Shown one piece after another: positions 1-64,000 of a stretch of DNA of 64,000 nucleotides. The notes under the pieces are model-generated. The model searched no databases and was not told where the DNA came from. It saw nothing but the letters and a program-made list of their open reading frames with translations. The first letter of the stretch is position 1. Each line of letters opens with the position of its first letter. Source of the DNA: Bryopsis sp. KO-2023 (lineage: Eukaryota > Chlorophyta > Ulvophyceae > Bryopsidales > Bryopsidaceae); the NCBI GenBank assembly GCA_030272585.1, contig BSYQ01000002.1:5518001-5582000 (forward strand), written 5' to 3'. The position numbers and the translations under genes are program-made.

Positions 1-940
1 GAACAAATACCCAGCAAATGTTATCTTTTCAGCAAGACCAAGTATTTATAATGATGTGTTTAAGAATGGTACAAAAAAGAAAGAGGGCCCAAACGCTTCG
101 AAATTGAGAGGACAATCAAGCGGTGGTAAGAACTCTTACGAGTCTCGCGGTGTCGCTACTTCGTGTGTCCAAGTTTAGTTTGCGTGCCAATATTTGTGGT
201 TTCGGAGCTTAGGGAAGGAGTCTTTTTAGCTCTCCTTATCCATAGCGTTGATACAAGTGAAAGCTTGACCAAGGAAGACTTGCAACGAATATGTTCCAGG
301 AGGGAAGGACCTTTAGCTGAAATACTGAAAAAAATTGTAAGGTTTGCCGAGCCGTTTCCTATATATTGTTAAACAAGATAGAAAGTCGATTAGTTCCTCC
401 TACTTTTTTTTTTTTTCAAAGCTCGTTGATGAAATCTGGCAGCCTTCGAACGTCCCATGCCGTTTTTCTTTCATTTCTTTCTTCCAATATTAGAATACTG
501 TAAGAAGCATCTTTTACTAGTTTTTTTATGTTTTAATTAATGCAAGACCTCAAAACCTCTGATATTCTGATGTAAATTTGTATCGGGCCTTCAAGCAAGG
601 GCACCTCCTTGCGATGATAACGTTTCCAACCTTACTTCTTTAACCATCTTTGTGGCAAACATGAAAAATGCTCGATGATTTCCCCGTTGACGCGAGTTTA
701 ACACGAAAGATCGTGGTATCAACTATATATTTTTTCTAAGGAAACACAGCTGAAACCGAATATGGACCACAACACTCCTTAAGGCGGAATGAGGGATACG
801 TTAATTGAGCATGAGGATCCTATCTAACTTATTCAGCAAGAAATGCGAGGGCAAATAAACTAAGAAAGGTTGGCATTCCAACATAAAAAGGATTGGATTA
901 CTGTACGAATCATAGTTCGAAGCGTTGTTCGAAGCCCCGT
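1..940. other. No recognisable gene or element
   Basis: Only short open frames (longest 69 codons) occur on either strand. I recognise no protein motif, RNA gene, terminal repeat or tandem array here, apart from a short T-run near 404-416. It looks like decayed intergenic or transposon-derived sequence. Confidence 0.4.
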
Positions 941-944
941 CGCC

Positions 945-1320
945 ATGTCGAAGTCGTCGTTCCAGCAAACGACCGAACAAGATCGGGAGAAGGACAGGAG
1001 AACGAAGGAGCTGTTGTACGAGAACTAAAGGCTAAAGAACCAACAGAAGACCGTCACCTAAGAGCTGGCTGACCTCTAGATAGACCGAGAATCGATGCGC
1101 AAGTGGGCCTTGCGTGAGGCAGCGCATAATGATTAAATAAGCTAAGCAACAGTCGTAAGCGAGTGTGCCGATTGCATCTTAAAGAACATGAGGGAAATTC
1201 TTTACATATGATAAGGATTTGTAATGGTAGGAAGCTACCACCCTTTCTTTTACCTGGGAATGCAAGGTGATCCAACATAGACACTCATTGATGTTGTTGG
1301 TCTAATTGACCCCTCGGATT
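945..1320 (+). pseudogene. Decayed coiled-coil reading frame
   Basis: A frame opening at ATG 945 reads MSKSSFQQTTEQDREKDRR and goes on as a highly charged, heptad-like helix (ELLYEN, RLKNQQ, ELADL, IDRESMRKWALREAAHND). It is interrupted by several TAA/TAG codons and one TGA near its end. Most TAA/TAG codons sit where Gln would suit the helix (EN*RLK, T*ELADL*IDRE), so CAA/CAG to TAA/TAG transitions are a simple explanation. No family is recognised. A gag or ORF1-like transposon protein is my best guess. The frame fades after about 1320 into two other short frames. Confidence 0.3.
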
Positions 1321-1363
1321 TTGACTTATATCGAAATCAAGGTATCAAACACATGGAATTGTT

Positions 1364-1735
1364 GTGGAGAAATTTGACGAGCTGAAAGCATTGTTGATAA
1401 TGGCGAAGTTCAAGGTGATGAACGCTCGCAAAGAGGAGAGGACATATCTACCAATTGAAGTCGCCCAAAAAAAAAAGGAAATATTTCCACATGGAAAATG
1501 CTCTAATGAAGTATTATCTACCTCTTGTGTCTCATTTCTTGAAAAGATTTAAGAACCTGAAGTTCGTTTCTCACTTCGAAAAGGTTGGAATGGGAAGCAA
1601 GGGCCTCGGATATATTTTGATATTACGAAAGACAAAAAAGGACAGTGTGTACAAAAACGCAAAGGAAGAGGTTACGTTGATTAGTCTCACTTCAATGAAT
1701 GAAAGCATTGGTATAGCACTCAATAACTTCTAATA
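1364..1735 (+). other. Two overlapping short open frames
   Basis: A 62-codon frame (1364-1552, no good ATG at its start, beginning VEKFDELKALLIMAKFKVMN in sense) overlaps a 92-codon frame (1455-1733) that is lysine rich (SPKKKRKYFHMENALMKYY). They look like pieces of one protein separated by a frameshift. The second frame is in register with the coiled-coil relic that starts at 945, so all three may come from one degraded gene or transposon ORF. No domain is recognised. Confidence 0.2.
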
Positions 1736-2419
1736 ATGTACAAAAGGAAGGTTGAATCCATATGGAGGATTTTTTTATGTTTACGAAAAACTCCTTCAAA
1801 GATGAGACGTTAGGGGGAGTACCTACTCCGCTCCTAAAAGTTAAGATCTCGCCTTTGGATGGCGATGCCTCTGAAACGTAAGAATGTTTTCGTCGACTCC
1901 GGGAGTGGATGCAATATCTTGCCGTCTGCCTATTGCAAACAAGAGGGAGCCCAGTTCAAGCGCTGTTCAGTGGTACTTCTTGGAGTGATATTCGGTTTAT
2001 CGCTTTCATCTCCACTCACGAGGTCATGGTAGTTATTATAGTGAATTATGTATCATGACATGTGCGTTGCTAAAACGTGTATAAACACCGCCATAGGGAG
2101 ACACCAATGACATTAAAAACGGGGAAGGAACCTGTCCACATAAGGTCGGCCCTACCAAACAACGACCATTGGTTCACCTCTAAAATCGGGTGGATGACTG
2201 AGATGCGGGACATGATCACGCGCTTCAACGAGTTCGGTGCTCTACACCGATACACTGACGTTAGTTTCTTGTATGTTTTATGTTTTATTCTTTTTGCACG
2301 TGGTTTGTGGTTTGTGACGGTCTAATAGACGATGTCACCCTTCTTCTTTATGACAGGTGTCCCCCAAGAAGAAGCGTTGGATATGGGGCTAGGATTTACC
2401 CCGTTGATCACCAAAAAGG

Positions 2420-2840
2420 GGACTGGACGAAAAGGGCTAACGACGCGAGCGACATTAGGACGGGCAGTGCGTCATCATTGACCTGCCTTCGGACACAGAT
2501 ACAAAGTCGGGTGGAGAGGAGGAGCTGGGAACGAAGGGACTCGTAGGCGAGGAGGATGAAACCCCCGGGAGTATTAGCGGTGGTGGAGCTGGACCAACAG
2601 TAGGTTGAGTACTTGAAACCCGCTATAGTACGTGCTTTAAGCAACCGGGTGCAAACGCCTACGTACCCCAACAATGCCGGTTCCGCGACAGTCTAGAATG
2701 CCACACGCATTGTTCTCGCGACCGCTATAACAAGACTTGAAAGGCATGCGCAAAGTTCGTTCTTACGATGCTGGTCGCCCTCAATCGCCATAACATGGTT
2801 TGTAGGGGGAGAGAGCGTACGATAACCACTTCAGAATGAT
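2420..2840 (+). pseudogene. Gag-like decayed reading frame
   Basis: One frame encodes an acidic, glycine-rich stretch (IDLPSDTDTKSGGEEELGTK, then GEEDETPGS) and ends near 2607. A second overlapping frame continues with VELDQQ, a TAG, then VEYLKPAIVRALSNRVQTPT, a second TAG and NATRIVLATAITRLER. The helix-like composition and the frame switch suggest a retrotransposon gag relic. No zinc knuckle or named domain is visible. The upstream frame 2077-2325 (82 codons) may be part of the same relic. Confidence 0.22.
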
Positions 2841-3750
2841 GTCGAGTTGATTCTTTGACAAGTTAATATTGGGGGGATGAGGATTGGGATGAACTAGGCC
2901 ACAATAATGCGTCTGTATTAGTCTATGTTTACAGTCGTGTTTTTCGCTCACAAAACCATGTTGGGTGTCAAAGAAGGGCAGATTATGTTGCGTGTAGGAT
3001 ACAAAGCGATTAACTACGTATTTCCGATAGATCAAAGAACAATTTCAAGTCTTAGCATATTTGCATGTTGTATAAGATAATAGGAAATCTTGATCGGATG
3101 ATCATTAGTCAAAGTACGTTTCCCGTTTTGCGTATATTGACATAACATTTTAAGTTTATGAGAACCCTAGCGAGAAGCGCGAGAGATGTGGCGTAAGCCA
3201 AAAAGGAAAGACCAAAAAAATAAAATTGGTTGGCGTATTGTGTAAGATTGAGTTGTTCTAGATTGCTATCATAATGAAATAATCAGAAAGGAGCACCTCA
3301 TCAACTGAAAAATATATGTTCTCTCTCCCACATTGAACACCACTAAAAGTGTGAATTATGACGAAACAAATTTTTTCTTTTCGATTTCTCTACGTGGGGG
3401 AAGATGCTTAAATTTGTCAAACACAATGGTGTTAGCTGTTAATTTGACAGTAAGAGACCGAGTGTTGATTGTGGCGGAGAGACGGGTCAACGGCGTCCCA
3501 GTTAATGAACAGCATTTTAAAGCGCGACCGAGAAGAAGGGTGAATCACGCACGTCACACAAACTGACCCTGGCATACGGCGAACGAGTTGAAAGGATGCA
3601 AAATTCCCTTGAGTTGTGGCGTCTTTGTAATTTTGTTTGCACACAACCTGGTTCGACGGGAATTGCTGACTAGCACTCCTACTCAGATAATGTAAATTAT
3701 AAGATCTCCTATCAAAATATCACTACACCTTCAAAAGAGGAACAAATTGA

Positions 3751-3815
3751 TAGGGGCCCTTCCCCCAGAGGGGGAAAGGTAGATAGGGGCCCTCCTCCAA
3801 GTGGAGGAGGGTAGA
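3751..3815. repeat. Tandem pair of GATAGGGGCCCT hairpins
   Basis: Two adjacent, related units each start with GATAGGGGCCCT and then form a G/C hairpin: CTTCCCCCAGAGGGGGAAAG in the first and CCTCCTCCAAGTGGAGGAGG in the second. The stem sequence differs but the stem is kept, as if compensatory change preserved the fold. Confidence 0.6.
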
Positions 3816-4756
3816 ACGTGGGAACACAACACAATAGCAAACCCAGCCCCAAAGGTTACACAATGTCAAAAATACAACCCTTTAAGTACTGTCCACAACA
3901 TACTAACCCCTTACTCTACAGTGACACACCCACTCACCGATGGGACATCTAGACACTAACCTCGTCACCTCGTATCACAAATAAAAGCAAGAATTAAAAG
4001 GTTGATTGCTAGTGCAAGATTGGAGCTTGCCGTTGACATGATGGCCGAGGCATCCAAGACAAAGACTGCTTAGCTTTCTTCTTTTTTTCTTTTCAAATAA
4101 AATTTCTTTTTTTTTAAATAAGAAATGTATTTATTTATTTCCCACGCATCATCCCATCATTTGGCGGAAGTCGGAGATTTTGCATGGGATGATGTCCAAG
4201 TGGTGTTCAAACGGAGACGTTCAAAGGCCAAGACAACCGCCACTCAATTTTTGCGTCAACGCACGTTAAACCAAAAACATTTGCCGTCAAAGTCCAGTCA
4301 TCATTGCTTTGGTTTTCATCATTTATCGATTTGTCACGACTGGCTTTTATATCCGGGGTGATATTTGGATCCACTCAACATAGTTTATTAATAGGTTAAG
4401 AAAAGAGTTTTGTTCGGGTTTGGGTCACAATTACGTGACGTTGCATTCACTTGTGCATCCCATTGAATTTTTTAATGGTGGAATGCGTTCAACGAACTAT
4501 CATAAATTGTGCTTAGTACCACATCGTTAAATTGAGAATTTCCCTCGACTCTTGTTGCACGACGTATTGCGAAGAAAAATCTTTGTTCGATGTTTGAAAT
4601 ATCAAGACCGTGTGCTTCGAAGTTTAACAAAAGGAAGAAAATGGAGTGTCGAAGAAGCATTCAAGCAAGAAAAGAAGCTTGAAGTCGGAGCACTATATGA
4701 TTATAACGATAGATTTCTTGGGTGCAAGTCGGAGAGAATATAAAGATTTGACTATC

Positions 4757-4815
4757 TGAGTTTCCGGCACCTACTCTCCAAGATATTTGAAAGGCAACTT
4801 GCAAAAGCTAACCTT
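4757..4815 (+). repeat. Copy of a dispersed repeat shared with 8917-8970
   Basis: The stretch CACCTACTCTCCAAGATATT, followed by TGAAAGGCAACTTGCAAAAG, matches the second copy near 8921-8970 (TGACAAGCGAGTTGCAAAAG) with few changes. In the second copy the frame reads LLSKIFDKRVAK, resembling the fingers region of non-LTR reverse transcriptases (SKIFEK). Both therefore appear to be fragments of one decayed LINE family. Confidence 0.45.
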
Positions 4816-4819
4816 AAAT

Positions 4820-5570
4820 CTTGCTTGGGCATGTAGAAGTTGTATTGATGGAGCAAAAGTTGAGATCCCATGTCATTTGTCATTTACTTCTCCGTCCGAA
4901 AAATCTCGTACTTGATGATTTTCGATAGTTTCACTCGAGGTCCAGCATGCGGGCGGAAAAAGAGTGCTGGTTGAGGCGAGGATGCTGGAAATTCTGAGAC
5001 AGACGGGGCTCTCATCTCTGAAATCCTTAAAGACGTGAGACTCTAACTTTCATTTTTTTTTGTCGATTGATTTCTAGTTGTTTTTAGAAGAATCTTGTGA
5101 GATAGTCAGACTTGTAGTGATCCTGTTGCGCGCCAAGCTTGGCTTGGTAAACTGATTTTTTGCGAAGTTGAGAAAGAAGAACCTCGAGGAGAACAACCGA
5201 AATGAGGTTGATTGGGTAAATGAAACTCCTAGGTGGTGCCAACATCAGGGCGGATATGATTAAGTACTTTCTGGTGGCGATTGAGATTATATTAGAGATA
5301 GATGACGACCCTAGGATCCTAGGCTGCAGGAACCCCTGTACCGAGGATGCAGCCTCAACATTTTGTAGGTAAGGCTCGTTTGCTACCGAAATAATTGCAT
5401 CAGAGGCTGGTTTCTGGACTCATGCGACTGAAGTTTTATCGCGTGCGACGGTGGTGGTTTTAGTTTGGTTTAGTCACTTTTCAAGTTTGGGTGTTCATTG
5501 AAGAAAGGTTTTTTGCGCCCTGTTGTGACATGTGTTGGACGGGTTTGGCGTTGTGTGCGACGTAGGTCTT
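4820..5570. other. No recognisable gene
   Basis: No open frame above about 50 codons with coding character, no tandem repeat and no terminal inverted repeat seen. Confidence 0.4.
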
Positions 5571-5571
5571 A

Positions 5572-5793
5572 ATGGTTGTATGGTCCTTGAAAGAGTCGTC
5601 GGGGATGACCAGGTCGACATTTGAAGCCCTGCTTCGATTGTTCTCTCAAGTGATTCCTCAACCCAACGACTTTACTCGTACCTTTGCAATCTTCAAGAGA
5701 CGAATTAGTGTTCCGAACTTGAAAAACTTCGGGTACGCTACGTGTGAGGATGGGTGCACCGCTGTGAAAGAGACCAGGTGCGTTGTTGATTGA
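5572..5793 (+). pseudogene. Possible CACTA (TNPD-type) transposase N-terminal fragment
   Basis: This 73-codon open frame reads STFEALLRLFSQVIPQPNDF, then a spacer with NFGYATCEDGCTAVKE. The order LL-L-----P----- followed by Y--C--GC----E resembles the N-terminal segment of plant-type CACTA/En-Spm TNPD transposases, where an LLKLLKEALP-like helix precedes Y-K-ICPNGCVLY. The catalytic core is absent. The match is from memory of the family and the segment is short, so the call is tentative. Two CACTA-type elements exist further right at 40.0-43.7 and 47.9-50.6 kb. Confidence 0.28.
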
Positions 5794-5799
5794 TGTTGG

Positions 5800-7840
5800 T
5801 TCAACAGTAAAAAGTGTGTGTGTGATAAAACGTTACAACAACAAAAAGTTCGCATAAAAACCTCCTTGTTTCTCGTGATGGTTGTGATCTTGTGCAACTC
5901 TTAAACCATGTGCTGCAACACATCAGTCCATGTCTGTGACGTAAAAGTGGAATTGAAAGATATTCGTTCGTTTGCAACTCCGTAAAGCGTTCTTGCGCCG
6001 GCGTGTGGTTGTTGTGCGACATATATGTGGATATGTGCCTCTTGGCATTCAAGATCTCTTTTTCTTCGATAAGTGTTATAAGCGTCTATGCGTCGGAAAA
6101 AAAACATTGTGCGACGTGTTTGTTGATGTGTGCTACCATTCTAGTAGATCGGGCAAGTCATCCAGCTTCCGATGTTGCAACTCCATTACGCTCATTATAG
6201 CGACTAAGTCAATTACCTACTAAGATTTCCGGTAAACATATATCATAATCACGCAATCTTGAGAAAGTGACTCCTCACACATTTTGGCCTTGAACCTCAA
6301 CACACACGCTATCCGGAGCAGGCTACATAAGTTGTACGAGTTCTTTCTATAAGGGGATCTAACTGCAGTATTAGTATTAGAACCAAAACACGGAACGTTT
6401 TCGAAGTGGAAGTTTCACGAGACACTATGATTTGATGTGGAATTGCATAATGGGAAAGCAAGAGCTTTTGCGAGGGAAATGGGCAGAAATGCGATTGATG
6501 TTGAGCCAGTTGATGTATACCCTCTACTCCGAGTTTATTTTTTAGGGAAAGAACTTTTTTTGCTTGTGATAGTTGTGGGTACGAAGGCTATTGATACGAG
6601 TAACATTGCTCATCGCGGATGACTTTTCGCATATGCCCATAAACAACTTTTTTTTAATGAATGTCAATCTTTGGAGAACAACATCAAGGTGGGCAAATTT
6701 TCAATATCAAAATATGGATTCGATAATGATAAGACAAGACAAGACGAGTGGGCAGATGGTTTGCGTCATATTTAGCTGCTTTATTGGTATGTGTAGGGAG
6801 TAGATTATCTTTTGGACTCCGATCATCTGAATGAAGTTCCCTAGATTCAAGTCGAAGAAAAGGACGGAGTCGCGAGAATCATCGTGCGATGTCCCCTAAT
6901 CGATGTCCCCTTATTATATATATTATATATGCCCCCTTTACATATATATATATATAAAGGAGAGGAGGGCGACTAATTTTTTTTGGAAAAGGAGGAAAGG
7001 TTGTTCATGGACAGAAGGAATGCATGGCAAAAGGGAAGGAAGATAGAAAGGGAATAAAAGTGGGACAACACAAATAATTCAGGAGGTGTTTCATGAGTGT
7101 TTTATAGTGGAGTTTCTTGTTTTTTCTTGCGTGTAGGTCGTTTTAGTATGCAAGTGCCCCTCTCTATTTTTATTTGTCTTATTTTTAGTCTATTTCGAAA
7201 AGAACCATGAAATACCGAAGTATGGGATAGTCGGGTGAGATCTAATAGGGTCTTTTCTTGAACAATAAAGGGAAACCACAAGTGGGGTTCTATATCAGTA
7301 TTGCACAAAACCTCGGGTTTAAGCTAGTTGTATTTGCGTCACGCCAGTTTGGGACGTTATAAGGTAACCTCTTTTTTCCCTTTTCACCATAAAACTGCCC
7401 TAGTACTCCGAATCATGCAACTATCTTGTATTCTTTGCTTGCGCTCTCGAGGACGTGGTATGATTTAAAGTGGTGTTGGTTCTAAGATGTATACATGTAT
7501 ATATGAAAAGGAAGCTAAAGGGCGAGGAGAGGGGGGATTCCATCAAGTAAAATAGGCCATGCAATGCATCATCTTCTTTTCGAGACATCCAACCTCCACT
7601 ATTGGCTTTGTAGGACTTTGCACTTCGGAGTGTAATTCACGCACACGCACACTACGTCTTTTTTTAATTAATTCTTCATCTTTCCGCAAACATTAGTGAA
7701 TTCCGCATTTTGCCTTTTGTTTAAAGTTAGATTGGGCAGCAAGTGAATTCACAGATGAGACCATTTCTTGAAGGCATAGGCATCCACCATTTTTGGTCCA
7801 ACGTTGAACCCGGGATTCACATTTTGATAGGATTGAAGAT
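5800..7840. other. No confident gene; short AT hairpin at 6935-6960
   Basis: Several 60-83 codon frames overlap on both strands around 5.8-6.2 kb, none with a recognisable motif. A CTTTA-(AT)n-TAAAG hairpin lies at 6935-6960, and a TATA-rich inverted repeat sits just before it. Otherwise nothing is recognised. Confidence 0.35.
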
Positions 7841-7879
7841 GGGTCAAAAAAGAAAGGTATAAGTCTTTTTTCCCAATTT

Positions 7880-8380
7880 AAGACAAAAGATTTTTTTGAA
7901 TGTTTTTAAAAATGTTAATTGAAACGGTGCGGTTTTTTGTTCTACACTAGAGTTATTCCATCCCTTCGTATTTCGAGGTTTTTTTGAGCCAATTGTCGAA
8001 AGATACTTGATCTTATTTGTTCGATGCGAATATTTCTTCAAGAACGATAGGTCTGAGAATAGTCTGGAGAAATTAAGATGATACTTCTTCACATCCTTTA
8101 TCGCTCGAACCCATTCAATATTACAACTCATTTTACTAATGCGCCGTGTTGCAAAGAAAAGTTTCACTCTTGCCTATATGAAGATTTCTAGAGATGTAAA
8201 GTTTGGTGCAGAAAGAGTTGCAAGAAAGATTTGAGGGCATTGCTTTTTCAACAAAAAGCTTGTGAAGACAATGAGGCTCTCACTTCCACCCCCAGCAGAT
8301 AAAGCAGCTGTTTCTTTACGCAGTTTTCGGATACCCAAAGCTGGTTGACAGGTCATCAAAACCTTTTCCGTTGATGCTCG
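7880..8380 (-). pseudogene. Ty3/gypsy RNase H-like relic
   Basis: On the minus strand the frame 8359-8174 contains QPALGIRKLRKE and then LIVFTSFLLKKQ, recalling the P-L-LPD and PIAF-SR-L motifs of Ty3/gypsy RNase H. The frame 8167-7844 contains FFATRRISK, NIEWVRAIKDVKKYHLNFSR, comparable with SRRLS--E-NY-E-LA-V-AVKKWRHYL-GR. The catalytic Asp residues (TDAS, TDH) are not present. I read this as a strongly mutated gypsy pol fragment in two frames. A chance resemblance cannot be excluded. Confidence 0.3.
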
Positions 8381-8859
8381 CTTCCGCTTTATTGCTTTAA
8401 AGAATCTCGCTTACATCCTTGTGTGAGGCATATATACTTCAAATAGTCTATATCATTGCCAACTCAAATGTCCCGTCTCAACACAATTAGGACAAGCGAT
8501 AGATGGTGTCGATTGTCGCATTTATTAAAGTAGAACATTGTTTGGATTTGTGGCGTTTATGTTTTTCACATTTGATTGAAACAATGAGGACTCGTCATCG
8601 GAAGGAATGAGTTCCTTTGGTGGCCACTTCCTAAAAGAACACACGAGAATTCGAGCGCTTAGTTCAGCGGAATAGTTTATCTAAAACGCACAAGATTGCA
8701 ATTCAAACAAAAGTTTCATCTTTCGTAGTTAGGCTATCGAGCCTTCGAATATTGGCCATTCACCACGCTCATCGTTCGAATATGAACAACGGTTAGGACG
8801 GATCGAACGTGGAAACCAACCGGAATAGATCATACCTGGACATCAATAGGATAGGGCGG

Positions 8860-8990
8860 ATAGCATCGTTAACGTCCCCCACAGATCTCGCCGACTACTT
8901 TTCCTCCTTGTTTCCGTTTCACCTACTCTCCAAGATATTTGACAAGCGAGTTGCAAAAGCCAACTTTATAACGTTGCTCCTAGATGCTAA
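8860..8990 (+). pseudogene. Non-LTR reverse transcriptase fragment
   Basis: In the open frame 8809-8994, the segment FHLLSKIFDKRVAKANFITL resembles the RPISLLPVLSKIFEKVV block just before the RT palm. Part of this DNA (8917-8970) is repeated at 4757-4815, which supports a mobile origin. No catalytic residues lie within the fragment. Confidence 0.35.
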
Positions 8991-8999
8991 ATGATCCAG

Positions 9000-11580
9000 A
9001 TAAAATACGCAACATCATGCTTAAGAAGAGATTCAATCTCAGATCGATTGCAAGGGGAATAGGGGAACTGGAAAATGTGTAGGAGAACAGTTGGGTTTTG
9101 GGTGATGGGGGACTGCATTGGGGTAGAGCTCCAAAGAAAAGTAGAGGTTGTGAAGTTGAATGGAGGGTGGAATCCGAAATCTTTGTAATGATGAATGAGA
9201 TGGATTCAAAAGCCAATGGACTGAAACTCTTTCTAAGGGACTAGTCGGCATGTGTGGTATCTTTCTTGAAGAGAACAATACAAGGTGTGCTTTGCTGACC
9301 GTGTCTCCTTGCTAGCTGACTTATTTTTTCCCAGAAGTGTGGTATCGTTGGGGAAAGTAGTACTTACGTTGATGGAGGTGGAGTTGAGACCATATTTTGT
9401 AGAGATTGTAAGTTCGTAACAGACGAGCTCCACGGTAAGCGTTCTCCGCATTTCTCCAAAAAAGAAATATACTCCCATCGTTCTGTTCATATGGCGGCGA
9501 CAATTGTTCAAGGAGGAGGGAAATCACTTAGTTGTCTTAAGAGGCGTATGTGCCCGAAAAAGAATTTTATGCCCTATTTGAAGGCAACGATGGTGGACAT
9601 TATTGCATAAGAATTGTCGAGAGTGTGATTGCAAGCATAGGGTCGATACTTTCGTAGCATGTCAATCAGGGTGATGTGAAGATAAGGAAAATGCTTATTT
9701 TCTAAGAAGTTCACAACAAATATTTTCTGCTTCTCGGAAATTAACATCACATGTTTTTCGGTAACTCGTGATCATGTGGTCACTTTCTGTCGCAAGCGAG
9801 TATTGACACGACAAAGTGCAAAAGTCTTTGTGTCGATGATGTTCTATTCATGTTCGGTGCTAGGAAAGGCTCTCGTGCACTTGTTAAAGTCGCCAATTCT
9901 CAGGTCTAAACGATGCACAACTTGTCAAACGCTTTCTTTCCGAAAGGTGCAAGCTATTCAAATATGGACAAAACATGTTATCTTGTTGCATTATATTGAG
10001 TTTTTTGCCGTATATATGTGAATCGGAATAGATTAATAGATTCTCGCTCGTCATCAATTTTTAGAGTACGAAGAGATGAGGGGAGACCTGGAGGTATGGA
10101 GCGGTGAGAGCGATACAGCCTCTCCGATAGTATTACAAAATTTGGTAGGGCCTTGATCAAGACCCTTAAGGTGATCGATCTCATAACGTGCTTCTTACTT
10201 AAAGTTAGAGACTTTAATACACGATACATCCTTCATTTACATGGCCACATGACTTGCTACTTCATGTTCTGGGAACTTTTTCATGCTTACGGAGAAATAT
10301 GATTACGCTTTTAGAAGATGAATTCATCAAGTCTTGTCTCAGCGAGTAGAGATTGTAAGGAGTTAAGTATTTTTTCGAAAGATTTTAGTGTTACGGCCAC
10401 TGTAACAATGAGTCCTAATAGTAATCTTCAATAATTTATGACCGGAAAGTACAAGGCAATCAATCATCTTGCAACTATTGCAAGACTTAGGGATTTTTGT
10501 AACGTTTTTAACAAGGTTTTTCAGCCCCACTAAGAGAACAAACTCTGCAAGGCTAGGGACGAGTGGAAATAACATTGGAAGTAGGGCAGGTTTAGAGCGT
10601 GGGACGTCCATGAGAAAGGACGTGATATGGTAGATAAAATGAATGATTAGATCGTAAAAGCCTGGGATGGGAAGAAATTATCGGAAGAAGCAAGAGGCTC
10701 TTAAAAAAAAAGCTGCAAGAATCTTCGACCACCAGTACACCTGAGCACAGCACAACCTACTATATATATAAGAATAGTTGGACCCCGAGACGAAATGGCA
10801 GTCGAGTTGCAAAAACAGTGGAGCTGTTCACTTAGTTGTTAAGTCGGGCTCCTAAATTAGAAGTTTGGTTTTTTATAGCATGTTCCTCGAGAACTTTTTT
10901 CGCACAACGAATTACGGACCATAACATAGTAGAAACCTAAAAGAAAGGTTTTTGAGCTTCGAATTCTTTCGACAAAACGATAGATACCTTCCTAATTCGA
11001 AAGTGAAGGAAAAAAATTGGCCTCTTATACGGAATCATTGCATCATATAGTTGTGAACGTGTTACATATGTTGAAAGAAACTTGATTTTAAGCGTGATAT
11101 ACTCCGTTAGGTTTTTCCTCTTTGTCAAGATTGAAAATTGATTTAAGAATCAAGAAAAGGTTTTCGAATCCTTACGAAATGAAAACGAGAATAAGAAAAC
11201 ACGAATATTATGAACGACAATCACATGGAGACCGAATAAAAAATTTACATTAAAAAGAGGATTCAATTGTCGTCAACAACATCTTGTTCTACTCGAACGT
11301 TGCTTTCAATGGACATAGTTTATTTGAAGATCTATCTGAAGTGACAGAAGAAATCAAGGGACACTGGAAGAGAAGAGGTATCATATGGAAGATGGTCTTC
11401 CAAGGTTTGGTAGACGGCCCCTGAAAAAAGAAAAGGAATATGGTAAGTGATAGCACCACAGACCCCCTTTTTTCTGTAAAAGGTTTGATACAAACGTGGG
11501 AACAAATAGACTCGTCGAGTGGACTTACGTCTAGAGCACGGAATACACTTCAATCAACAAGGAACTTTACAAGTTGTCCA
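9000..11580. other. No recognisable gene
   Basis: Short open frames of 60-92 codons occur on both strands, without motifs, good starts or splice context. No tandem repeats or terminal repeats seen. Confidence 0.4.
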
Positions 11581-11589
11581 AGTTACAAT

Positions 11590-11870
11590 AAGGCTGTGGT
11601 CCGGGCCGAATAAGTATTCGGCCAGGCCGACAGCCTGTCCAACCCTTTCATCCAACTCAGTGTTCTAATGGCCCCTTGGCCGTGTCCTAATGGACCCTAA
11701 GCTGAATGTGAGGCTCCAGGCCGAACTGAGGGTTGCCACCTCAGAGGCGGCCTGGCCCTCTCCCTTATTATGTGGCTATGATGATGGTGAGCTGGTTCGG
11801 TCCGACTACTGTCAGGCCGAACCACGTGTTGGGTGAGTGGGCCGAACCACGTGTCATACGACGGACGTTC
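11590..11870. repeat. GGCCGAA-rich inverted-repeat block
   Basis: The motif GGCCGAA or its complement TTCGGCC recurs many times, including the palindrome GGCCGAATAAGTATTCGGCC near 11606-11625 and two GCCGAACCACGTG units near 11815-11855. The block is more GC rich than its surroundings. It may be a terminal or subterminal region of a transposon, but no matching outer ends are found. Confidence 0.5.
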
Positions 11871-12088
11871 GTATCAAGGTTTATATGTTCCATTCTTGCA
11901 CTTTTTTAATTTCCAACGAATGCACTACGTTCCTTTTTTGCACCCGCAACCAGAAGTTTAACTAGAGTTTCTTTACTCTAAAGATTCTTAATGATTTTTC
12001 TAAACTCCAGAAGGGCCACAAAGGTCCAAGAAGAAGTGAAGGTGATGCAAATGTTGGTCTCGCTTTTACTAGAAATGGTTTCGACGAG

Positions 12089-12568
12089 ATGATTTTCGAG
12101 ATTAACTTCAAGCACGAGACGTTGACGAGGTCGTGCAAGCTGTTGAACAAGATGCGACGAAGGAACAAATATAGAGGTGCGTATTCTGCAAGAGGTCTCG
12201 AAAATCGGCTTGGCTGTTTGAGGGGCTTGGCTGTTCGAGGGGTTTCGCCGGCGTCCCATCAAATTTCTGGTCAGATCGCTTCGGCTATCATTTCTTTTTT
12301 GATTTGCGCGGGCTGCAAAAAGTATGCAACACGACTTTCATTTTTGGAACGATGGACGAAAGGTACCACCCTGCCGATCCGCAACCCGACCTCCAACGAC
12401 ATCGGGAAAGAGGTAACATCAGAGGAAAACAGCAGTCAGAGTTGCAGGGAACATACCCACACGAGGGCAGTTCAAGAGGTCAAAAATCGAAAAAGTCCAA
12501 GTAAAAAAGTCTCAAAAGCAAACGCAGGAAAAAAACACTCAAATGTATGGTCCACCCAAAGTTATTAA
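12089..12568 (+). CDS. Hypothetical open frame, 159 codons
   Basis: This is the longest ATG-started frame in the left 12 kb of the window. The N-terminus is basic (MIFEINFKHETLTRSCKLLN), the middle has SGQIASAIISFLICAGCKKY, and the C-terminus is Lys/Ser rich (SPSKKVSKANAGKKH). No family is recognised. It lies just upstream of a minisatellite and next to a LINE relic on the other strand, so a transposon origin is possible. It may be a chance frame. Confidence 0.2.
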   Translation: MIFEINFKHETLTRSCKLLNKMRRRNKYRGAYSARGLENRLGCLRGLAVRGVSPASHQISGQIASAIISFLICAGCKKYATRLSFLERWTKGTTLPIRNPTSNDIGKEVTSEENSSQSCREHTHTRAVQEVKNRKSPSKKVSKANAGKKHSNVWSTQSY

Positions 12569-12654
12569 AAGCAGTCGTGAAGAGTTCCCAGCCTACCGGT
12601 AGTCAGTCCAGTCTAGTCCCACAATCCAGTTCTGTTCCACTATCCGGTCCTATT

Positions 12655-12860
12655 CCTATTCAATCGAATCCCTTCATCCAGTCCAATCCCTCCATCCAGT
12701 CCAATTCTTCCATCCAGTCCAGAGTTTCCACCAGTCCAATCCCTCCATCCAGTCCAGAGTTTCCACCAGACCAATCTCTCCATGCAGTCCAATCCTTCCA
12801 TTCAGTCCAGGAGTTCCACCAGTCCAATCTCTCCATCCAGTTCAATGTTGCATCTAGTTC
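12655..12860. repeat. Minisatellite of ~14-bp CCATCCAGTCCAAT units
   Basis: Units related to CCATCCAGTCCAATC occur about a dozen times with variation (CCAGAGTTTCCACCAGTCC variants intersperse). Open frames on both strands here (Ser/Gln/Pro rich on plus, Trp/Asp/Gly rich on minus) are produced by the repeat and are not evidence of a gene. The array abuts the 3' side of the LINE relic to its right. Confidence 0.8.
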
Positions 12861-12899
12861 AGGCCCTCTACCCAGGTCAAAAATGCGTCTCTGACGAGC

Positions 12900-14640
12900 C
12901 AGCCAGGGATGCAGCCAACCCAGCAAAGCGGGATCGAATAGTGTTCCGCATCCTCTCCCACATACAACGGAGATACAATTCAATGGCCAAGGGGATTGCG
13001 ACCCAGCTGCGACTTGACAAATGGCTTCCAGGAATATCACAAGGTCATTCTGGTGGGATCGGAGTGGATCCCAGTCGCGAATGAACGTTTTGTAATAGTG
13101 CAGCTTGCAGGTGGCGGCAGTCGTGCAACAAATGTGTTCGGGATTCCAGTGCATCGTTGCAATCACATATTGGTCTAGTGTGAAGCAAGTGAAAGCGTTG
13201 CAGAAACTGCAGGCAGGGGAAGTGATCCGAGAGAAATTGAGCAACCAGAGTACCTTCCCTTTGATTGAGATGTCTGCCAAAAGGGCGGTGCGATTTGAAT
13301 GTTAGGCCCGTCTTCTTGGTGCCTGAACCCATGTCCATGATGTTGAGGTGGTCTTGTGTCTGGTCAATAGAGAGAGGTTCTGGTTTTGACAATCTGTTGG
13401 TATTTGTCCACATGTCTGTGGAGATTGTAGTGTAGGTAAATCGCCTCCATGCTTCACACTTCTGTCTGATGACCAGGGCTTTGAACTGAGAGTGGAGCTC
13501 AGAAGAAGTTCTTGTTCCAGGAGCGGTGGTTTGAAGCCCAGTATTTTGTGTAGTCTGCAGAGCCGTATTCTCCTCTTTTTCAACAGCCCGTGTAAGAGCG
13601 TGAGTTCCTTATGAATGTGGAGGTGCCTTAGCTGGAGTAGTCGTGATGCTGTGGGAGGCAACTTCTGAGATGATATTCTGGAGGCTTTGAATGTTGTCAT
13701 TTGGATCCACCGGGTCCTGAACAGTATATACTGATATATCCCAAGACCATTGTACACAATTCTCAGTGTGGAATGCCTCTTCCAGGGCTGGAAGTAGAGT
13801 TTCCCCGGGGGCGAGTCTCCAGTTTGGCCTAGGTTTGATTTGTGGTTTTGCTGGGACACAGTCGAGGACAAAATGAATCATGTCATGATCAGAGAGGGTC
13901 ATGTTTTTAATGGTGTTCCAATCAGTGATGTAGTTGAGCAGTTTTGGGTGACAAAAGGTGATGTCTAACCAAAACGGGTTGCCCGCTGTAGAATAGTATG
14001 ACGGGGGGGTTCCTCTCGTATTAGCCACCACCGATCCTGAAGCATCCATCCAGTGTTTAACCAGCAGGCCCACATTATTCCCCACAGTGTCAGGGGGGCC
14101 CCAGACGAGGAGTGAGCATTAAAATCTCCTCCAATGCTGACTCGGTTGTCATGTGTGAGTGTCCAAAGGGAGCTTAGATCTCTCAGTTCAGACAATCCTT
14201 TTGTTGCTGCCGTGACACCTTCGGCAGTAGTGTGCTGAATGTAGGCACTGGTGAAACAAATGTTACCCAGACTGGTCGTGAGCGATGCACCGCAGATTCT
14301 CCCTGAAGGAGAGTGTGAAATCAATCCCATGTTTGATGAGTATCGTTGTTTAAATCTGGTCCTCGGGGGTTTGTGGCCTGAGACAGGCGTAATCTGGGAG
14401 ACGGCGTCCAACCACGACTGAGTGGGGGGGATGTTGTATGAGGCAGATGTCCGGGAGAGAATCACAGGAGAACATTTTGTGTAGGTATTCTTCGGGACAG
14501 GAGAGAACTCCTCTGAAATTTCAGTGTATGCATGACAGTTCCTTGGCGTTCTGTGAAATCGAATGAAAATCCAAGCCAATGTTAAAATCACGAGCACTAG
14601 TGCAGGGTGTCCCACAGCCCCCACTAGGCCCGGTATCAGT
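12900..14640 (-). mobile_element. Internally deleted LINE relic (endonuclease and C-terminal zinc knuckle)
   Basis: Minus-strand frames contain an APE-type endonuclease: ICFTSAYIQHTT, then IGGDFNAHSS near 14132-14109, and after a frameshift FWLDITFCHP and TLSDHDMIHFVLDC near 13900-13860. GGDFNAH and SDH are the metal-binding and catalytic motifs of LINE AP endonucleases. Downstream, the frame 13413-13045 has HLNQREGTLVAQFLSDHF and a knuckle CDC-x8-H-x4-C (about 13167-13117), typical of the LINE C-terminus after the RT. The 500-600 bp between has no YADD-type RT, so the RT was lost by deletion. Several frameshifts show that the copy is dead. Confidence 0.6.
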
Positions 14641-14649
14641 GAGATTCAT

Positions 14650-15470
14650 TCAATACCGCCCCCCCCCATGCACAGTAGGAGCGCTCATCTCTGGAGTGTG
14701 ATCGTACAAATCCATGACATCTGCAGAGGGGTCTTGGTGGACTGTTTATTGACGGGCCAAAAGCTCTTGCTCTGCAAGCCTGGTTGCTTGTCTCGCAAAG
14801 TGTGGTGTGCGTCAACATGCTCGAACTGTGATGTTCTAATGATCCAGTGCGAAGGTGCAATTGACCACCTTTGCAGGGTGTGGGTGGTTAAGAAGGTTGG
14901 ACAGGGGGGAAGGTTGTTTTTAAAAATAACCGGAAATACATTGACAATACGATTGGAAAGAGTACTTCGAGTTTTCCTGGAATGCTGTGGAGTAGTTCTG
15001 GGGTATGTAGAGGAACAGGTTCTGTGGGGTTTTGGAGTTGATCGATGATCTGGGGGATTAGTACGACAAACTGACACAGAATGGGACAATTTACTGAACC
15101 CATTAGAAGCTGATTTATAGTTAATCAGAAGTTGGGTAGAAGTTGTGATTCGACTATTTAAGTCGGTCAGGATGAATGTAATTCAGCCCTCGAGTTTTAT
15201 CTCTTCTTTTTGTCTCCTTTGTGTTTTTCCCAAAGTGGTTGGACTCCTCCCGAAAAGGAAGTGACAATAGTCCTTCCGGATCATCTTAAGGAGCAACCTC
15301 AAAAGTTAGGGACAGCAGGGTTTGTGGCGATTGGCAACACTGAAACATAAAGCCTCCACACAAGTCGAGCAGACAGTCCCAGCCTACCACTTTTGCTGTG
15401 TCCATCCATCTCAGTGAAATCGAAAAAAATCCCAGTCACATCACGAAATGCAATTTGATGTTTGTTTGCT
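14650..15470. other. Probable 5' flank of the LINE relic; no gene called
   Basis: Overlapping frames of 70-160 codons exist on both strands without recognisable motifs. Given the minus-strand endonuclease to the left, decayed ORF1 or 5' UTR of the same LINE is likely here, but I cannot show a zinc knuckle or coiled coil. Confidence 0.3.
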
Positions 15471-15475
15471 TGTTT

Positions 15476-15566
15476 TAATTCGACCAAAAGTAATTCGACG
15501 AAACGTCATTCGACCAAATGTAATTCGACGAAACGTTGGTCGACGAAACGTCATTCGACGAAGTGA
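15476..15566. repeat. Tandem ~16-bp ATTCGACSAAACGT repeat
   Basis: About six units of the type AATTCGACCAAAAGTA, CATTCGACGAAACGT follow one another with a few changes. The block marks the left edge of a larger palindromic structure that reaches about 16445. Confidence 0.75.
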
Positions 15567-15845
15567 TATGGATCCGCATTTGGTCGGTCCGTGTAACGAC
15601 CGGACATTGCAACACGTTGCACACGTTACAACGACGACCGGTCAGTACGTGTAACGACCAAACACGGTACCGTACCGTACCGCCCGGACGTTGTTGTAAC
15701 GTGTGCAACGTGTTACGTTATGAGTAACGTGTGAACCGGCTGGTATAACGTCTACACCGAGGAAAGACGTTACAACAACAATCGGTTACGTTACGTGTAA
15801 CGATAACACGTTACAACAACGACCCAAGTCGGTCAGCGTTGCAAT

Positions 15846-15981
15846 AACGTCATGTGGATGACGTACAAAGTAACCCCCGCAAGGTCCCAAGAACCCAAGG
15901 GAACCCGATAGGATTCGAACACCGTACCGCACGGTGCCGAGTCATTTACGCTAAGCACTGAGCCAAGCGGACCACGATGGA
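15846..15981 (-). mobile_element. tRNA-derived SINE, left copy of head-to-head pair
   Basis: Read on the minus strand, a Pol III A box (TTGGCTCAGTGCTTAG) is followed about 40 bp later by a B box (GGTGTTCGAATCC). A conserved tail comes next: GGGTTCCCTTGGGTTCTTGG, GACCTTGCGGGGGTTACTTT, then GTACGTCATCCACATGACG. The 16061 copy matches it closely, and the 17414 copy shares the tail motif. No acceptor stem or T stem fits a working tRNA, so it is a SINE head rather than a tRNA gene. Confidence 0.65.
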
Positions 15982-16060
15982 GCCGTGCCTATTGCAATGA
16001 TATACCGTAATTTTATAGAATTACAAAAAGATTGAGGTATATCATTGCAACAGCCACCAA

Positions 16061-16196
16061 TCCATCGTGGTCCGCTTGGCTCAGTGCTTAGCTTAAATGA
16101 CTCGGCACCGTGCGGTACGGTGTTCCAATCCCATTGGGTTCCCTTGGGTTCTCGGGACCTTGCGGGGGTTACTTTGTACGTCATCCACATGACGTT
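16061..16196 (+). mobile_element. tRNA-derived SINE, right copy of head-to-head pair
   Basis: Nearly identical to the inverted copy at 15846-15981 over about 136 bp: same A box, a B box with one change (GTTCCAATCC in place of GTTCGAATCC), and the same tail ending GTCATCCACATGACGTTAC. The high identity of the two arms implies a recent inverted duplication or gene conversion. Confidence 0.65.
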
Positions 16197-16689
16197 ACTG
16201 CAACGTCATTACGTTGCTGTAACAAACGTTGTACCGTCTGTGTCGGTACAACAACGTTAGTGACACGTTCCAACAACGACCCAATGTTGGGTGCCAGTCG
16301 TTGGTGATAACGTGTTGTACCGACCCAATACCGATGTTGTACCGGAAATGAATAAAGACCGCTACCGTACCGTACCGTACCGACCCCTTTCAGTACGGTA
16401 CGGAACGATTCGGTACGTAACGTGTTTTGGGGGTCGGTACGATACCGCCCAGCTCTGTCAACCAACTATTTTCATTTTCAACGATATAGATAACAAATTG
16501 AGAGGATTAAGTTGGGATCAGAATTTCCCCGATTATAGGGTATATGAACAAGACAGGGTTTTGATGGGGGTTAGGACTGATATTTTCAGTAAGAATAATA
16601 AGATACCCGAAAAAAGTCGGTGATGTCTACCAAATCCAGGATGGGGACAAACACTAAAAGATTGGTGGAATTTCATAGATTGCGTAAAG

Positions 16690-17215
16690 GAATTCTATTG
16701 TTCGATACCAAATTTGGGCGCATCTACATAACGAACAAGAAAAAGCATTCGATGGTCTAGTGGCGATGCTCAAAATACGTCATTATGATCCGGATCAAGG
16801 TTGATTTCGAGAACTTAATTATAGAAGATGCGATATAAAAACACCACCCAAAGTTGTGGCATTCTATACCATGATCAAGGTGAGGTAAATTAGGCTTGAT
16901 GGAGATCGGGCTTCTAAGACGGCCTTATTTCTCTCGATTTCGGATCAGCTCACCAACCACATTGCGACATTTGATCTTGTCCCGCACAATTTCTTTCAAG
17001 AGAGACTTGAAAAAGACAAGGTCCCCAGATATCCGGTTCGTTGGGTTGAAAATTTCTTAGAGAATCGTATAGCTTAGATCAAAGTGAAGATAGAAAGATA
17101 GAATTCCCACTGGGGTGTGGTACGCCGCTGGAAAGCCCCTTAAGCCCGATACTTTTCCGGTTGTTTATTGACCGGCTAATCGGGGATCTGCTAGGGAGTC
17201 TAAAAATAATCGCAC
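16690..17215 (+). pseudogene. Decayed non-LTR reverse transcriptase
   Basis: The plus strand encodes AFDLVPHNFF-like motif A in TFDLVPHNFFQERLEKDK, then VPRYPVRWVENFLENR, and then motif B-like GCGTPLESPLSPILFRLFID. These match the order of non-LTR RT (AFD-VPH--L, FL--R, QG-PLSP-LF). An earlier segment reads NEQEKAFDGL, itself a motif-A look-alike, so two relics may be merged. In-frame stops TGA, TAA and TAG interrupt the frame. The catalytic Y/FADD is not seen. Confidence 0.55.
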
Positions 17216-17261
17216 ATGCATGTAACATTTTTCCAACGTCGCAAGCAGAGATAGGACTTGG

Positions 17262-17410
17262 GCCAAATTTTTGGTCCGGCTACGGTCCGGTCCGGTTACG
17301 GTCGGTTTACGGTTCCGTATTACGGCCGTAACTCCGTACCGTAACCGGAGTAATATGTTGTTTTTACGGTACGGAACAGGTACGGTATAGCTACGGTAGC
17401 CCCTAAATCA
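17262..17410. repeat. TACGG/CCGGT-rich array, left block
   Basis: Dense repetition of GGTTACGG, CCGGTCCGG, ACCGTAACC and related words on both strands, forming many small palindromes. A second block with the same vocabulary lies at 17520-17705, and a SINE copy sits between them. Confidence 0.7.
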
Positions 17411-17413
17411 TCG

Positions 17414-17520
17414 TGAAGTAGTGTGGTTCAGTGCTAAAGCGTTAGGCTGTAGTCTGTAAGGTCGTGGGTTCGAATCCCCTTGGGTTCCTTTGGGTTCTCG
17501 GGACCCTGCGGGGGTTACTA
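17414..17520 (+). mobile_element. tRNA-derived SINE, third copy
   Basis: A-box-like GTGTGGTTCAGTGCTAAAGC, a tRNA-like middle (GCGTTAGGCTGTAGTC) and a perfect B box (GGGTTCGAATCCCC) are followed by the family tail TTGGGTTCCTTTGGGTTCTC and GGGACCCTGCGGGGGTTACT. The tail matches the pair at 15.8-16.2 kb while the head differs, so two tRNA-like heads share one tail. Confidence 0.6.
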
Positions 17521-17705
17521 TTTACGGTTTACGGTTGGTACGGTGGTTACGGTCGGTACGGTCCGGTACCGGAGCAGTACGGAGTGGTACGGTGGTCCGG
17601 TTCCGAGCACGAAAACCACTCCGGTCCGGACCGTAACTACCGTAACCGTAAGTGACCGGAGTGGGGTTACGGTACGGTTTACGGTACCGTAACCGGAAAG
17701 TCCTA
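17520..17705. repeat. TACGG/CCGGT-rich array, right block
   Basis: Continuation of the array at 17262-17410 after the SINE: TTTACGGTTTACGG, GGTACGGTGGTTACGG, CCGGTCCGGACCGTAAC. Taken together, the arrangement suggests that a SINE inserted into, or arose with, a TACGG-repeat element. Confidence 0.7.
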
Positions 17706-17879
17706 TCTCTGGTCGCAAGGTATCTAGGTAGAAGCGGCTAGGTTCGCGCACAGTGCTCTCTATCTTTGTGTCCTCGTTTTTGTGTCCTTGCTTTTCGTCA
17801 TACTTGCTTGAGTCCAGTGCCCGGACAGTTTTTAGTGTCTCGCGGCTCTACGTTCCGTCATTTCCCGTTCAGTTCCGCT

Positions 17880-18254
17880 ATGGAAGACCCCCTTCCTCCC
17901 TGGCCTTCGCCCGCAGCCCGAATCAGATCGGGGGCGATATATCCAAGGGGTTCGTTGCAGATTCAAAGTTTCACAGGGATAGGCTTTTTTTTGTCACTCT
18001 TGACTCTGCGTCAGTATTTCGGTTTGGAACTGGTAGGGGTCGCTGTTGCTTTTGCTTTTGCTGTTTTTGTTGCTGTTGCGGTTCGGAGGACGGACGTGAG
18101 GGGTTTCGCCGGTCTTGCAGGGAGCCTTTCTGAATGTCGCATCGGCTTTGGGACAGCCCTACGGATCAGGCCCGAGCAAAAGACCCTTTCAGTCATAGAA
18201 TGGTGGAGCCCCTGTTGGGGAAACTGCAGAGCTGCCCACCCGGACTCCCTCTAA
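17880..18254 (+). CDS. Hypothetical open frame near decayed RT
   Basis: From ATG 17880 the frame reads MEDPLPPWPSPAARIRSG, with a hydrophobic middle (LVGVAVAFAFAVFVAVAV) encoded by a GCTGTTGCTTTTGCT-like repeat. The region is richer in GC than its neighbours and lies 120 bp upstream of an RT relic in the same orientation, so it may be a LINE 5' UTR/ORF1 remnant. No domain is recognised. Confidence 0.2.
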   Translation: MEDPLPPWPSPAARIRSGAIYPRGSLQIQSFTGIGFFLSLLTLRQYFGLELVGVAVAFAFAVFVAVAVRRTDVRGFAGLAGSLSECRIGFGTALRIRPEQKTLSVIEWWSPCWGNCRAAHPDSL

Positions 18255-18369
18255 ACGACCATCTGGCCCCATTGTACTCAAATCAGCATCGGGTCATAGG
18301 ATTAAAATTCGAAATTATGGCACTAAGGGTCGACGACTCTTTATCAACGGATGAGAAGAGATGATCTAA

Positions 18370-18672
18370 TAGCATACACGAGGTCTGGATCGATTTTGTA
18401 AGGCACATGATACGATTGACCACAAGTTGTTAAGGACAGTTTTATCTCATTTAGAAATCCTCAAAGTTTTGTTGGAAGCGATTAAGATCTTTATGAGGTC
18501 CACAGAGTTGATAATCGAAGGAGCGGAGAAGAATGCTCATAGACGGATTGGTTTTTGTATGAGGACATCCATAGTGTCCCCACTCCTGATCACATGTTTT
18601 TTTATGGGTAATCAGAGCGCTCGAATCATTATTCGTAGAAAAAGACCTGCAGGATGGAATCCGCATTACTAA
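18370..18672 (+). pseudogene. Decayed non-LTR reverse transcriptase fragment
   Basis: The frame contains CKAHDTIDHKLLRTVLSHLE (motif A and helix; compare KAFDSVNHELL--VLR-LG), AIKIFMRSTELIIEG (IK-LY-G--A-V-V-G) and GFCMRTSIVSPLLITCFF (compare GV-QGD-LSPLLF). The order and spacing fit RT motifs A and B. Motif A has AHD for AFD, the QG of motif B is lost, and no FADD follows. It is clearly non-functional. Confidence 0.55.
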
Positions 18673-18679
18673 AGCATGC

Positions 18680-19320
18680 CTTTTGTGCAGGTGTCAGCAG
18701 ATCAAATGCAGATGTCCAGGATGCGTTCTCATTTAGGTTGCAGACTTGGTACCGATTGGAAATTATTGGAGGTCGATGCTCCCAAAGATACTCACAAATA
18801 TGCGAGAATTGTATTGCTTGTTTATTAACATGACGGCGGTTGTGTTGATAGACACACTCCAGAAGATGTTTGACAACGACAAATTACGGGGAGCAAATCG
18901 ATCAAGTTGACGACCAGCATATGAACTTTCTAAAAAAAATGTAGAGGAAACATTTGATGAAGAACGGGAAGTAGAGTGCGCGAAGTTTTGGAAGTCCTAC
19001 GCGTTAGTATGAAAAATTTAGAAACATTTAAAGTCAAGTTAGGTAGGAAGAGAATTTAGATAGTCCCGAGCTTAGATGTTGACAATCGTTGGAACTCTAT
19101 GCTTTTTGTGATTGATGGGTGCTTTAGAGAAAAAAGGAGTTGAAAGAGGAGTTTGAGGGGCTGTTAAATATTAACCATCTCCCGAAACCTTGTTGTGTGA
19201 CATCGAGCGCTGTTGGCGCCAAATAAAAGGTGTCATAAGTTTTTAAGAAATTTTGGTTTGAACTAACGGTTGTTGCTAGTGGATGCAATTACTCGACTCA
19301 ATTGATCTAGCCTTGTTGTA
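18680..19320. other. No recognisable gene
   Basis: Probably the remainder of the RT relic to the left; no motif, repeat or open frame of note. Confidence 0.35.
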
Positions 19321-19329
19321 GTGCTTGTA

Positions 19330-19623
19330 CTACAGAGCCGCTACAAGCCTCCTATCTTTGATTGATTGAAGTCTTATTATCAAGATACGATTGAGAGGAA
19401 TGCTACAACCGAGTTCAACATCAAAACACAATCTAAAATATAGTTTAGGGTCAAAGAAACTTCGAACGAAGACACCCTTGCTTCCATGCTTCAATAATGT
19501 GTCTTTCATAAACTTCCTTTGTATGCCCAAAACAAAAGGCTCCTTTCTTGTCCGTTGTTGGCAGATAAACACAATGTCCGCATTAGCCTTTGTGAATAGG
19601 AAAATGCTCGTCGCATCATTCAC
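19330..19623 (-). pseudogene. MULE-like transposase fragment
   Basis: The minus-strand frame reads PFVLGIQRKFMKDTLLKHGS, then KGVFVRSFFDP and YFRLCFDVELGCSIPLNRIL. This resembles the start of the MULE transposase core, in which Q--ML--HG----MDSTFGTN-Y-F-L precedes a region ending IPVA-II. The first catalytic Asp (in DSTF or DATF) is replaced (VRSFFD). Family assignment is from memory and moderate. The fragment is about 97 codons, far short of a full transposase. Confidence 0.38.
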
Positions 19624-20239
19624 ATGGTACCGTGTAGTGTATCTTTCTCCACCCCTTTTTCAATTTTTGTATATCATATATGGCTTTTGCACGGCACATA
19701 TCAACCTTGGCAAAGGTTAGGTATCAGTTTACTACAAACACGAGGCCTATTGTTTTTACGACAAGAACGACCATATGGATAGGAGCTCCCCACGAGAGAA
19801 GCTAGCCTTTTTTTGCTTTTATTTTGCTCAGCTCCGATGTAGATATAGTCTCAATGTGGAACGATGTATATTCTTATTCTGGTGTAACGTTAGACCAACA
19901 AGTAGGTTGTTTATTGCATGGAAGTGCCACCAGACAACGGATTACAACGAGGAGGTAACGAAAAACTGATAATTTTGTAGAAGTACAACGCCACTCTTTG
20001 GTGGTTGCGAATTGGGATTCGATTCCCCGAGGTGGCAATTAAATACCAGATGAAAGAAAATTCGTTTACATATTGCAATAAAAGGATCAATTCTCTTCAT
20101 GGTAAGCCGGTGAAGGAGATGGTGGGGAAATTTCGAGTAACAATATAAGCACAAGTAAAAACTTGTCAAGAGAAACTCTGGTTGTAATATGAGGATTTTT
20201 TGGGGGTTCGTATAGTCCTGGACTTACAAGATCATACAA

Positions 20240-20480
20240 AGCTTACATTCCCTTTTTCAAGTTCAAAGTTTAGATTTCCTTTTTCATGCCAAGTAAAGCA
20301 AGAAATGGAAGCGCTTTTTATATCAAAGGTTAGGTCTTCTTTTTCCATGCAAGAACGGTTCAACAAATGAATATATATATGAAGAACATTATTGCAGAAA
20401 ACGAGTAACAATATATAAAAAATCGAGGCGACCTAAAAATTATCGTACAGCCTTGGGGAGGAATTTCTTAGAAGTTTATG
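20240..20480. repeat. Diverged dispersed repeat, copy 1 (other copy 24330-24530)
   Basis: TTCAAAGTTTAGATTTCCTT-TTTCATGCC and a second TCAAAGGTTAGGTCTTC-TTTTTCCATG are followed by GGCGACCT...CAGCCTTGGGGAGGAATTTC. The same order occurs at 24335-24500 (CTTCAAAGGTTAGATTTAC, TCTTTCATGCC, CAGCCTCAAG, GGTTTGGGGTGAAATCTC). Both copies precede frames with coiled-coil character. Confidence 0.4.
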
Positions 20481-20941
20481 CGAACAAAGTGACAAGTATA
20501 CAGGAAGATAATTGGACTCCAGAAAGGAATTCATTATTAGTTATAACCTTAAGAAAGGGGAATTTGTACCCGCGGGTTGAGTAAATATGGTTTTTTGATA
20601 CAATCTAAGCTACAAGTTGGACAGTTTTTCGATACAAACAATTTTGGATCAAAGGAAGTTGCAGTGCTGATAAACTTCTCAAGCGTACCGCCATCGTGAT
20701 GATTTGTCCAATTGGTTGGAAAAGTATTAAAATCCAAAAATTATAAATTTTGAACGATCAGGTTAACTTTCCCTTTCGTTTTGCTCACTTGATGAAAAAG
20801 TTCCTTCAAAACTACTATATAGTTTGGGTTAACGTGTTACTAATCCATTCAAGAGAATATCGTTGATTCCACGTTTTTTCCTTTTTTTTTTGTTGGGAGC
20901 TTGCATTTGGGGGGCATCTATTTACACAGCGACACTATCTT

Positions 20942-21148
20942 TTGAATGTTGACTTTGAAGATAATAAACGTGAGAAAGAAGAAAGGGGGGATTTGGCTAC
21001 AGTGAAACAACAGCTTGAGCATCTGTGGGGGATGATTCGAGCCAGTCTCGCCCAAGCTGAGCTGAAGATAGGTGACATGGTTATGCCGTGCTCCACTAAA
21101 GCGAACAGGCATGATCGTGTGGATGCACAAATTTTAGGATTAGGTTAA
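20942..21148 (+). pseudogene. Short charged coiled-coil-like frame
   Basis: The 68-codon frame reads DNKREKEERGDLATVKQQLE, then HLWGMIRASLAQAELKIGDM, with heptad-like spacing. It follows the dispersed repeat at 20240-20480, as the coiled-coil frame at 24590 follows the other copy. No family is recognised. Confidence 0.22.
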
Positions 21149-21149
21149 C

Positions 21150-23300
21150 TAGATAAAGAGGATGTGGAAACTCTGGTCTCCACTTTACGGAATATTTTCG
21201 ATACCAACAACTAAGAGTGCTTTTATTTTTTCTTGGCAACACATCCGCACATCTTTATTTGTGATGGATAACGTCATGGTTAGCTAGTACAAGTACAAAA
21301 ATATGTGCTGGTCGGCGGTGTTTGGATACGAGGTCCGCTTGGAAAAATATATTTGTGCTACCCTGTATCTTTATCTCGCGGATTACTTAGAAGCTCCTGA
21401 TACCTTTGGCGTACAATCATCTTTTTTATGCGAAATATTATTTTTGGCGTTAAGCTACAAGCCTCACCGACTCCGCACACCAGACACCAATTGAGGGCTT
21501 GGAGAGCTTGGCCTGCGTACGGGGTGTAACAGAATAAAAGATGATAACGAGGAATTCCGGGCTTTCTCACTTTGATTAACCAAAAAAAAGATAAAAAAGC
21601 ACTGGGTAGGGAATACTTGGATAAATTTTAGGTTGTCAATCCATGTGATCGTGTTCATCAAACAAAAAGAGGTGTTGGGGACTTTTTCATAATAGAGATT
21701 AGACTATGACAAGACTAGTAAGCTTTAGAAGGTGCTCGAGCTTCGTGGGAAGCTGGTGGTGCCGTTTTTGCAGTTCCCTCCCAAGCCCCTCTTTTCCCAG
21801 AAATCGCCAGTTGGCACATCATAACGTTGGAACCCCACGAAAGATTTGCAAGCGTCTTGAAACCGCTTTTGAAGTAGAACACCACTGCAAATTACTATCA
21901 CTACGATGTTGCCAACCACTATTAGAATTACCCTCTTTTCCAAGTGCAACAGGCAAAGATGCCGAAGCCGGCAAAAGAGAAAGAGAGACGAAGATCTTCT
22001 TGAATAAGTGTGCTGAAAAACATGAAAAAGATAGAGAGCACCCCGGGCGCAGCTCAAAGTGCCAGGGCGGCAGGCCAAAGTGGGGCGCTTTTGGCTATTT
22101 TACAACGACGAAGGCGCAGTGGAATCAAAAAGAGACCTTGAAGGTCCTTCGATTGGATTGTGAGGCAAAATTTAAGTTGCACAACAATGTTATCAAGTGT
22201 TGTTGTTAATCAATGAACACGCTTGCTTCGACATAACAAGGGGATTTGTTCTCGCCTTTATGATATAAAATTTTTCTCAATCGATTTCGTATACGTCTGA
22301 ACCCATTGAGGCAAGTTCCCCCCTCCCGGGATAAGTGTGGAGGAAACGCTCCCCGCCCCAGAAACATGAAAGGAGTTCAACCACCAAATTACGGAATACG
22401 CTTGCTCAGACTGGTGGTTTGTTTTGACATATGTCAAAATGAGTTTGGGACAATCAGCGTGCACCTATCCGTGGATGAAACGAAAGCGAGGGCGCCTTCA
22501 CCCAAATGCATCGCTTGATTAGCTAAGGATTTCGTTATTTATGTTTGATGAGCAATTAGCCGTTGAAGATGGGCAAAGGCAACGCAACAATGCTAGTTGT
22601 CATGATAAGGTTTACTTCATCAACGGGGGCCATTGTTGAACACAAATCTCGTCTTTTCCTCCAAAATACCAAGACATAAAGTAATTCCATTGCGTCGGAT
22701 GTCCCCACGTTCCGCGGTTGTCGTAAATAGTAATATAATTACTAGATTCAAAAAGACTAAATCGTTAACTATCTATTACTAATGACATATCGAATCCCCA
22801 TGAATCTTCATGGTAAAAATCAGATGCATTCCCTCATTAGAAGGGTCACATATAATGCCTTAACTCTTTTCGATTACCCACGGGAGTTCCGGTGGGTCCG
22901 GCACACACGTTTGGGCCGTCCATATCTTCCAATGTTGTATTGTTCGTAGTAGAAGTCCACATATTCCATATCAAGCATTTGGTCAAGTCTTGGTGCGCGT
23001 AAAATCAAATGGCAGTGGTATTTTACCCCGGCACAAGGGGTTTTGGCAAACGGTATATACAATGTTTGTCGCATAACCTCCAACTTCATGCAAGTTCTCA
23101 AATCCTATAAACTCGGAAAAATTAGAGGGTCGGTACGCATCAAATGCCCGATGAGTTGTCATGTGGCATTGACAGCATCATCACAATAGTTAGGATCATG
23201 AATCGTGATAGTATTGAAGGGAAGAACATCCTTAAAAGAGCGTAAGTCCTGGCTGTAGGCGCAAATAGATATAGGAGCGCTCAAATGCTTTTTTGTAAGC
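21150..23300. other. No confident gene
   Basis: The longest frame, 21706-22209 (167 codons, plus), is Lys/Arg/Glu rich in part (DAEAGKRERETKIFLNKC) but lacks a recognised domain. The minus frame 23101-22874 (VKYHCHLILRAPRLDQML, DFYYEQYN) looks protein-like without a family. Both may be transposon relics. Confidence 0.3.
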
Positions 23301-23323
23301 CATCCGCTTGTAGTGTTTACCGA

Positions 23324-23611
23324 TTATTGCACGTTGGTCTCACGGTTTTTGTCATCTTGTTTTATACCCAAAACGTTTTCTAGTTGATTTTTGATCAATT
23401 GATTAGAGTACTTATTCGAATCTAAGAAGCAATGAAGTTTAATGGGAAAAACTTCAAAAACGCTACGAAACAGCAAAGTTTTAACAAGAAACGGGTCGTG
23501 TCTTGCCACGAACGATTCAGTATAACTCGTTGCCACACGTACAAATATATGTATATATCTAAGAGTTGACTTTCCCACCGGGACGAGCGGTGCGCTCCAC
23601 AAGTGAGACAC
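23324..23611 (-). pseudogene. Ty3/gypsy-type integrase fragment
   Basis: The minus-strand frame contains TESFVARHDPFLVKTLLF, RSVFEVFPIKLHCF, then YSNQLIKNQLENVLGIKQ. Its layout parallels the integrase core segment PESIVSDRDPRFTS--W-SVFE-LGIKL, with -YHPQTDGQTER-N--LE--L after it. The catalytic Asp of SDRD has become ARHD and the HPQTDGQ box is lost, so the copy is dead. The alignment rests on my memory of the family, but several short blocks occur in the expected order. Confidence 0.42.
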
Positions 23612-23829
23612 AACGATTAGATATGGGACTTTTGATATATATAAAAATGAATGATGTTGGAGGTATAGCGCATATTACTTTTTTTTGACCAGGTTTAGGC
23701 ATTGTTTCGCGTCTTCACTCCTTGAGTGTACGGACAAAGGAAGAGGTCTAATTGCAGCGGATTTTCGATCCCAGTACCGGGAATTGCAGCAAAAACACAG
23801 CGATGCACAAGTGCGAGCAAGAGGGGTGG

Positions 23830-24226
23830 ATAAGGAGTTGGAAGAAATTCAAAAGAGCTCGCAAAAACCCGCCAAGAAATCGACCGCCAAACTTCTACTC
23901 TCAAAACCGCCCAAGCCGGTGAATTACGATACAAAAAGGCGGCGGAGAAAGCCACATCTGACACGGAGTTCTATATCAAGGAGAACCGCAAAATGCATAA
24001 AGAGGGAAAACAAAGGTTGAAGCAATTAAAAACCGCACAGAAAGAGATGAAGTTAGTGAAGGCAACGTTGGCTAAAGAGCAAAAAGAGGATGAATATTGC
24101 AACCCAACCGAAGCTCGAGTACTGATGACGGAGCTAGTAGCTTCGCGTGTGGAAGTGGAGCGTCTCAAGCATGCACTCATAGATTTTTCCACCTCAATCG
24201 CCAGCTTTGGCAGGAACAGGTTATGA
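23830..24226 (+). pseudogene. Coiled-coil reading frame, copy 1
   Basis: A first frame (ELEEIQKSSQ) passes by frameshift into ELAKTRQEIDRQTSTLKTAQ and EFYIKENRKMHKEGKQRLKQ, then reaches EARVLMTELVASRVEVERLK and HALIDFSTSIASFG. This is a long alpha-helical coiled coil. The same order (FY-KE-RK, then LMTELVASR) recurs at 24590-24959 as LLTELLASR, so the two are paralogous copies. Function is unknown: a cytoskeletal-type host protein or a transposon ORF1 are both possible. Confidence 0.42.
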
Positions 24227-24329
24227 TTCCACAAATAGCATTTTAAGATATTCTTCAGTCAAACAACTTTCGTTGAAGAGGCATAGAAGACTTCCTCAAA
24301 ATCAAGTGTTTAGTAATAGATAGAGTAAG

Positions 24330-24530
24330 GAAAGAGATGGACCTTTAAACTTCAAAGGTTAGATTTACTCTTTCATGCCATAACTTCTAACGATTCCCTT
24401 CTTCATGGAAAAACGTTTCAAGAAGTGAAGCATGAATAACAATATTTTAGAAAATCAAAGCAGCCTCAAGCGTTACTGTGGAGGTTTGGGGTGAAATCTC
24501 TTGAAACTGACCAAAGTCGTCGACGAAAAT
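24330..24530. repeat. Diverged dispersed repeat, copy 2
   Basis: Partner of 20240-20480; see that entry for the shared blocks. It separates the two coiled-coil copies. Confidence 0.4.
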
Positions 24531-24589
24531 AGAGATACGAATAAAGAGAACACCCTAGAATACATCAGATATATTTAATAATAATACCT

Positions 24590-24959
24590 CAAGGGAACTA
24601 AAAGAGAGCTTGCCCGCGTTGCAGCCGAATTACAGACTGCTCGAACAACAGATGAGTCCGCGAAGCAAAATCTAAAGACCGCTTTAAAAGACCAAGCATT
24701 CTACAAAGAGTTGCGCAAAGCACAAACCAAGCGCTACCATCTTTTGACGCAATTAGAAAAGGAGGTGCGGGCACTTAAAGCTGAAAAAGCGGCGGACAAA
24801 CGTGACGACCAAACGACACTCGAGTCAAAAATCTTGTTGACTGAGTTGCTCGCATCACGGGCAATTTTTTTTTTATTGGCAAATTTCCCGCAAGAGTTGG
24901 CGGACTTTGGGAAAGCAAAAGGGGTTACGGTCACTTCAAATATATCAAAGGAAGTATAA
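24590..24959 (+). pseudogene. Coiled-coil reading frame, copy 2
   Basis: The frame reads RELARVAAELQTARTTDESA, KQNLKTALKDQAFYKELRKA, then YHLLTQLEKEVRALKAEKAA and ESKILLTELLASRA, ending ELADFGKAKGVTVTSNISKE. It is alignable with copy 1, with the blocks FY-KE-RK, TELxASR and F--(S/G)-A-FG in order. No start codon with context and no domain other than coiled coil is visible. Confidence 0.42.
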
Positions 24960-24969
24960 GCAACGTTGT

Positions 24970-26660
24970 TAGAGAACACAAGCATATAGCATATTTATCG
25001 ACGCTTTTTCGCAAAAGCAAGGACCTTGGGTAGTATGGCCAAACATAGCTTTGTTGATATATTCTGGAACACTCCTTTCAAATAGGCTTCCTATGCCACG
25101 AGCATCAATTCGAAAAATACGGAACACAAAAAACGAAAATATTGGAATTTGCTGAGGATTCGCTGGTGTTGTCCTAAGGTTGGCTAAATGATCAATATGG
25201 GACACATAAGTGATTTACGAAGACAATAACATTTTTAATTTAAGCCCATTAAGTATGATTTCACCATACTGGCACCATGCGTATGATGGTTTGAGGGTTG
25301 TCGTCTTAAACTTCGATTGATTGATACATTACCTAAAGCCCGGGATTGATACTCACCAAGCTAGGATCTTTGGGGACTTTCTTCGCAAATTTTGGGACGG
25401 TCGCGGCCTACAATCCTTGTTGTTTTTTGAGGTTGGCCCCACCGTTTGCCCCACAACCCCTTTCACTACCCCTCCCGCCGCTGGACCCCATTGTTAGAGC
25501 CGGCTAGTCGTGACACCCCTCCTTCGTCGTCCAAGAGGGTAACTTCCCTCTTTAGAGCTACATATGATTCATTAATAAAAAAGTATACCGCCCCGATATC
25601 AAACGTGTAAGTCATGAGTAAAACAATACAACGGTGGGAGCGGATGTTAACCTACTCCTCCTCCCTTTTGGAGTAGGTTTCTTTCGTTTTTCCGCTTTGC
25701 TCGCGAGTCGTTCCGACGCAACGGACCCAATACATACTCTTTGGTGCCTTTACTGATGGGCTTTCTGATTGGTTCTGTGTTGGTGCGTACACCTTTGGAC
25801 TCGTCGGGAGTTGGTTGTAGGATTGCCTTCATCTACTCTTGCTTGTCTCACGTCGTGAAAGGTGGGGTGGACTTAGCGGACTAGACCCATTACCATTAAT
25901 AAAATCTATAGATGCTTCCGAGATGGATTTCACTTTGGTTGTTTCTTTACGAATCATGGGTGGTCTCCGGCCGTCTTGGAGCATGCATGCAACATCCGGA
26001 GACAGTTTACATCGGATGGACATTGATTACACGTACACGGTCCTATTATATGGAATGGATTGTTGAATAATACAGGTTAGCAAGTTCTTCATGCTCTAGC
26101 GTTGAAAAATCGATTAGACGAGTGTAAAATCCTCCGGATTGGTGAAGTTGAAAAGGAGAATATTTGTACGCGTGTTGAAGGAAAGGCGATAGACCTTCCA
26201 CCGGTTATAACCTCCACTGTCGGGAAAAACCGATTTTATATTAATGAGTTATCCATATCTAAACATTACAACAGCACCTGACTAAGATGGAGTTAGTCTT
26301 GTTCTTGAGGCTAACCAGGGGGGCATTGTATGTTCGTAGCTTCTTCGTAGGCGTTTGCCAGTCGATTCTCAACTTTTATATATATATCGATCGTAAGTAA
26401 ACAAATGTGCACAAGCGCTTCCAACGTCTAAACACAAAGAAAAAACACGGTGGAGGCAATTGGGCAACTATAAAATTTTCGGTTTGTTCCGAGTGCGAGT
26501 GGATGCTCGTTATGGTACGACAAAGCTGCTACAATGGGTATGAACAACCTTTCCTCTAGGAGAGAGGACCTTGCAGGAATCTTGCATACGCCCTGTAGTG
26601 AAATCTTGATAAAGTTGCACCTCCGGATTCTGGGGGGTTCAAGCTTTTGAGAGGGGGATG
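24970..26660. other. No recognisable gene
   Basis: Short frames only (up to 83 codons). A small GTAGGTTAACATCC-type inverted repeat, with CCTACTCCTCCTCCCTTTTG against GGAGTAGG, occurs near 25650-25678. Nothing else is supported. Confidence 0.35.
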
Positions 26661-26679
26661 GCACTTTTAAAAGTGCCCC

Positions 26680-26899
26680 CCGATGGTTCTCACAGATCTA
26701 CTCAATTCATACGCTTTACCATGGTCATCACTTGCCGATGGTTTATGCCGTCATGACTTCCAAGTTAGAAGCTTGCTACCGTGGACTTTTCTGGGTTCTA
26801 ATATCGTATGCCGGCCCCATGGGAATTGTACTCAATCCAGCCAAATTTGTGATGTATTTTGAGACCGCCATGATAAATGCTGTAACCGAGTTTCTTTAA
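26680..26899 (+). pseudogene. MULE transposase core fragment
   Basis: One uninterrupted frame reads RWFSQIYSIHTLYHGHHLPM, then VYAVMTSKLEACYRGLFWVL, then GIVLNPAKFVMYFETAMINA and VTEFL before TAA. This follows the Mutator-like (MULE) transposase core: Q-Y-I-----G---PLVYALL--K-E-TY--LF--L, then I--DFE-AAINA. FET for DFE is the main change at the catalytic position. Nothing of the zinc finger (SWIM) region is found, so it is a short relic. No terminal inverted repeats were found around it. Confidence 0.52.
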
Positions 26900-27339
26900 G
26901 GATACATAAAAAAAAAGAAAGAAGCACTACGATACATATTTTCAGATATGGAGTTGATGCATCATAATTGGAAGCCATACATACAACATGAAAATTAAGT
27001 TGAAGGTGTCTCATAGTTATGCATCACGAAAGGGGAAAGGTACAATGCGTCGTCAACCGACACACAAATAATTCGATTAGTTAATACAGAAATTTCTCGT
27101 TCACTACGGCTATGTATAAATTGGATGCTCTCCAACAATGACCGCTGTAGCAGTAGGGGGAGGAGATTAATACAAACATAGAGATGGTGGAGGGAAACAC
27201 ATAGCCCCCCTCCTTCATTGAAAGAATGAGACTAGACCAAGCCTACACTCTTGAACTTTTGACATTGTCATGTTAAATACTGCTATGTTTGATGTAGGTT
27301 TCACCATCGAACGCTCCTTCACAAGACGATCAAAGGTTT

Positions 27340-27552
27340 ATGATGGGTCCGTTCAGATTTGTTAGAAAACATAAGACGGAGCAGGACGAACAAGAACTAC
27401 GTTCGGCCATTGAAAATGAACAGAGAAAAATTACTTTGTACGGAAAAAATCCGGGAAAAATTAAGATACCTACAAATCTTGCTAAGCAAATGAATCATAA
27501 AACTAAAGGTCCCATGATCACTCGGGTGGAACTCGACATATCTGATGGTTGA
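27340..27552 (+). other. Hypothetical open frame, 70 codons
   Basis: ATG-started, charged (RKHKTEQDEQELRSAIENEQ) and soluble-looking. No domain is recognised, and it is too short to be sure that it is coding. Confidence 0.18.
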
Positions 27553-27662
27553 TAGATATATGGTGTTTCCTCGTTTGATGTTTTCGCTATTTTATATTCG
27601 TGTTTTTAACATTGTTGCGGCGTTGTGTTAAGACTGCTTAGACTCGAGAAGGTCCATTGAAG

Positions 27663-28844
27663 ATGGGAAAAACGTCTAATGAAAACGAGGAGAATCAAGT
27701 TTTTCGGACGATACAAGAAAGAATACGCAGAACGGATACTCTCCAAATCAACTTACGTTTATCAATTTATTGGCGTCAGATTCTTATTGGACCCTAGTGG
27801 TGGAGGAAGGCATCGATAAATTGGAAGTATTTGCAGAAGAATCAACGACAGGATCTATATATATTTCTTCTCATTAAATATCTTTCACCATATATCATTT
27901 TGTTTTCCTACTTGTGGCATTCGAAGTCAGACACCGGAAGGAGCACGATTTACCAAAAAGTCGAAAGTACTAGATTTTGTACGAGAAAACCACACTCCCC
28001 CATTCCGGCACCCACGATAATGATGATCGAGGTAAGTAGTCCGCCATGCTTTGATGTTCAATTGAGTTGGGGAGGGATTTAATTTGCTCTTATAGAGAAG
28101 CTCCTAATACGAAATCAAGCCCTTTCAGCCAAGTAGTCGAATAGGTAGACCCAGGATGGAACTTAAAAAAAAGCGGAATTGGCTATCTACGTATCGTTTT
28201 TCTTACAAGAGGAGGAGCGAGTATCGACTCCAAAAAAAGGTGGCAGATACCTATCGACGATCATGACAATGCACAAATGGGTGGATATTTACATCGTAGC
28301 ACAATCAATGCTGTCACGAAATGACTAGCTAGGAGTTGGAGCATTCACATCATGGACGAAGAATCAGTGGATGAACTCGTGGTTGCATTCCAAACTCAAG
28401 CAGTGGTGACGGTTCTATCAACATAGGACGATCACAAATCTGATTGGCCTTCAATACGAGCATGTTACAACTACTGTTACAATGCAAGACTTGACAAAAA
28501 GAATTAAAATAAGAACACCCCTGTCCAAAGCTCCTTTTTTCCCTGAAGATATTTTAGTAGAGATATGTTGTTTAGTCACATATGCAATAAGGAAGTGCAC
28601 GTATTGGTCAGGAAACGGATTTAGACAGAACTCTTACATTATGAAATTATTTCAATTAGTGGAGGATGAAGAATGCAAGCTCGATCTATGGGTCCTTTTT
28701 TTTTTGTCACTTGTCTATCATTCCGAGAGCAAAACATCGTTTGCAATGGTATTAGCCGATAGGATGACATACATACATTGGACGCACAAGACAAGTCCCC
28801 GTTCTGTGTATCGTGGCATTTCGGCACCATGTATATCCGCGTGA
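27663..28844 (+). pseudogene. Region of long frames broken mainly by TAA/TAG
   Basis: From ATG 27663 a frame runs 126 codons to 28030 with a single TAG, ending at a good donor (ATCGAG/GTAAGT). Further on, one frame stays open from about 28097 to 28844 except for TAG, TAG, TAA, TAG and one TGA. The last part (28482-28844) is a 120-codon ATG frame (MQDLTKRIKIRTPLSKAPFF, with IRKCTYWSGNGFRQNSY). No domain is recognised. Other frames here also look partly coding (for example SDSYWTLVVEEGIDKLEVFA), so the true frame is undecided. Confidence 0.25.
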
Positions 28845-28849
28845 TATAT

Positions 28850-30490
28850 ATGATGATGTACATATTGTTGTCTGTGCACCACAAACTTGTGAATGTGGTA
28901 CACACAACGACGTTCACACTGTTTCATGGCATCGCAAGTACAAATAGAATACCTCAGCTTCCTGGCGTAGAACATGCATAACATGTTTCCGAAGGCAAAA
29001 AGATTGCCCGAGATCAAGAAAAAGGACCCACGGCCGGCATTAGGGACACCAGAGCCGGCATTGGGTACACCAAACCCCCAAGTGGATATGGACGTTTACC
29101 CCTCAAGATATGGTACGGTGGCTGTAACAGCTCCTTGAATACTTCCCAACAACATATTATAACAGATATGATTTCAAAGTGTGGTACGATTTGTCGATGG
29201 GGATCGACCTTGGCCATTATTAGAGATTTAGACGGGGTCCGTCAACACAAAAGCAGAGTGATATAAGAGGGCAAGCTGGCTTGAAAGTAGGGAGACATCT
29301 ACAGTGGTACAATTCACGTGAAATTGAGACTAGTCTTTATCATCAAGCGAGAGAGTTGTTGAGATGGCGACTGGCTAGAAGTAATAATTATTTATGCTCG
29401 ACCAGTTTGCTCTATGAGATTTAAGGACGATCAAGTATCAAAACGCAATATACAAGGTCTGCTCGATTAGTGGTTTATTCTACGAAATACAGAAGATTAG
29501 ACGTTTGGAAGCCACAGGTGGCACGTGCTCGATGTGGTTCGTTCCACTTAGGAAAATTGACCAGTTATAAGATTCGTTAGATCAATTTTTTGATTACATC
29601 CTTTATATTATAGAAAATATCTGTTGACTAACCATAGGATGTATCATATATAATCTTTTCAACACGTGTTCGTGAGAAGGGTTACACTTGGCAAGTCTTT
29701 CCACCTTACGCAAGACATTTTTGACCGATATGTTTTTTCATATGCTGGTTTGAGCCTATGTTAGTTCTTCTGTTGCAGTGGCATGCTCGCAAGGTGTTGA
29801 TTGTAAAAACGAATGGTATTGCACTCCAAACCACTACCACCACTACCGAAAATATTGGATAAAATACAGAAGAAAAAGGCTCCTATTTAGTCGGGCAATT
29901 AGTAAGCCAAGAGTTGAGGCGGTGGTGATAGTGGTGGATAGGGTTCTAAAACTCGCACCCAAGGTTACTTGAGAAAACGTTTTTCTAGGAGTTCGCAGCT
30001 AAATAATGAGCTTTAACTAATATTGATACATAAATAGATGGCATATCCTTCCGTACTCACCCCCCGCCGGAAAAAATTAGATATTACTAGAACTTTTTGG
30101 GGGGGGGGGGGGTGCGTCTATTGCTACGATCGATTGCCGACGGCCCCTCTTCTCACCTCTACCACTCCGGCTTGAAAAATAGGAAAAAAAATAAAATGTG
30201 GAGGAAAACCATCGTGCTTTTTTTTCGATCAGAGGATCAGAGGATCAGATGATTTATTTTTCATTTTTAATATTTAAAAATATTTTATCACCTGTCAATT
30301 GCGATGCTCCTTCCCGTCTCCTGTCCCTTTTTTTCATGGTTTCTTGCTTTGCTCTTTTTGCTTCTCTGGAAATTGCTCTTTCAGATTCTCCAACAATCCT
30401 GGAAAAAACACACACACACACACTGGCTCCATTCAAAAAAAAAAGTTATGAATCAAGAATAGTTATTATTTAAGAGAAATAAAAATAAAA
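28850..30490. other. No recognisable gene; G14 tract at 30099-30112
   Basis: Short frames without motifs. A run of 14 G residues and a short (AC)n tract near 30408-30422 mark the start of the homopolymer-rich part of the window. Confidence 0.4.
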
Positions 30491-30501
30491 CCTCAAAGGT
30501 A

Positions 30502-30941
30502 TACTGTAATACGCAAATCTTTTCGCGCTACCTGATTTTCGCGCGCGGACCAAAGCACGAAAATAAGGCAGGCGAAAATAAAGCAGGCGCGAAAATAAGA
30601 CAGGCGGAAAAGAAAGGGCTGTTCAGATACGCAAGTATGTAGCTATAGATTATACCAATCATGCGCGTGGACTCGTATACCAATCACGCGCATGTGGACT
30701 CGACGCGCGTGATTGGCGAATTCAAAACACAGCCACAGAATGTGTGTAAACACATTCCACACTCTGACTTTGAGAGTGTTCTTTTTGACGCCATGAAAAT
30801 CTTTCACATTGCTTTTTTTTCGCGCCTGCTTTATTTTCGCGCTACCTTGTTTTCGCGCGTGGACCAAAGCGCGAAAATAAGGCAGGCGAAAACAAAGACT
30901 AGCGATCCTAAAGCAATCTGAAAGATTTGCGTATTACAGTA
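30502..30941. mobile_element. MITE with ACTGTAATACGCAAATC termini and TA duplications
   Basis: The ends TACTGTAATACGCAAATCTT and its exact inverse, AAGATTTGCGTATTACAGTA, bound 440 bp and are flanked by TA on both sides (30500-30501, 30942-30943). Inside, both arms carry repeated TTTTCGCGC and CGCGAAAATAAGGCAGGCG words in inverted order, so the whole element can fold on itself. There is no coding capacity. A TA duplication is the Tc1/mariner signature, so this is a nonautonomous element most likely mobilised by that superfamily. Confidence 0.75.
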
Positions 30942-30989
30942 TATATATCGATGTTTCTTTTTTTTAAAGAGGAGGAAGAGAAAAAATAC

Positions 30990-32100
30990 AACAGCCAGCT
31001 CAGTATGTGAATTTAAAAATAGATTTTTCAGCTCAGTGTGTGATTTTAAATTGAGATAAGTCAGCCTTTCATATATTTTTTTTCAATATATTAGCCATTT
31101 TTGTATGTGATTTGAAAAAACAGATGAGTCAGCTTTCTATGTGATCTCAAAATCAGATTAGTCATCATTCCTGTGTAGGCCTATGTGTAAAAACTAACCA
31201 CTACACCCCCCCCCCTCCCGAAAAAAAGAAAACAAAAAAAAAACAGAAAACTCTTTAAGATCCTTTGTTTCTCTTTTTTTTTTCGTTCCCTTTTTTATTT
31301 TTATTTTCCTCCTGTGAACTTTAACTTTAAAAACAAAAAAATGCGGCTGGAAAGGAAATGGAAGGGAAAAAAGAAGAAAAAAAGAAACCTGGTAGCGTAT
31401 TCGATGGCTTGTTTAAAAAATAAAAGAAAAAAAGTATTCCAGCTTTTCTTGACGTATGCTGAAAAATCTTCGATCAATTTCAATTTAAAAAAATGAATAA
31501 ATAAAAAGGGGGGGGGGGAGGGAGGGGATTCAGAAATACTGTTTGGGGGAATTCCTTTTATTTCTTTTTTTATAATGGGTTTTTCTTTTCTTTTTTTTAA
31601 AGGGCACTTTGTGACTTCTTCTTTTTTCATCTTTCACTCGTAAAAAAATGAAAGTGAATAAAATAAAAGCAAAACAAAACAACCACCATCAACCCGACTC
31701 TCAATCTTTTTTTTTTTCTGTGCGAATATATATTTATATATATATACTTATTTTCTTTTAATAATTTCCTTTTTTTTTACCTTTTTGCCACAGCGAGCTT
31801 CTTGAGCGATCGTTTTATTTTATTTTGGCCTTTTTTTTCTAACAGGAGGGCAGAAAAGCCTGGAGGACAAAAAAAAAGCAACAGCAATTCAGTATGTGCT
31901 TAAAAAAGTAGATTAGTCAGCTCAGTATGTGATTTTGAAGTCAGATTTTAGTCAGTTTTGTACGTGATTTCAAAATCGGATTAGTCGGGCTAGTTTGTGA
32001 TTTTGAAAATAGATTAGTCAGGCCAGTATGTGATTTATAATATAAGTTAGTCAGACTGGAATGTGACTTTAAAATTAGATTAGTCATCATTCCTGTTCAG
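30990..32100. repeat. Degenerate ~37-bp repeats, GTCAGCTCAGTATGTGATTT type, in two blocks
   Basis: Units of the form GTCAGCTCAGTATGTGATTT, followed by AAAATTAGATTA, recur about five times at 30990-31165 and six times at 31885-32090. Both blocks end in GATTAGTCATCATTCCTGT. Each block is followed by a related A/T-rich segment containing CCTGTGAACTTTAACTTTA and GGCGTATT-GATGGC (31313-31420 and 32185-32280), so the whole unit of roughly 0.9 kb is tandemly duplicated. Confidence 0.7.
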
Positions 32101-33480
32101 GGTTGTGTGGAAAAACTAACAACTCCACCATTAAAAAAAAAACAGAAAACAGAAAACTTTTCGGTTTTCTTTTTTTCCCTTCCTGTGAACTTTAACTTTA
32201 GAAAAAAAAAATGAAAACTTCGGCAGGAAAGGAAACGGAAAAAAAAAACTGGCGGCGTATTTGATGGCCTCTTTAAAAAAATAAAAAAAAATAAAGCTCT
32301 TAGTTTTTCTGGGATGTATTGGAATATATTCGAACGATATGGTTTTTTTTTTGGTTTTTTATAAATGAAAAAAAAAGATCCAGCCTCCTTGAGATATGCT
32401 GGAATTATGTCGATCAAAATCGCTTAAAAGAAAAAAGAAAAAACGGGGGGAGGGGAAGGAGATTCATTAGGACTGTTGGGGAAATTCCTTTCTTTTTCAC
32501 TGGATTTTTCTGTTGGATATTCTTTTCACAAGACGAAAAGAAAAAAAGCCGCTGGCCTTTCGTTTAATAAAAGAAAAAAAAAAAAAACATAAGAAGAAGA
32601 AAAAGAAGAAAACTACAGCTTGCATCTTTTCCACAGAGAAAAAAAAAAGAAATAGGAAAAGGGAAAAAAAGTCTCTGTCTCTCCCTCTCTCTCTTTTTTT
32701 TTTCTTTTTCGTTTTACTATAAATCATTTATTCATTTTTTTATCAGAATGCATCCATTATATATTTTTGGATTCAATTCTAAATATACATATTTCCCATA
32801 GATTTTCTTTTTTTTCATTTCTGGAAAAAAAAAGAAAGAGAGAAAGAAAAAAAAAATGTTCTTCTTCCACACCCTTCACTTTTTTGTCTCACTCTTTTTG
32901 TACTGCACTTTTTCAGTACCTCACTTTTTCTCACTCTTCCTGTACCTCACTCTTTTCCTCGACATTTTTTTAGTCCATCACCAGAAGGCCTGCATCAGGA
33001 GCTCACTGCTGAAAGGAAAAAAAGTAAAAAAAAGAACTCTTTTTCATATATCTGTGTCTTTTTCTCTTCCCTTCTATTTTGGTGGAAGAACCACTGCATC
33101 TTTGGAAAAAGAAACGAAAATGAAAAAAAAAGGGCAGGGCCAGGGGCAGGGGCAGGGGCAGGGGGGGATGGAATTCCACGCCCTATTTTTGACGGAGCAG
33201 TTCGTTGTTCTTTTTCCGACCGCGTGCGCGGAGTGAAGAAAACTAACAAAAACCAAAAAGAAAGGAAAGCGAGAAGCAAAAATCGACAATTTTAGAAAAA
33301 TGAGGAAGACAGAAGGAAAGAAAAACTCACGCACAGATCTTTCGTTTTTTTCGCGACAGCCGTAGGTATACCTTTTTTCCGCAACCTGCTTCTTTCTTTT
33401 TTTTCTCGACCCCTTGCCACGCGCCGCTCTAAGGTCCGCTGCGGTTTTTTTTTCCATCGGAATTGAAAAAAAACGCGCTC
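32100..33480. repeat. Homopolymer-rich purine/pyrimidine tracts
   Basis: Poly-A, poly-T and (GAAA)n-like tracts dominate. Open frames here encode only Lys/Phe/Arg-rich low-complexity peptides. A GGGCAG-type minisatellite (about five units, CAGGGGCAGGGGCAGGGG) lies at 33131-33163. I see no gene. Confidence 0.6.
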
Positions 33481-33489
33481 ACGTAAATT

Positions 33490-34790
33490 TTAAAAAAAGT
33501 GAGATTCTTTCAAAAGAGGGTGGAGCCCGATGTCAGACTCATTCCAGTCGAGTGAAATTCAGGCGTTTTTGACCCTGCCAGAAAAACTGCCATTGCTGCG
33601 GACGTTTCGACGTTTCAACGTTTCGACCACCTCAAATATGGTTCCATAAGGGAGGCCTTCCAGCGCTCGTTATGAATCCAGTCGCACTCATTCCAATCAA
33701 TCAAACAGTCAATCAATCAAATTTTTTTTTCACTCATTCCACTCACCCACCAACAGCCGCCACCAGTTATCCGATTTCGCACACCGCACTCCATTCGAGA
33801 CGAAACGATCACAGAACCCACCCACTTCGCCGCCGCCAACTCTCACACTCCTGACGACAACCGCGCCTAATCCCTCCTCTCTAACAAACTCGAGCAAACG
33901 GCGGTGGCTGCGAGCATGGGATCAGATAAAAACCTGTAATAAACCCTCGACCGAAACCGAGTACAAACTCTCCGTGTCTCCCTCTCTCTACAGAAAAAAA
34001 AATATGTTCAAGGAAAACAAAGCAAACCAATTCACAGAAACACCAAACGAGAAAGAGCTCTGACTTGAGCACGATTGATTATACCTGCGCCGCCGCCGCT
34101 AATCTCAAGTCCAGGGTTTTGTCCAGCTCGCGCTTCAAAGTTCATGGCGAAATCACACACACACGCAGGGGAAACCTCGAATAAAGCTGAACACTGCGCG
34201 CCCCCCCCAACACCAAAGTACTCGCGACACCCTCAAGCCAACGTTCGCCTTGCCGGACAAACTTTCATATTAGCCCACCACAAAGCAAGACAACCTCGAT
34301 TTTTCACCACTCCTGGTCGGTTTTTCTCGCCCTGTGCAAGAGAGAAGGTGGAGTGAACCACATCAAACGCAGCACCAACTTCTTTTAACCACGATCGTCG
34401 GGTGGAGCGGAACAATACAGGTCTTCTTCCCAAATAAACGAAAACGACCTTCTTTCTCCAAGCATTAATAGAACCCCTGGTGTCAAGAGAAAAAACACAA
34501 GCAAAGAAAGAACATGTTTTTCGTAACATGTTCACTGGAGCAGTTTTCTAATACTATTATTTCCAATCCTTGCAGTCCCGCTTGGAATGAGAATTGAACT
34601 TCAGAAAGAAATGCAAGTGGTCGGTTCAATTTGTCCAAAAAGGAATGAAAAAGACAAAAACTGGATGGAACAACAAGAGCTCCAAGTCAGCTGTCCTTCC
34701 TTAATGATCTTTCAGATTTATTCTCTAGGGCAAAACCGGGGCAAACTCGAGGAAAAAAAGGAGGGGTTGGGGGGATGAAGGGATTATTCA
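33490..34790. other. No confident gene
   Basis: GC content rises compared with 30-33 kb. Frames of 60-100 codons exist on both strands with no domain. A short ACGTTTCGACGTTTCAACGT tandem repeat lies near 33600-33628. Confidence 0.35.
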
Positions 34791-34796
34791 ACTTAC

Positions 34797-35000
34797 TCAG
34801 GGCATCAAGTCCTTGATGAGGCCCCGAGTCAGACTGTGCACGAAATCATTAATTTCTTCTCTTAAGGCCATCTCATTTTTAAAATCCACCACTCTAAAGG
34901 CATCCATACCAACAGCTGCCCTGTTCGAATCTAAAATTCCACAATGTAAATTGATGTTTGCTTCGTTTTGTTGTTCTTTTTTCGAATCTAAAGCTGCAAA
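34797..35000 (-). CDS. Candidate coding exon of unknown gene
   Basis: The minus strand encodes AALDSKKEQQNEANINLHCG, ILDSNRAAVGMDAFRVVDFK and NEMALREEINDFVHSLTRGL, ending IKDLMP and TGA. The composition is that of a folded protein rather than repeat-derived sequence. An acceptor-like CACATCAG or TTTGCAG precedes it (near 35000). The TGA overlaps a donor-like CTGA/GTAAGT, so the piece could end a gene or be an internal exon in another phase. It lies 150 bp downstream of the discoidin frame on the same strand and might be its last exon. Confidence 0.35.
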   Translation of the reverse strand, partial: FAALDSKKEQQNEANINLHCGILDSNRAAVGMDAFRVVDFKNEMALREEINDFVHSLTRGLIKDLMP

Positions 35001-35151
35001 CTGATGTGCTGTGTTCAATGTTGGATTCTCCCCACACCCTTTTGATATGGGATCTTTCACACCACAGAATTCAGAACATCGTTACAAATCTCAAATTATC
35101 TGGTGGTTTGACAAAACCCAGCCGGCAATTTTTTTGCTATAATTGATTGAT

Positions 35152-35929
35152 TTATTGACAATCCCAGCCGGCAACAATGCACCTTTTTTCTTTCTCTTGT
35201 CCTTTTCTTTTCTTTTTTATTATGCTCCACTTCCCGAACAATTGAGTCCCGCGCCCCACGCGTACACCATAATCTCGCAGACCGCCGATTGTTTGATATT
35301 CCAGACCTGGGCGTTCACGTGACGACCAACCATCGGCCACAGGAATATTTTCGTCCAATACGCACGCTCCATTCATATTCGCGACAGAGTTGCTGCCGAT
35401 ACGGATGTCAAACTCCTGCAGTCCCACCGAGCAGGTATCGCCGCCGCCACTGGTGATCACGATTTTTGTGATCTCGTATGTTGCACCCAGGTCGATTTGC
35501 CAGAACTGGTCGTTCTCCTTGTTCGTGGAAAAAAACCTGCCATTGCGGTGCATTGCTTCGGACGAATTTTCCTCTGGCTGCTCCGGTGGGGTTGTGAAGG
35601 CGACTGAACGCTGAAACACCTTTTTCCTTTTTGTCACTAACTTCTCCAGCGCTATGAAAAGGGGAAAATACATTGCCGCCCAGATCACAAAGCGAACCAT
35701 CCCCGCGGAAGTCTGCGAGCTGCTGCTCGCCACCCTGGTACTCATTTCGTGAGTCTTGCAGTCCGGTCGTACTACTCTGGTGCATCGCCGTCAGGCGCGG
35801 AGTCTTGATATCTTTCAGCTGAACGTCTAACTCCTCAATACTCGATAAAGCGATCCTGTAGGCTCTGGCCTGGCTTGTCTTATGATTTTTGGGGTTGGTT
35901 GGAGGGAGTCGTATTACATCAGCGAACAC
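35152..35929 (-). CDS. Discoidin (F5/8 type C) domain protein
   Basis: The minus-strand frame 35745-35152 has the core of an F5/8 type C (galactose-binding-like) domain: FFSTNKENDQFWQIDLGATY, EITKIVITSGGGDTC, LQEFDIRIGS, then GLRDYGVRVGRGTQLFGKW. FWQIDLG followed by I-KIVI is the hallmark strand pair. The likely N-terminal part lies in another frame (35929-35642: VIRLPPTNPKNH, SSIEELDVQ, NEYQGGEQQLADFRGDGS). Removing a 31-nt GT...AG segment (35641-35611, GTTAGT...TTTCAG) joins the two frames exactly. Such domains bind glycans or lipids at cell surfaces. The C-terminal Lys-rich tail after GKWS is probably not true coding sequence. No signal peptide is seen, so upstream exons may be missing. 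Confidence 0.55.
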
Positions 35930-36660
35930 ATGTACATAATATCCGTTTTTTCACAGAAAAAAACACGACTGATGGACCTCCCTTCAAACAAAAGTACAGC
36001 AAAAAAGCATCCAAAGCATGCTAAGCCAAAATAAATGCAAAAAAGAACAGCCCAACAGGGTACCAGAATTCTGAATAAAACAAAAAAGAAAAATGGGCTT
36101 TCGTGTGGGTTGTGTAAGTTTGCCCTCAAACAGGAAAAAAAAACAAAAAAAACATGTTATACTCAATTCTTTGACAACAGGAATAAGAAAAAAGAAAACG
36201 CCGCTATGTTGTATTTGTCGGGCGACGGTGTCGTTGCACCGTATGATCTTGGTTGGTGGAGTGTTGGGATGGGTGATCGAAAGTAAGGTACGACAGCCAA
36301 TGAGCTGAGATTCCCTCCCATCTCTATTGTTGTGCTTGACCTGGAAAGGTTTCTCCGCGTGCATGTGTGTTAACGACACAACCTGATTGAAACTGTCCGT
36401 GGTGATCGCTCGGCCAGGACTGATTGTTTGGGGGGATGGGGCACGTGGTCCCACCCCTGTTCAACTCACCAACTGTTTCCGTTTTCTTTCTTTTTTTTTT
36501 TTTGTTGGAAGGACAACAAAAAATGGCTAGTCGATGTGTTGGCACCCTTTGTTTTCTGGGGGAGAACAAGGATTCCTGAATTATGACAATCACATGCACA
36601 AGACAATGAGAACAAAATGTTAAGACTACATCGGTACATTGTGGACCTTTCAAGCTCCGA
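35930..36660. other. Intergenic between discoidin gene and F-box/WD40 gene
   Basis: No recognised coding segment; frames up to 156 codons on the minus strand lack motifs and overlap T-rich tracts. A candidate region for the discoidin promoter and upstream exons. Confidence 0.35.
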
Positions 36661-36664
36661 CATG

Positions 36665-37735
36665 TCATTTGTCTCTACATAAAAAATCGAATTGAAGAAC
36701 TTCCCCCTTGTCTGTTACTACTGTAAGCTTGTCCCGCGTTAAGTACACGCCTCTAAAAGAAACATTGTCAAAGTTGATGGTGCGAAAGCAACGATCTTCA
36801 TCGACATCCCACAAATCGATGCTGGACATTGACATTTGGCATGCGAACTTGCCGTGGCCAATCCCAAAACCTTGCGACGAATGAAAGGCCCTACATTGAA
36901 GCTCTTGCAAAGATTCTCCACGTTTTCGTCCCAACACTTTCAGGTGACTGTCGTTTGACATCAAACCGGCCGTGGCGGGCGAAGCACTAGCTATGACTCT
37001 TTCGTTCACTACCATATCATATATACAACTGTGATGCGCCTGAATTCTTGCAACGCAATCAGCGTTTTCCAAGTTCCAAACAGATATTTCACCTCCATCA
37101 AGTCCGCAATAGAACAAACCATCGAAATAGGTGAAGCATGTTATGCTTTTGTCCCTAATCTGAAGGAATAGTGATGAGCTCCAATCTTCTTTCTTCCACA
37201 AGCCCATGTACCCATTTGAACCACAAACAGCGATATGTTTACCGACATCCGCCACATCCACAACTTCCTCAGGAATTTTGAGGGATGCTTTTTCCGTTAA
37301 CCCTGGGGCATTCCATATTCGAACAACGCCTGACTCTTCGTCACCAGATAGTAGCATTCCATCCACGAAACGCAAAACACCATTCCAATAGACGTCAGGC
37401 CTCTCAACGACGTCATCATTTCTAAGATCCATGATGACTATCCCAAAGACACCCCCCCAAGAGAACGTGTCTAACGTCGCAACTGCAATCATGTCACCAT
37501 GTCTGGCAGATCTGCAAATTGCATAACCTGGAATGTGGAAGTTCGAACGCTTTGGTTTGATTTCAGCGGTTCTCCATGCTTTCTCCAGCTTGAGATCATG
37601 GTTCTCAAATATGTAAGTTTTCCAGCGTTTTGTCACTGACGAGCACCGCGCCAATTGCTTGATTGGAAGAAGGTCGAGTGCCTGACCAAGAACGCCTTCG
37701 GGCAGATCCCACTCCACGCTGACCGAATCGCTCAT
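36665..37735 (-). CDS. F-box/WD40-repeat protein
   Basis: An intronless 356-codon frame, ATG to TGA. Residues 7-50 form an F-box: VEWDLPEGVLGQALDLLP, then LARCSSVTKRWKTYIF, matching LP-E-L---L--LP---L-R-S-V-K-W. The rest (about 60-350) has WD40-type blades: VRIWNAPG, MGLWKKED, ISVWNLENADCVARIQAHHS and IDLWDVDEDRCFRTI, about six repeats, some weak. F-box/WD40 proteins act as substrate receptors of SCF (Skp1-Cullin-F-box) ubiquitin ligases, with the propeller binding the target; that role is inferred from architecture. A divergent paralogue begins at 38932 on the other strand and shares the start MSD-V-VEWDLP. The start chosen is the shared MSDSVSVEWDLP. Confidence 0.82.
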   Translation of the reverse strand: MSDSVSVEWDLPEGVLGQALDLLPIKQLARCSSVTKRWKTYIFENHDLKLEKAWRTAEIKPKRSNFHIPGYAICRSARHGDMIAVATLDTFSWGGVFGIVIMDLRNDDVVERPDVYWNGVLRFVDGMLLSGDEESGVVRIWNAPGLTEKASLKIPEEVVDVADVGKHIAVCGSNGYMGLWKKEDWSSSLFLQIRDKSITCFTYFDGLFYCGLDGGEISVWNLENADCVARIQAHHSCIYDMVVNERVIASASPATAGLMSNDSHLKVLGRKRGESLQELQCRAFHSSQGFGIGHGKFACQMSMSSIDLWDVDEDRCFRTINFDNVSFRGVYLTRDKLTVVTDKGEVLQFDFLCRDK

Positions 37736-38931
37736 CCTTAGATATGCAAACTAGCCACACAAAAACGAACTTTACACCCCTGAACGGAAGAAGGAAAGTC
37801 TCTGGAATTACAAGGTCCCTTTCCTCGTTTCGAAACGGTGCCCGCCAGAAGTTACGAGCGAGGGAGGCCAACTGATCGATACGAGACTTATATGCGACAC
37901 CATCTCCGCCCAAGGGAGGTAAAAAACAAAACACCAATACCCGTCCCCTCTCCAAAAGGGATTTCTCGTTTCCGTTCCCCTCACCCTGACGAGCCTCCAC
38001 ACCGAAACGCTCGTTCACGGCGCTTACTTCACTTTCGGAAGCCAAGGCCTCTGCGGGGTATCTCTCCTTTTTACGACTGTTCCTTTCAAAAAGGAGCGGC
38101 GTCTGGTTTGTTTCTTAAGGCTCGACCACACCCCTTCCCCACTGCGCGACCGCTTTCAGGTAAACTGGACGTCGGTACAGCATCGTACCAAAAAATCTAC
38201 GCCGCAACTCAGCCGCAACTCACCTGCACCCTGTTTTCTCGTTTCACAAATGGAATTCTCATACATTGTCACACATTGTCACGCTTTTCGGAACCCGACC
38301 AGAACGTACGTGGGAAAAATGGTACAGTGCATGGAAATCAGCATCATACCTTGCAGCTACCGCTCCCTCCTTCGTTCACGCTCCGTTCCAAGTCAAGCCT
38401 CTTAAAGAGACAAACGTTTCAACGCCGGGACTAACAACCAGCCCGCTTCCTGGTCACCACATACTCTATTCGATCGACTTCCGAGCAGCTCTCTGTTCCG
38501 CATTCACAGTCCTCGTTTGCAGCAGCGCTCTTTCCTGAGCTTCATAGCGCGAGCACCGAAGTGGAACCGCGCCGCTGGGGGTGATCTCTCTGTCTAAAGT
38601 CGACGCGACAGTTCCGGAACGGTGAGCGAACTGACACACGTGCAACATTGAAGATATGAGGTCCGGAACGATTTCTCGCTCAACGTCAGCGTTTTTGTTT
38701 CCGCTCTTTACGCTCACGGGCAGGAGTCAAAGACGGTTTCACAAGTTTGGGGGGGCTGAGTGAGATTGCAGGTTTGGTTTTGTCTCGGAAGGATGTTCGG
38801 GACGCCCGACTTGACTTTTTTTTTCATATGTTTTGAACCCACGCTGTGGGCAGGCATCGTTTTTTGGAGAGTTTTTTTGGTATCGATGGATTGATGGATC
38901 GATCGTCTATTTTCATTGCAGGGGGGGCACT
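37736..38931. other. Shared upstream region of divergent F-box/WD40 pair
   Basis: About 1.2 kb separates the two start codons. A good acceptor (TCTATTTTCATTGCAG, ending near 38921) lies just before the second ATG, suggesting a 5' UTR intron in that gene. A 198-codon Arg/Pro-rich frame (37838-38434) has no domain and is probably spurious. No TATA box stands out. Confidence 0.35.
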
Positions 38932-39970
38932 ATGAGCGACTTTGTACCGGTCGAATGGGACTTACCAAAGGATATCCTACATTTTTCGAAGAATTCCAGC
39001 TCTACTCTTGGCTAGATGCTCATGTGTCGCCACATCTTGGCGAGACATCACAAATGAGAATTCGTCCTTAAAAAGAAAAATCGGCTTGGAGCGTGCGTGG
39101 TTGCATGAACAAATACAACCCATTATTCACAAGGATCGAAATTTTACCGTGTTATATTGTGTCATGATGGAAGGTTTGATTGCCCTGGGTGGTTTCAATA
39201 GGTTCAAGGTGTTCGATCTTAGTCGAAGAGAATTTGTTTTTGAATGTGAGGAGACAGTTTTCAGTTTCTCTTTTATGGACGGGATGCTTATGACCGGGGA
39301 TCACGATGGTGACTTGTGTGGATGGGATACATCCACATGGAAAAAGATTTTTTGTGTCTCCATTTTGGATTCTGGTATCTTATCGATTGCAGATCTTGGT
39401 AACAACGTGGCCGTGGGGGGGGAGGATGGGGATATTCAAATTTGGAAAAAAGGGGTACTCGAGTTCAATAGATCCCTTCAAGGGCACGAAGGTAGTGTTT
39501 CTTGGATCTTTCCCCAACCAAACAATTTCTTGATCAGTGGGTCGGGGGATGGAACCATTCGAATATGGAATTTGGTCGATGGTGCTTGTCTTCGAGTGAT
39601 TCGTGGGCAGAAATGGGGAGAATTCTCCATGAGTGTTTCAGATGGACTCATTTTTTTTGGAGGAATTGATGGCAACATTCGCTCGTGGGAATTTGAAAGT
39701 GGTCAGCACGTGCAAACCTTTCGAGGTCATAAAGGGTGGTTGACCTCCATTATTGCTAAAGGGGGTCGGATGTTCACGGGATCTTGTGATAATACGATAA
39801 AAATATGGGATACCACGAAGGGGGATTGTGTGAGAAGTTTTAGTTGTTCACAAAATTTGGACCAAGCTGTTTTGGAAAGGGTGTATGTGTTATGGGTTGA
39901 TAATGAAAAGTTGGTGGCCGTTCGTGGTGATGGGGAGATTTGGGAGTGGAATTTTTCTCAGGGGTTATGA
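38932..39970 (+). pseudogene. F-box/WD40-repeat paralogue with a frameshift in the F-box
   Basis: ATG 38932 opens MSDFVPVEWDLPKDILHF, matching the paralogue on the minus strand. In this frame a TAG follows at about 39013. The homologous continuation (RRIPALLLARCSCVATSW, RDITNENSSLKRKIGLERAW) lies in the +1 frame. One extra T in the CATTTTTCG run near 38980 explains the shift. Downstream, the WD40 blades are intact: GDIQIWKKG, LQGHEGSVSWIF, GSGDGTIRIWNLVDG, GNIRSWEFESG, FRGHKGW and TGSCDNTIKIWDTTKGDC, ending TGA at 39968-39970. Apart from the shift it could be an SCF receptor; the shift means a pseudogene or a sequencing or assembly slip. A CACTA transposon begins 70 bp after the stop. Confidence 0.72.
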
Positions 39971-40055
39971 ACACCCTCTTGTTTGACACAATTTTGTGAG
40001 ATCACGTGTTCATTGCTTAGGATGTGTAATTTCAAGGAGGCACTAGTGAAAAAAC

Positions 40056-40345
40056 GCCGCTTTTACAAGCTTGTAAACACCTTGTAAAGTGCTTGTAAAG
40101 TCGATTACAAGCTTGTAAAGACTTGACACTGTCCCCATCGTTTACAAGCTTGTAAAGTGGAGATTACAAGCTGTTACAAGCTGTTACAAGCAAAAAGCTT
40201 GTAAAGTGGAACACCTCCATGCTTGTAAAGTGGGAATTTACAAGGTGTTACAAGCTGTTACAAGCTGTTACAAGCTTTCCCGATCCACGCGGTTACAAGC
40301 TCTTACAAGCTGTTACAAGCACTTTACAAGCTTTGTCATTGATGT
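40056..40345. repeat. Left subterminal repeats of the CACTA element
   Basis: More than a dozen copies of ACAAGCTTGTAAA, TTACAAGCT-GTTACAAGC and CTTGTAAAGTG occur in both orientations over 290 bp. In En/Spm the comparable array binds the TNPA protein; that role is inferred here. Confidence 0.8.
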
Positions 40346-40574
40346 GTCATCACACAAGCCCAAGCACACGCTCGTGGTGCGATTGATTGTAAATTTTAAT
40401 TGATGGTTGTCTATAGATGATTCCATTCTCAACCACATGGGTGATTATCATTATTATAAATTACAATCATTGCAATATTTTAATGATTATGAAGTAATGG
40501 ACAGGACATCATCATGATTTCAATTTTTCTAATTACAATGATAAATTACAACAAAGACGCAAATCCCTTTCAAC

Positions 40575-40640
40575 AGCTTGATGTGCCCAAGAATCGAACT
40601 TGGGATCCACCTTCTGCACATTCTTGCTTTCTGGAAGTTT
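40575..40640 (-). repeat. tRNA-like B-box sequence
   Basis: On the minus strand, CCCAAGTTCGATTCTTGGG forms a perfect T-arm-like hairpin with a B box. An A-box-like GCTGGTTGTGAGG lies upstream, but no acceptor stem pairs, so it is a decayed tRNA or SINE head inside the CACTA element. Confidence 0.35.
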
Positions 40641-41424
40641 ATCCTCACAACCAGCAAAAGAAAGCAAAAACACCCCTAAACCACCTCAATTGAGTTTTTT
40701 CCACCCATCACACAAGACACCAATTCTGGTTCTAGGCACAAATTAGCAGAAGCTAGGCTTTTCCCTGTCCTGTTCATGTCATGCATATCAAGACACCACA
40801 GGTTCAGGGTTATCACCCCCATCTCGGCTCTTCAAACAGGATCGCAGCTCATTTCCCTTCAGCCCCCAAGTCAGGCTGCAGGAGGAATTTGCTGCCCTGT
40901 CCATCAACCAGCTAATCGACTCTTCCTAGACTGAATGTATCGGAATATACCAATCAGCAAATGAGTGGCCAAACACGCCAAACATCAGCCCTTCATCACA
41001 ACTATCAAAGAAACAAGTATATCCTTTGCTTCAATATCTCCTCTCTTTGCACCCAGAACCAGAAGCAAAGCTATCAGAAGTGAGCGAGAACGAGGAGAAG
41101 CCCCTCTTGTGCACGTGGAAGGTTTGATCCCTGGTCCTCATTATGTCATTCAAAACGCTCATGTTGCAGGGCAACGACCTCTTTCAGGGACTCCTTAAAA
41201 AGTCTCCTGGTTTGCGAATCCAAGCCAGAACTTCAAGCCAGATTGCCCATCCCAGACACCTACGAAGCACTTTTATTCTTGCTTTCTTTACTTATTCAAA
41301 AACAATATACATAATGATTTTACTCATTTTAAATTTATTTAACTATTTTTAAAGCGGGATTTACTTGGTTCGCCAGCGTCGGTCTCGTCCTTTGCGTCTG
41401 TCATCGGAGTATGACCGTCCCCTG

Positions 41425-43373
41425 CATCAGGACCTGGATCTGGAACGTGATCTTCGATATCTGGACGGAGATCTAACCCTCGATCTCCTTCGGTAGCTTG
41501 TTTCCCACCACCCCGAAAAAAAAAAAGTAAAAAAAAGTAAAGAAAACCCCAATAAAACACAGAACAGAAAGAAAAAAGAGAAAACATCCACTGCAATTGT
41601 TGTGGGATGATGACCTGGAAAAAAGCCCGCTAACACTCACTCAGATCAGAAGTTAACGTATATTTCAGCACAGATTTCAGCACGTACATTCTCCGTTTAC
41701 ATCAGAGGATTCTTTTTTTGGCTTCGTTCATTTCACTTTATCTAATGTTCATTCTATTTTATTCTTGACCAGACTGCTTTCATTGCAATGGCACTACCTG
41801 CTCCTGGACACAGATCTCGAACGAGAATAGGACCGAGATTGCAGATGCTCCTTGAACTACTGTGGGCGATGCATCCCCGGTCGCAATTGATCGATGGAGG
41901 GTTTTCAAGTGTGGCCCAGGTTCTGCTGAGCTCTTCAACAATAAGGGAGCAGATGTCGGGTCGAACGCAAAGCATCGAGTGATGGAGGTGCAGAACGTTG
42001 AGAGTCTGATAGGAGGGCCAATCAACAACTGGTGAACTCTCAGGGGCCCTGTACAGGCAAAGGAAGGAATAAAAGGTGATGATTCGAACAGGGGACCAGC
42101 ACAAAGGCTCAAGTTCTGTTGAACCCAATAAAAACGTGTTTACAGACAGGGACCCCACCTGCAATATCCAGAGCTGATGCCAGCTGCCTGGCAGCTGCCA
42201 CTCCCTCCTGGCTGCTTTTCTCATTTGCCTTGCGTAGATTTCTACTCCTCTGCTTTGTGATGAGTTCAATGATTTTCGCCAGTGGATGATTCTCTTGCCC
42301 ATTCCCCTTGCTTGAGGAGCTCATCTGCCTGCTCAAAGGATATAGGAACTTGCAGCATGGAGAGCTGACCTGGAACAACAAAACCAAAACCCACGCCACC
42401 ACTTGCGGAATTTCAGAGCCACCTACATCCTGCTGTCAACTAAACCTTCCAACAGGGAAATAAAAATTGTGCTTGAAAGGGAAGAAAACCCCCCAAAATA
42501 GACCCAAGGGTGATGCGTGTGGGAGGAGGCTTTAAGCACCCCAAATTTTCGTTATTGATTATTTTGGCGATGCGTTTTCAACTTCTTTTTTCTGCACACC
42601 TTTTCCCATTCATCATCTACAAGCGTAAGTACGATACGAAGCAATGTGTCATTGGATGCCTCCAGTGCCACTGAGCAGGTAGACAACAAAGTCACCACTC
42701 CTGCAATCAAGCACACCAAACAAAAAGACGATGACTTCCCGGTTTAAACAGGGATCTATGTTAGGAAAAAGAAAAAAAAGCAGAAAGAACAGAGCTCATC
42801 TGTTTTTGTAGTGGGCTAGAATTACCTTCCCCCAATTTTCTTCTGACAGAAACTGCATATATATATATAGAAAATCGACCACCTCCACTGTCGCCACCTG
42901 TTCAATTTCTTTTTTCCCCTCCAAGAAAAAAAAAAGCAGCAACAAAACACGCAGTTCGCTGGCTGTAGCGAAACACTCACCTCACGGGGGATCTTGATCT
43001 TGACCTTGAACTGGATAATGAATATCGCCGCCGTGACCTTACCCAACAGAAAGATACCACCCTTGGTGCCCTCCATCGCGTATCCACTGGCGGAATGGGC
43101 GGTTGAGGTCATTTGCTTGCGCTTGATGGACTCTTGGTAGGGGACGGCGACCGCCTGGGCCTCCTCAACGGCCCAAAGAGAAGTAAAACCGACCACGTGG
43201 TCGGTAGATGCAGTGCACTGCATCAACCGGAGACCAATTCTTGCAAGAAAGAATGGGATGAGCAATCTAGAAACGAACGCCCCTGCTGGGGTATTCCCAC
43301 TCTCTGTACCTCGTTCCCTGCGCGCCGGTGCACTCGTCTCCGACTTTTCTTTCAGCCAAAGGAAGCTCTTCAA
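41425..43373 (-). pseudogene. Captured multi-exon arginine/serine-rich (RS) gene segment
   Basis: Three minus-strand segments encode RS-rich protein next to splice signals. Segment A (43040-42981) reads RSRRRYSLSSSRSRSRSPV and ends at GTGAG/GTGAGT. Segment B (about 41850-41799) reads QSRSYSRSRSVSRS and ends AGGAGCAG/GTAGTG. Segment C (41497-41432) reads YRRRSRVRSPSRYRRS and RSRSRS, then TGA. B and C join in phase across a GT...AG intron (41798-41498), giving one continuous RS domain. Another open exon (42369-42180, MSSSSKGNGQENHPLAKIIE, then ITKQRSRNLRKANEKS) has an acceptor (TTGTTGTTCCAG) and a donor. RS domains mark pre-mRNA splicing factors. No RRM is seen, so the family is unresolved. Lying entirely inside a CACTA element, it is most likely a captured host-gene fragment. 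Exon connections other than B-C are not established. Confidence 0.5.
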
Positions 43374-43547
43374 ATACCTGCTTTGCTGGGAATACGCGAC
43401 CGGTCCTCCGGAATCTCACACTCGACCTCGTGCAGTCGCGGATGGGAGCAGGCCGTTGAACGATGGCTGGTCACATAGGATGGGAGGCAAGGAAATTCGA
43501 AAGATGGAGATTCGCAGGTGTACGACCTTCTAGAATGGGATTACAGG

Positions 43548-43700
43548 GTTGTAAACTGAGAATACAAGCTTGTAAACTGAGATTACAAGGTGGAACCACA
43601 GAGAGCTCTCCGCGACGCAAAATTTTGGCCAAGTGCTGATGTTACAAGCTTGTAAAGTGGATTACAAGCTTGTAAAGTCACTTTTACAAGCTTGTAAAAT
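43548..43700. repeat. Right subterminal repeats of the CACTA element
   Basis: About seven ACAAGCTTGTAAA-type motifs in a 150-bp block next to the right terminal repeat, matching the left array in sequence. Confidence 0.8.
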
Positions 43701-43729
43701 CGGCGTTTTTTCACTAGTGAGGTGTGGTT

Positions 43730-44920
43730 TTTCAGATTTTTATGAGCTTCTTATTCACCAACCAAATAGCTCGTGTCCGCTTGTTTCTTTTCTAGTTCAA
43801 GTTTCTTTGAATTAAGGGAACACATGCAATCGAATTTCTTTATTCCTAAATTTTCGCCAAAAGTCGCAACTCTTAACTCGCAATTCACTTTGGTATATGA
43901 GAAAGACAGGCTTTGCATTCATGACGAACGCAAAGATGAACCCAAACAAAAACACAGCGATCCAAATCCTGAGTATTCCAGCAGCAGGAGTGCTTTTGCA
44001 AACTGGTGGTGCAAACTGGGAGCAGGCCGCTTGTCGTTGTCACTGGGTCGCCCGCTTCGTCGACGTCTGTTGTGGCAAAGCCTCTCTCGACGCCAACTTC
44101 AGAGTGCAAGAAGGCGCTCAGCTCCTCTCAAAGTAGACCCAACATTTTCACGCGCTTGTTGATGGCCAAACGAACGTGTGTCAGACAAACAGCGATTCAA
44201 TGATTGCACGTTTCGACAAAACGCCGGCCCCAGCCCCCTCAGAAGAAAGATACTGTTTTTTGTTTTTTTTTTCTGGGCAACAGCACTTCGCCCGTGAGTG
44301 TCTGCGACTGCCACATCCATGGCTGCCAGTGAAAAAAGAGTATGGAATTTCTGATTAAGTGTGTATTGGATTCACTGTTTCGCCATCAAAAGATACGAAT
44401 GCTTGTGGCTGATAGCTGTGTCCTTCAAAAACGTATACACGCCCATCTCTTGTAGAAGAAAACACGACTGAAATGGCAGGTGCAACCTTCCACCTGCTGT
44501 GAGCTCCACAGCTGAGGTGCGAAAAACAGTTTGGGTCGGGAGGGGAGGCGGGGCACGACTTTCTCACGAAAATGTTTTTCTTGTGGAGCAACCATGTGTA
44601 AGTTGGTCGGGATTTTGTGTTTTCGGTACATGAGTTTTTTTGGGCCAGAATGAGCGTGGCGGTTCTATACCACGCTGAAGTTGGAACAGACCCGCTATCT
44701 TTAACAAGATGCACGCGCGTGTTGTCCTTGCGACTTAAACCCGAGTTTCCGGCGGGGGGTCAAATCCCTCCCGTCACATTTTTTTTGCACACTGATTTCC
44801 CTTCCCCTGCTTGTTGATTATCTTTCGAATAATGCAATTAACACTCCTGTTGTTGAGTCTCTTATTACGGTTAAGGTTACTCGAAATATTTCTGCAAGGA
44901 TGCGTCGCTGGTTGGACTTC
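43730..44920. other. No confident gene
   Basis: Frames of 60-129 codons on both strands share the same DNA (43773-44203), none with a domain. A T-rich stretch lies near 44263-44275. Confidence 0.35.
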
Positions 44921-44929
44921 TTGTGACCA

Positions 44930-45785
44930 GTGATTTTCCTAAGCACTCAGAGCTTCAAGCCACTTGGCTTTTTTCTACTCTTTTTTATTTTTTTTTCCGC
45001 CACGTTGTAGCGTTGAGGGGCTTTTTGATTTTTTTTTTTCAAGCCAATGTGGCGTTATGCTTGGTCTCCTGGCTTTTTCTACTTTTTTTGCAATAGTATT
45101 CTATAAAGTCTTAAAAAAACAGTTTTTGGACACGTATGCCCAAAATATTCCATCTAGAAAATCTCCTCAAGAGCCCCACCGCATTTCGGGGGGTCAAAAT
45201 GAGGCGCTCCTCACTACATCCGCTCGAAAATCACGTAAATTTGCTACGTATTTGCGACGATAGTCGCGATTCTCTCGCACGAATCGTGGGCTGCGGTGGA
45301 GATGCTCTTACTGTTGCTAATTCATCAGAACAATGTCCTCACAAACGATAGTGATAGCCACCACCAGCAGCGCAACCCACTTCTGGCGGGCTGTATTACT
45401 AAGTGTGATGTGGTACAACATGCAGCGCGTCACACTGCGAAACAGGGAGTTCTGATGCACCAAACCAAACCAAACCAAACCAAAAATTACATACGCAGAA
45501 GCCTACCAGTTCTGATGCAATCCTGTGCGCAGGTGTTATCGATCACCTTTGAAGGGTATCTGGCGATTCGACTTTATTTCCGATATTTTTTACTGGCCAC
45601 AATGGCGATTTCAGCGATTTCTCGTGTTTTTCGACGGCCACTCAGTGGCATATTGGCTTCACCAATTGTCTGAAATAGTGGCGTATTGCACGTTTTTTTG
45701 TTCAATATATTCCGCCACATTTGGCCCAATTTTGTTTTTTTCCGCCACATTGGCGGCTAAACGCCACTAAAAAAAACCCTGGGTT
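44930..45785. repeat. GCCAC/GTGGC inverted-repeat clusters at both ends of ~0.85 kb
   Basis: The left cluster (44960-45055) has CCACTTGG, TTCCGCCACGTTGTAGCG and GCCAATGTGGCG. The right cluster (45590-45765) has GGCCACAATGGCG, GGCCACTCAGTGGC, CCGCCACATTTGG and CCGCCACATTGGCGG. The right edge ends CGCCACTAAAAAAAACCCTG, which inverted begins CAGGG, a common hAT-type terminus; the left candidate CAGTGATTTTCC is only weakly similar. No matching target duplication is found. A (CCAAA)n tract lies at 45461-45484. A transposon with subterminal repeats is plausible, not proven. Confidence 0.4.
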
Positions 45786-45949
45786 ACCCAACTCGAAGCG
45801 AAACCCACATCAAGTCTAGCCGTATGCTGCCGATACATTGGACAGGCCACGTCGGAAAAGCACGTAATCCATAGGGCATAACTCGTCACAAAAGACACTT
45901 TGGTTTTCTCTCGCGACCTGTGAACTTTTTGTTTGCTGCTGCCGCTACC

Positions 45950-47646
45950 ATGCCCTCCTTAAGGAAGAGACTATTTTCGACGAAGAAGAAGGAGCCGTCA
46001 AGCGAGTCTGTCGGTCCTCCAGGGACCCCAGTGGGTCTGGTTTGTGAGACCAGATTCCCTTCGCTGACAAACGGTGTGCGCGCACCCGTACGGGGCTCAG
46101 ACGTTGTCACACCTGCGTCACACGAAGTAGAGGCGTTCGCCAGGCCGGTCCCGGACCTGGCGGCGGAGATCAAGGCTGCAGAATCACCGCTCCCTGTCAA
46201 GGAATCGCCGTTCGTACAAGCGGAGCCCGAAATGGACGACGTTCCCAAAGAAAAACCCGAAGTGGCCGAGGAGAGGGAGGTTGACAATCCCGAGCCTGCG
46301 AAGTATCACGTGCATGCAGAACAGATTCTGCACGGTCTCGCAGGCGTGGGTGTCGTCCTGAGCATGATTCTCATCAAATTGCTGACACCTGGGTTCTGGG
46401 AGCTGTCGACGTTCATTGGTGCAGGGTTCGTTGGGGGATTGTGCACAGCGGTGTTCTACTTCAAAAATAGACGCGAGAAGCAAGCGATTGGTGAAATGGT
46501 GCGCGCATTTCCTTGGCAGTAGCTCAATAAGAGTCTCACCCCGACGACTTTCAGCCTGCGCCATTTCAAACTCCTTCTTTGTTGAGATCCCCGTTCGTTT
46601 TGGGTGTAGCTTCGCCTGAGTCCAGGCGTCAAGGGGCTCGCTGCGCTGATGGGCGACCTGCCCACCTGGCTGAGTTATCGTGAGAAAGACAAAGTGGAGG
46701 TGTGGATTTTCTTTCACTTTTTACTGCTCCTCACAATTCTTCTGTGACTTTTTCAATGGATGCCCCATTCTGCATCGATACAGATGCATGAAGATGTATA
46801 GTTGCATCGCAATATCGATGGGTCAAAACAAGTGCAAATTTCATGCACTTTACAAGGAGGTTTTTCTTTTCAATGTTGAAATACGAAGCTGTTCAAATGA
46901 CTGGAATGGGCCCTGGTTTGCCAGAACATCGTCTAAATGCCGTTATCTTTTTGTTTCTAACCAGTGGTTGAACAAGATACTGAGCCAAATGTGGCCATTC
47001 TATGACAAAGCTATTTGCAAACACATCAAGGTGAGGGAAAATATCTGTGCTTGAACTTGAATTTTATTATTAGTAATCCCACTGAGCAAACATACAACAT
47101 GAGGGGATGGTGTAATTTTTTCTTTGATTTTTTTTTCTTTTGCTCTTTTCTTTTGAGAGGGGAGGGGGAAAAGAGGGGGGTTTATATGCATGCATATGCA
47201 TGGTGGAGCTCATGGTGTTTGGGCGTTTCTGTAGGATCTGGTTGAGCCTATAATGGAAGATGTGCGGCCTCCCATTTTCAAATTCATCGGCTTCAGAAAG
47301 CTGACCTTTGGAGATGTGCCATTTCGAGTTGAAGGTATGTAGTGCTTCAGTCTTTTTTCATCTTTCTTTTTTTCTTTAATGAAGAATGAGAGGATAATTG
47401 TATTTTTTTCTTGTATTTTTAATATTTTTTGGTCGCTTCTTTTTTCCAATGGGGAACCAAGAAATGATTAAATGTTGCGCTGATCAACCACAACTTTATA
47501 AACTTATCAATATATTCCTTTGGGGTTTTGAAAAACGAACTAGGGGTGCATATTGAGGAGACAGCTGATGAGGTTATCATGAACGTGGATTTGAGATGGT
47601 GTGGTGATTCAAACATCACACTATCAATCGAGCCAAACCTCCCAGG
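45950..47646 (+). CDS. Extended-synaptotagmin/tricalbin-like SMP protein, 5' part (five exons)
   Basis: Exon 1 starts at ATG 45950 in good context (GCTACCATGCCC). It encodes a charged N-terminus (MPSLRKRLFSTKKKEP), then two hydrophobic segments (ILHGLAGVGVVLSMILIKLL and STFIGAGFVGGLCTAVFYF), a membrane hairpin. Exon 2 (46610 or 46626 to 46699) reads LAALMGDLPTWLSYREKDKV. Exon 3 (46965-47030) reads WLNKILSQMWPFYDKAICKH. Exon 4 (47235-47334) contains EPIMEDVRPPIFKFIGF and FGDVPFRVE. Exon 5 (47544-47646) contains DEVIMNVDLRWCGDSNITLS. Hairpin, then P-W--Y-E-D-VEWLNK---WP, is the E-Syt/tricalbin/plant SYT signature. These proteins tether ER to plasma membrane, and the SMP domain transfers lipids. 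Introns use GTGTGG, GTGAGG, GTATGT donors and AG acceptors. The second half of SMP and the C2 domains were not found. After 47790 only about 14 codons precede a TGA, and a CACTA-like element starts at 47871. Confidence 0.72.
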
Positions 47647-49029
47647 GTATGTTCTTTTTCTTTGGGATGTTTTTTGTACTCTTTTTTTTTTTTTTTCTTG
47701 AAATGATTGCTTGAGGCCACATTCCAAATTGTTATGTTTGTTTGAGATTTGTTTCTTCACTTTTTATCTTTTTATTTATTTTATTTATAGGGGGGTGTTA
47801 ATGATAAAAAGAACAAACATTTGCCGTACAGTGTGAAAGATAGAAGCCACGAAGAAATTTGCAGAAAATTCACAAGTAGAAAGGGGTGTCCCCACGACTA
47901 GTCGTGGTTCGCTTGAGAGGGTCGTGGTAGGCATCGTGGAGCGTCGTGACGACACTGCGATAGGAGTGTCGTGGCGCTACCACGACGCCTCCCACGACAA
48001 ATTTCGTCGATTTTTGGCGTCGTCACGACTAGTCGTGGGTGGGATGGGCCCTCGCTGGTGACGTGGCGAAAAGAACCCACGTAGGTTTGGAAAGGTCTTT
48101 CACGTGTTCTGGATGTATAATCATTCTGGATGGTGACTATTCTCATAACTGTTACGTAACACATGGACAGAGCCCCAATTACACGTATTACGTACGTCTT
48201 ACGTAATATGTGACATTCCCGGAAGATATCACGATTAGATGAGCGCAATAATTTGTTGAATTTTCTCTTTTCATCAAAGGAATCGTCATTGATAATGCTT
48301 ATAAATTATTGGCAAATTCTTTATATTGCCTGATTTCATTGAATCAGATTGGAATGGTGAATAGTCCTTCCAGTACTGCTTCCAAGCAATGTACACACAA
48401 CAATCATAATTACAAAAACTTCCACCAGAATTCTTTCTTTCCCAACTTCTTCCCTCCCACGCATGGAAAAAACACTGCAAAGCCCATTTTTCTTCTTCTG
48501 TCTCTTTTCAGAGCGTTCTTCCCCTTTTATAAACTCAGAAAGCTCCAGAATTATTATCAGCCTGCTGCTTGGAGAAACCCCGGAACAATGTCCATCTGTT
48601 GTATGTCCAACTGTTCTGCACCCGACAGCTGACCAACCCCACGAGAATAAGATAATGGGAAGCTTTCCATCTTGTACCACTGGTCAACACATGCCCCCAA
48701 CTTCAGATTTTCAATCGAGAGGCTTGAAAACCTGCAGCTGACGCAAACTGCCCCTTCTCCACACCCGTGCTTGTCCCAAATAAACATACACCTCCTGTTT
48801 CCACTATTAACCAACAGACCATTTGCCCTGGCCCTCATTCTCCACTTTCTCTCTGAAACAAAAACTAGACACATGTCAAAACATGATACTTACAATTAAC
48901 AAATCGTCAGCAGCTTCATTATTTGGACAATCCTTGTACCTTGCATCTCATGGTTTTGGTTTCAACACTTTTACTAGGGGGGGGGGAAGATAGTGAAATA
49001 TGGGTCTATTTTCTTTTGAACCCAAATAT

Positions 49030-49031
<2 letters not shown>

Positions 49032-49060
<29 letters not shown>
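49032..49060. repeat. (GT)n microsatellite
   Basis: About 14 GT dinucleotides, inside the second CACTA-like element. Confidence 0.9.
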
Positions 49061-49062
<2 letters not shown>

Positions 49063-49365
49063 TTACTTGTGTTTCTGCTGAGTTCCCTAGCTGCAGGACG
49101 AAACACACTGTTGTACAAATCTGAATCTGCAAATAACTCAGCTTTTCAAAAGTGAAAATCGCGCATGCGCAACCCTCCACCTGGTCGAGAAGAAGCAATC
49201 AAAAAAAATATGAACATACACCCCCATCCCGAAACACCCAAGCAACATCTACCCAACATTGAAAATCAGTGTACAACAGAGTTAGTTTACATTCAGTTCA
49301 TATCAAAAATACTAATTCTTTACCTTCAACAGCCGGAAAGGACCTCGATGGGAGTTCTGCCAAAC

Positions 49366-49389
49366 CACACACACACACACACACACACA
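49366..49389. repeat. (CA)n microsatellite
   Basis: About 12 CA dinucleotides, in opposite sense to the (GT)n 300 bp to the left; the two could pair as a hairpin. Confidence 0.9.
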
Positions 49390-49475
49390 GACCATCACCC
49401 ATCATGCAAGATCTCAGGCAAAAGCAATGATGCCTTCCTACAGTTATGTTTTTTTTTTTCTCTTCTTTTCACAGC

Positions 49476-50053
49476 ATGTCGAAAATAATTGCTTCAAGCT
49501 TTTGCTTTTGCTTTTGTCGAAGCAGCCCAAAGCAACAGAATGTCCCAGTTTTCTCAATCGATATCCTCATAATATCTGTCGTTTTAGTCACGCTCGCTAA
49601 ATATAATCCAACAGAGACGTTTCGGAATATCCCTCCTGAACAAAATATGTTCCATAACGCGAGGTTCCCGATCTCAAAGAAAAAAGTCGACACGCAGTGG
49701 ATGTCGACGGCGTCTTCTTCGTTTAACATGGACAAAGTTACAAGGGTGTTGGGGAAGTCAGGCCCGTTTGAGGGAATCTAATGCCAAGATATTGGCTTCG
49801 ACCTGCACGCACACCACACTTCACAGAAAAAGAAAAAGAATAAAACCGTGGGACCCAGTTTTTTTTTCTTCGTCTCAGCTGCCGATCACTTCTACAAGAA
49901 ACACGAACCTCGACTCTCGCACGACTTTCAGGAGCTATTTGATGTGCCCGCCGAAATGTTCCCAACTTCGCAGGCTCAAAAACCTGACGCACCACCCCTT
50001 CTGGGCTTCCAGTCGGCTCGTTCATACCCCAAAGAACACTTGCTGCAGAACTA
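49476..50053 (+). CDS. Hypothetical gene fragment inside CACTA-like element
   Basis: An acceptor-like pyrimidine tract and CACAG precede ATG 49476, which opens a 102-codon frame with a membrane segment (PVFSIDILIISVVLVTLAKY) and a soluble tail (PTETFRNIPPEQNMFHNARF), ending TAA at 49781. A second coding-like segment follows a strong acceptor (TTTTTTTTCTTCGTCTCAG): AADHFYKKHEPRLSHDFQEL, FDVPAEMFPTSQAQKPDAPP (about 49879-50053). The two could be exons of one captured gene with a donor near 49745. No family is recognised. Confidence 0.3.
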
Positions 50054-50634
50054 GACCAGCAGCTGTCGTCGCTGGTGGGAGCCTCCCCTTGCCGGTTTCC
50101 TTATTACCTCGTTTCTTGCAACACAAGCGATTGTCCCCAAAAGCCTACCCACCCACAACAGATCTGGGTCTTCTTTGATGCGCTCGAACGCCGCGACGAC
50201 TTATCCCTTCCTTCCTTCCTTCTTCACCGCGTAAGCAAACCACGGTCGGCTCCTCCTGTACCTTCAAGTTGCGAAACACGATGTCCTCCGCAAAACCAAC
50301 ACCTGGTTCTCGCATGCAGTACGAATTTTCCCGAATTTTAATGATTGCATCATTAATCCACGGTTTTACACGAATTTGCACGACCCACCTATCACTCCAC
50401 CCAGTTTACTAACACTTGGGGTCCACAGTGTCTTCCCACACACGCCTTCTCAGCACAAACGAGTACCTTTTCCCAGCCTTTATTGCCACGTCACTGGTCA
50501 CGCGATTTCGCAGCGTCGCTGAGCGGATGAGCGTCGTGACGACGTCGTGGTGCAAGTGATGACATCGTCACGACGCCCAACACCACGACACCGTCGTGAC
50601 GACGGTGTCGTGGGAGGACCCCTTTCTACTAGTG

Positions 50635-52550
50635 GGGGGGACAAAGGAACAAAAAGAAGCACTACCTTAACAGAAAAGAAACGAAATTTACAAAACTTAG
50701 GAAAAGGCAAAGAGGGAAACAACAGTACAACACCGACCCTTAGAGCGAGGGGACTTTTTTTCTTTCTTATGTTATGTTTTGCAATGGCACAGTAGGGTTT
50801 GAAATGAGAGAGGGGAAAATGGGGAAAACAATTTGGAGTGAGGGGGTGTTATGGTGTTATGCATGTACTTAGTAATGGAGAAAAGGGCAAAGGGGCAATA
50901 TTGTCACTTTGTTCATCGCTTTTCTTCATCACGGCCCGTTCATGTTTTGGTGTGTATATACTTTTTGATCCTTTCAAAAGGAAGCGTGTGCGTAACTTTT
51001 TTATTTCTTTTATGGATGGAGTAATCCATTTTTCTTTTTTCTGGGGTACATTGGGATAGAGAAGGGAAAAAGAAAAAAAAAAAGGAAAAAAAAACCCACA
51101 AGAACAAGAAACGTATTTGGAATATCGTGGCATTCCACTGAAATTCCATCTGTGTGTGCGTGGTGTTTTAATCTGCCAGGGGTGATCTTTTTTACTTTTT
51201 ACATGGCATGAAAGACAAAGTCTGTTGTTTAATGCAAGGAGGGGGGTGGGGCGGGAGTTACATATGTAAAGAATGAAGTATTTTGTTGGTTTTGATGATT
51301 TTGATCACCACCCCAGAATCTGGGTTTTTGGAAGGGTGTATTTTCTGACAGTACAGGACGACTACCTGCCGTTTTGTTTCATGGGATTGGGGACTGTTTC
51401 CAGGAAAAGTACAATTTCTTGTATCTGGGGGAGGAAGATTAGTGAATGGTGATCGGTGTATTTTTTTGGGATCCAAGCCCAGGTCGGCAGTCGTATTGCG
51501 TTTCAGATTGGTGCAGACGTTTGTTCTTTTAAAATGGTTTTTTGGAGCTGTATGTTTACTCTGGTTCAGCAAGGGACCATGTTTTTCTAGCAGGAAAATT
51601 ATCTGCTAAGTTTTGATTCCAAAAATAATATCATGGAATGACCTGACCCAAGGGAAGATATTCTCGAGGATGGGAGTGTTCTCTTTGAAACAAGAATAGA
51701 TGAGGTCTGAAATAGACAAGGAAGCCTTAGATTATAAAAACAAGCTAAATTACTTTATCCTTGTCAGAAAAAAGGGTGTATTTTACTCAAATAAAATAGA
51801 AAAGTTCTTCCCATATCAGTGGGTTCTTTTTTTTTTGTTTTTGAATCTCTTTATGTGGCGAACAGACTTTTCTTCAGTGAGTTCATTTCTAACAGAACTC
51901 TCCAAAATGTTCTTGCATTTTTGAGGTTTGGTCAGTATATTTTTGGGAATATTCTGGTGTTCTGATTCTCATGATGGTGAGGGTCAGCATGGTGGTTTGC
52001 CTTGACACTTCGATACATAGGGAAGTTAGAGGTGTGGTTTTGTGGTTGTGTGTGTGTGCTGGGGAGGGAAGTAAATATGTGTCATCAGAAATCTGTTGGC
52101 TGGGTTGTGTTGGGTCCAATTTTTAGTTTGTGTTTTCTGGAATCATGGTGGGGTGAGCTTAAGAGGCCTTTTCGAGAGTGGATTTCAGGTTTTGGTGGAT
52201 GATAGGCAATTTTAGATCAAAAGTACTGTAGTGTTTCTGTCACTTTGAGAGTTCAGCTGATTTTGTACTTCAAAGTTTGAGGAAGGGAAAAAAGAGTGAG
52301 AGACTAATGGGTCAGTCTGAGGAAAGAAAAAAAATGTGAGAACACAAGGGGGGGACTGTATTGCTCCAATATAAAGACCTGTGAGTAAGAAATATGGAGG
52401 ATTCACCCCATAGAGAAAAACAAAATGTATCAAAAACTGTGTGGAATGTTTTTGTGGGAAGTTGGAGAGTTATAAACAAGAAAAAGCAAATTTCTGGAAA
52501 GTGGGAGGAAAAACTATTGGTTGGCAGAATAGAGTGAAAAACAAAAACAT
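50635..52550. other. AT-rich sequence without recognisable gene
   Basis: I looked here for the missing half of the SMP domain or C2 domains and found neither. Frames are below 113 codons and low in complexity. Confidence 0.4.
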
Positions 52551-55207
52551 CACCACCCTGAAACACCTCAACCTCAGCACCTCTAGACACCCTGAAAAAA
52601 AACACCAAGCCCAAAATCATCACCACCCTGAAACACCTCAACCTCAGCACCTCTAGACACCCAGAAAAAAAACACCAAGCCCAAAATCATCACCACCCTG
52701 AAACACCTCAACCTCAGCACCTCTAGACACCCTGAAAAAAAACACCAAGCCCAAAATCATCACCACCCTGAAACACCTCAACCTCAGCACCTCTAGACAC
52801 CCAGAAAAAAAACACCAAGCCCAAAATCATCACCACCCTGAAACACCTCAACCTCAGCACCTCTAGACACCCAGAAAAAAAACACCAAGCCCAAAATCAT
52901 CACCACCCTGAAACACCTCAACCTCAGCACCTCTAGACACCCAGAAAAAAAACACCAAGCCCAAAATCATCACCACCCTGAAACACCTCAACCTCAGCAC
53001 CTCTAGACACCCTGAAAAAAAACACCAAGCCCAAAATCATCACCACCCTGAAACACCTCAACCTCAGCACCTCTAGACACCCAGAAAAAAAACACCAAGC
53101 CCAAAATCATCACCACCCTGAAACACCTCAACCTCAGCACCTCTAGACACCCAGAAAAAAAACACCAAGCCCAAAATCATCACCACCCTGAAACACCTCA
53201 ACCTCAGCACCTCTAGACACCCAGAAAAAAAACACCAAGCCCAAAATCATCACCACCCTGAAACACCTCAACCTCAGCACCTCTAGACACCCAGAAAAAA
53301 AACACCAAGCCCAAAATCATCACCACCCTGAAACACCTCAACCTCAGCACCTCTAGACACCCAGAAAAAAAACACCAAGCCCAAAATCATCACCACCCTG
53401 AAACACCTCAACCTCAGCACCTCTAGACACCCTGAAAAAAAACACCAAGCCCAAAATCATCACCACCCTGAAACACCTCAACCTCAGCACCTCTAGACAC
53501 CCAGAAAAAAAACACCAAGCCCAAAATCATCACCACCCTGAAACACCTCAACCTCAGCACCTCTAGACACCCAGAAAAAAAACACCAAGCCCAAAATCAT
53601 CACCACCCTGAAACACCTCAACCTCAGCACCTCTAGACACCCAGAAAAAAAACACCAAGCCCAAAATCATCACCACCCTGAAACACCTCAACCTCAGCAC
53701 CTCTAGACACCCAGAAAAAAAACACCAAGCCCAAAATCATCACCACCCTGAAACACCTCAACCTCAGCACCTCTAGACACCCTGAAAAAAAACACCAAGC
53801 CCAAAATCATCACCACCCTGAAACACCTCAACCTCAGCACCTCTAGACACCCTGAAAAAAAACACCAAGCCCAAAATCATCACCACCCTGAAACACCTCA
53901 ACCTCAGCACCTCTAGACACCCTGAAAAAAAACACCAAGCCCAAAATCATCACCACCCTGAAACACCTCAACCTCAGCACCTCTAGACACCCAGAAAAAA
54001 AACACCAAGCCCAAAATCATCACCACCCTGAAACACCTCAACCTCAGCACCTCTAGACACCCAGAAAAAAAACACCAAGCCCAAAATCATCACCACCCTG
54101 AAACACCTCAACCTCAGCACCTCTAGACACCCTGAAAAAAAACACCAAGCCCAAAATCATCACCACCCTGAAACACCTCAACCTCAGCACCTCTAGACAC
54201 CCTGAAAAAAAACACCAAGCCCAAAATCATCACCACCCTGAAACACCTCAACCTCAGCACCTCTAGACACCCTGAAAAAAAACACCAAGCCCAAAATCAT
54301 CACCACCCTGAAACACCTCAACCTCAGCACCTCTAGACACCCAGAAAAAAAACACCAAGCCCAAATCATCACCACCCTGAAACACCTCAACCTCAGCACC
54401 TCTAGACACCCAGAAAAAAAACACCAAGCCCAAATCATCACCACCCTGAAACACCTCAACCTCAGCACCTCTAGACACCCAGAAAAAAAACACCAAGCCC
54501 AAAATCATCACCACCCTGAAACACCTCAACCTCAGCACCTCTAGACACCCTGAAAAAAAACACCAAGCCCAAAATCATCACCACCCTGAAACACCTCAAC
54601 CTCAGCACCTCTAGACACCCAGAAAAAAAACACCAAGCCCAAAATCATCACCACCCTGAAACACCTCAACCTCAGCACCTCTAGACACCCAGAAAAAAAA
54701 CACCAAGCCCAAAATCATCACCACCCTGAAACACCTCAACCTCAGCACCTCTAGACACCCTGAAAAAAAACACCAAGCCCAAAATCATCACCACCCTGAA
54801 ACACCTCAACCTCAGCACCTCTAGACACCCTGAAAAAAAACACCAAGCCCAAAATCATCACCACCCTGAAACACCTCAACCTCAGCACCTCTAGACACCC
54901 TGAAAAAAAACACCAAGCCCAAAATCATCACCACCCTGAAACACCTCAACCTCAGCACCTCTAGACACCCAGAAAAAAAACACCAAGCCCAAATCATCAC
55001 CACCCTGAAACACCTCAACCTCAGCACCTCTAGACACCCAGAAAAAAAACACCAAGCCCAAAATCATCACCACCCTGAAACACCTCAACCTCAGCACCTC
55101 TAGACACCCTGAAAAAAAACACCAAGCCCAAAATCATCACCACCCTGAAACACCTCAACCTCAGCACCTCTAGACACCCTGAAAAAAAACACCAAGCCCA
55201 AAATTAT
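52551..55207. repeat. 70-bp minisatellite, about 38 copies
   Basis: The unit begins CACCACCCTGAAACACCTCA and contains ACCTCAGCACCTCTAGACAC and AACACCAAGCCCAAAATCAT. Copies are almost identical. One position alternates between CCCTGAAAA and CCCAGAAAA types, and three copies (starting near 54301, 54370 and 54929) are 69 bp, missing one A (CCCAAATCAT). The minus-strand frames of 68-112 codons here simply translate the repeat (LRLRCFRVVMI) and are not genes. Confidence 0.97.
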
Positions 55208-55284
55208 TACCACCAGCCCAACCAGCCCCCAACCGGCCCAACCGGCCCAACCAGCCTAACCAGCCCAAACAGCCCAAACAGCCC
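55208..55284. repeat. CCCAACCAGC-type short tandem repeat
   Basis: Units such as CAGCCCAACC, CGGCCCAACC and CAGCCCAAAC follow the minisatellite directly and grade into the next duplication. Confidence 0.8.
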
Positions 55285-55620
55285 AAACTTGTGAACGCAA
55301 CAAAGCCGTATTTGTTTCACGAACGAAAGGTTTCTTGTATTTTGCGATAGAAAGGAATTCAGTCACGGACATTTGTCTCCGAACGTCGATCGCAACAGAA
55401 TAAAAACACCAGTTCCAACGGGAAAACAAAACCAAAACCAAAACCAAAACCAAAACTTGTGAACGCAACTAAGCAGTATTTGTTTTCCGAACGAAACGTT
55501 TCTTGTATTTTTGTGGTAGAAAGGAATTCAGTCGCGGACATTTGTCTCCGAACGTCGATCCCAACATAATAAAACAGTTCCAACGGGAAACCAAAACGAA
55601 ACGAGACGAAACAAAACGAA
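55285..55620. repeat. Tandem duplication of ~168 bp
   Basis: Two copies, 55285-55452 and 55453-55620, share CTTGTGAACGCAAC, TTTCTTGTATTTT, GAAAGGAATTCAGTC, GGACATTTGTCTCCGAACGT and GTTCCAACGGGAAA. Each ends in an AAACCAAAAC/GAAACGAAAC tract. They differ by point changes and small indels. Confidence 0.85.
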
Positions 55621-55621
55621 A

Positions 55622-58440
55622 CTTAGCACTTGTCAACTTGTGTGGAACTTGTGGAAGTAAAATCGCTTGCGTGAATATATATGACGCGCGGTGCGACTGG
55701 CGGAGAATTGACAGAAACTCTTGATTGGGAGGTTTCTGTCCGATTGATGGGACCCATCAACCCTGCCGTTTCTTTCCTTGCCGACGCGTGAGCTCACGTG
55801 ATGAGAAGCTCACTCTTTTCTCCTTCTGTGAGTGAGTGGCTGCTTGAATCGGTTCTGATTAGTCACTCTCTTTTTCCTCTTCAGGGACTGTTGGCTTTTG
55901 ATGGGGTGGCTTTGTTCTTGTCTCGATTTATATTTTAATTTTGTCTCAAGGTTTTCATTATGAAACGTTGTAAAAAATTTTACTCTATTTTTATTTTTTT
56001 TTCATTTATACTTTTATACTTTATACTCAACATCACAGGCTATCCTAGATTGTTCAATTAGTTTTGATACATTTTTGAATTTTATCCTTGTGCCCAGCAG
56101 GAGGTCGTCTACACAACTTCCTTTTTCTCAAGTTTTTTTTGGGCTGGTGGAAGGTGTATGGTGGTCCATTCATTTAACATTCTTGTGTTTTCTGGAGTCT
56201 GCAAATTTGACTTCTTTTTCTTTTTCTTTCTTTTCCGCGGCTTCTTTTGTTCTTTTGTCAATTTTTTTTTACGAGGGGGGAATCAGGATTGTGGTTGTCT
56301 GAACCTACATGGGTAAGAAAGAAAATAAAAGGGTTATACATGTGAGGGAATTAAAGAAAGAAAAATATCCCTGCTCATGTGTGTGTGTGTTTTAATTAAA
56401 ACCAAAATGACTGCATTAGGGCACAAAACACTCCAGTGACTCTGGTATATTTGGGATTCTTTTTACTTTGAAAGGTTTCTTTTTAGTCATCTCTGTATTG
56501 TTTAAGAGACCATCCAGAACATGTAAAAGCGGAAGTCACTTGCAAGCACAAATAATCAAAAAAACTGGATATCGAGAAAAAAAAAAACGCATGCCCACAA
56601 GAAATCCCTGTACCTTTTTTTTAGTTTCTTTTTTCGAACTCATTTTCAAACTCCTTTTTTTCTTCACCTTAATTTAAATCATAGCATTCAGAATGGCGAA
56701 AAACCGATCCGATGTGACGACCTGTCCACAGCCCAACGCAGAATTTTGAGCAATTTAAGGTTTAAAAATTTTCTAAAAAATTTGTAATGTAGAACCAGCT
56801 GTTGAGAATTTGTGGGTCAATGACCCACCAAAAAAAAGAGTCAAAGGCAATGCTTTTCTGCGTTTTTTTTCTCCCTATTTTCCTCCCATTCAACGAAGGC
56901 CTTCCTTTGAGAAGGCTAACCCGCTCGCTGGTACTCCTTTTCTTTCTTCCCCCTTTTTTCTTTTTTGTTTTTTTAGCGGATAGGAGAGTGACATCCACCC
57001 TGACCTACCAAGCCCTCCGCTTATTTTTGTATTCGTTTCCAGAAGTGGGCTCCTGTTGCTGCCTTTACCATCGAAGAGTCCAGCTGATTTTGCCCTTTCA
57101 TTTGTTTGCAGTCCACCCCCTCCCCTAGAAAAATTGTTAATAACCAGAAAACCATATTCAGGTCTCCGCCACCTGAGTATGCAATTATTCAAAACGAAAT
57201 TCACATCCGCCAGCATTGATTCCACCTTAGGTTGAAGATTTGTGGGTGTGAATTCAATGATTTAAACAAAAATGGCATAAAACTGAGTCGTTCCATTCAA
57301 AAATCGAGTTTCCTCAACAAGAAGACTGATATCTTGGGAGTTAGAATTTATGGTGGGACGACTGGTCAGGTCAATCCAGGCCACACCAATTTTTTTGTTC
57401 ATTTATAATAGGGATTATGTGTTTTTTCTGTTCGGGACTGAAGTATTGCTCTATGTTTTGTTTTTGTAACGCAGTCGTCGTTCTTGTTTCGAAGGGAAAC
57501 AAAGTGCTTTTGTTTTCAGTGACTCTGTGTTTTCTTGGATGCTTCTGGTTCTGTTTTCAAGGATGTTTTTTGTTCCGTTTGGAAAGATTGGAATCTGTTT
57601 GGAAAGAAAGCCAAGCAGCCAGGAGCCCCTTGGTGATTAGTTTGCAATTCACTCAGTTGCACCAACCCACTTTTCAAAAACAACGAAAAGACCCCAACCC
57701 AAAGAGAACCCAAACCTCAGGATCAGTCAGACTGTGGGTTCAGCTCCAACCAGAAACCACCCAATCACCACCCATCTACTTTTCCAACCAGCTTGGAAAA
57801 GATGGCTTTGGCTGCACCCAACAGTCTGACTGACTGACATCCCTTTCGAGGGGCATTCCACACCCCCATTGGGATTGGGCACCCTGACCAGCCAGAGCCT
57901 AACCGGCCACAGGTTGCAACAAGCCACCAATCAAGGCCGACCACCAACATGCAAGAAAATCCCCCAACCACAGGCACATCCCCCAACCAAACAAAATCGG
58001 CCGACATGGATGAAAATCCAAAAGAAAGACAGAATGGAGAATCCCCCCCTCCCCAATTGAAAACCATTGGATTCGTTCCACGAAAAGAAATGAGATTCTT
58101 CCCGGAATCACCAGCTCAGGCGCGCTGCGCCGAAACCATGGCACCCGCTGGTGCGTTTGGTTGCATACCCAAACCGTGAGAACTCGATCGGGCTTCTCCA
58201 GAACAGGAAATCGTTTTCCTGTCCCCCACACAACAGCTCCCCACACTCTCACTCACCTGACTCTTTGGTGGCTTTGGTCGGCATAACGCGTGAGCATCGC
58301 GAGGACAGCGATTCGGACGGCTGGTTTGGACTGGGGACGTTTTCGAAGACGTCGGAGAGCCGCTCGACGCGCGCACCGCTCGAGTTTCTGGCGGTTGGGT
58401 GACTCATCCTTGGGGAGGGTACTTGAGTGCGACATAGCCG
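55622..58440. other. No confident gene
   Basis: The minus frame 57225-56890 (SMLADVNFVLNNCILRWRRP, EYGFLVINNF) is the most protein-like segment but has no domain and no splice support. The plus frame 57417-57833 and the others overlap Cys/Phe-rich or CCAACC-rich sequence. Several overlapping frames on both strands at 57.7-58.4 kb are mutual shadows. Confidence 0.35.
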
Positions 58441-58450
58441 CATATCATCG

Positions 58451-58530
58451 TTCGGCCCGCTGGTCAAGGGGATCTGCTAGAGGATCCCTGGCCACCAGGT
58501 CCCGGGTTCGAACCTTCACTCTCGAACTGA
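58451..58530 (+). repeat. tRNA-like Pol III promoter (decayed tRNA or SINE head)
   Basis: A box CTGGTCAAGGGG and a perfect B box GGGTTCGAACC are about 45 bp apart, with CCCTGGCCACCAGGT between. The T stem does not pair (CCGGG against CTTCA) and no acceptor stem exists, so a working tRNA is unlikely. Confidence 0.45.
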
Positions 58531-58775
58531 CAGGGATGATCAGATGCGCCAGGGAGGTCGTAGCCTCCGGTGCTGAAACCGCCGGCGGGGTTTTTGTTTC
58601 CGTTTTCGATTTTAATTTTTACCTTTTTTGGGGGGATTCTCATGCATGTTGGGGAGAAACATGTTGTTTTCGGTGCCCTTGTGTACGTGCGTGTTTGGTG
58701 GATTGGCTCAACTCTCCCGAACAGGGTACCTGGTTGGGAATTATGTAGCGTTTATCAACCTGTGTGGTCGCCACA

Positions 58776-58877
58776 ATGTCGAAAGTGATCGCTCTGGCTG
58801 TCTTGATCCTCGTGGCGGTGGCAGGGTTAGCACGTTGTTCAGACAACTTCGCCAGGGAGCCTTCTACGACTGTGTGA
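58776..58877 (+). CDS. Short frame encoding a signal peptide-like sequence
   Basis: ATG 58776 (context CCACAATGTC, A at -3) opens MSKVIALAVLILVAVAGLAR, then CSDNFAREPSTTV and TGA: 33 codons. The hydrophobic core followed by small residues before Cys looks like a secretory signal peptide. It may be the first exon of a secreted protein or a stand-alone peptide. I found no following exon before the LINE. Confidence 0.33.
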   Translation: MSKVIALAVLILVAVAGLARCSDNFAREPSTTV

Positions 58878-59444
58878 ATCGTATTTGTACAAATCTTCAG
58901 TCTCGACCAGTTCGCCGAAACCTGGATTTATTTTCACTCTTTTATGGGCGGCCAGGAGGCCCTGATTCTTTTGGTATGACAGAGTACCCAATTTTCTAAG
59001 AACTTCGGTTTGTAATGTTGCTAATTGTAAGAGATACAAGCACTGTTTCAGAGATTCTGTTGGATGCAAACGAAGCTGGTTCGAACCAGCAATAACACAT
59101 CACAATAGTTCACCCCGGAATTGGATTGTTGTGGTGAATCGACTTCCATTGCATCCATTCCTAAAAGAAAGAATGACCGTGCACCTGCGCATGACAGGGA
59201 GTTGGTCCAGCGGGCTATAGGCTCTGGACTGACATCTCCTGTAACAGTTCGTTGATTGGTTGGTGCACCTGGCGTTTGCCTCTAGAAATTTGCACCATTT
59301 TAGAGCCAGTTCTCTTTCAAGACAACCTGACTGACCCAGCAACCTGACTGACTCAATCCCCGATGGCCAGTCAACACCTTCCCCCCGACAGTTCTCTTTA
59401 CAATTGTACCGTAGTGGCACGAAAAGATGATAGGACCCAGTTTT

Positions 59445-59522
59445 GCGTAACGCGTAACAAACGAAAATTGATATGATAATAGTGCCAGCGTAACGCGTAA
59501 CAAACAAAAATTGATATGATAT
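59445..59522. repeat. Tandem duplication of GCGTAACGCGTAACAAAC unit (~45 bp)
   Basis: GCGTAACGCGTAACAAACGA, AAATTGATATGATAATAG is followed by a second copy, GCGTAACGCGTAACAAACAA, AAATTGATATGATATCAC. It lies directly outside the 3' end of the LINE. Confidence 0.85.
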
Positions 59523-59560
59523 CACGGAGAAACGCTTCAGACGCGCGTGCCAACGAGCTT

Positions 59561-59584
59561 CATAATCATAATCATAATCATAAT
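59561..59584 (-). repeat. (CATAAT)4 tail of the LINE
   Basis: Four direct CATAAT units at the 3' end of the element; a microsatellite tail takes the place of poly-A. Confidence 0.8.
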
Positions 59585-59693
59585 TACAACCCACAGCAAA
59601 AGAGAGCCATCACCCTCTATGATGCTGGAACAAAGACAAAAAGGAAAGAAAAGAAAGAGAAAAACAAAAAAAACAAAAACAAAACAAAAAACC

Positions 59694-61625
59694 TTAGGAT
59701 TGTAAACCTGCTGAACGTATTGAAGCCATTTTGCTGATAACTAAAGCTAATTTGCCCGATGGCACCCTACTAAAAAGATCCTTGGGATTAGCCCATCGAA
59801 AAACATCTGAATGCAAAGAACGAAAGGAAGAATAAAAAGGACATTCAAAAAGAAAATGCCGTTCATCTTCCACCGCGGACCGACACAACCGACAAATCCT
59901 GTTTTCCCTTGGTACACCATTATATCGTCCCACTTCCACTTCCAAGAAATGAATACCACAACGAAAACGAGTAAAGAAAACCCGAAGAGAAGTTGGTTTT
60001 AAAGTTGTCAAATACCGTTCAAATCTGAGGGAAAACTTAATATGCCGATACCAAGATATAACTCGAGATGTAGATGAACCGAAAACATGTTCAACATGCA
60101 TAGCTTTATAACGACGCTGAAATTCCGAAATGTCCACCAAAGTCGTAGAAGAAAATATCTTCTCCGGCCAAAACCGTCTGAAAAAACCCAAAATACGCCC
60201 AAACCAAGAAGATCGAGATGCGTGATATTGATCAAAACCCCAACAAAACAATCTTCCATGCAATCGATCAACTGATAACCCAACCAACTTGTTCCAATAT
60301 CGGCACAATTGCGACCAAAGTGCTAATTCTAATGGATAACACCCTAATTCCCCGTACAGAACCTCCTTTGGCGTATATCGAGGCAAACGGAGGATACTTC
60401 TCATAAACTGGAGATGAATTGCTTCCAACAAATGCCACTGAGAAACTGTTAGGAATGGACCCCAAATAGGGAACCCATATCCTATACTGCCCAAAACATA
60501 CACCTTAAAAAGATTGTATGCTACTTTTGGATCCTCAATTTTCAGAGCAAAAAGACGCGACAAAACAAACCCCATTGCTTTCCGACACTGTGCTAAAACA
60601 TAATCAATATGCGGCAAAAAAGGATGATGAGAACTTGATGATAACCGAATTCCTAAATATGTATGGTCCTCTGAAATTGGTATCGAATGCTCATGAAAAT
60701 GAAAAGAAGAAGACATAAGCTGCTGAAAAAAACCCATCATAATCGTTTTGGAAAAGTTTAAACCAATTCCCGAATATTGTTCCCATTCAATCAAAACCTG
60801 CAACACTTCCTTTACCCCAGACCAACAATGTCCTGGTATCCCCGTATCATCTGCAAACATCATACATGGAATGGTCTCCCCACCCAAGGAAGGAGCAGCA
60901 ATCCTCGAGTTCAATAAATCTTGGAGTGGCTCCTGATACAGACTATATAAAGAAGGACTTGCTGGACAACCCTGTAAAACCCCGGCCCGAAGAGGTATCG
61001 GTACCGAAGTCCCTACTGATGCCTTTATAACAAAAGAACAATGTTCGTATAAATACTGCCACATCTCCACATAGGCTTTTGAAAAACGAAAACAATAAAG
61101 AGTCTCCCACAAACGCCTATGTTGCACCGAATCGTACGCCTTTCGAAAATCCAACCATAAAATAAAAAAGGGCAGACGCTGGTCCTTAGAATGAAACCAA
61201 AACAACCAAAAAAGAAAAAGATGATCATTTGGAGAAAAATCTACATGAAATCCCGCCTGCAAATCTGAACGTAAACCGACACGACAATCTACAACCTCCA
61301 TGCGACCCAATAATATATAAGAAAAAATCTTATATAGAGGAGACGTCAGGACTATGGGCCTGTAAAATTCAGGGACAGCACGATTACCCTTACCCTTGTA
61401 AAAAGGCCGTAGAATCCCTGTTAACCAGCCCCGGGGGAATTGCTTACGATCCCAACACACCTGGTAAAAACCTGCCAAAATCCCAATGAGACAATCCTTG
61501 GCATCTTTAAAGAGGGCCGTTGGTAACTCATCCAGTCCTGGAGCTGCATGACGTCGTAACCGCATAATTGCCCCCAACACTTCCTCCAATGTAATGGCAT
61601 GCTCCAAAATACTGGTATCCTGCAC
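59694..61625 (-). CDS. LINE ORF2, reverse transcriptase part
   Basis: 643 codons with all main non-LTR RT motifs. LEEVLGAIMRLRRHAAPGLD with ELP (motif 0/1) is at residues 13-34, FYRPIVLTSPLYKIFSYIL about 87-105, motif A LWLDFRKAYDSV 156-167, motif B LRAGVLQGCPASPSLYSLY 212-230, and the catalytic motif C FADD 257-260. The C-terminal CRLCRSAVEDERHFLFEC (about 590-607) is the zinc knuckle common after LINE RTs. The frame has no ATG at its start. It opens just after a TAG at 61637-61635 and is in the -1 frame relative to the endonuclease frame, so it must be joined by frameshift or the copy is mutated. It ends at TAA. Confidence 0.85.
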   Translation of the reverse strand: MQDTSILEHAITLEEVLGAIMRLRRHAAPGLDELPTALFKDAKDCLIGILAGFYQVCWDRKQFPRGWLTGILRPFYKGKGNRAVPEFYRPIVLTSPLYKIFSYILLGRMEVVDCRVGLRSDLQAGFHVDFSPNDHLFLFWLFWFHSKDQRLPFFILWLDFRKAYDSVQHRRLWETLYCFRFSKAYVEMWQYLYEHCSFVIKASVGTSVPIPLRAGVLQGCPASPSLYSLYQEPLQDLLNSRIAAPSLGGETIPCMMFADDTGIPGHCWSGVKEVLQVLIEWEQYSGIGLNFSKTIMMGFFQQLMSSSFHFHEHSIPISEDHTYLGIRLSSSSHHPFLPHIDYVLAQCRKAMGFVLSRLFALKIEDPKVAYNLFKVYVLGSIGYGFPIWGPFLTVSQWHLLEAIHLQFMRSILRLPRYTPKEVLYGELGCYPLELALWSQLCRYWNKLVGLSVDRLHGRLFCWGFDQYHASRSSWFGRILGFFRRFWPEKIFSSTTLVDISEFQRRYKAMHVEHVFGSSTSRVISWYRHIKFSLRFERYLTTLKPTSLRVFFTRFRCGIHFLEVEVGRYNGVPRENRICRLCRSAVEDERHFLFECPFYSSFRSLHSDVFRWANPKDLFSRVPSGKLALVISKMASIRSAGLQS

Positions 61626-62692
61626 CGAAGTATGCTAAAAAAAGAACTAAGAGACCATGAGGAGTCATGGTCCTTAGGGGAAAACAAAGAGGAATAAAAA
61701 CTGACCCAATCGTCCATAGAAACCCAGTCCGGTTCAACCAAAGACTTTGGTCGAAAATGGGAAAAAAACGCCTTACGATCACTATGATATAGGCCTAACA
61801 AACGATCCCCGTATGTCTTCTGAAAATCAGATTTTTTCCCTGAACACAATTTTTGATAATTTGACCTCAACTGTTTATACTCAGACCCATGCTTGTCCGA
61901 TCTATATGTCCGCCAAACCCGCGCACGAAGAGAATAACATTCCGAATCGAACCATTGAAATCGAGAAAAAGTTCTTTGAGAAGGCATCTTCCAAGCAAAC
62001 GCTGGGATAAACAGGGTCGGCAATAACCCCCAAATAGAACGCGAAACAATAACAAAATCAATAGTCGATTTATCCCCCCTATTATTTTCAAAAGTAAAAC
62101 CTCCAGATTGATCACCTCTAGCTCGCCCATTCAAAACTACCAACTGGAAGGACTCACACAATTGAAGCAATAGGCGTCCGTTCCGGTTAATACATGTGTC
62201 CCGATTCTGCCTATTGGGAACAAAAACCGATGAGTCCAGAGAATCACCGTAAAACCTGTTTCCCTTGCCAATCCTCGAATTAAAGTCCCCTACTAAAATA
62301 ACTGGAGCACTGCTTGACACAGCAGTCAAAACCTCCTGAAATCTGTCCCACAGAGAAATGTCCCAAAAAGGTGATGAGCTTGGAGGGACATAAGTGGCCA
62401 AAACCGAAAAATGAAAAGAATAAAAAATACACTTCAAAACTATCAACCAGTGAGAAGAATAAGTGGAATCCATAGAAACTTTCAAACCTTTCGATCGCTT
62501 AATGTACACTCCTACACCTCCACCTCGATCCGAAATAGAGCGCTCAATCCCAAAAAAACGTGTATTACCAAAACATGGTAGAGAAGCTAAATTTCCAATA
62601 TCAGACAGCGCAACAAAATGATTATTAGAAATCAACTGCAACAAATATGGCTCCTTATAAGATACAAAACCACGACAGTTCCAACATACCAA
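61421..62692 (-). CDS. LINE ORF2, AP endonuclease part
   Basis: The frame begins CWNCRGFVSYKEPYLLQLIS, the N-terminal strand of APE-type LINE endonucleases, and contains GGGVGVYIKRS (57-67), PVILVGDFNSRIG (130-142) and FTFENNRGDKSTIDFVIVS (about 196-215). Two conserved features are missing: the Glu of the usual LQET motif (here VALSDIGN) and the terminal SDH motif (after FVIVSRSIWGLLPT the chain continues FIPAFAWKMPSQRTF). The linker to RT is basic (LRARVWRTYRSDKHG). There is no ATG near the start. The frame is continuous with ORF1 apart from a UAG. The part after about 61640 is out of phase with the RT. Confidence 0.8.
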   Translation of the reverse strand: MVCWNCRGFVSYKEPYLLQLISNNHFVALSDIGNLASLPCFGNTRFFGIERSISDRGGGVGVYIKRSKGLKVSMDSTYSSHWLIVLKCIFYSFHFSVLATYVPPSSSPFWDISLWDRFQEVLTAVSSSAPVILVGDFNSRIGKGNRFYGDSLDSSVFVPNRQNRDTCINRNGRLLLQLCESFQLVVLNGRARGDQSGGFTFENNRGDKSTIDFVIVSRSIWGLLPTLFIPAFAWKMPSQRTFSRFQWFDSECYSLRARVWRTYRSDKHGSEYKQLRSNYQKLCSGKKSDFQKTYGDRLLGLYHSDRKAFFSHFRPKSLVEPDWVSMDDWVSFYSSLFSPKDHDSSWSLSSFFSILRCRIPVFWSMPLHWRKCWGQLCGYDVMQLQDWMSYQRPSLKMPRIVSLGFWQVFTRCVGIVSNSPGAG

Positions 62693-62719
62693 ATTTAACA
62701 GAGGATGATGGCTTGAATC

Positions 62720-63916
62720 CTAGCGAGAAGAAAAAGAAGTGGGAAAAAGTGAGGTATGCCATGTATCCCCAGGAGACCAATCTTTCCATGTATCGCCTTC
62801 ACCAGAAAATTGAAGACGATATCCAAAACGCCAACGAACCGTAAGACCAGCTTCTCGAGCACGCCGATAAACATCGAGGGATTGTTTCCTGCGATTTTGT
62901 TGCGACGTAGTTAAATCTGCAAACCAATCAACCTTCCAAAAGTCCTCTGGAAGGCGACGATTCCCCGGTGGCTTGGTACTGTCTGACGCTTGGACATCAC
63001 GTTTAGCACGACGAAGACGCAACGCCGCGATCTTCATCTCCTCGCTTTGAAACTGAATCAAAACGGGGCGCTTGTATCCGTCAGCTCGAGCTCCCATCCG
63101 ATAAGCCTTCACTACTTTGGGGGCATCTGAAGATAAGGAGTCGAAAAACGCTTGTAAAGACGATCCCAAAGAGGCTTCGGACTCCGTTGGCGACTCGGGC
63201 AACCAACGGAGGACAACATTGGTTTTCTTGAGTTGCTGTTCCAGCCTGTCATTGATCCCCTCCAAATTAGAAACTTGCTCCTCCAGGACACGGAGACGAT
63301 GTGAGAACCGGGCTATCAAGTCCTCTGTTTTTGACAAATGGTGGCGGATAGTAGAATCCAGGGCATCCAACAAAGTCGCTGCCAATGAATCCACCCCTTC
63401 CCGATCCGGAAAAAACTGCCGGACGCTGTCCAAAAATTTATCCCTCAAACCGCCAACACCAGCACCACTATCGACCTCCATACGCTGCGGCAACGCACCT
63501 TCCCCATCAGGCGGGGAGGTATTGGGTCCAGAACGCAACGGGGCATATTGCAAGTTCGCCAACAGGGCATTATAATTCGTAACGCTTTCCTTCTTCTTCT
63601 TTTTCATCTGATCAGCGGTTGCACCAAGCGGAACCCTATCGTCCCCGCCGGAACGACCCCGAGGAGTTTTCATACAAACAACAGACGAAGGAGAAACGAA
63701 AGAATGACACTCCCTAACCCACAGAGGGACGGGTGAAGCCGGCGCAGAAAGAGAGGGACCCTCACACAAAGCGTGCGGAGCAACCAAACAGGAGAGAGGT
63801 TCCGAATCAGTGGTGCAATCAGACGGAATCGTTGCGGAAAAAAAAACAGGCAATCTAGATCTCACGCCCACAAAGATAACGCCCACTATGAAGTTCTTTG
63901 GAAAAGATACCATCAT
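62720..63916 (-). CDS. LINE ORF1 protein (coiled coil, RNA-binding type)
   Basis: 398 codons to TAG. Possible starts are the ATGs at 63916 or, more plausibly, 63673 (MKTPRGRSGGDDRVPLG), since the upstream part is hydrophobic and unlike ORF1. A predicted trimer-type coiled coil (LIARFSHRLRVLEEQVSNLE, GINDRLEQQLKK) lies at about residues 202-235. An RRM-like segment follows (NVVLRWLPESPTESEASLG, then VVKAYRMGARADGYKRPVLI), then a C-terminal domain (DLTTSQQNRRKQSLDVYRRA, REAGLTVRWRFGYRLQF). This order is that of L1-type ORF1p, a nucleic-acid chaperone coating the element's RNA. The stop UAG is followed in the same frame by the endonuclease. Confidence 0.72.
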   Translation of the reverse strand: MMVSFPKNFIVGVIFVGVRSRLPVFFSATIPSDCTTDSEPLSCLVAPHALCEGPSLSAPASPVPLWVRECHSFVSPSSVVCMKTPRGRSGGDDRVPLGATADQMKKKKKESVTNYNALLANLQYAPLRSGPNTSPPDGEGALPQRMEVDSGAGVGGLRDKFLDSVRQFFPDREGVDSLAATLLDALDSTIRHHLSKTEDLIARFSHRLRVLEEQVSNLEGINDRLEQQLKKTNVVLRWLPESPTESEASLGSSLQAFFDSLSSDAPKVVKAYRMGARADGYKRPVLIQFQSEEMKIAALRLRRAKRDVQASDSTKPPGNRRLPEDFWKVDWFADLTTSQQNRRKQSLDVYRRAREAGLTVRWRFGYRLQFSGEGDTWKDWSPGDTWHTSLFPTSFSSR

Positions 63917-64000
63917 TTGTAAGATCCATTATCGCTATTAAGCGGGGAAATAGATTCGTTCCAATGAGTCGATGTCCCACCACACGTCTCATGCCAACTG

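Follow-up and report, generated by a model that had tools for sequence, protein, structure and literature searches.

Positions 40041-43719 of the window, a 64,000-nucleotide stretch of contig BSYQ01000002.1 from the green alga Bryopsis sp. KO-2023, are occupied by a complete CACTA-type DNA transposon with CACTAGTG at both ends. We consider it very probable that this is a non-autonomous Pack-CACTA element that captured DNA serially, introns included, before it spread, and that its cargo is now most likely decaying passenger DNA. When aligned to the rest of the genome, the interior reads as a mosaic in which fragments of three unrelated host genes are accompanied by part of a tandem repeat and by an older dispersed repeat (X), which goes beyond the one RS-rich gene of the initial annotation.

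CACTA (EnSpm/CMC) elements have terminal inverted repeats beginning CACTA/G, a 3-bp target-site duplication of no fixed sequence and subterminal repeat arrays, and they are mobilised by a tnp2-type transposase. The ends, the 3-bp duplication and the subterminal arrays are all present in the element and its family. The terminal inverted repeats, at 40041-40077 (plus strand, starting CACTAGTGAAAAAACGCCG) and 43683-43719 (minus strand), are 37 nt long and 97% complementary, with one mismatch, and by flank comparison the adjoining triplets at 40038-40040 and 43720-43722 both read AGG, just as had been proposed initially. Palindromic subterminal arrays, also part of that proposal, are equally evident. 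Of the motif TTACAAGC/GCTTGTAA there are 19 examples in the element's first 300 bases and 7 in its final 200, with none in the interior, and the remainder of the window has a single one against the 26 in the element ends. The left array (40062-40330) is made of TTTACAAGC/GCTTGTAAA units and palindromes, and the right motifs lie in a backbone (43255-43682) common to a 2.7-kb subfamily; no strand was assigned to the duplications, the left array or this backbone. PIF/Harbinger elements make a 3-bp duplication of the TWA type, and Mutator-like elements (Pack-MULE) one of ~9 bp. Triplets such as AGG, CCC, TCT and CGA do not fit the former, nor does the 3-bp length of the duplications fit the latter. 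The insertion probably falls in the 3' region of a host ORF encoding WD40 repeats (38942-39970, plus strand), with 70 bases separating the element from the stop codon of that ORF. Elsewhere in the window, the composition profile of 52001-56000 shows strong GC skews of -0.41 and -0.46 and AT skews of 0.43 and 0.35.

The genome (91,088,769 bases in 28 contigs) contains further terminal repeats of this kind, for which the initial annotation had suggested a search: the end pattern CACTAGTGAAAANRYGCCG is matched exactly 40 times, against 0 for a reversed control. With up to 3 mismatches, CACTAGTGAAAAAACGCCGC has 75 matches against 10 in the control, many of the 75 being other CACTAG families. From the matches listed, at least 19 complete elements were extracted, the window's copy included. 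Not counted among these are a ~100-bp piece at C2:1894537, one-ended matches at C7:3105293 and C14:771263, and right ends without a listed partner at C2:778619, C2:7587836 and C8:5421610. The ~100-bp piece, at positions 4538-4639 of locus L027 (C2:1890000-1899000), is a miniature with little beyond the two ends, and two stretches of L067 (C5) match the 2.7-kb type at 76% and 90%.

Seven complete copies are of a 3.7-kb type (the window's copy, L009-L013 and the longer L024), L014-L023 are of the 2.7-kb type, L025 is 8 kb long and L026 is a 232-bp miniature. Target duplications of 3 bp, varied in sequence, flank 16 of the 19; L018, L019 and L024 are without one. Element positions 1-630 and 3215-3679 are common to both long types (~84-94% in pieces), and the interiors differ. 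The window's copy and L009 show 6 differences in 3679 aligned bases. Within the 2.7-kb type, comparison of L021 with each of the nine other copies gives 17-46 differences in 2622-2729 positions; such low divergence points to recent movement. Pairwise, the window's copy and L009-L013 differ at 6-71 positions over about 3.5-3.7 kb, and L024 differs from them at 214-234, a figure that is probably too high because of a badly aligned tail. In the window's copy and L009-L013 the right end is almost the same as the left (AAACGCCGA), whereas L024, L026 and the 2.7-kb type have TATGCCGT, a split that suggests end conversion. Given its different right end and the lack of a target duplication, L024 may be a recombinant.

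No transposase-bearing copy with family ends (CACTAGTGAAAA...GCCG) was found in the genome. A genome-wide search for Transposase_21 (PF02992, tnp2 type) hit a single place, C12:548569-549374, outside the 19 copies, with two matches around it, one of them containing internal stops for which introns may account. Near this place there are no family ends within 3 mismatches among the matches listed, and a scan of the surrounding 5306 bases revealed no matching CAC...GTG ends (14 or more matching positions in 20, together with a 3-bp duplication); the reversed control also gave none. Two candidates for an autonomous member were rejected. C10:701137 is a weak relative (31%) in which Pfam gave no transposase match, and the 8-kb copy L025 (C12:633762-643761) owes its length to a nested retrotransposon. 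The latter, Ty3/Gypsy-like (family named by eye) and with two long ORFs, lies at ~3788-8687 inside a 2.7-kb-type element. From structure alone, we infer that a transposase supplied from elsewhere would cut and move the element ends.

The minus-strand RS-rich exons of the initial annotation are real and match an RS-rich gene on C11, but its list of the cargo was incomplete: ~1 kb of TTI1 and ~200 bp of a PSII repair factor 2-like (PRF2) gene had been missed. Element coordinates below are window coordinates minus 40040, and the exon numbers of RS and TTI1 are our own. The left part of the interior holds a piece of X (40663-40754; 84% over 99 aligned columns, like L061 at C11:3840000-3844000), a tandem-repeat piece within it (40755-40925; the repeat, like L046, occurs on C10, C8 and C6) and the remainder of X (40926-41064), which in L012, L013 and L024 is ~210 bp longer. 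These three pieces, with no strand assigned, fill element positions 623-1024. They are followed by the 3' part of the RS fragment (41067-41842; element 1802-1214 and 1181-1027), which has internal deletions and comprises RS exons 2 and 3 together with introns, and by the TTI1 fragment (41844-42857; element 2817-1804), which corresponds to C1:3493740-3494741 and contains exons 2-4, the end of the preceding exon and three introns. Next come the 5' part of the RS fragment (42867-43052; element 3012-2827), which includes RS exon 1 and the beginning of the intron that follows it, and the PRF2-like fragment (43053-43254; element 3214-3013) from C4:435667-435845. All gene pieces are in minus orientation, an agreement expected by chance in 1 of 4 cases.

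The TTI1 fragment is 92% identical to its parent on C1, which was named from a Pfam match (PF21547, E 3.4e-20) on the adjoining part of the gene. PRF2 was named from its sole PDB match (8kde, E 7.7e-8); the gene has no Pfam or NCBIfam match, and the N-terminus of its protein resembles a plain plastid transit peptide, which would point to a primary green alga. The joined RS exons have no Pfam match, and the gene was left named RS-rich. A search for a fuller RS gene, as the initial annotation had recommended, led to the separate C11 locus, and additional RS exons flank the captured stretch there on either side, which makes this locus the parent rather than another copy. The view of the element as a CACTA transposon with captured host exons is thus upheld, and the position of the parents at separate loci on C11, C1 and C4, with host gene fragments between the ends, is that of a Pack-CACTA element. 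A single-copy host RS gene whose introns harbour unrelated repeats, the case that the initial annotation had named as refuting its view, found nothing in its favour and is practically inconceivable in the face of seven copies, terminal repeats at many places and the separate parent on C11. Since introns are present in the captured pieces, capture proceeded via DNA.

In the 2.7-kb sister subfamily, two short stretches (126 columns at 83% and 42 at 86%) match a C1 gene whose exons match the MCM P-loop (E 4.1e-28) and have MCM6 as best PDB match (E 2.3e-37). Besides these MCM6 pieces, the subfamily has others that match X and further loci without assigned identity. X itself (L061) occurs at ~six places, and both element subfamilies contain pieces of it. 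Its ORFs are exon-like and Cys-rich, and inspection by eye shows units of ~54 bp arrayed in tandem. The extra cargo of L024 (L024:4660-5180) has weak matches elsewhere (67-79%).

The joins between pieces, taken from present-day copies, preserve a record of how the mosaic was assembled. RS and TTI1 exons are present in all seven 3.7-kb-type copies, and the left RS|TTI1 join and the RS|PRF2 join, which is blunt, are identical in all seven, which implies that capture preceded the spread of these copies. The old TTI1|RS join survives in L024 only; the other six copies have a later deletion there, bridged by a TA run. In L024, RS pieces 4613-3990 and 3991-3734 (numbered from C11:1486200 = 1) flank TTI1 (L036 1501-2527). 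TTI1 therefore sits inside the RS fragment with zero RS bases lost, the RS pieces overlapping by two bases; at one TTI1/RS join two bases (GC) are assignable to either parent, and the other join has one extra A. In the same copy the tandem-repeat piece lies between X pieces 2244-2147 and 2148-1799, which overlap by two bases (CT), either repeated or shared. The position of TTI1 within RS, without loss, speaks for serial templated insertion more than for a fusion of elements that lay side by side.

We propose that, before multiplying, the element took up DNA of the older repeat, the RS-rich gene, TTI1 and the PRF2-like gene, most likely piece after piece. At least the TTI1 and tandem-repeat pieces would have landed inside earlier captured pieces, from which no base was lost; going by the joins, the best account of this is that a break within the element was repaired with unlinked genomic DNA as template. 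The mosaic would then have reached at least seven sites and have been shedding DNA since. Substitutions between L024 and the parents number 36 of 347 for X (.104), 73 of 976 in three pieces for RS (.075), 56 of 1024 for TTI1 (.055) and 16 of 345 for PRF2 (.046). This order fits serial, nested capture, although exon constraint confounds the comparison and the gap between RS and TTI1 is not large. As a more general proposition, CACTA elements might accumulate host genes from unlinked places through templated insertions at internal breaks, serial and lossless, with a new piece ending up within an earlier one; to this idea we give even odds.

In the fusion model, attributed to Catoni 2019, a pair of closely spaced CACTA copies moves as a unit and encloses the intervening DNA. 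The model has been described for Pack-CACTA and Pack-TYPE elements, and it could account for the first capture beside the ends. However, pieces from the unlinked C1, C4 and C11 abut one another, and the lossless position of TTI1 inside the RS piece of L024 is not predicted by it. Moreover, there is no subterminal motif between cargo pieces in any of the 8 elements scanned, so that no such remnant of element ends persists there. For the nested pieces fusion seems disfavoured by these joins, and as an account of the mosaic we regard it as improbable. A similarly low probability is given to the possibility that TTI1 inserted into the C11 RS gene itself, in an allele or an old duplicate, and that the chimeric stretch was then captured in one event. 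An insertion at the host locus would likewise lose no RS base, but the C11 gene of the assembly has no such insertion, which makes an unseen allele necessary, and the tandem repeat in X shows the same lossless insertion.

The cargo is most likely decaying passenger DNA. The alternative, a functional chimeric gene that encodes an RS or TTI1 fusion protein and is maintained by selection, has some features on its side. TTI1 exons 2-4 are open and the three TTI1 introns have kept GT and AG in all seven copies. Indels in clear exons, truncations at piece edges left aside, are all multiples of three: 3 (L010-L012), 3 (L013), 3 (PRF2; the window's copy and L009), 6 (RS exon 1; the window's copy, L009 and L024) and 45 (RS exon 3). 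This weakly suggests frame-keeping. These indels sit in repeats of codon size. Two others, an insertion of 22 nt at the putative start of the PRF2 exon stretch (all three copies that retain it) and the loss of 14 nt from a further possible RS exon, are not multiples of three and run counter to frame-keeping. Against a working gene, RS exon 3 has the 45-bp deletion and an in-frame CGT->TGA change (window 41427-41429) in 7/7 copies, and four of the seven retain only 29 bp of PRF2. The window's copy differs from the TTI1 parent with pS 0.100 and pN 0.053, and within the family 12 amino-acid-changing and 5-6 silent changes were counted by hand in the TTI1 exons, for ~385:125 sites. Variation among the copies looks neutral, although the numbers are small. 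A gene under selection is accordingly a very remote prospect.

The splice sites described as working-looking by the initial annotation hold for one RS intron in the window's copy, that between RS exons 2 and 3, which is intact at both ends; the other RS introns are not. New RS proteins, which had been envisaged as a product, are unlikely: exon 3 lacks 45 bp and carries the TGA in all seven copies, the captured pieces align to inner parts of their parent genes, and TTI1 exon variation appears neutral. We conclude from the alignments that the cargo is probably decaying, with no selection visible; chimeric transcripts may nevertheless be possible.

Other CACTAG-ended families exist in this genome, with end types such as CACTAGTAAAAAAACGCCTA and CACTAGTGAAAATACCCCCC. 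The CACTAGTAAAAAAACGCCTA type occurs at 17 places (e.g. C1:8365618, C2:493732 and C3:5018657), and the matches listed within 3 mismatches show no evident opposite end to pair with it. At L064 (C10:2169900-2175500), positions 76-5530 form a CACTAG-ended element of 5455 bp with 29-bp ends that are 97% complementary and AAAA on both flanks. By eye, no transposase was recognised in it and its ORFs are Cys-rich and exon-like; it is possibly a second, independent Pack-CACTA family.

The Pack-CACTA kind of element is already known from soybean and other plants. In titles and abstract openings of a partial literature collection there was no algal case, and a diatom paper (PMC7017206) has the term in its reference list only. 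The present element places gene shuffling by a CACTA transposon in a small green-algal genome, and bears on how DNA transposons acquire unlinked gene pieces; with seven related copies, three identified parents and one copy that retains an older join, the order of events is readable from sequence. Tgm-Express1 of soybean is a CACTA element with five host gene fragments (PMC1947982). In both elements CACTA-type ends enclose fragments, exonic and intronic, of several unrelated host genes, with usable splice sites. Chimeric transcripts of Tgm-Express1, driven by the host gene, were demonstrated, whereas the present element is known from DNA, in a different host, as seven copies of one mosaic, one of them with the older join.

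Pack-CACTA and Pack-TYPE elements of Arabidopsis, rice and maize, as described in PMC8903248 and PMC13317346, resemble it in being non-autonomous, in having host coding DNA between their ends and in forming multicopy families with differing cargo. There, fusion of neighbouring insertions is the favoured model, in contrast to the nested, lossless insertion of unlinked pieces seen here. The latter, a 2026 review (PMC13317346), grants that an alternative, undiscovered mechanism for unlinked fragments may exist, and serial lossless insertion, if true, would be that route, in a green alga and thus in neither a land plant nor an animal. A third comparison is with the animal Pack-TIRs, for which gap filling and FoSTeST were proposed (PMC8277862). 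Their fillers are likewise joined with short or no microhomology, and multicopy forms spread by transposition. Break repair from other templates, as proposed there, predicts the joins observed here, whereas neighbour fusion does not; the animal cases are distributed across TIR transposons, whereas here capture would be both serial and nested within a single algal CACTA element.
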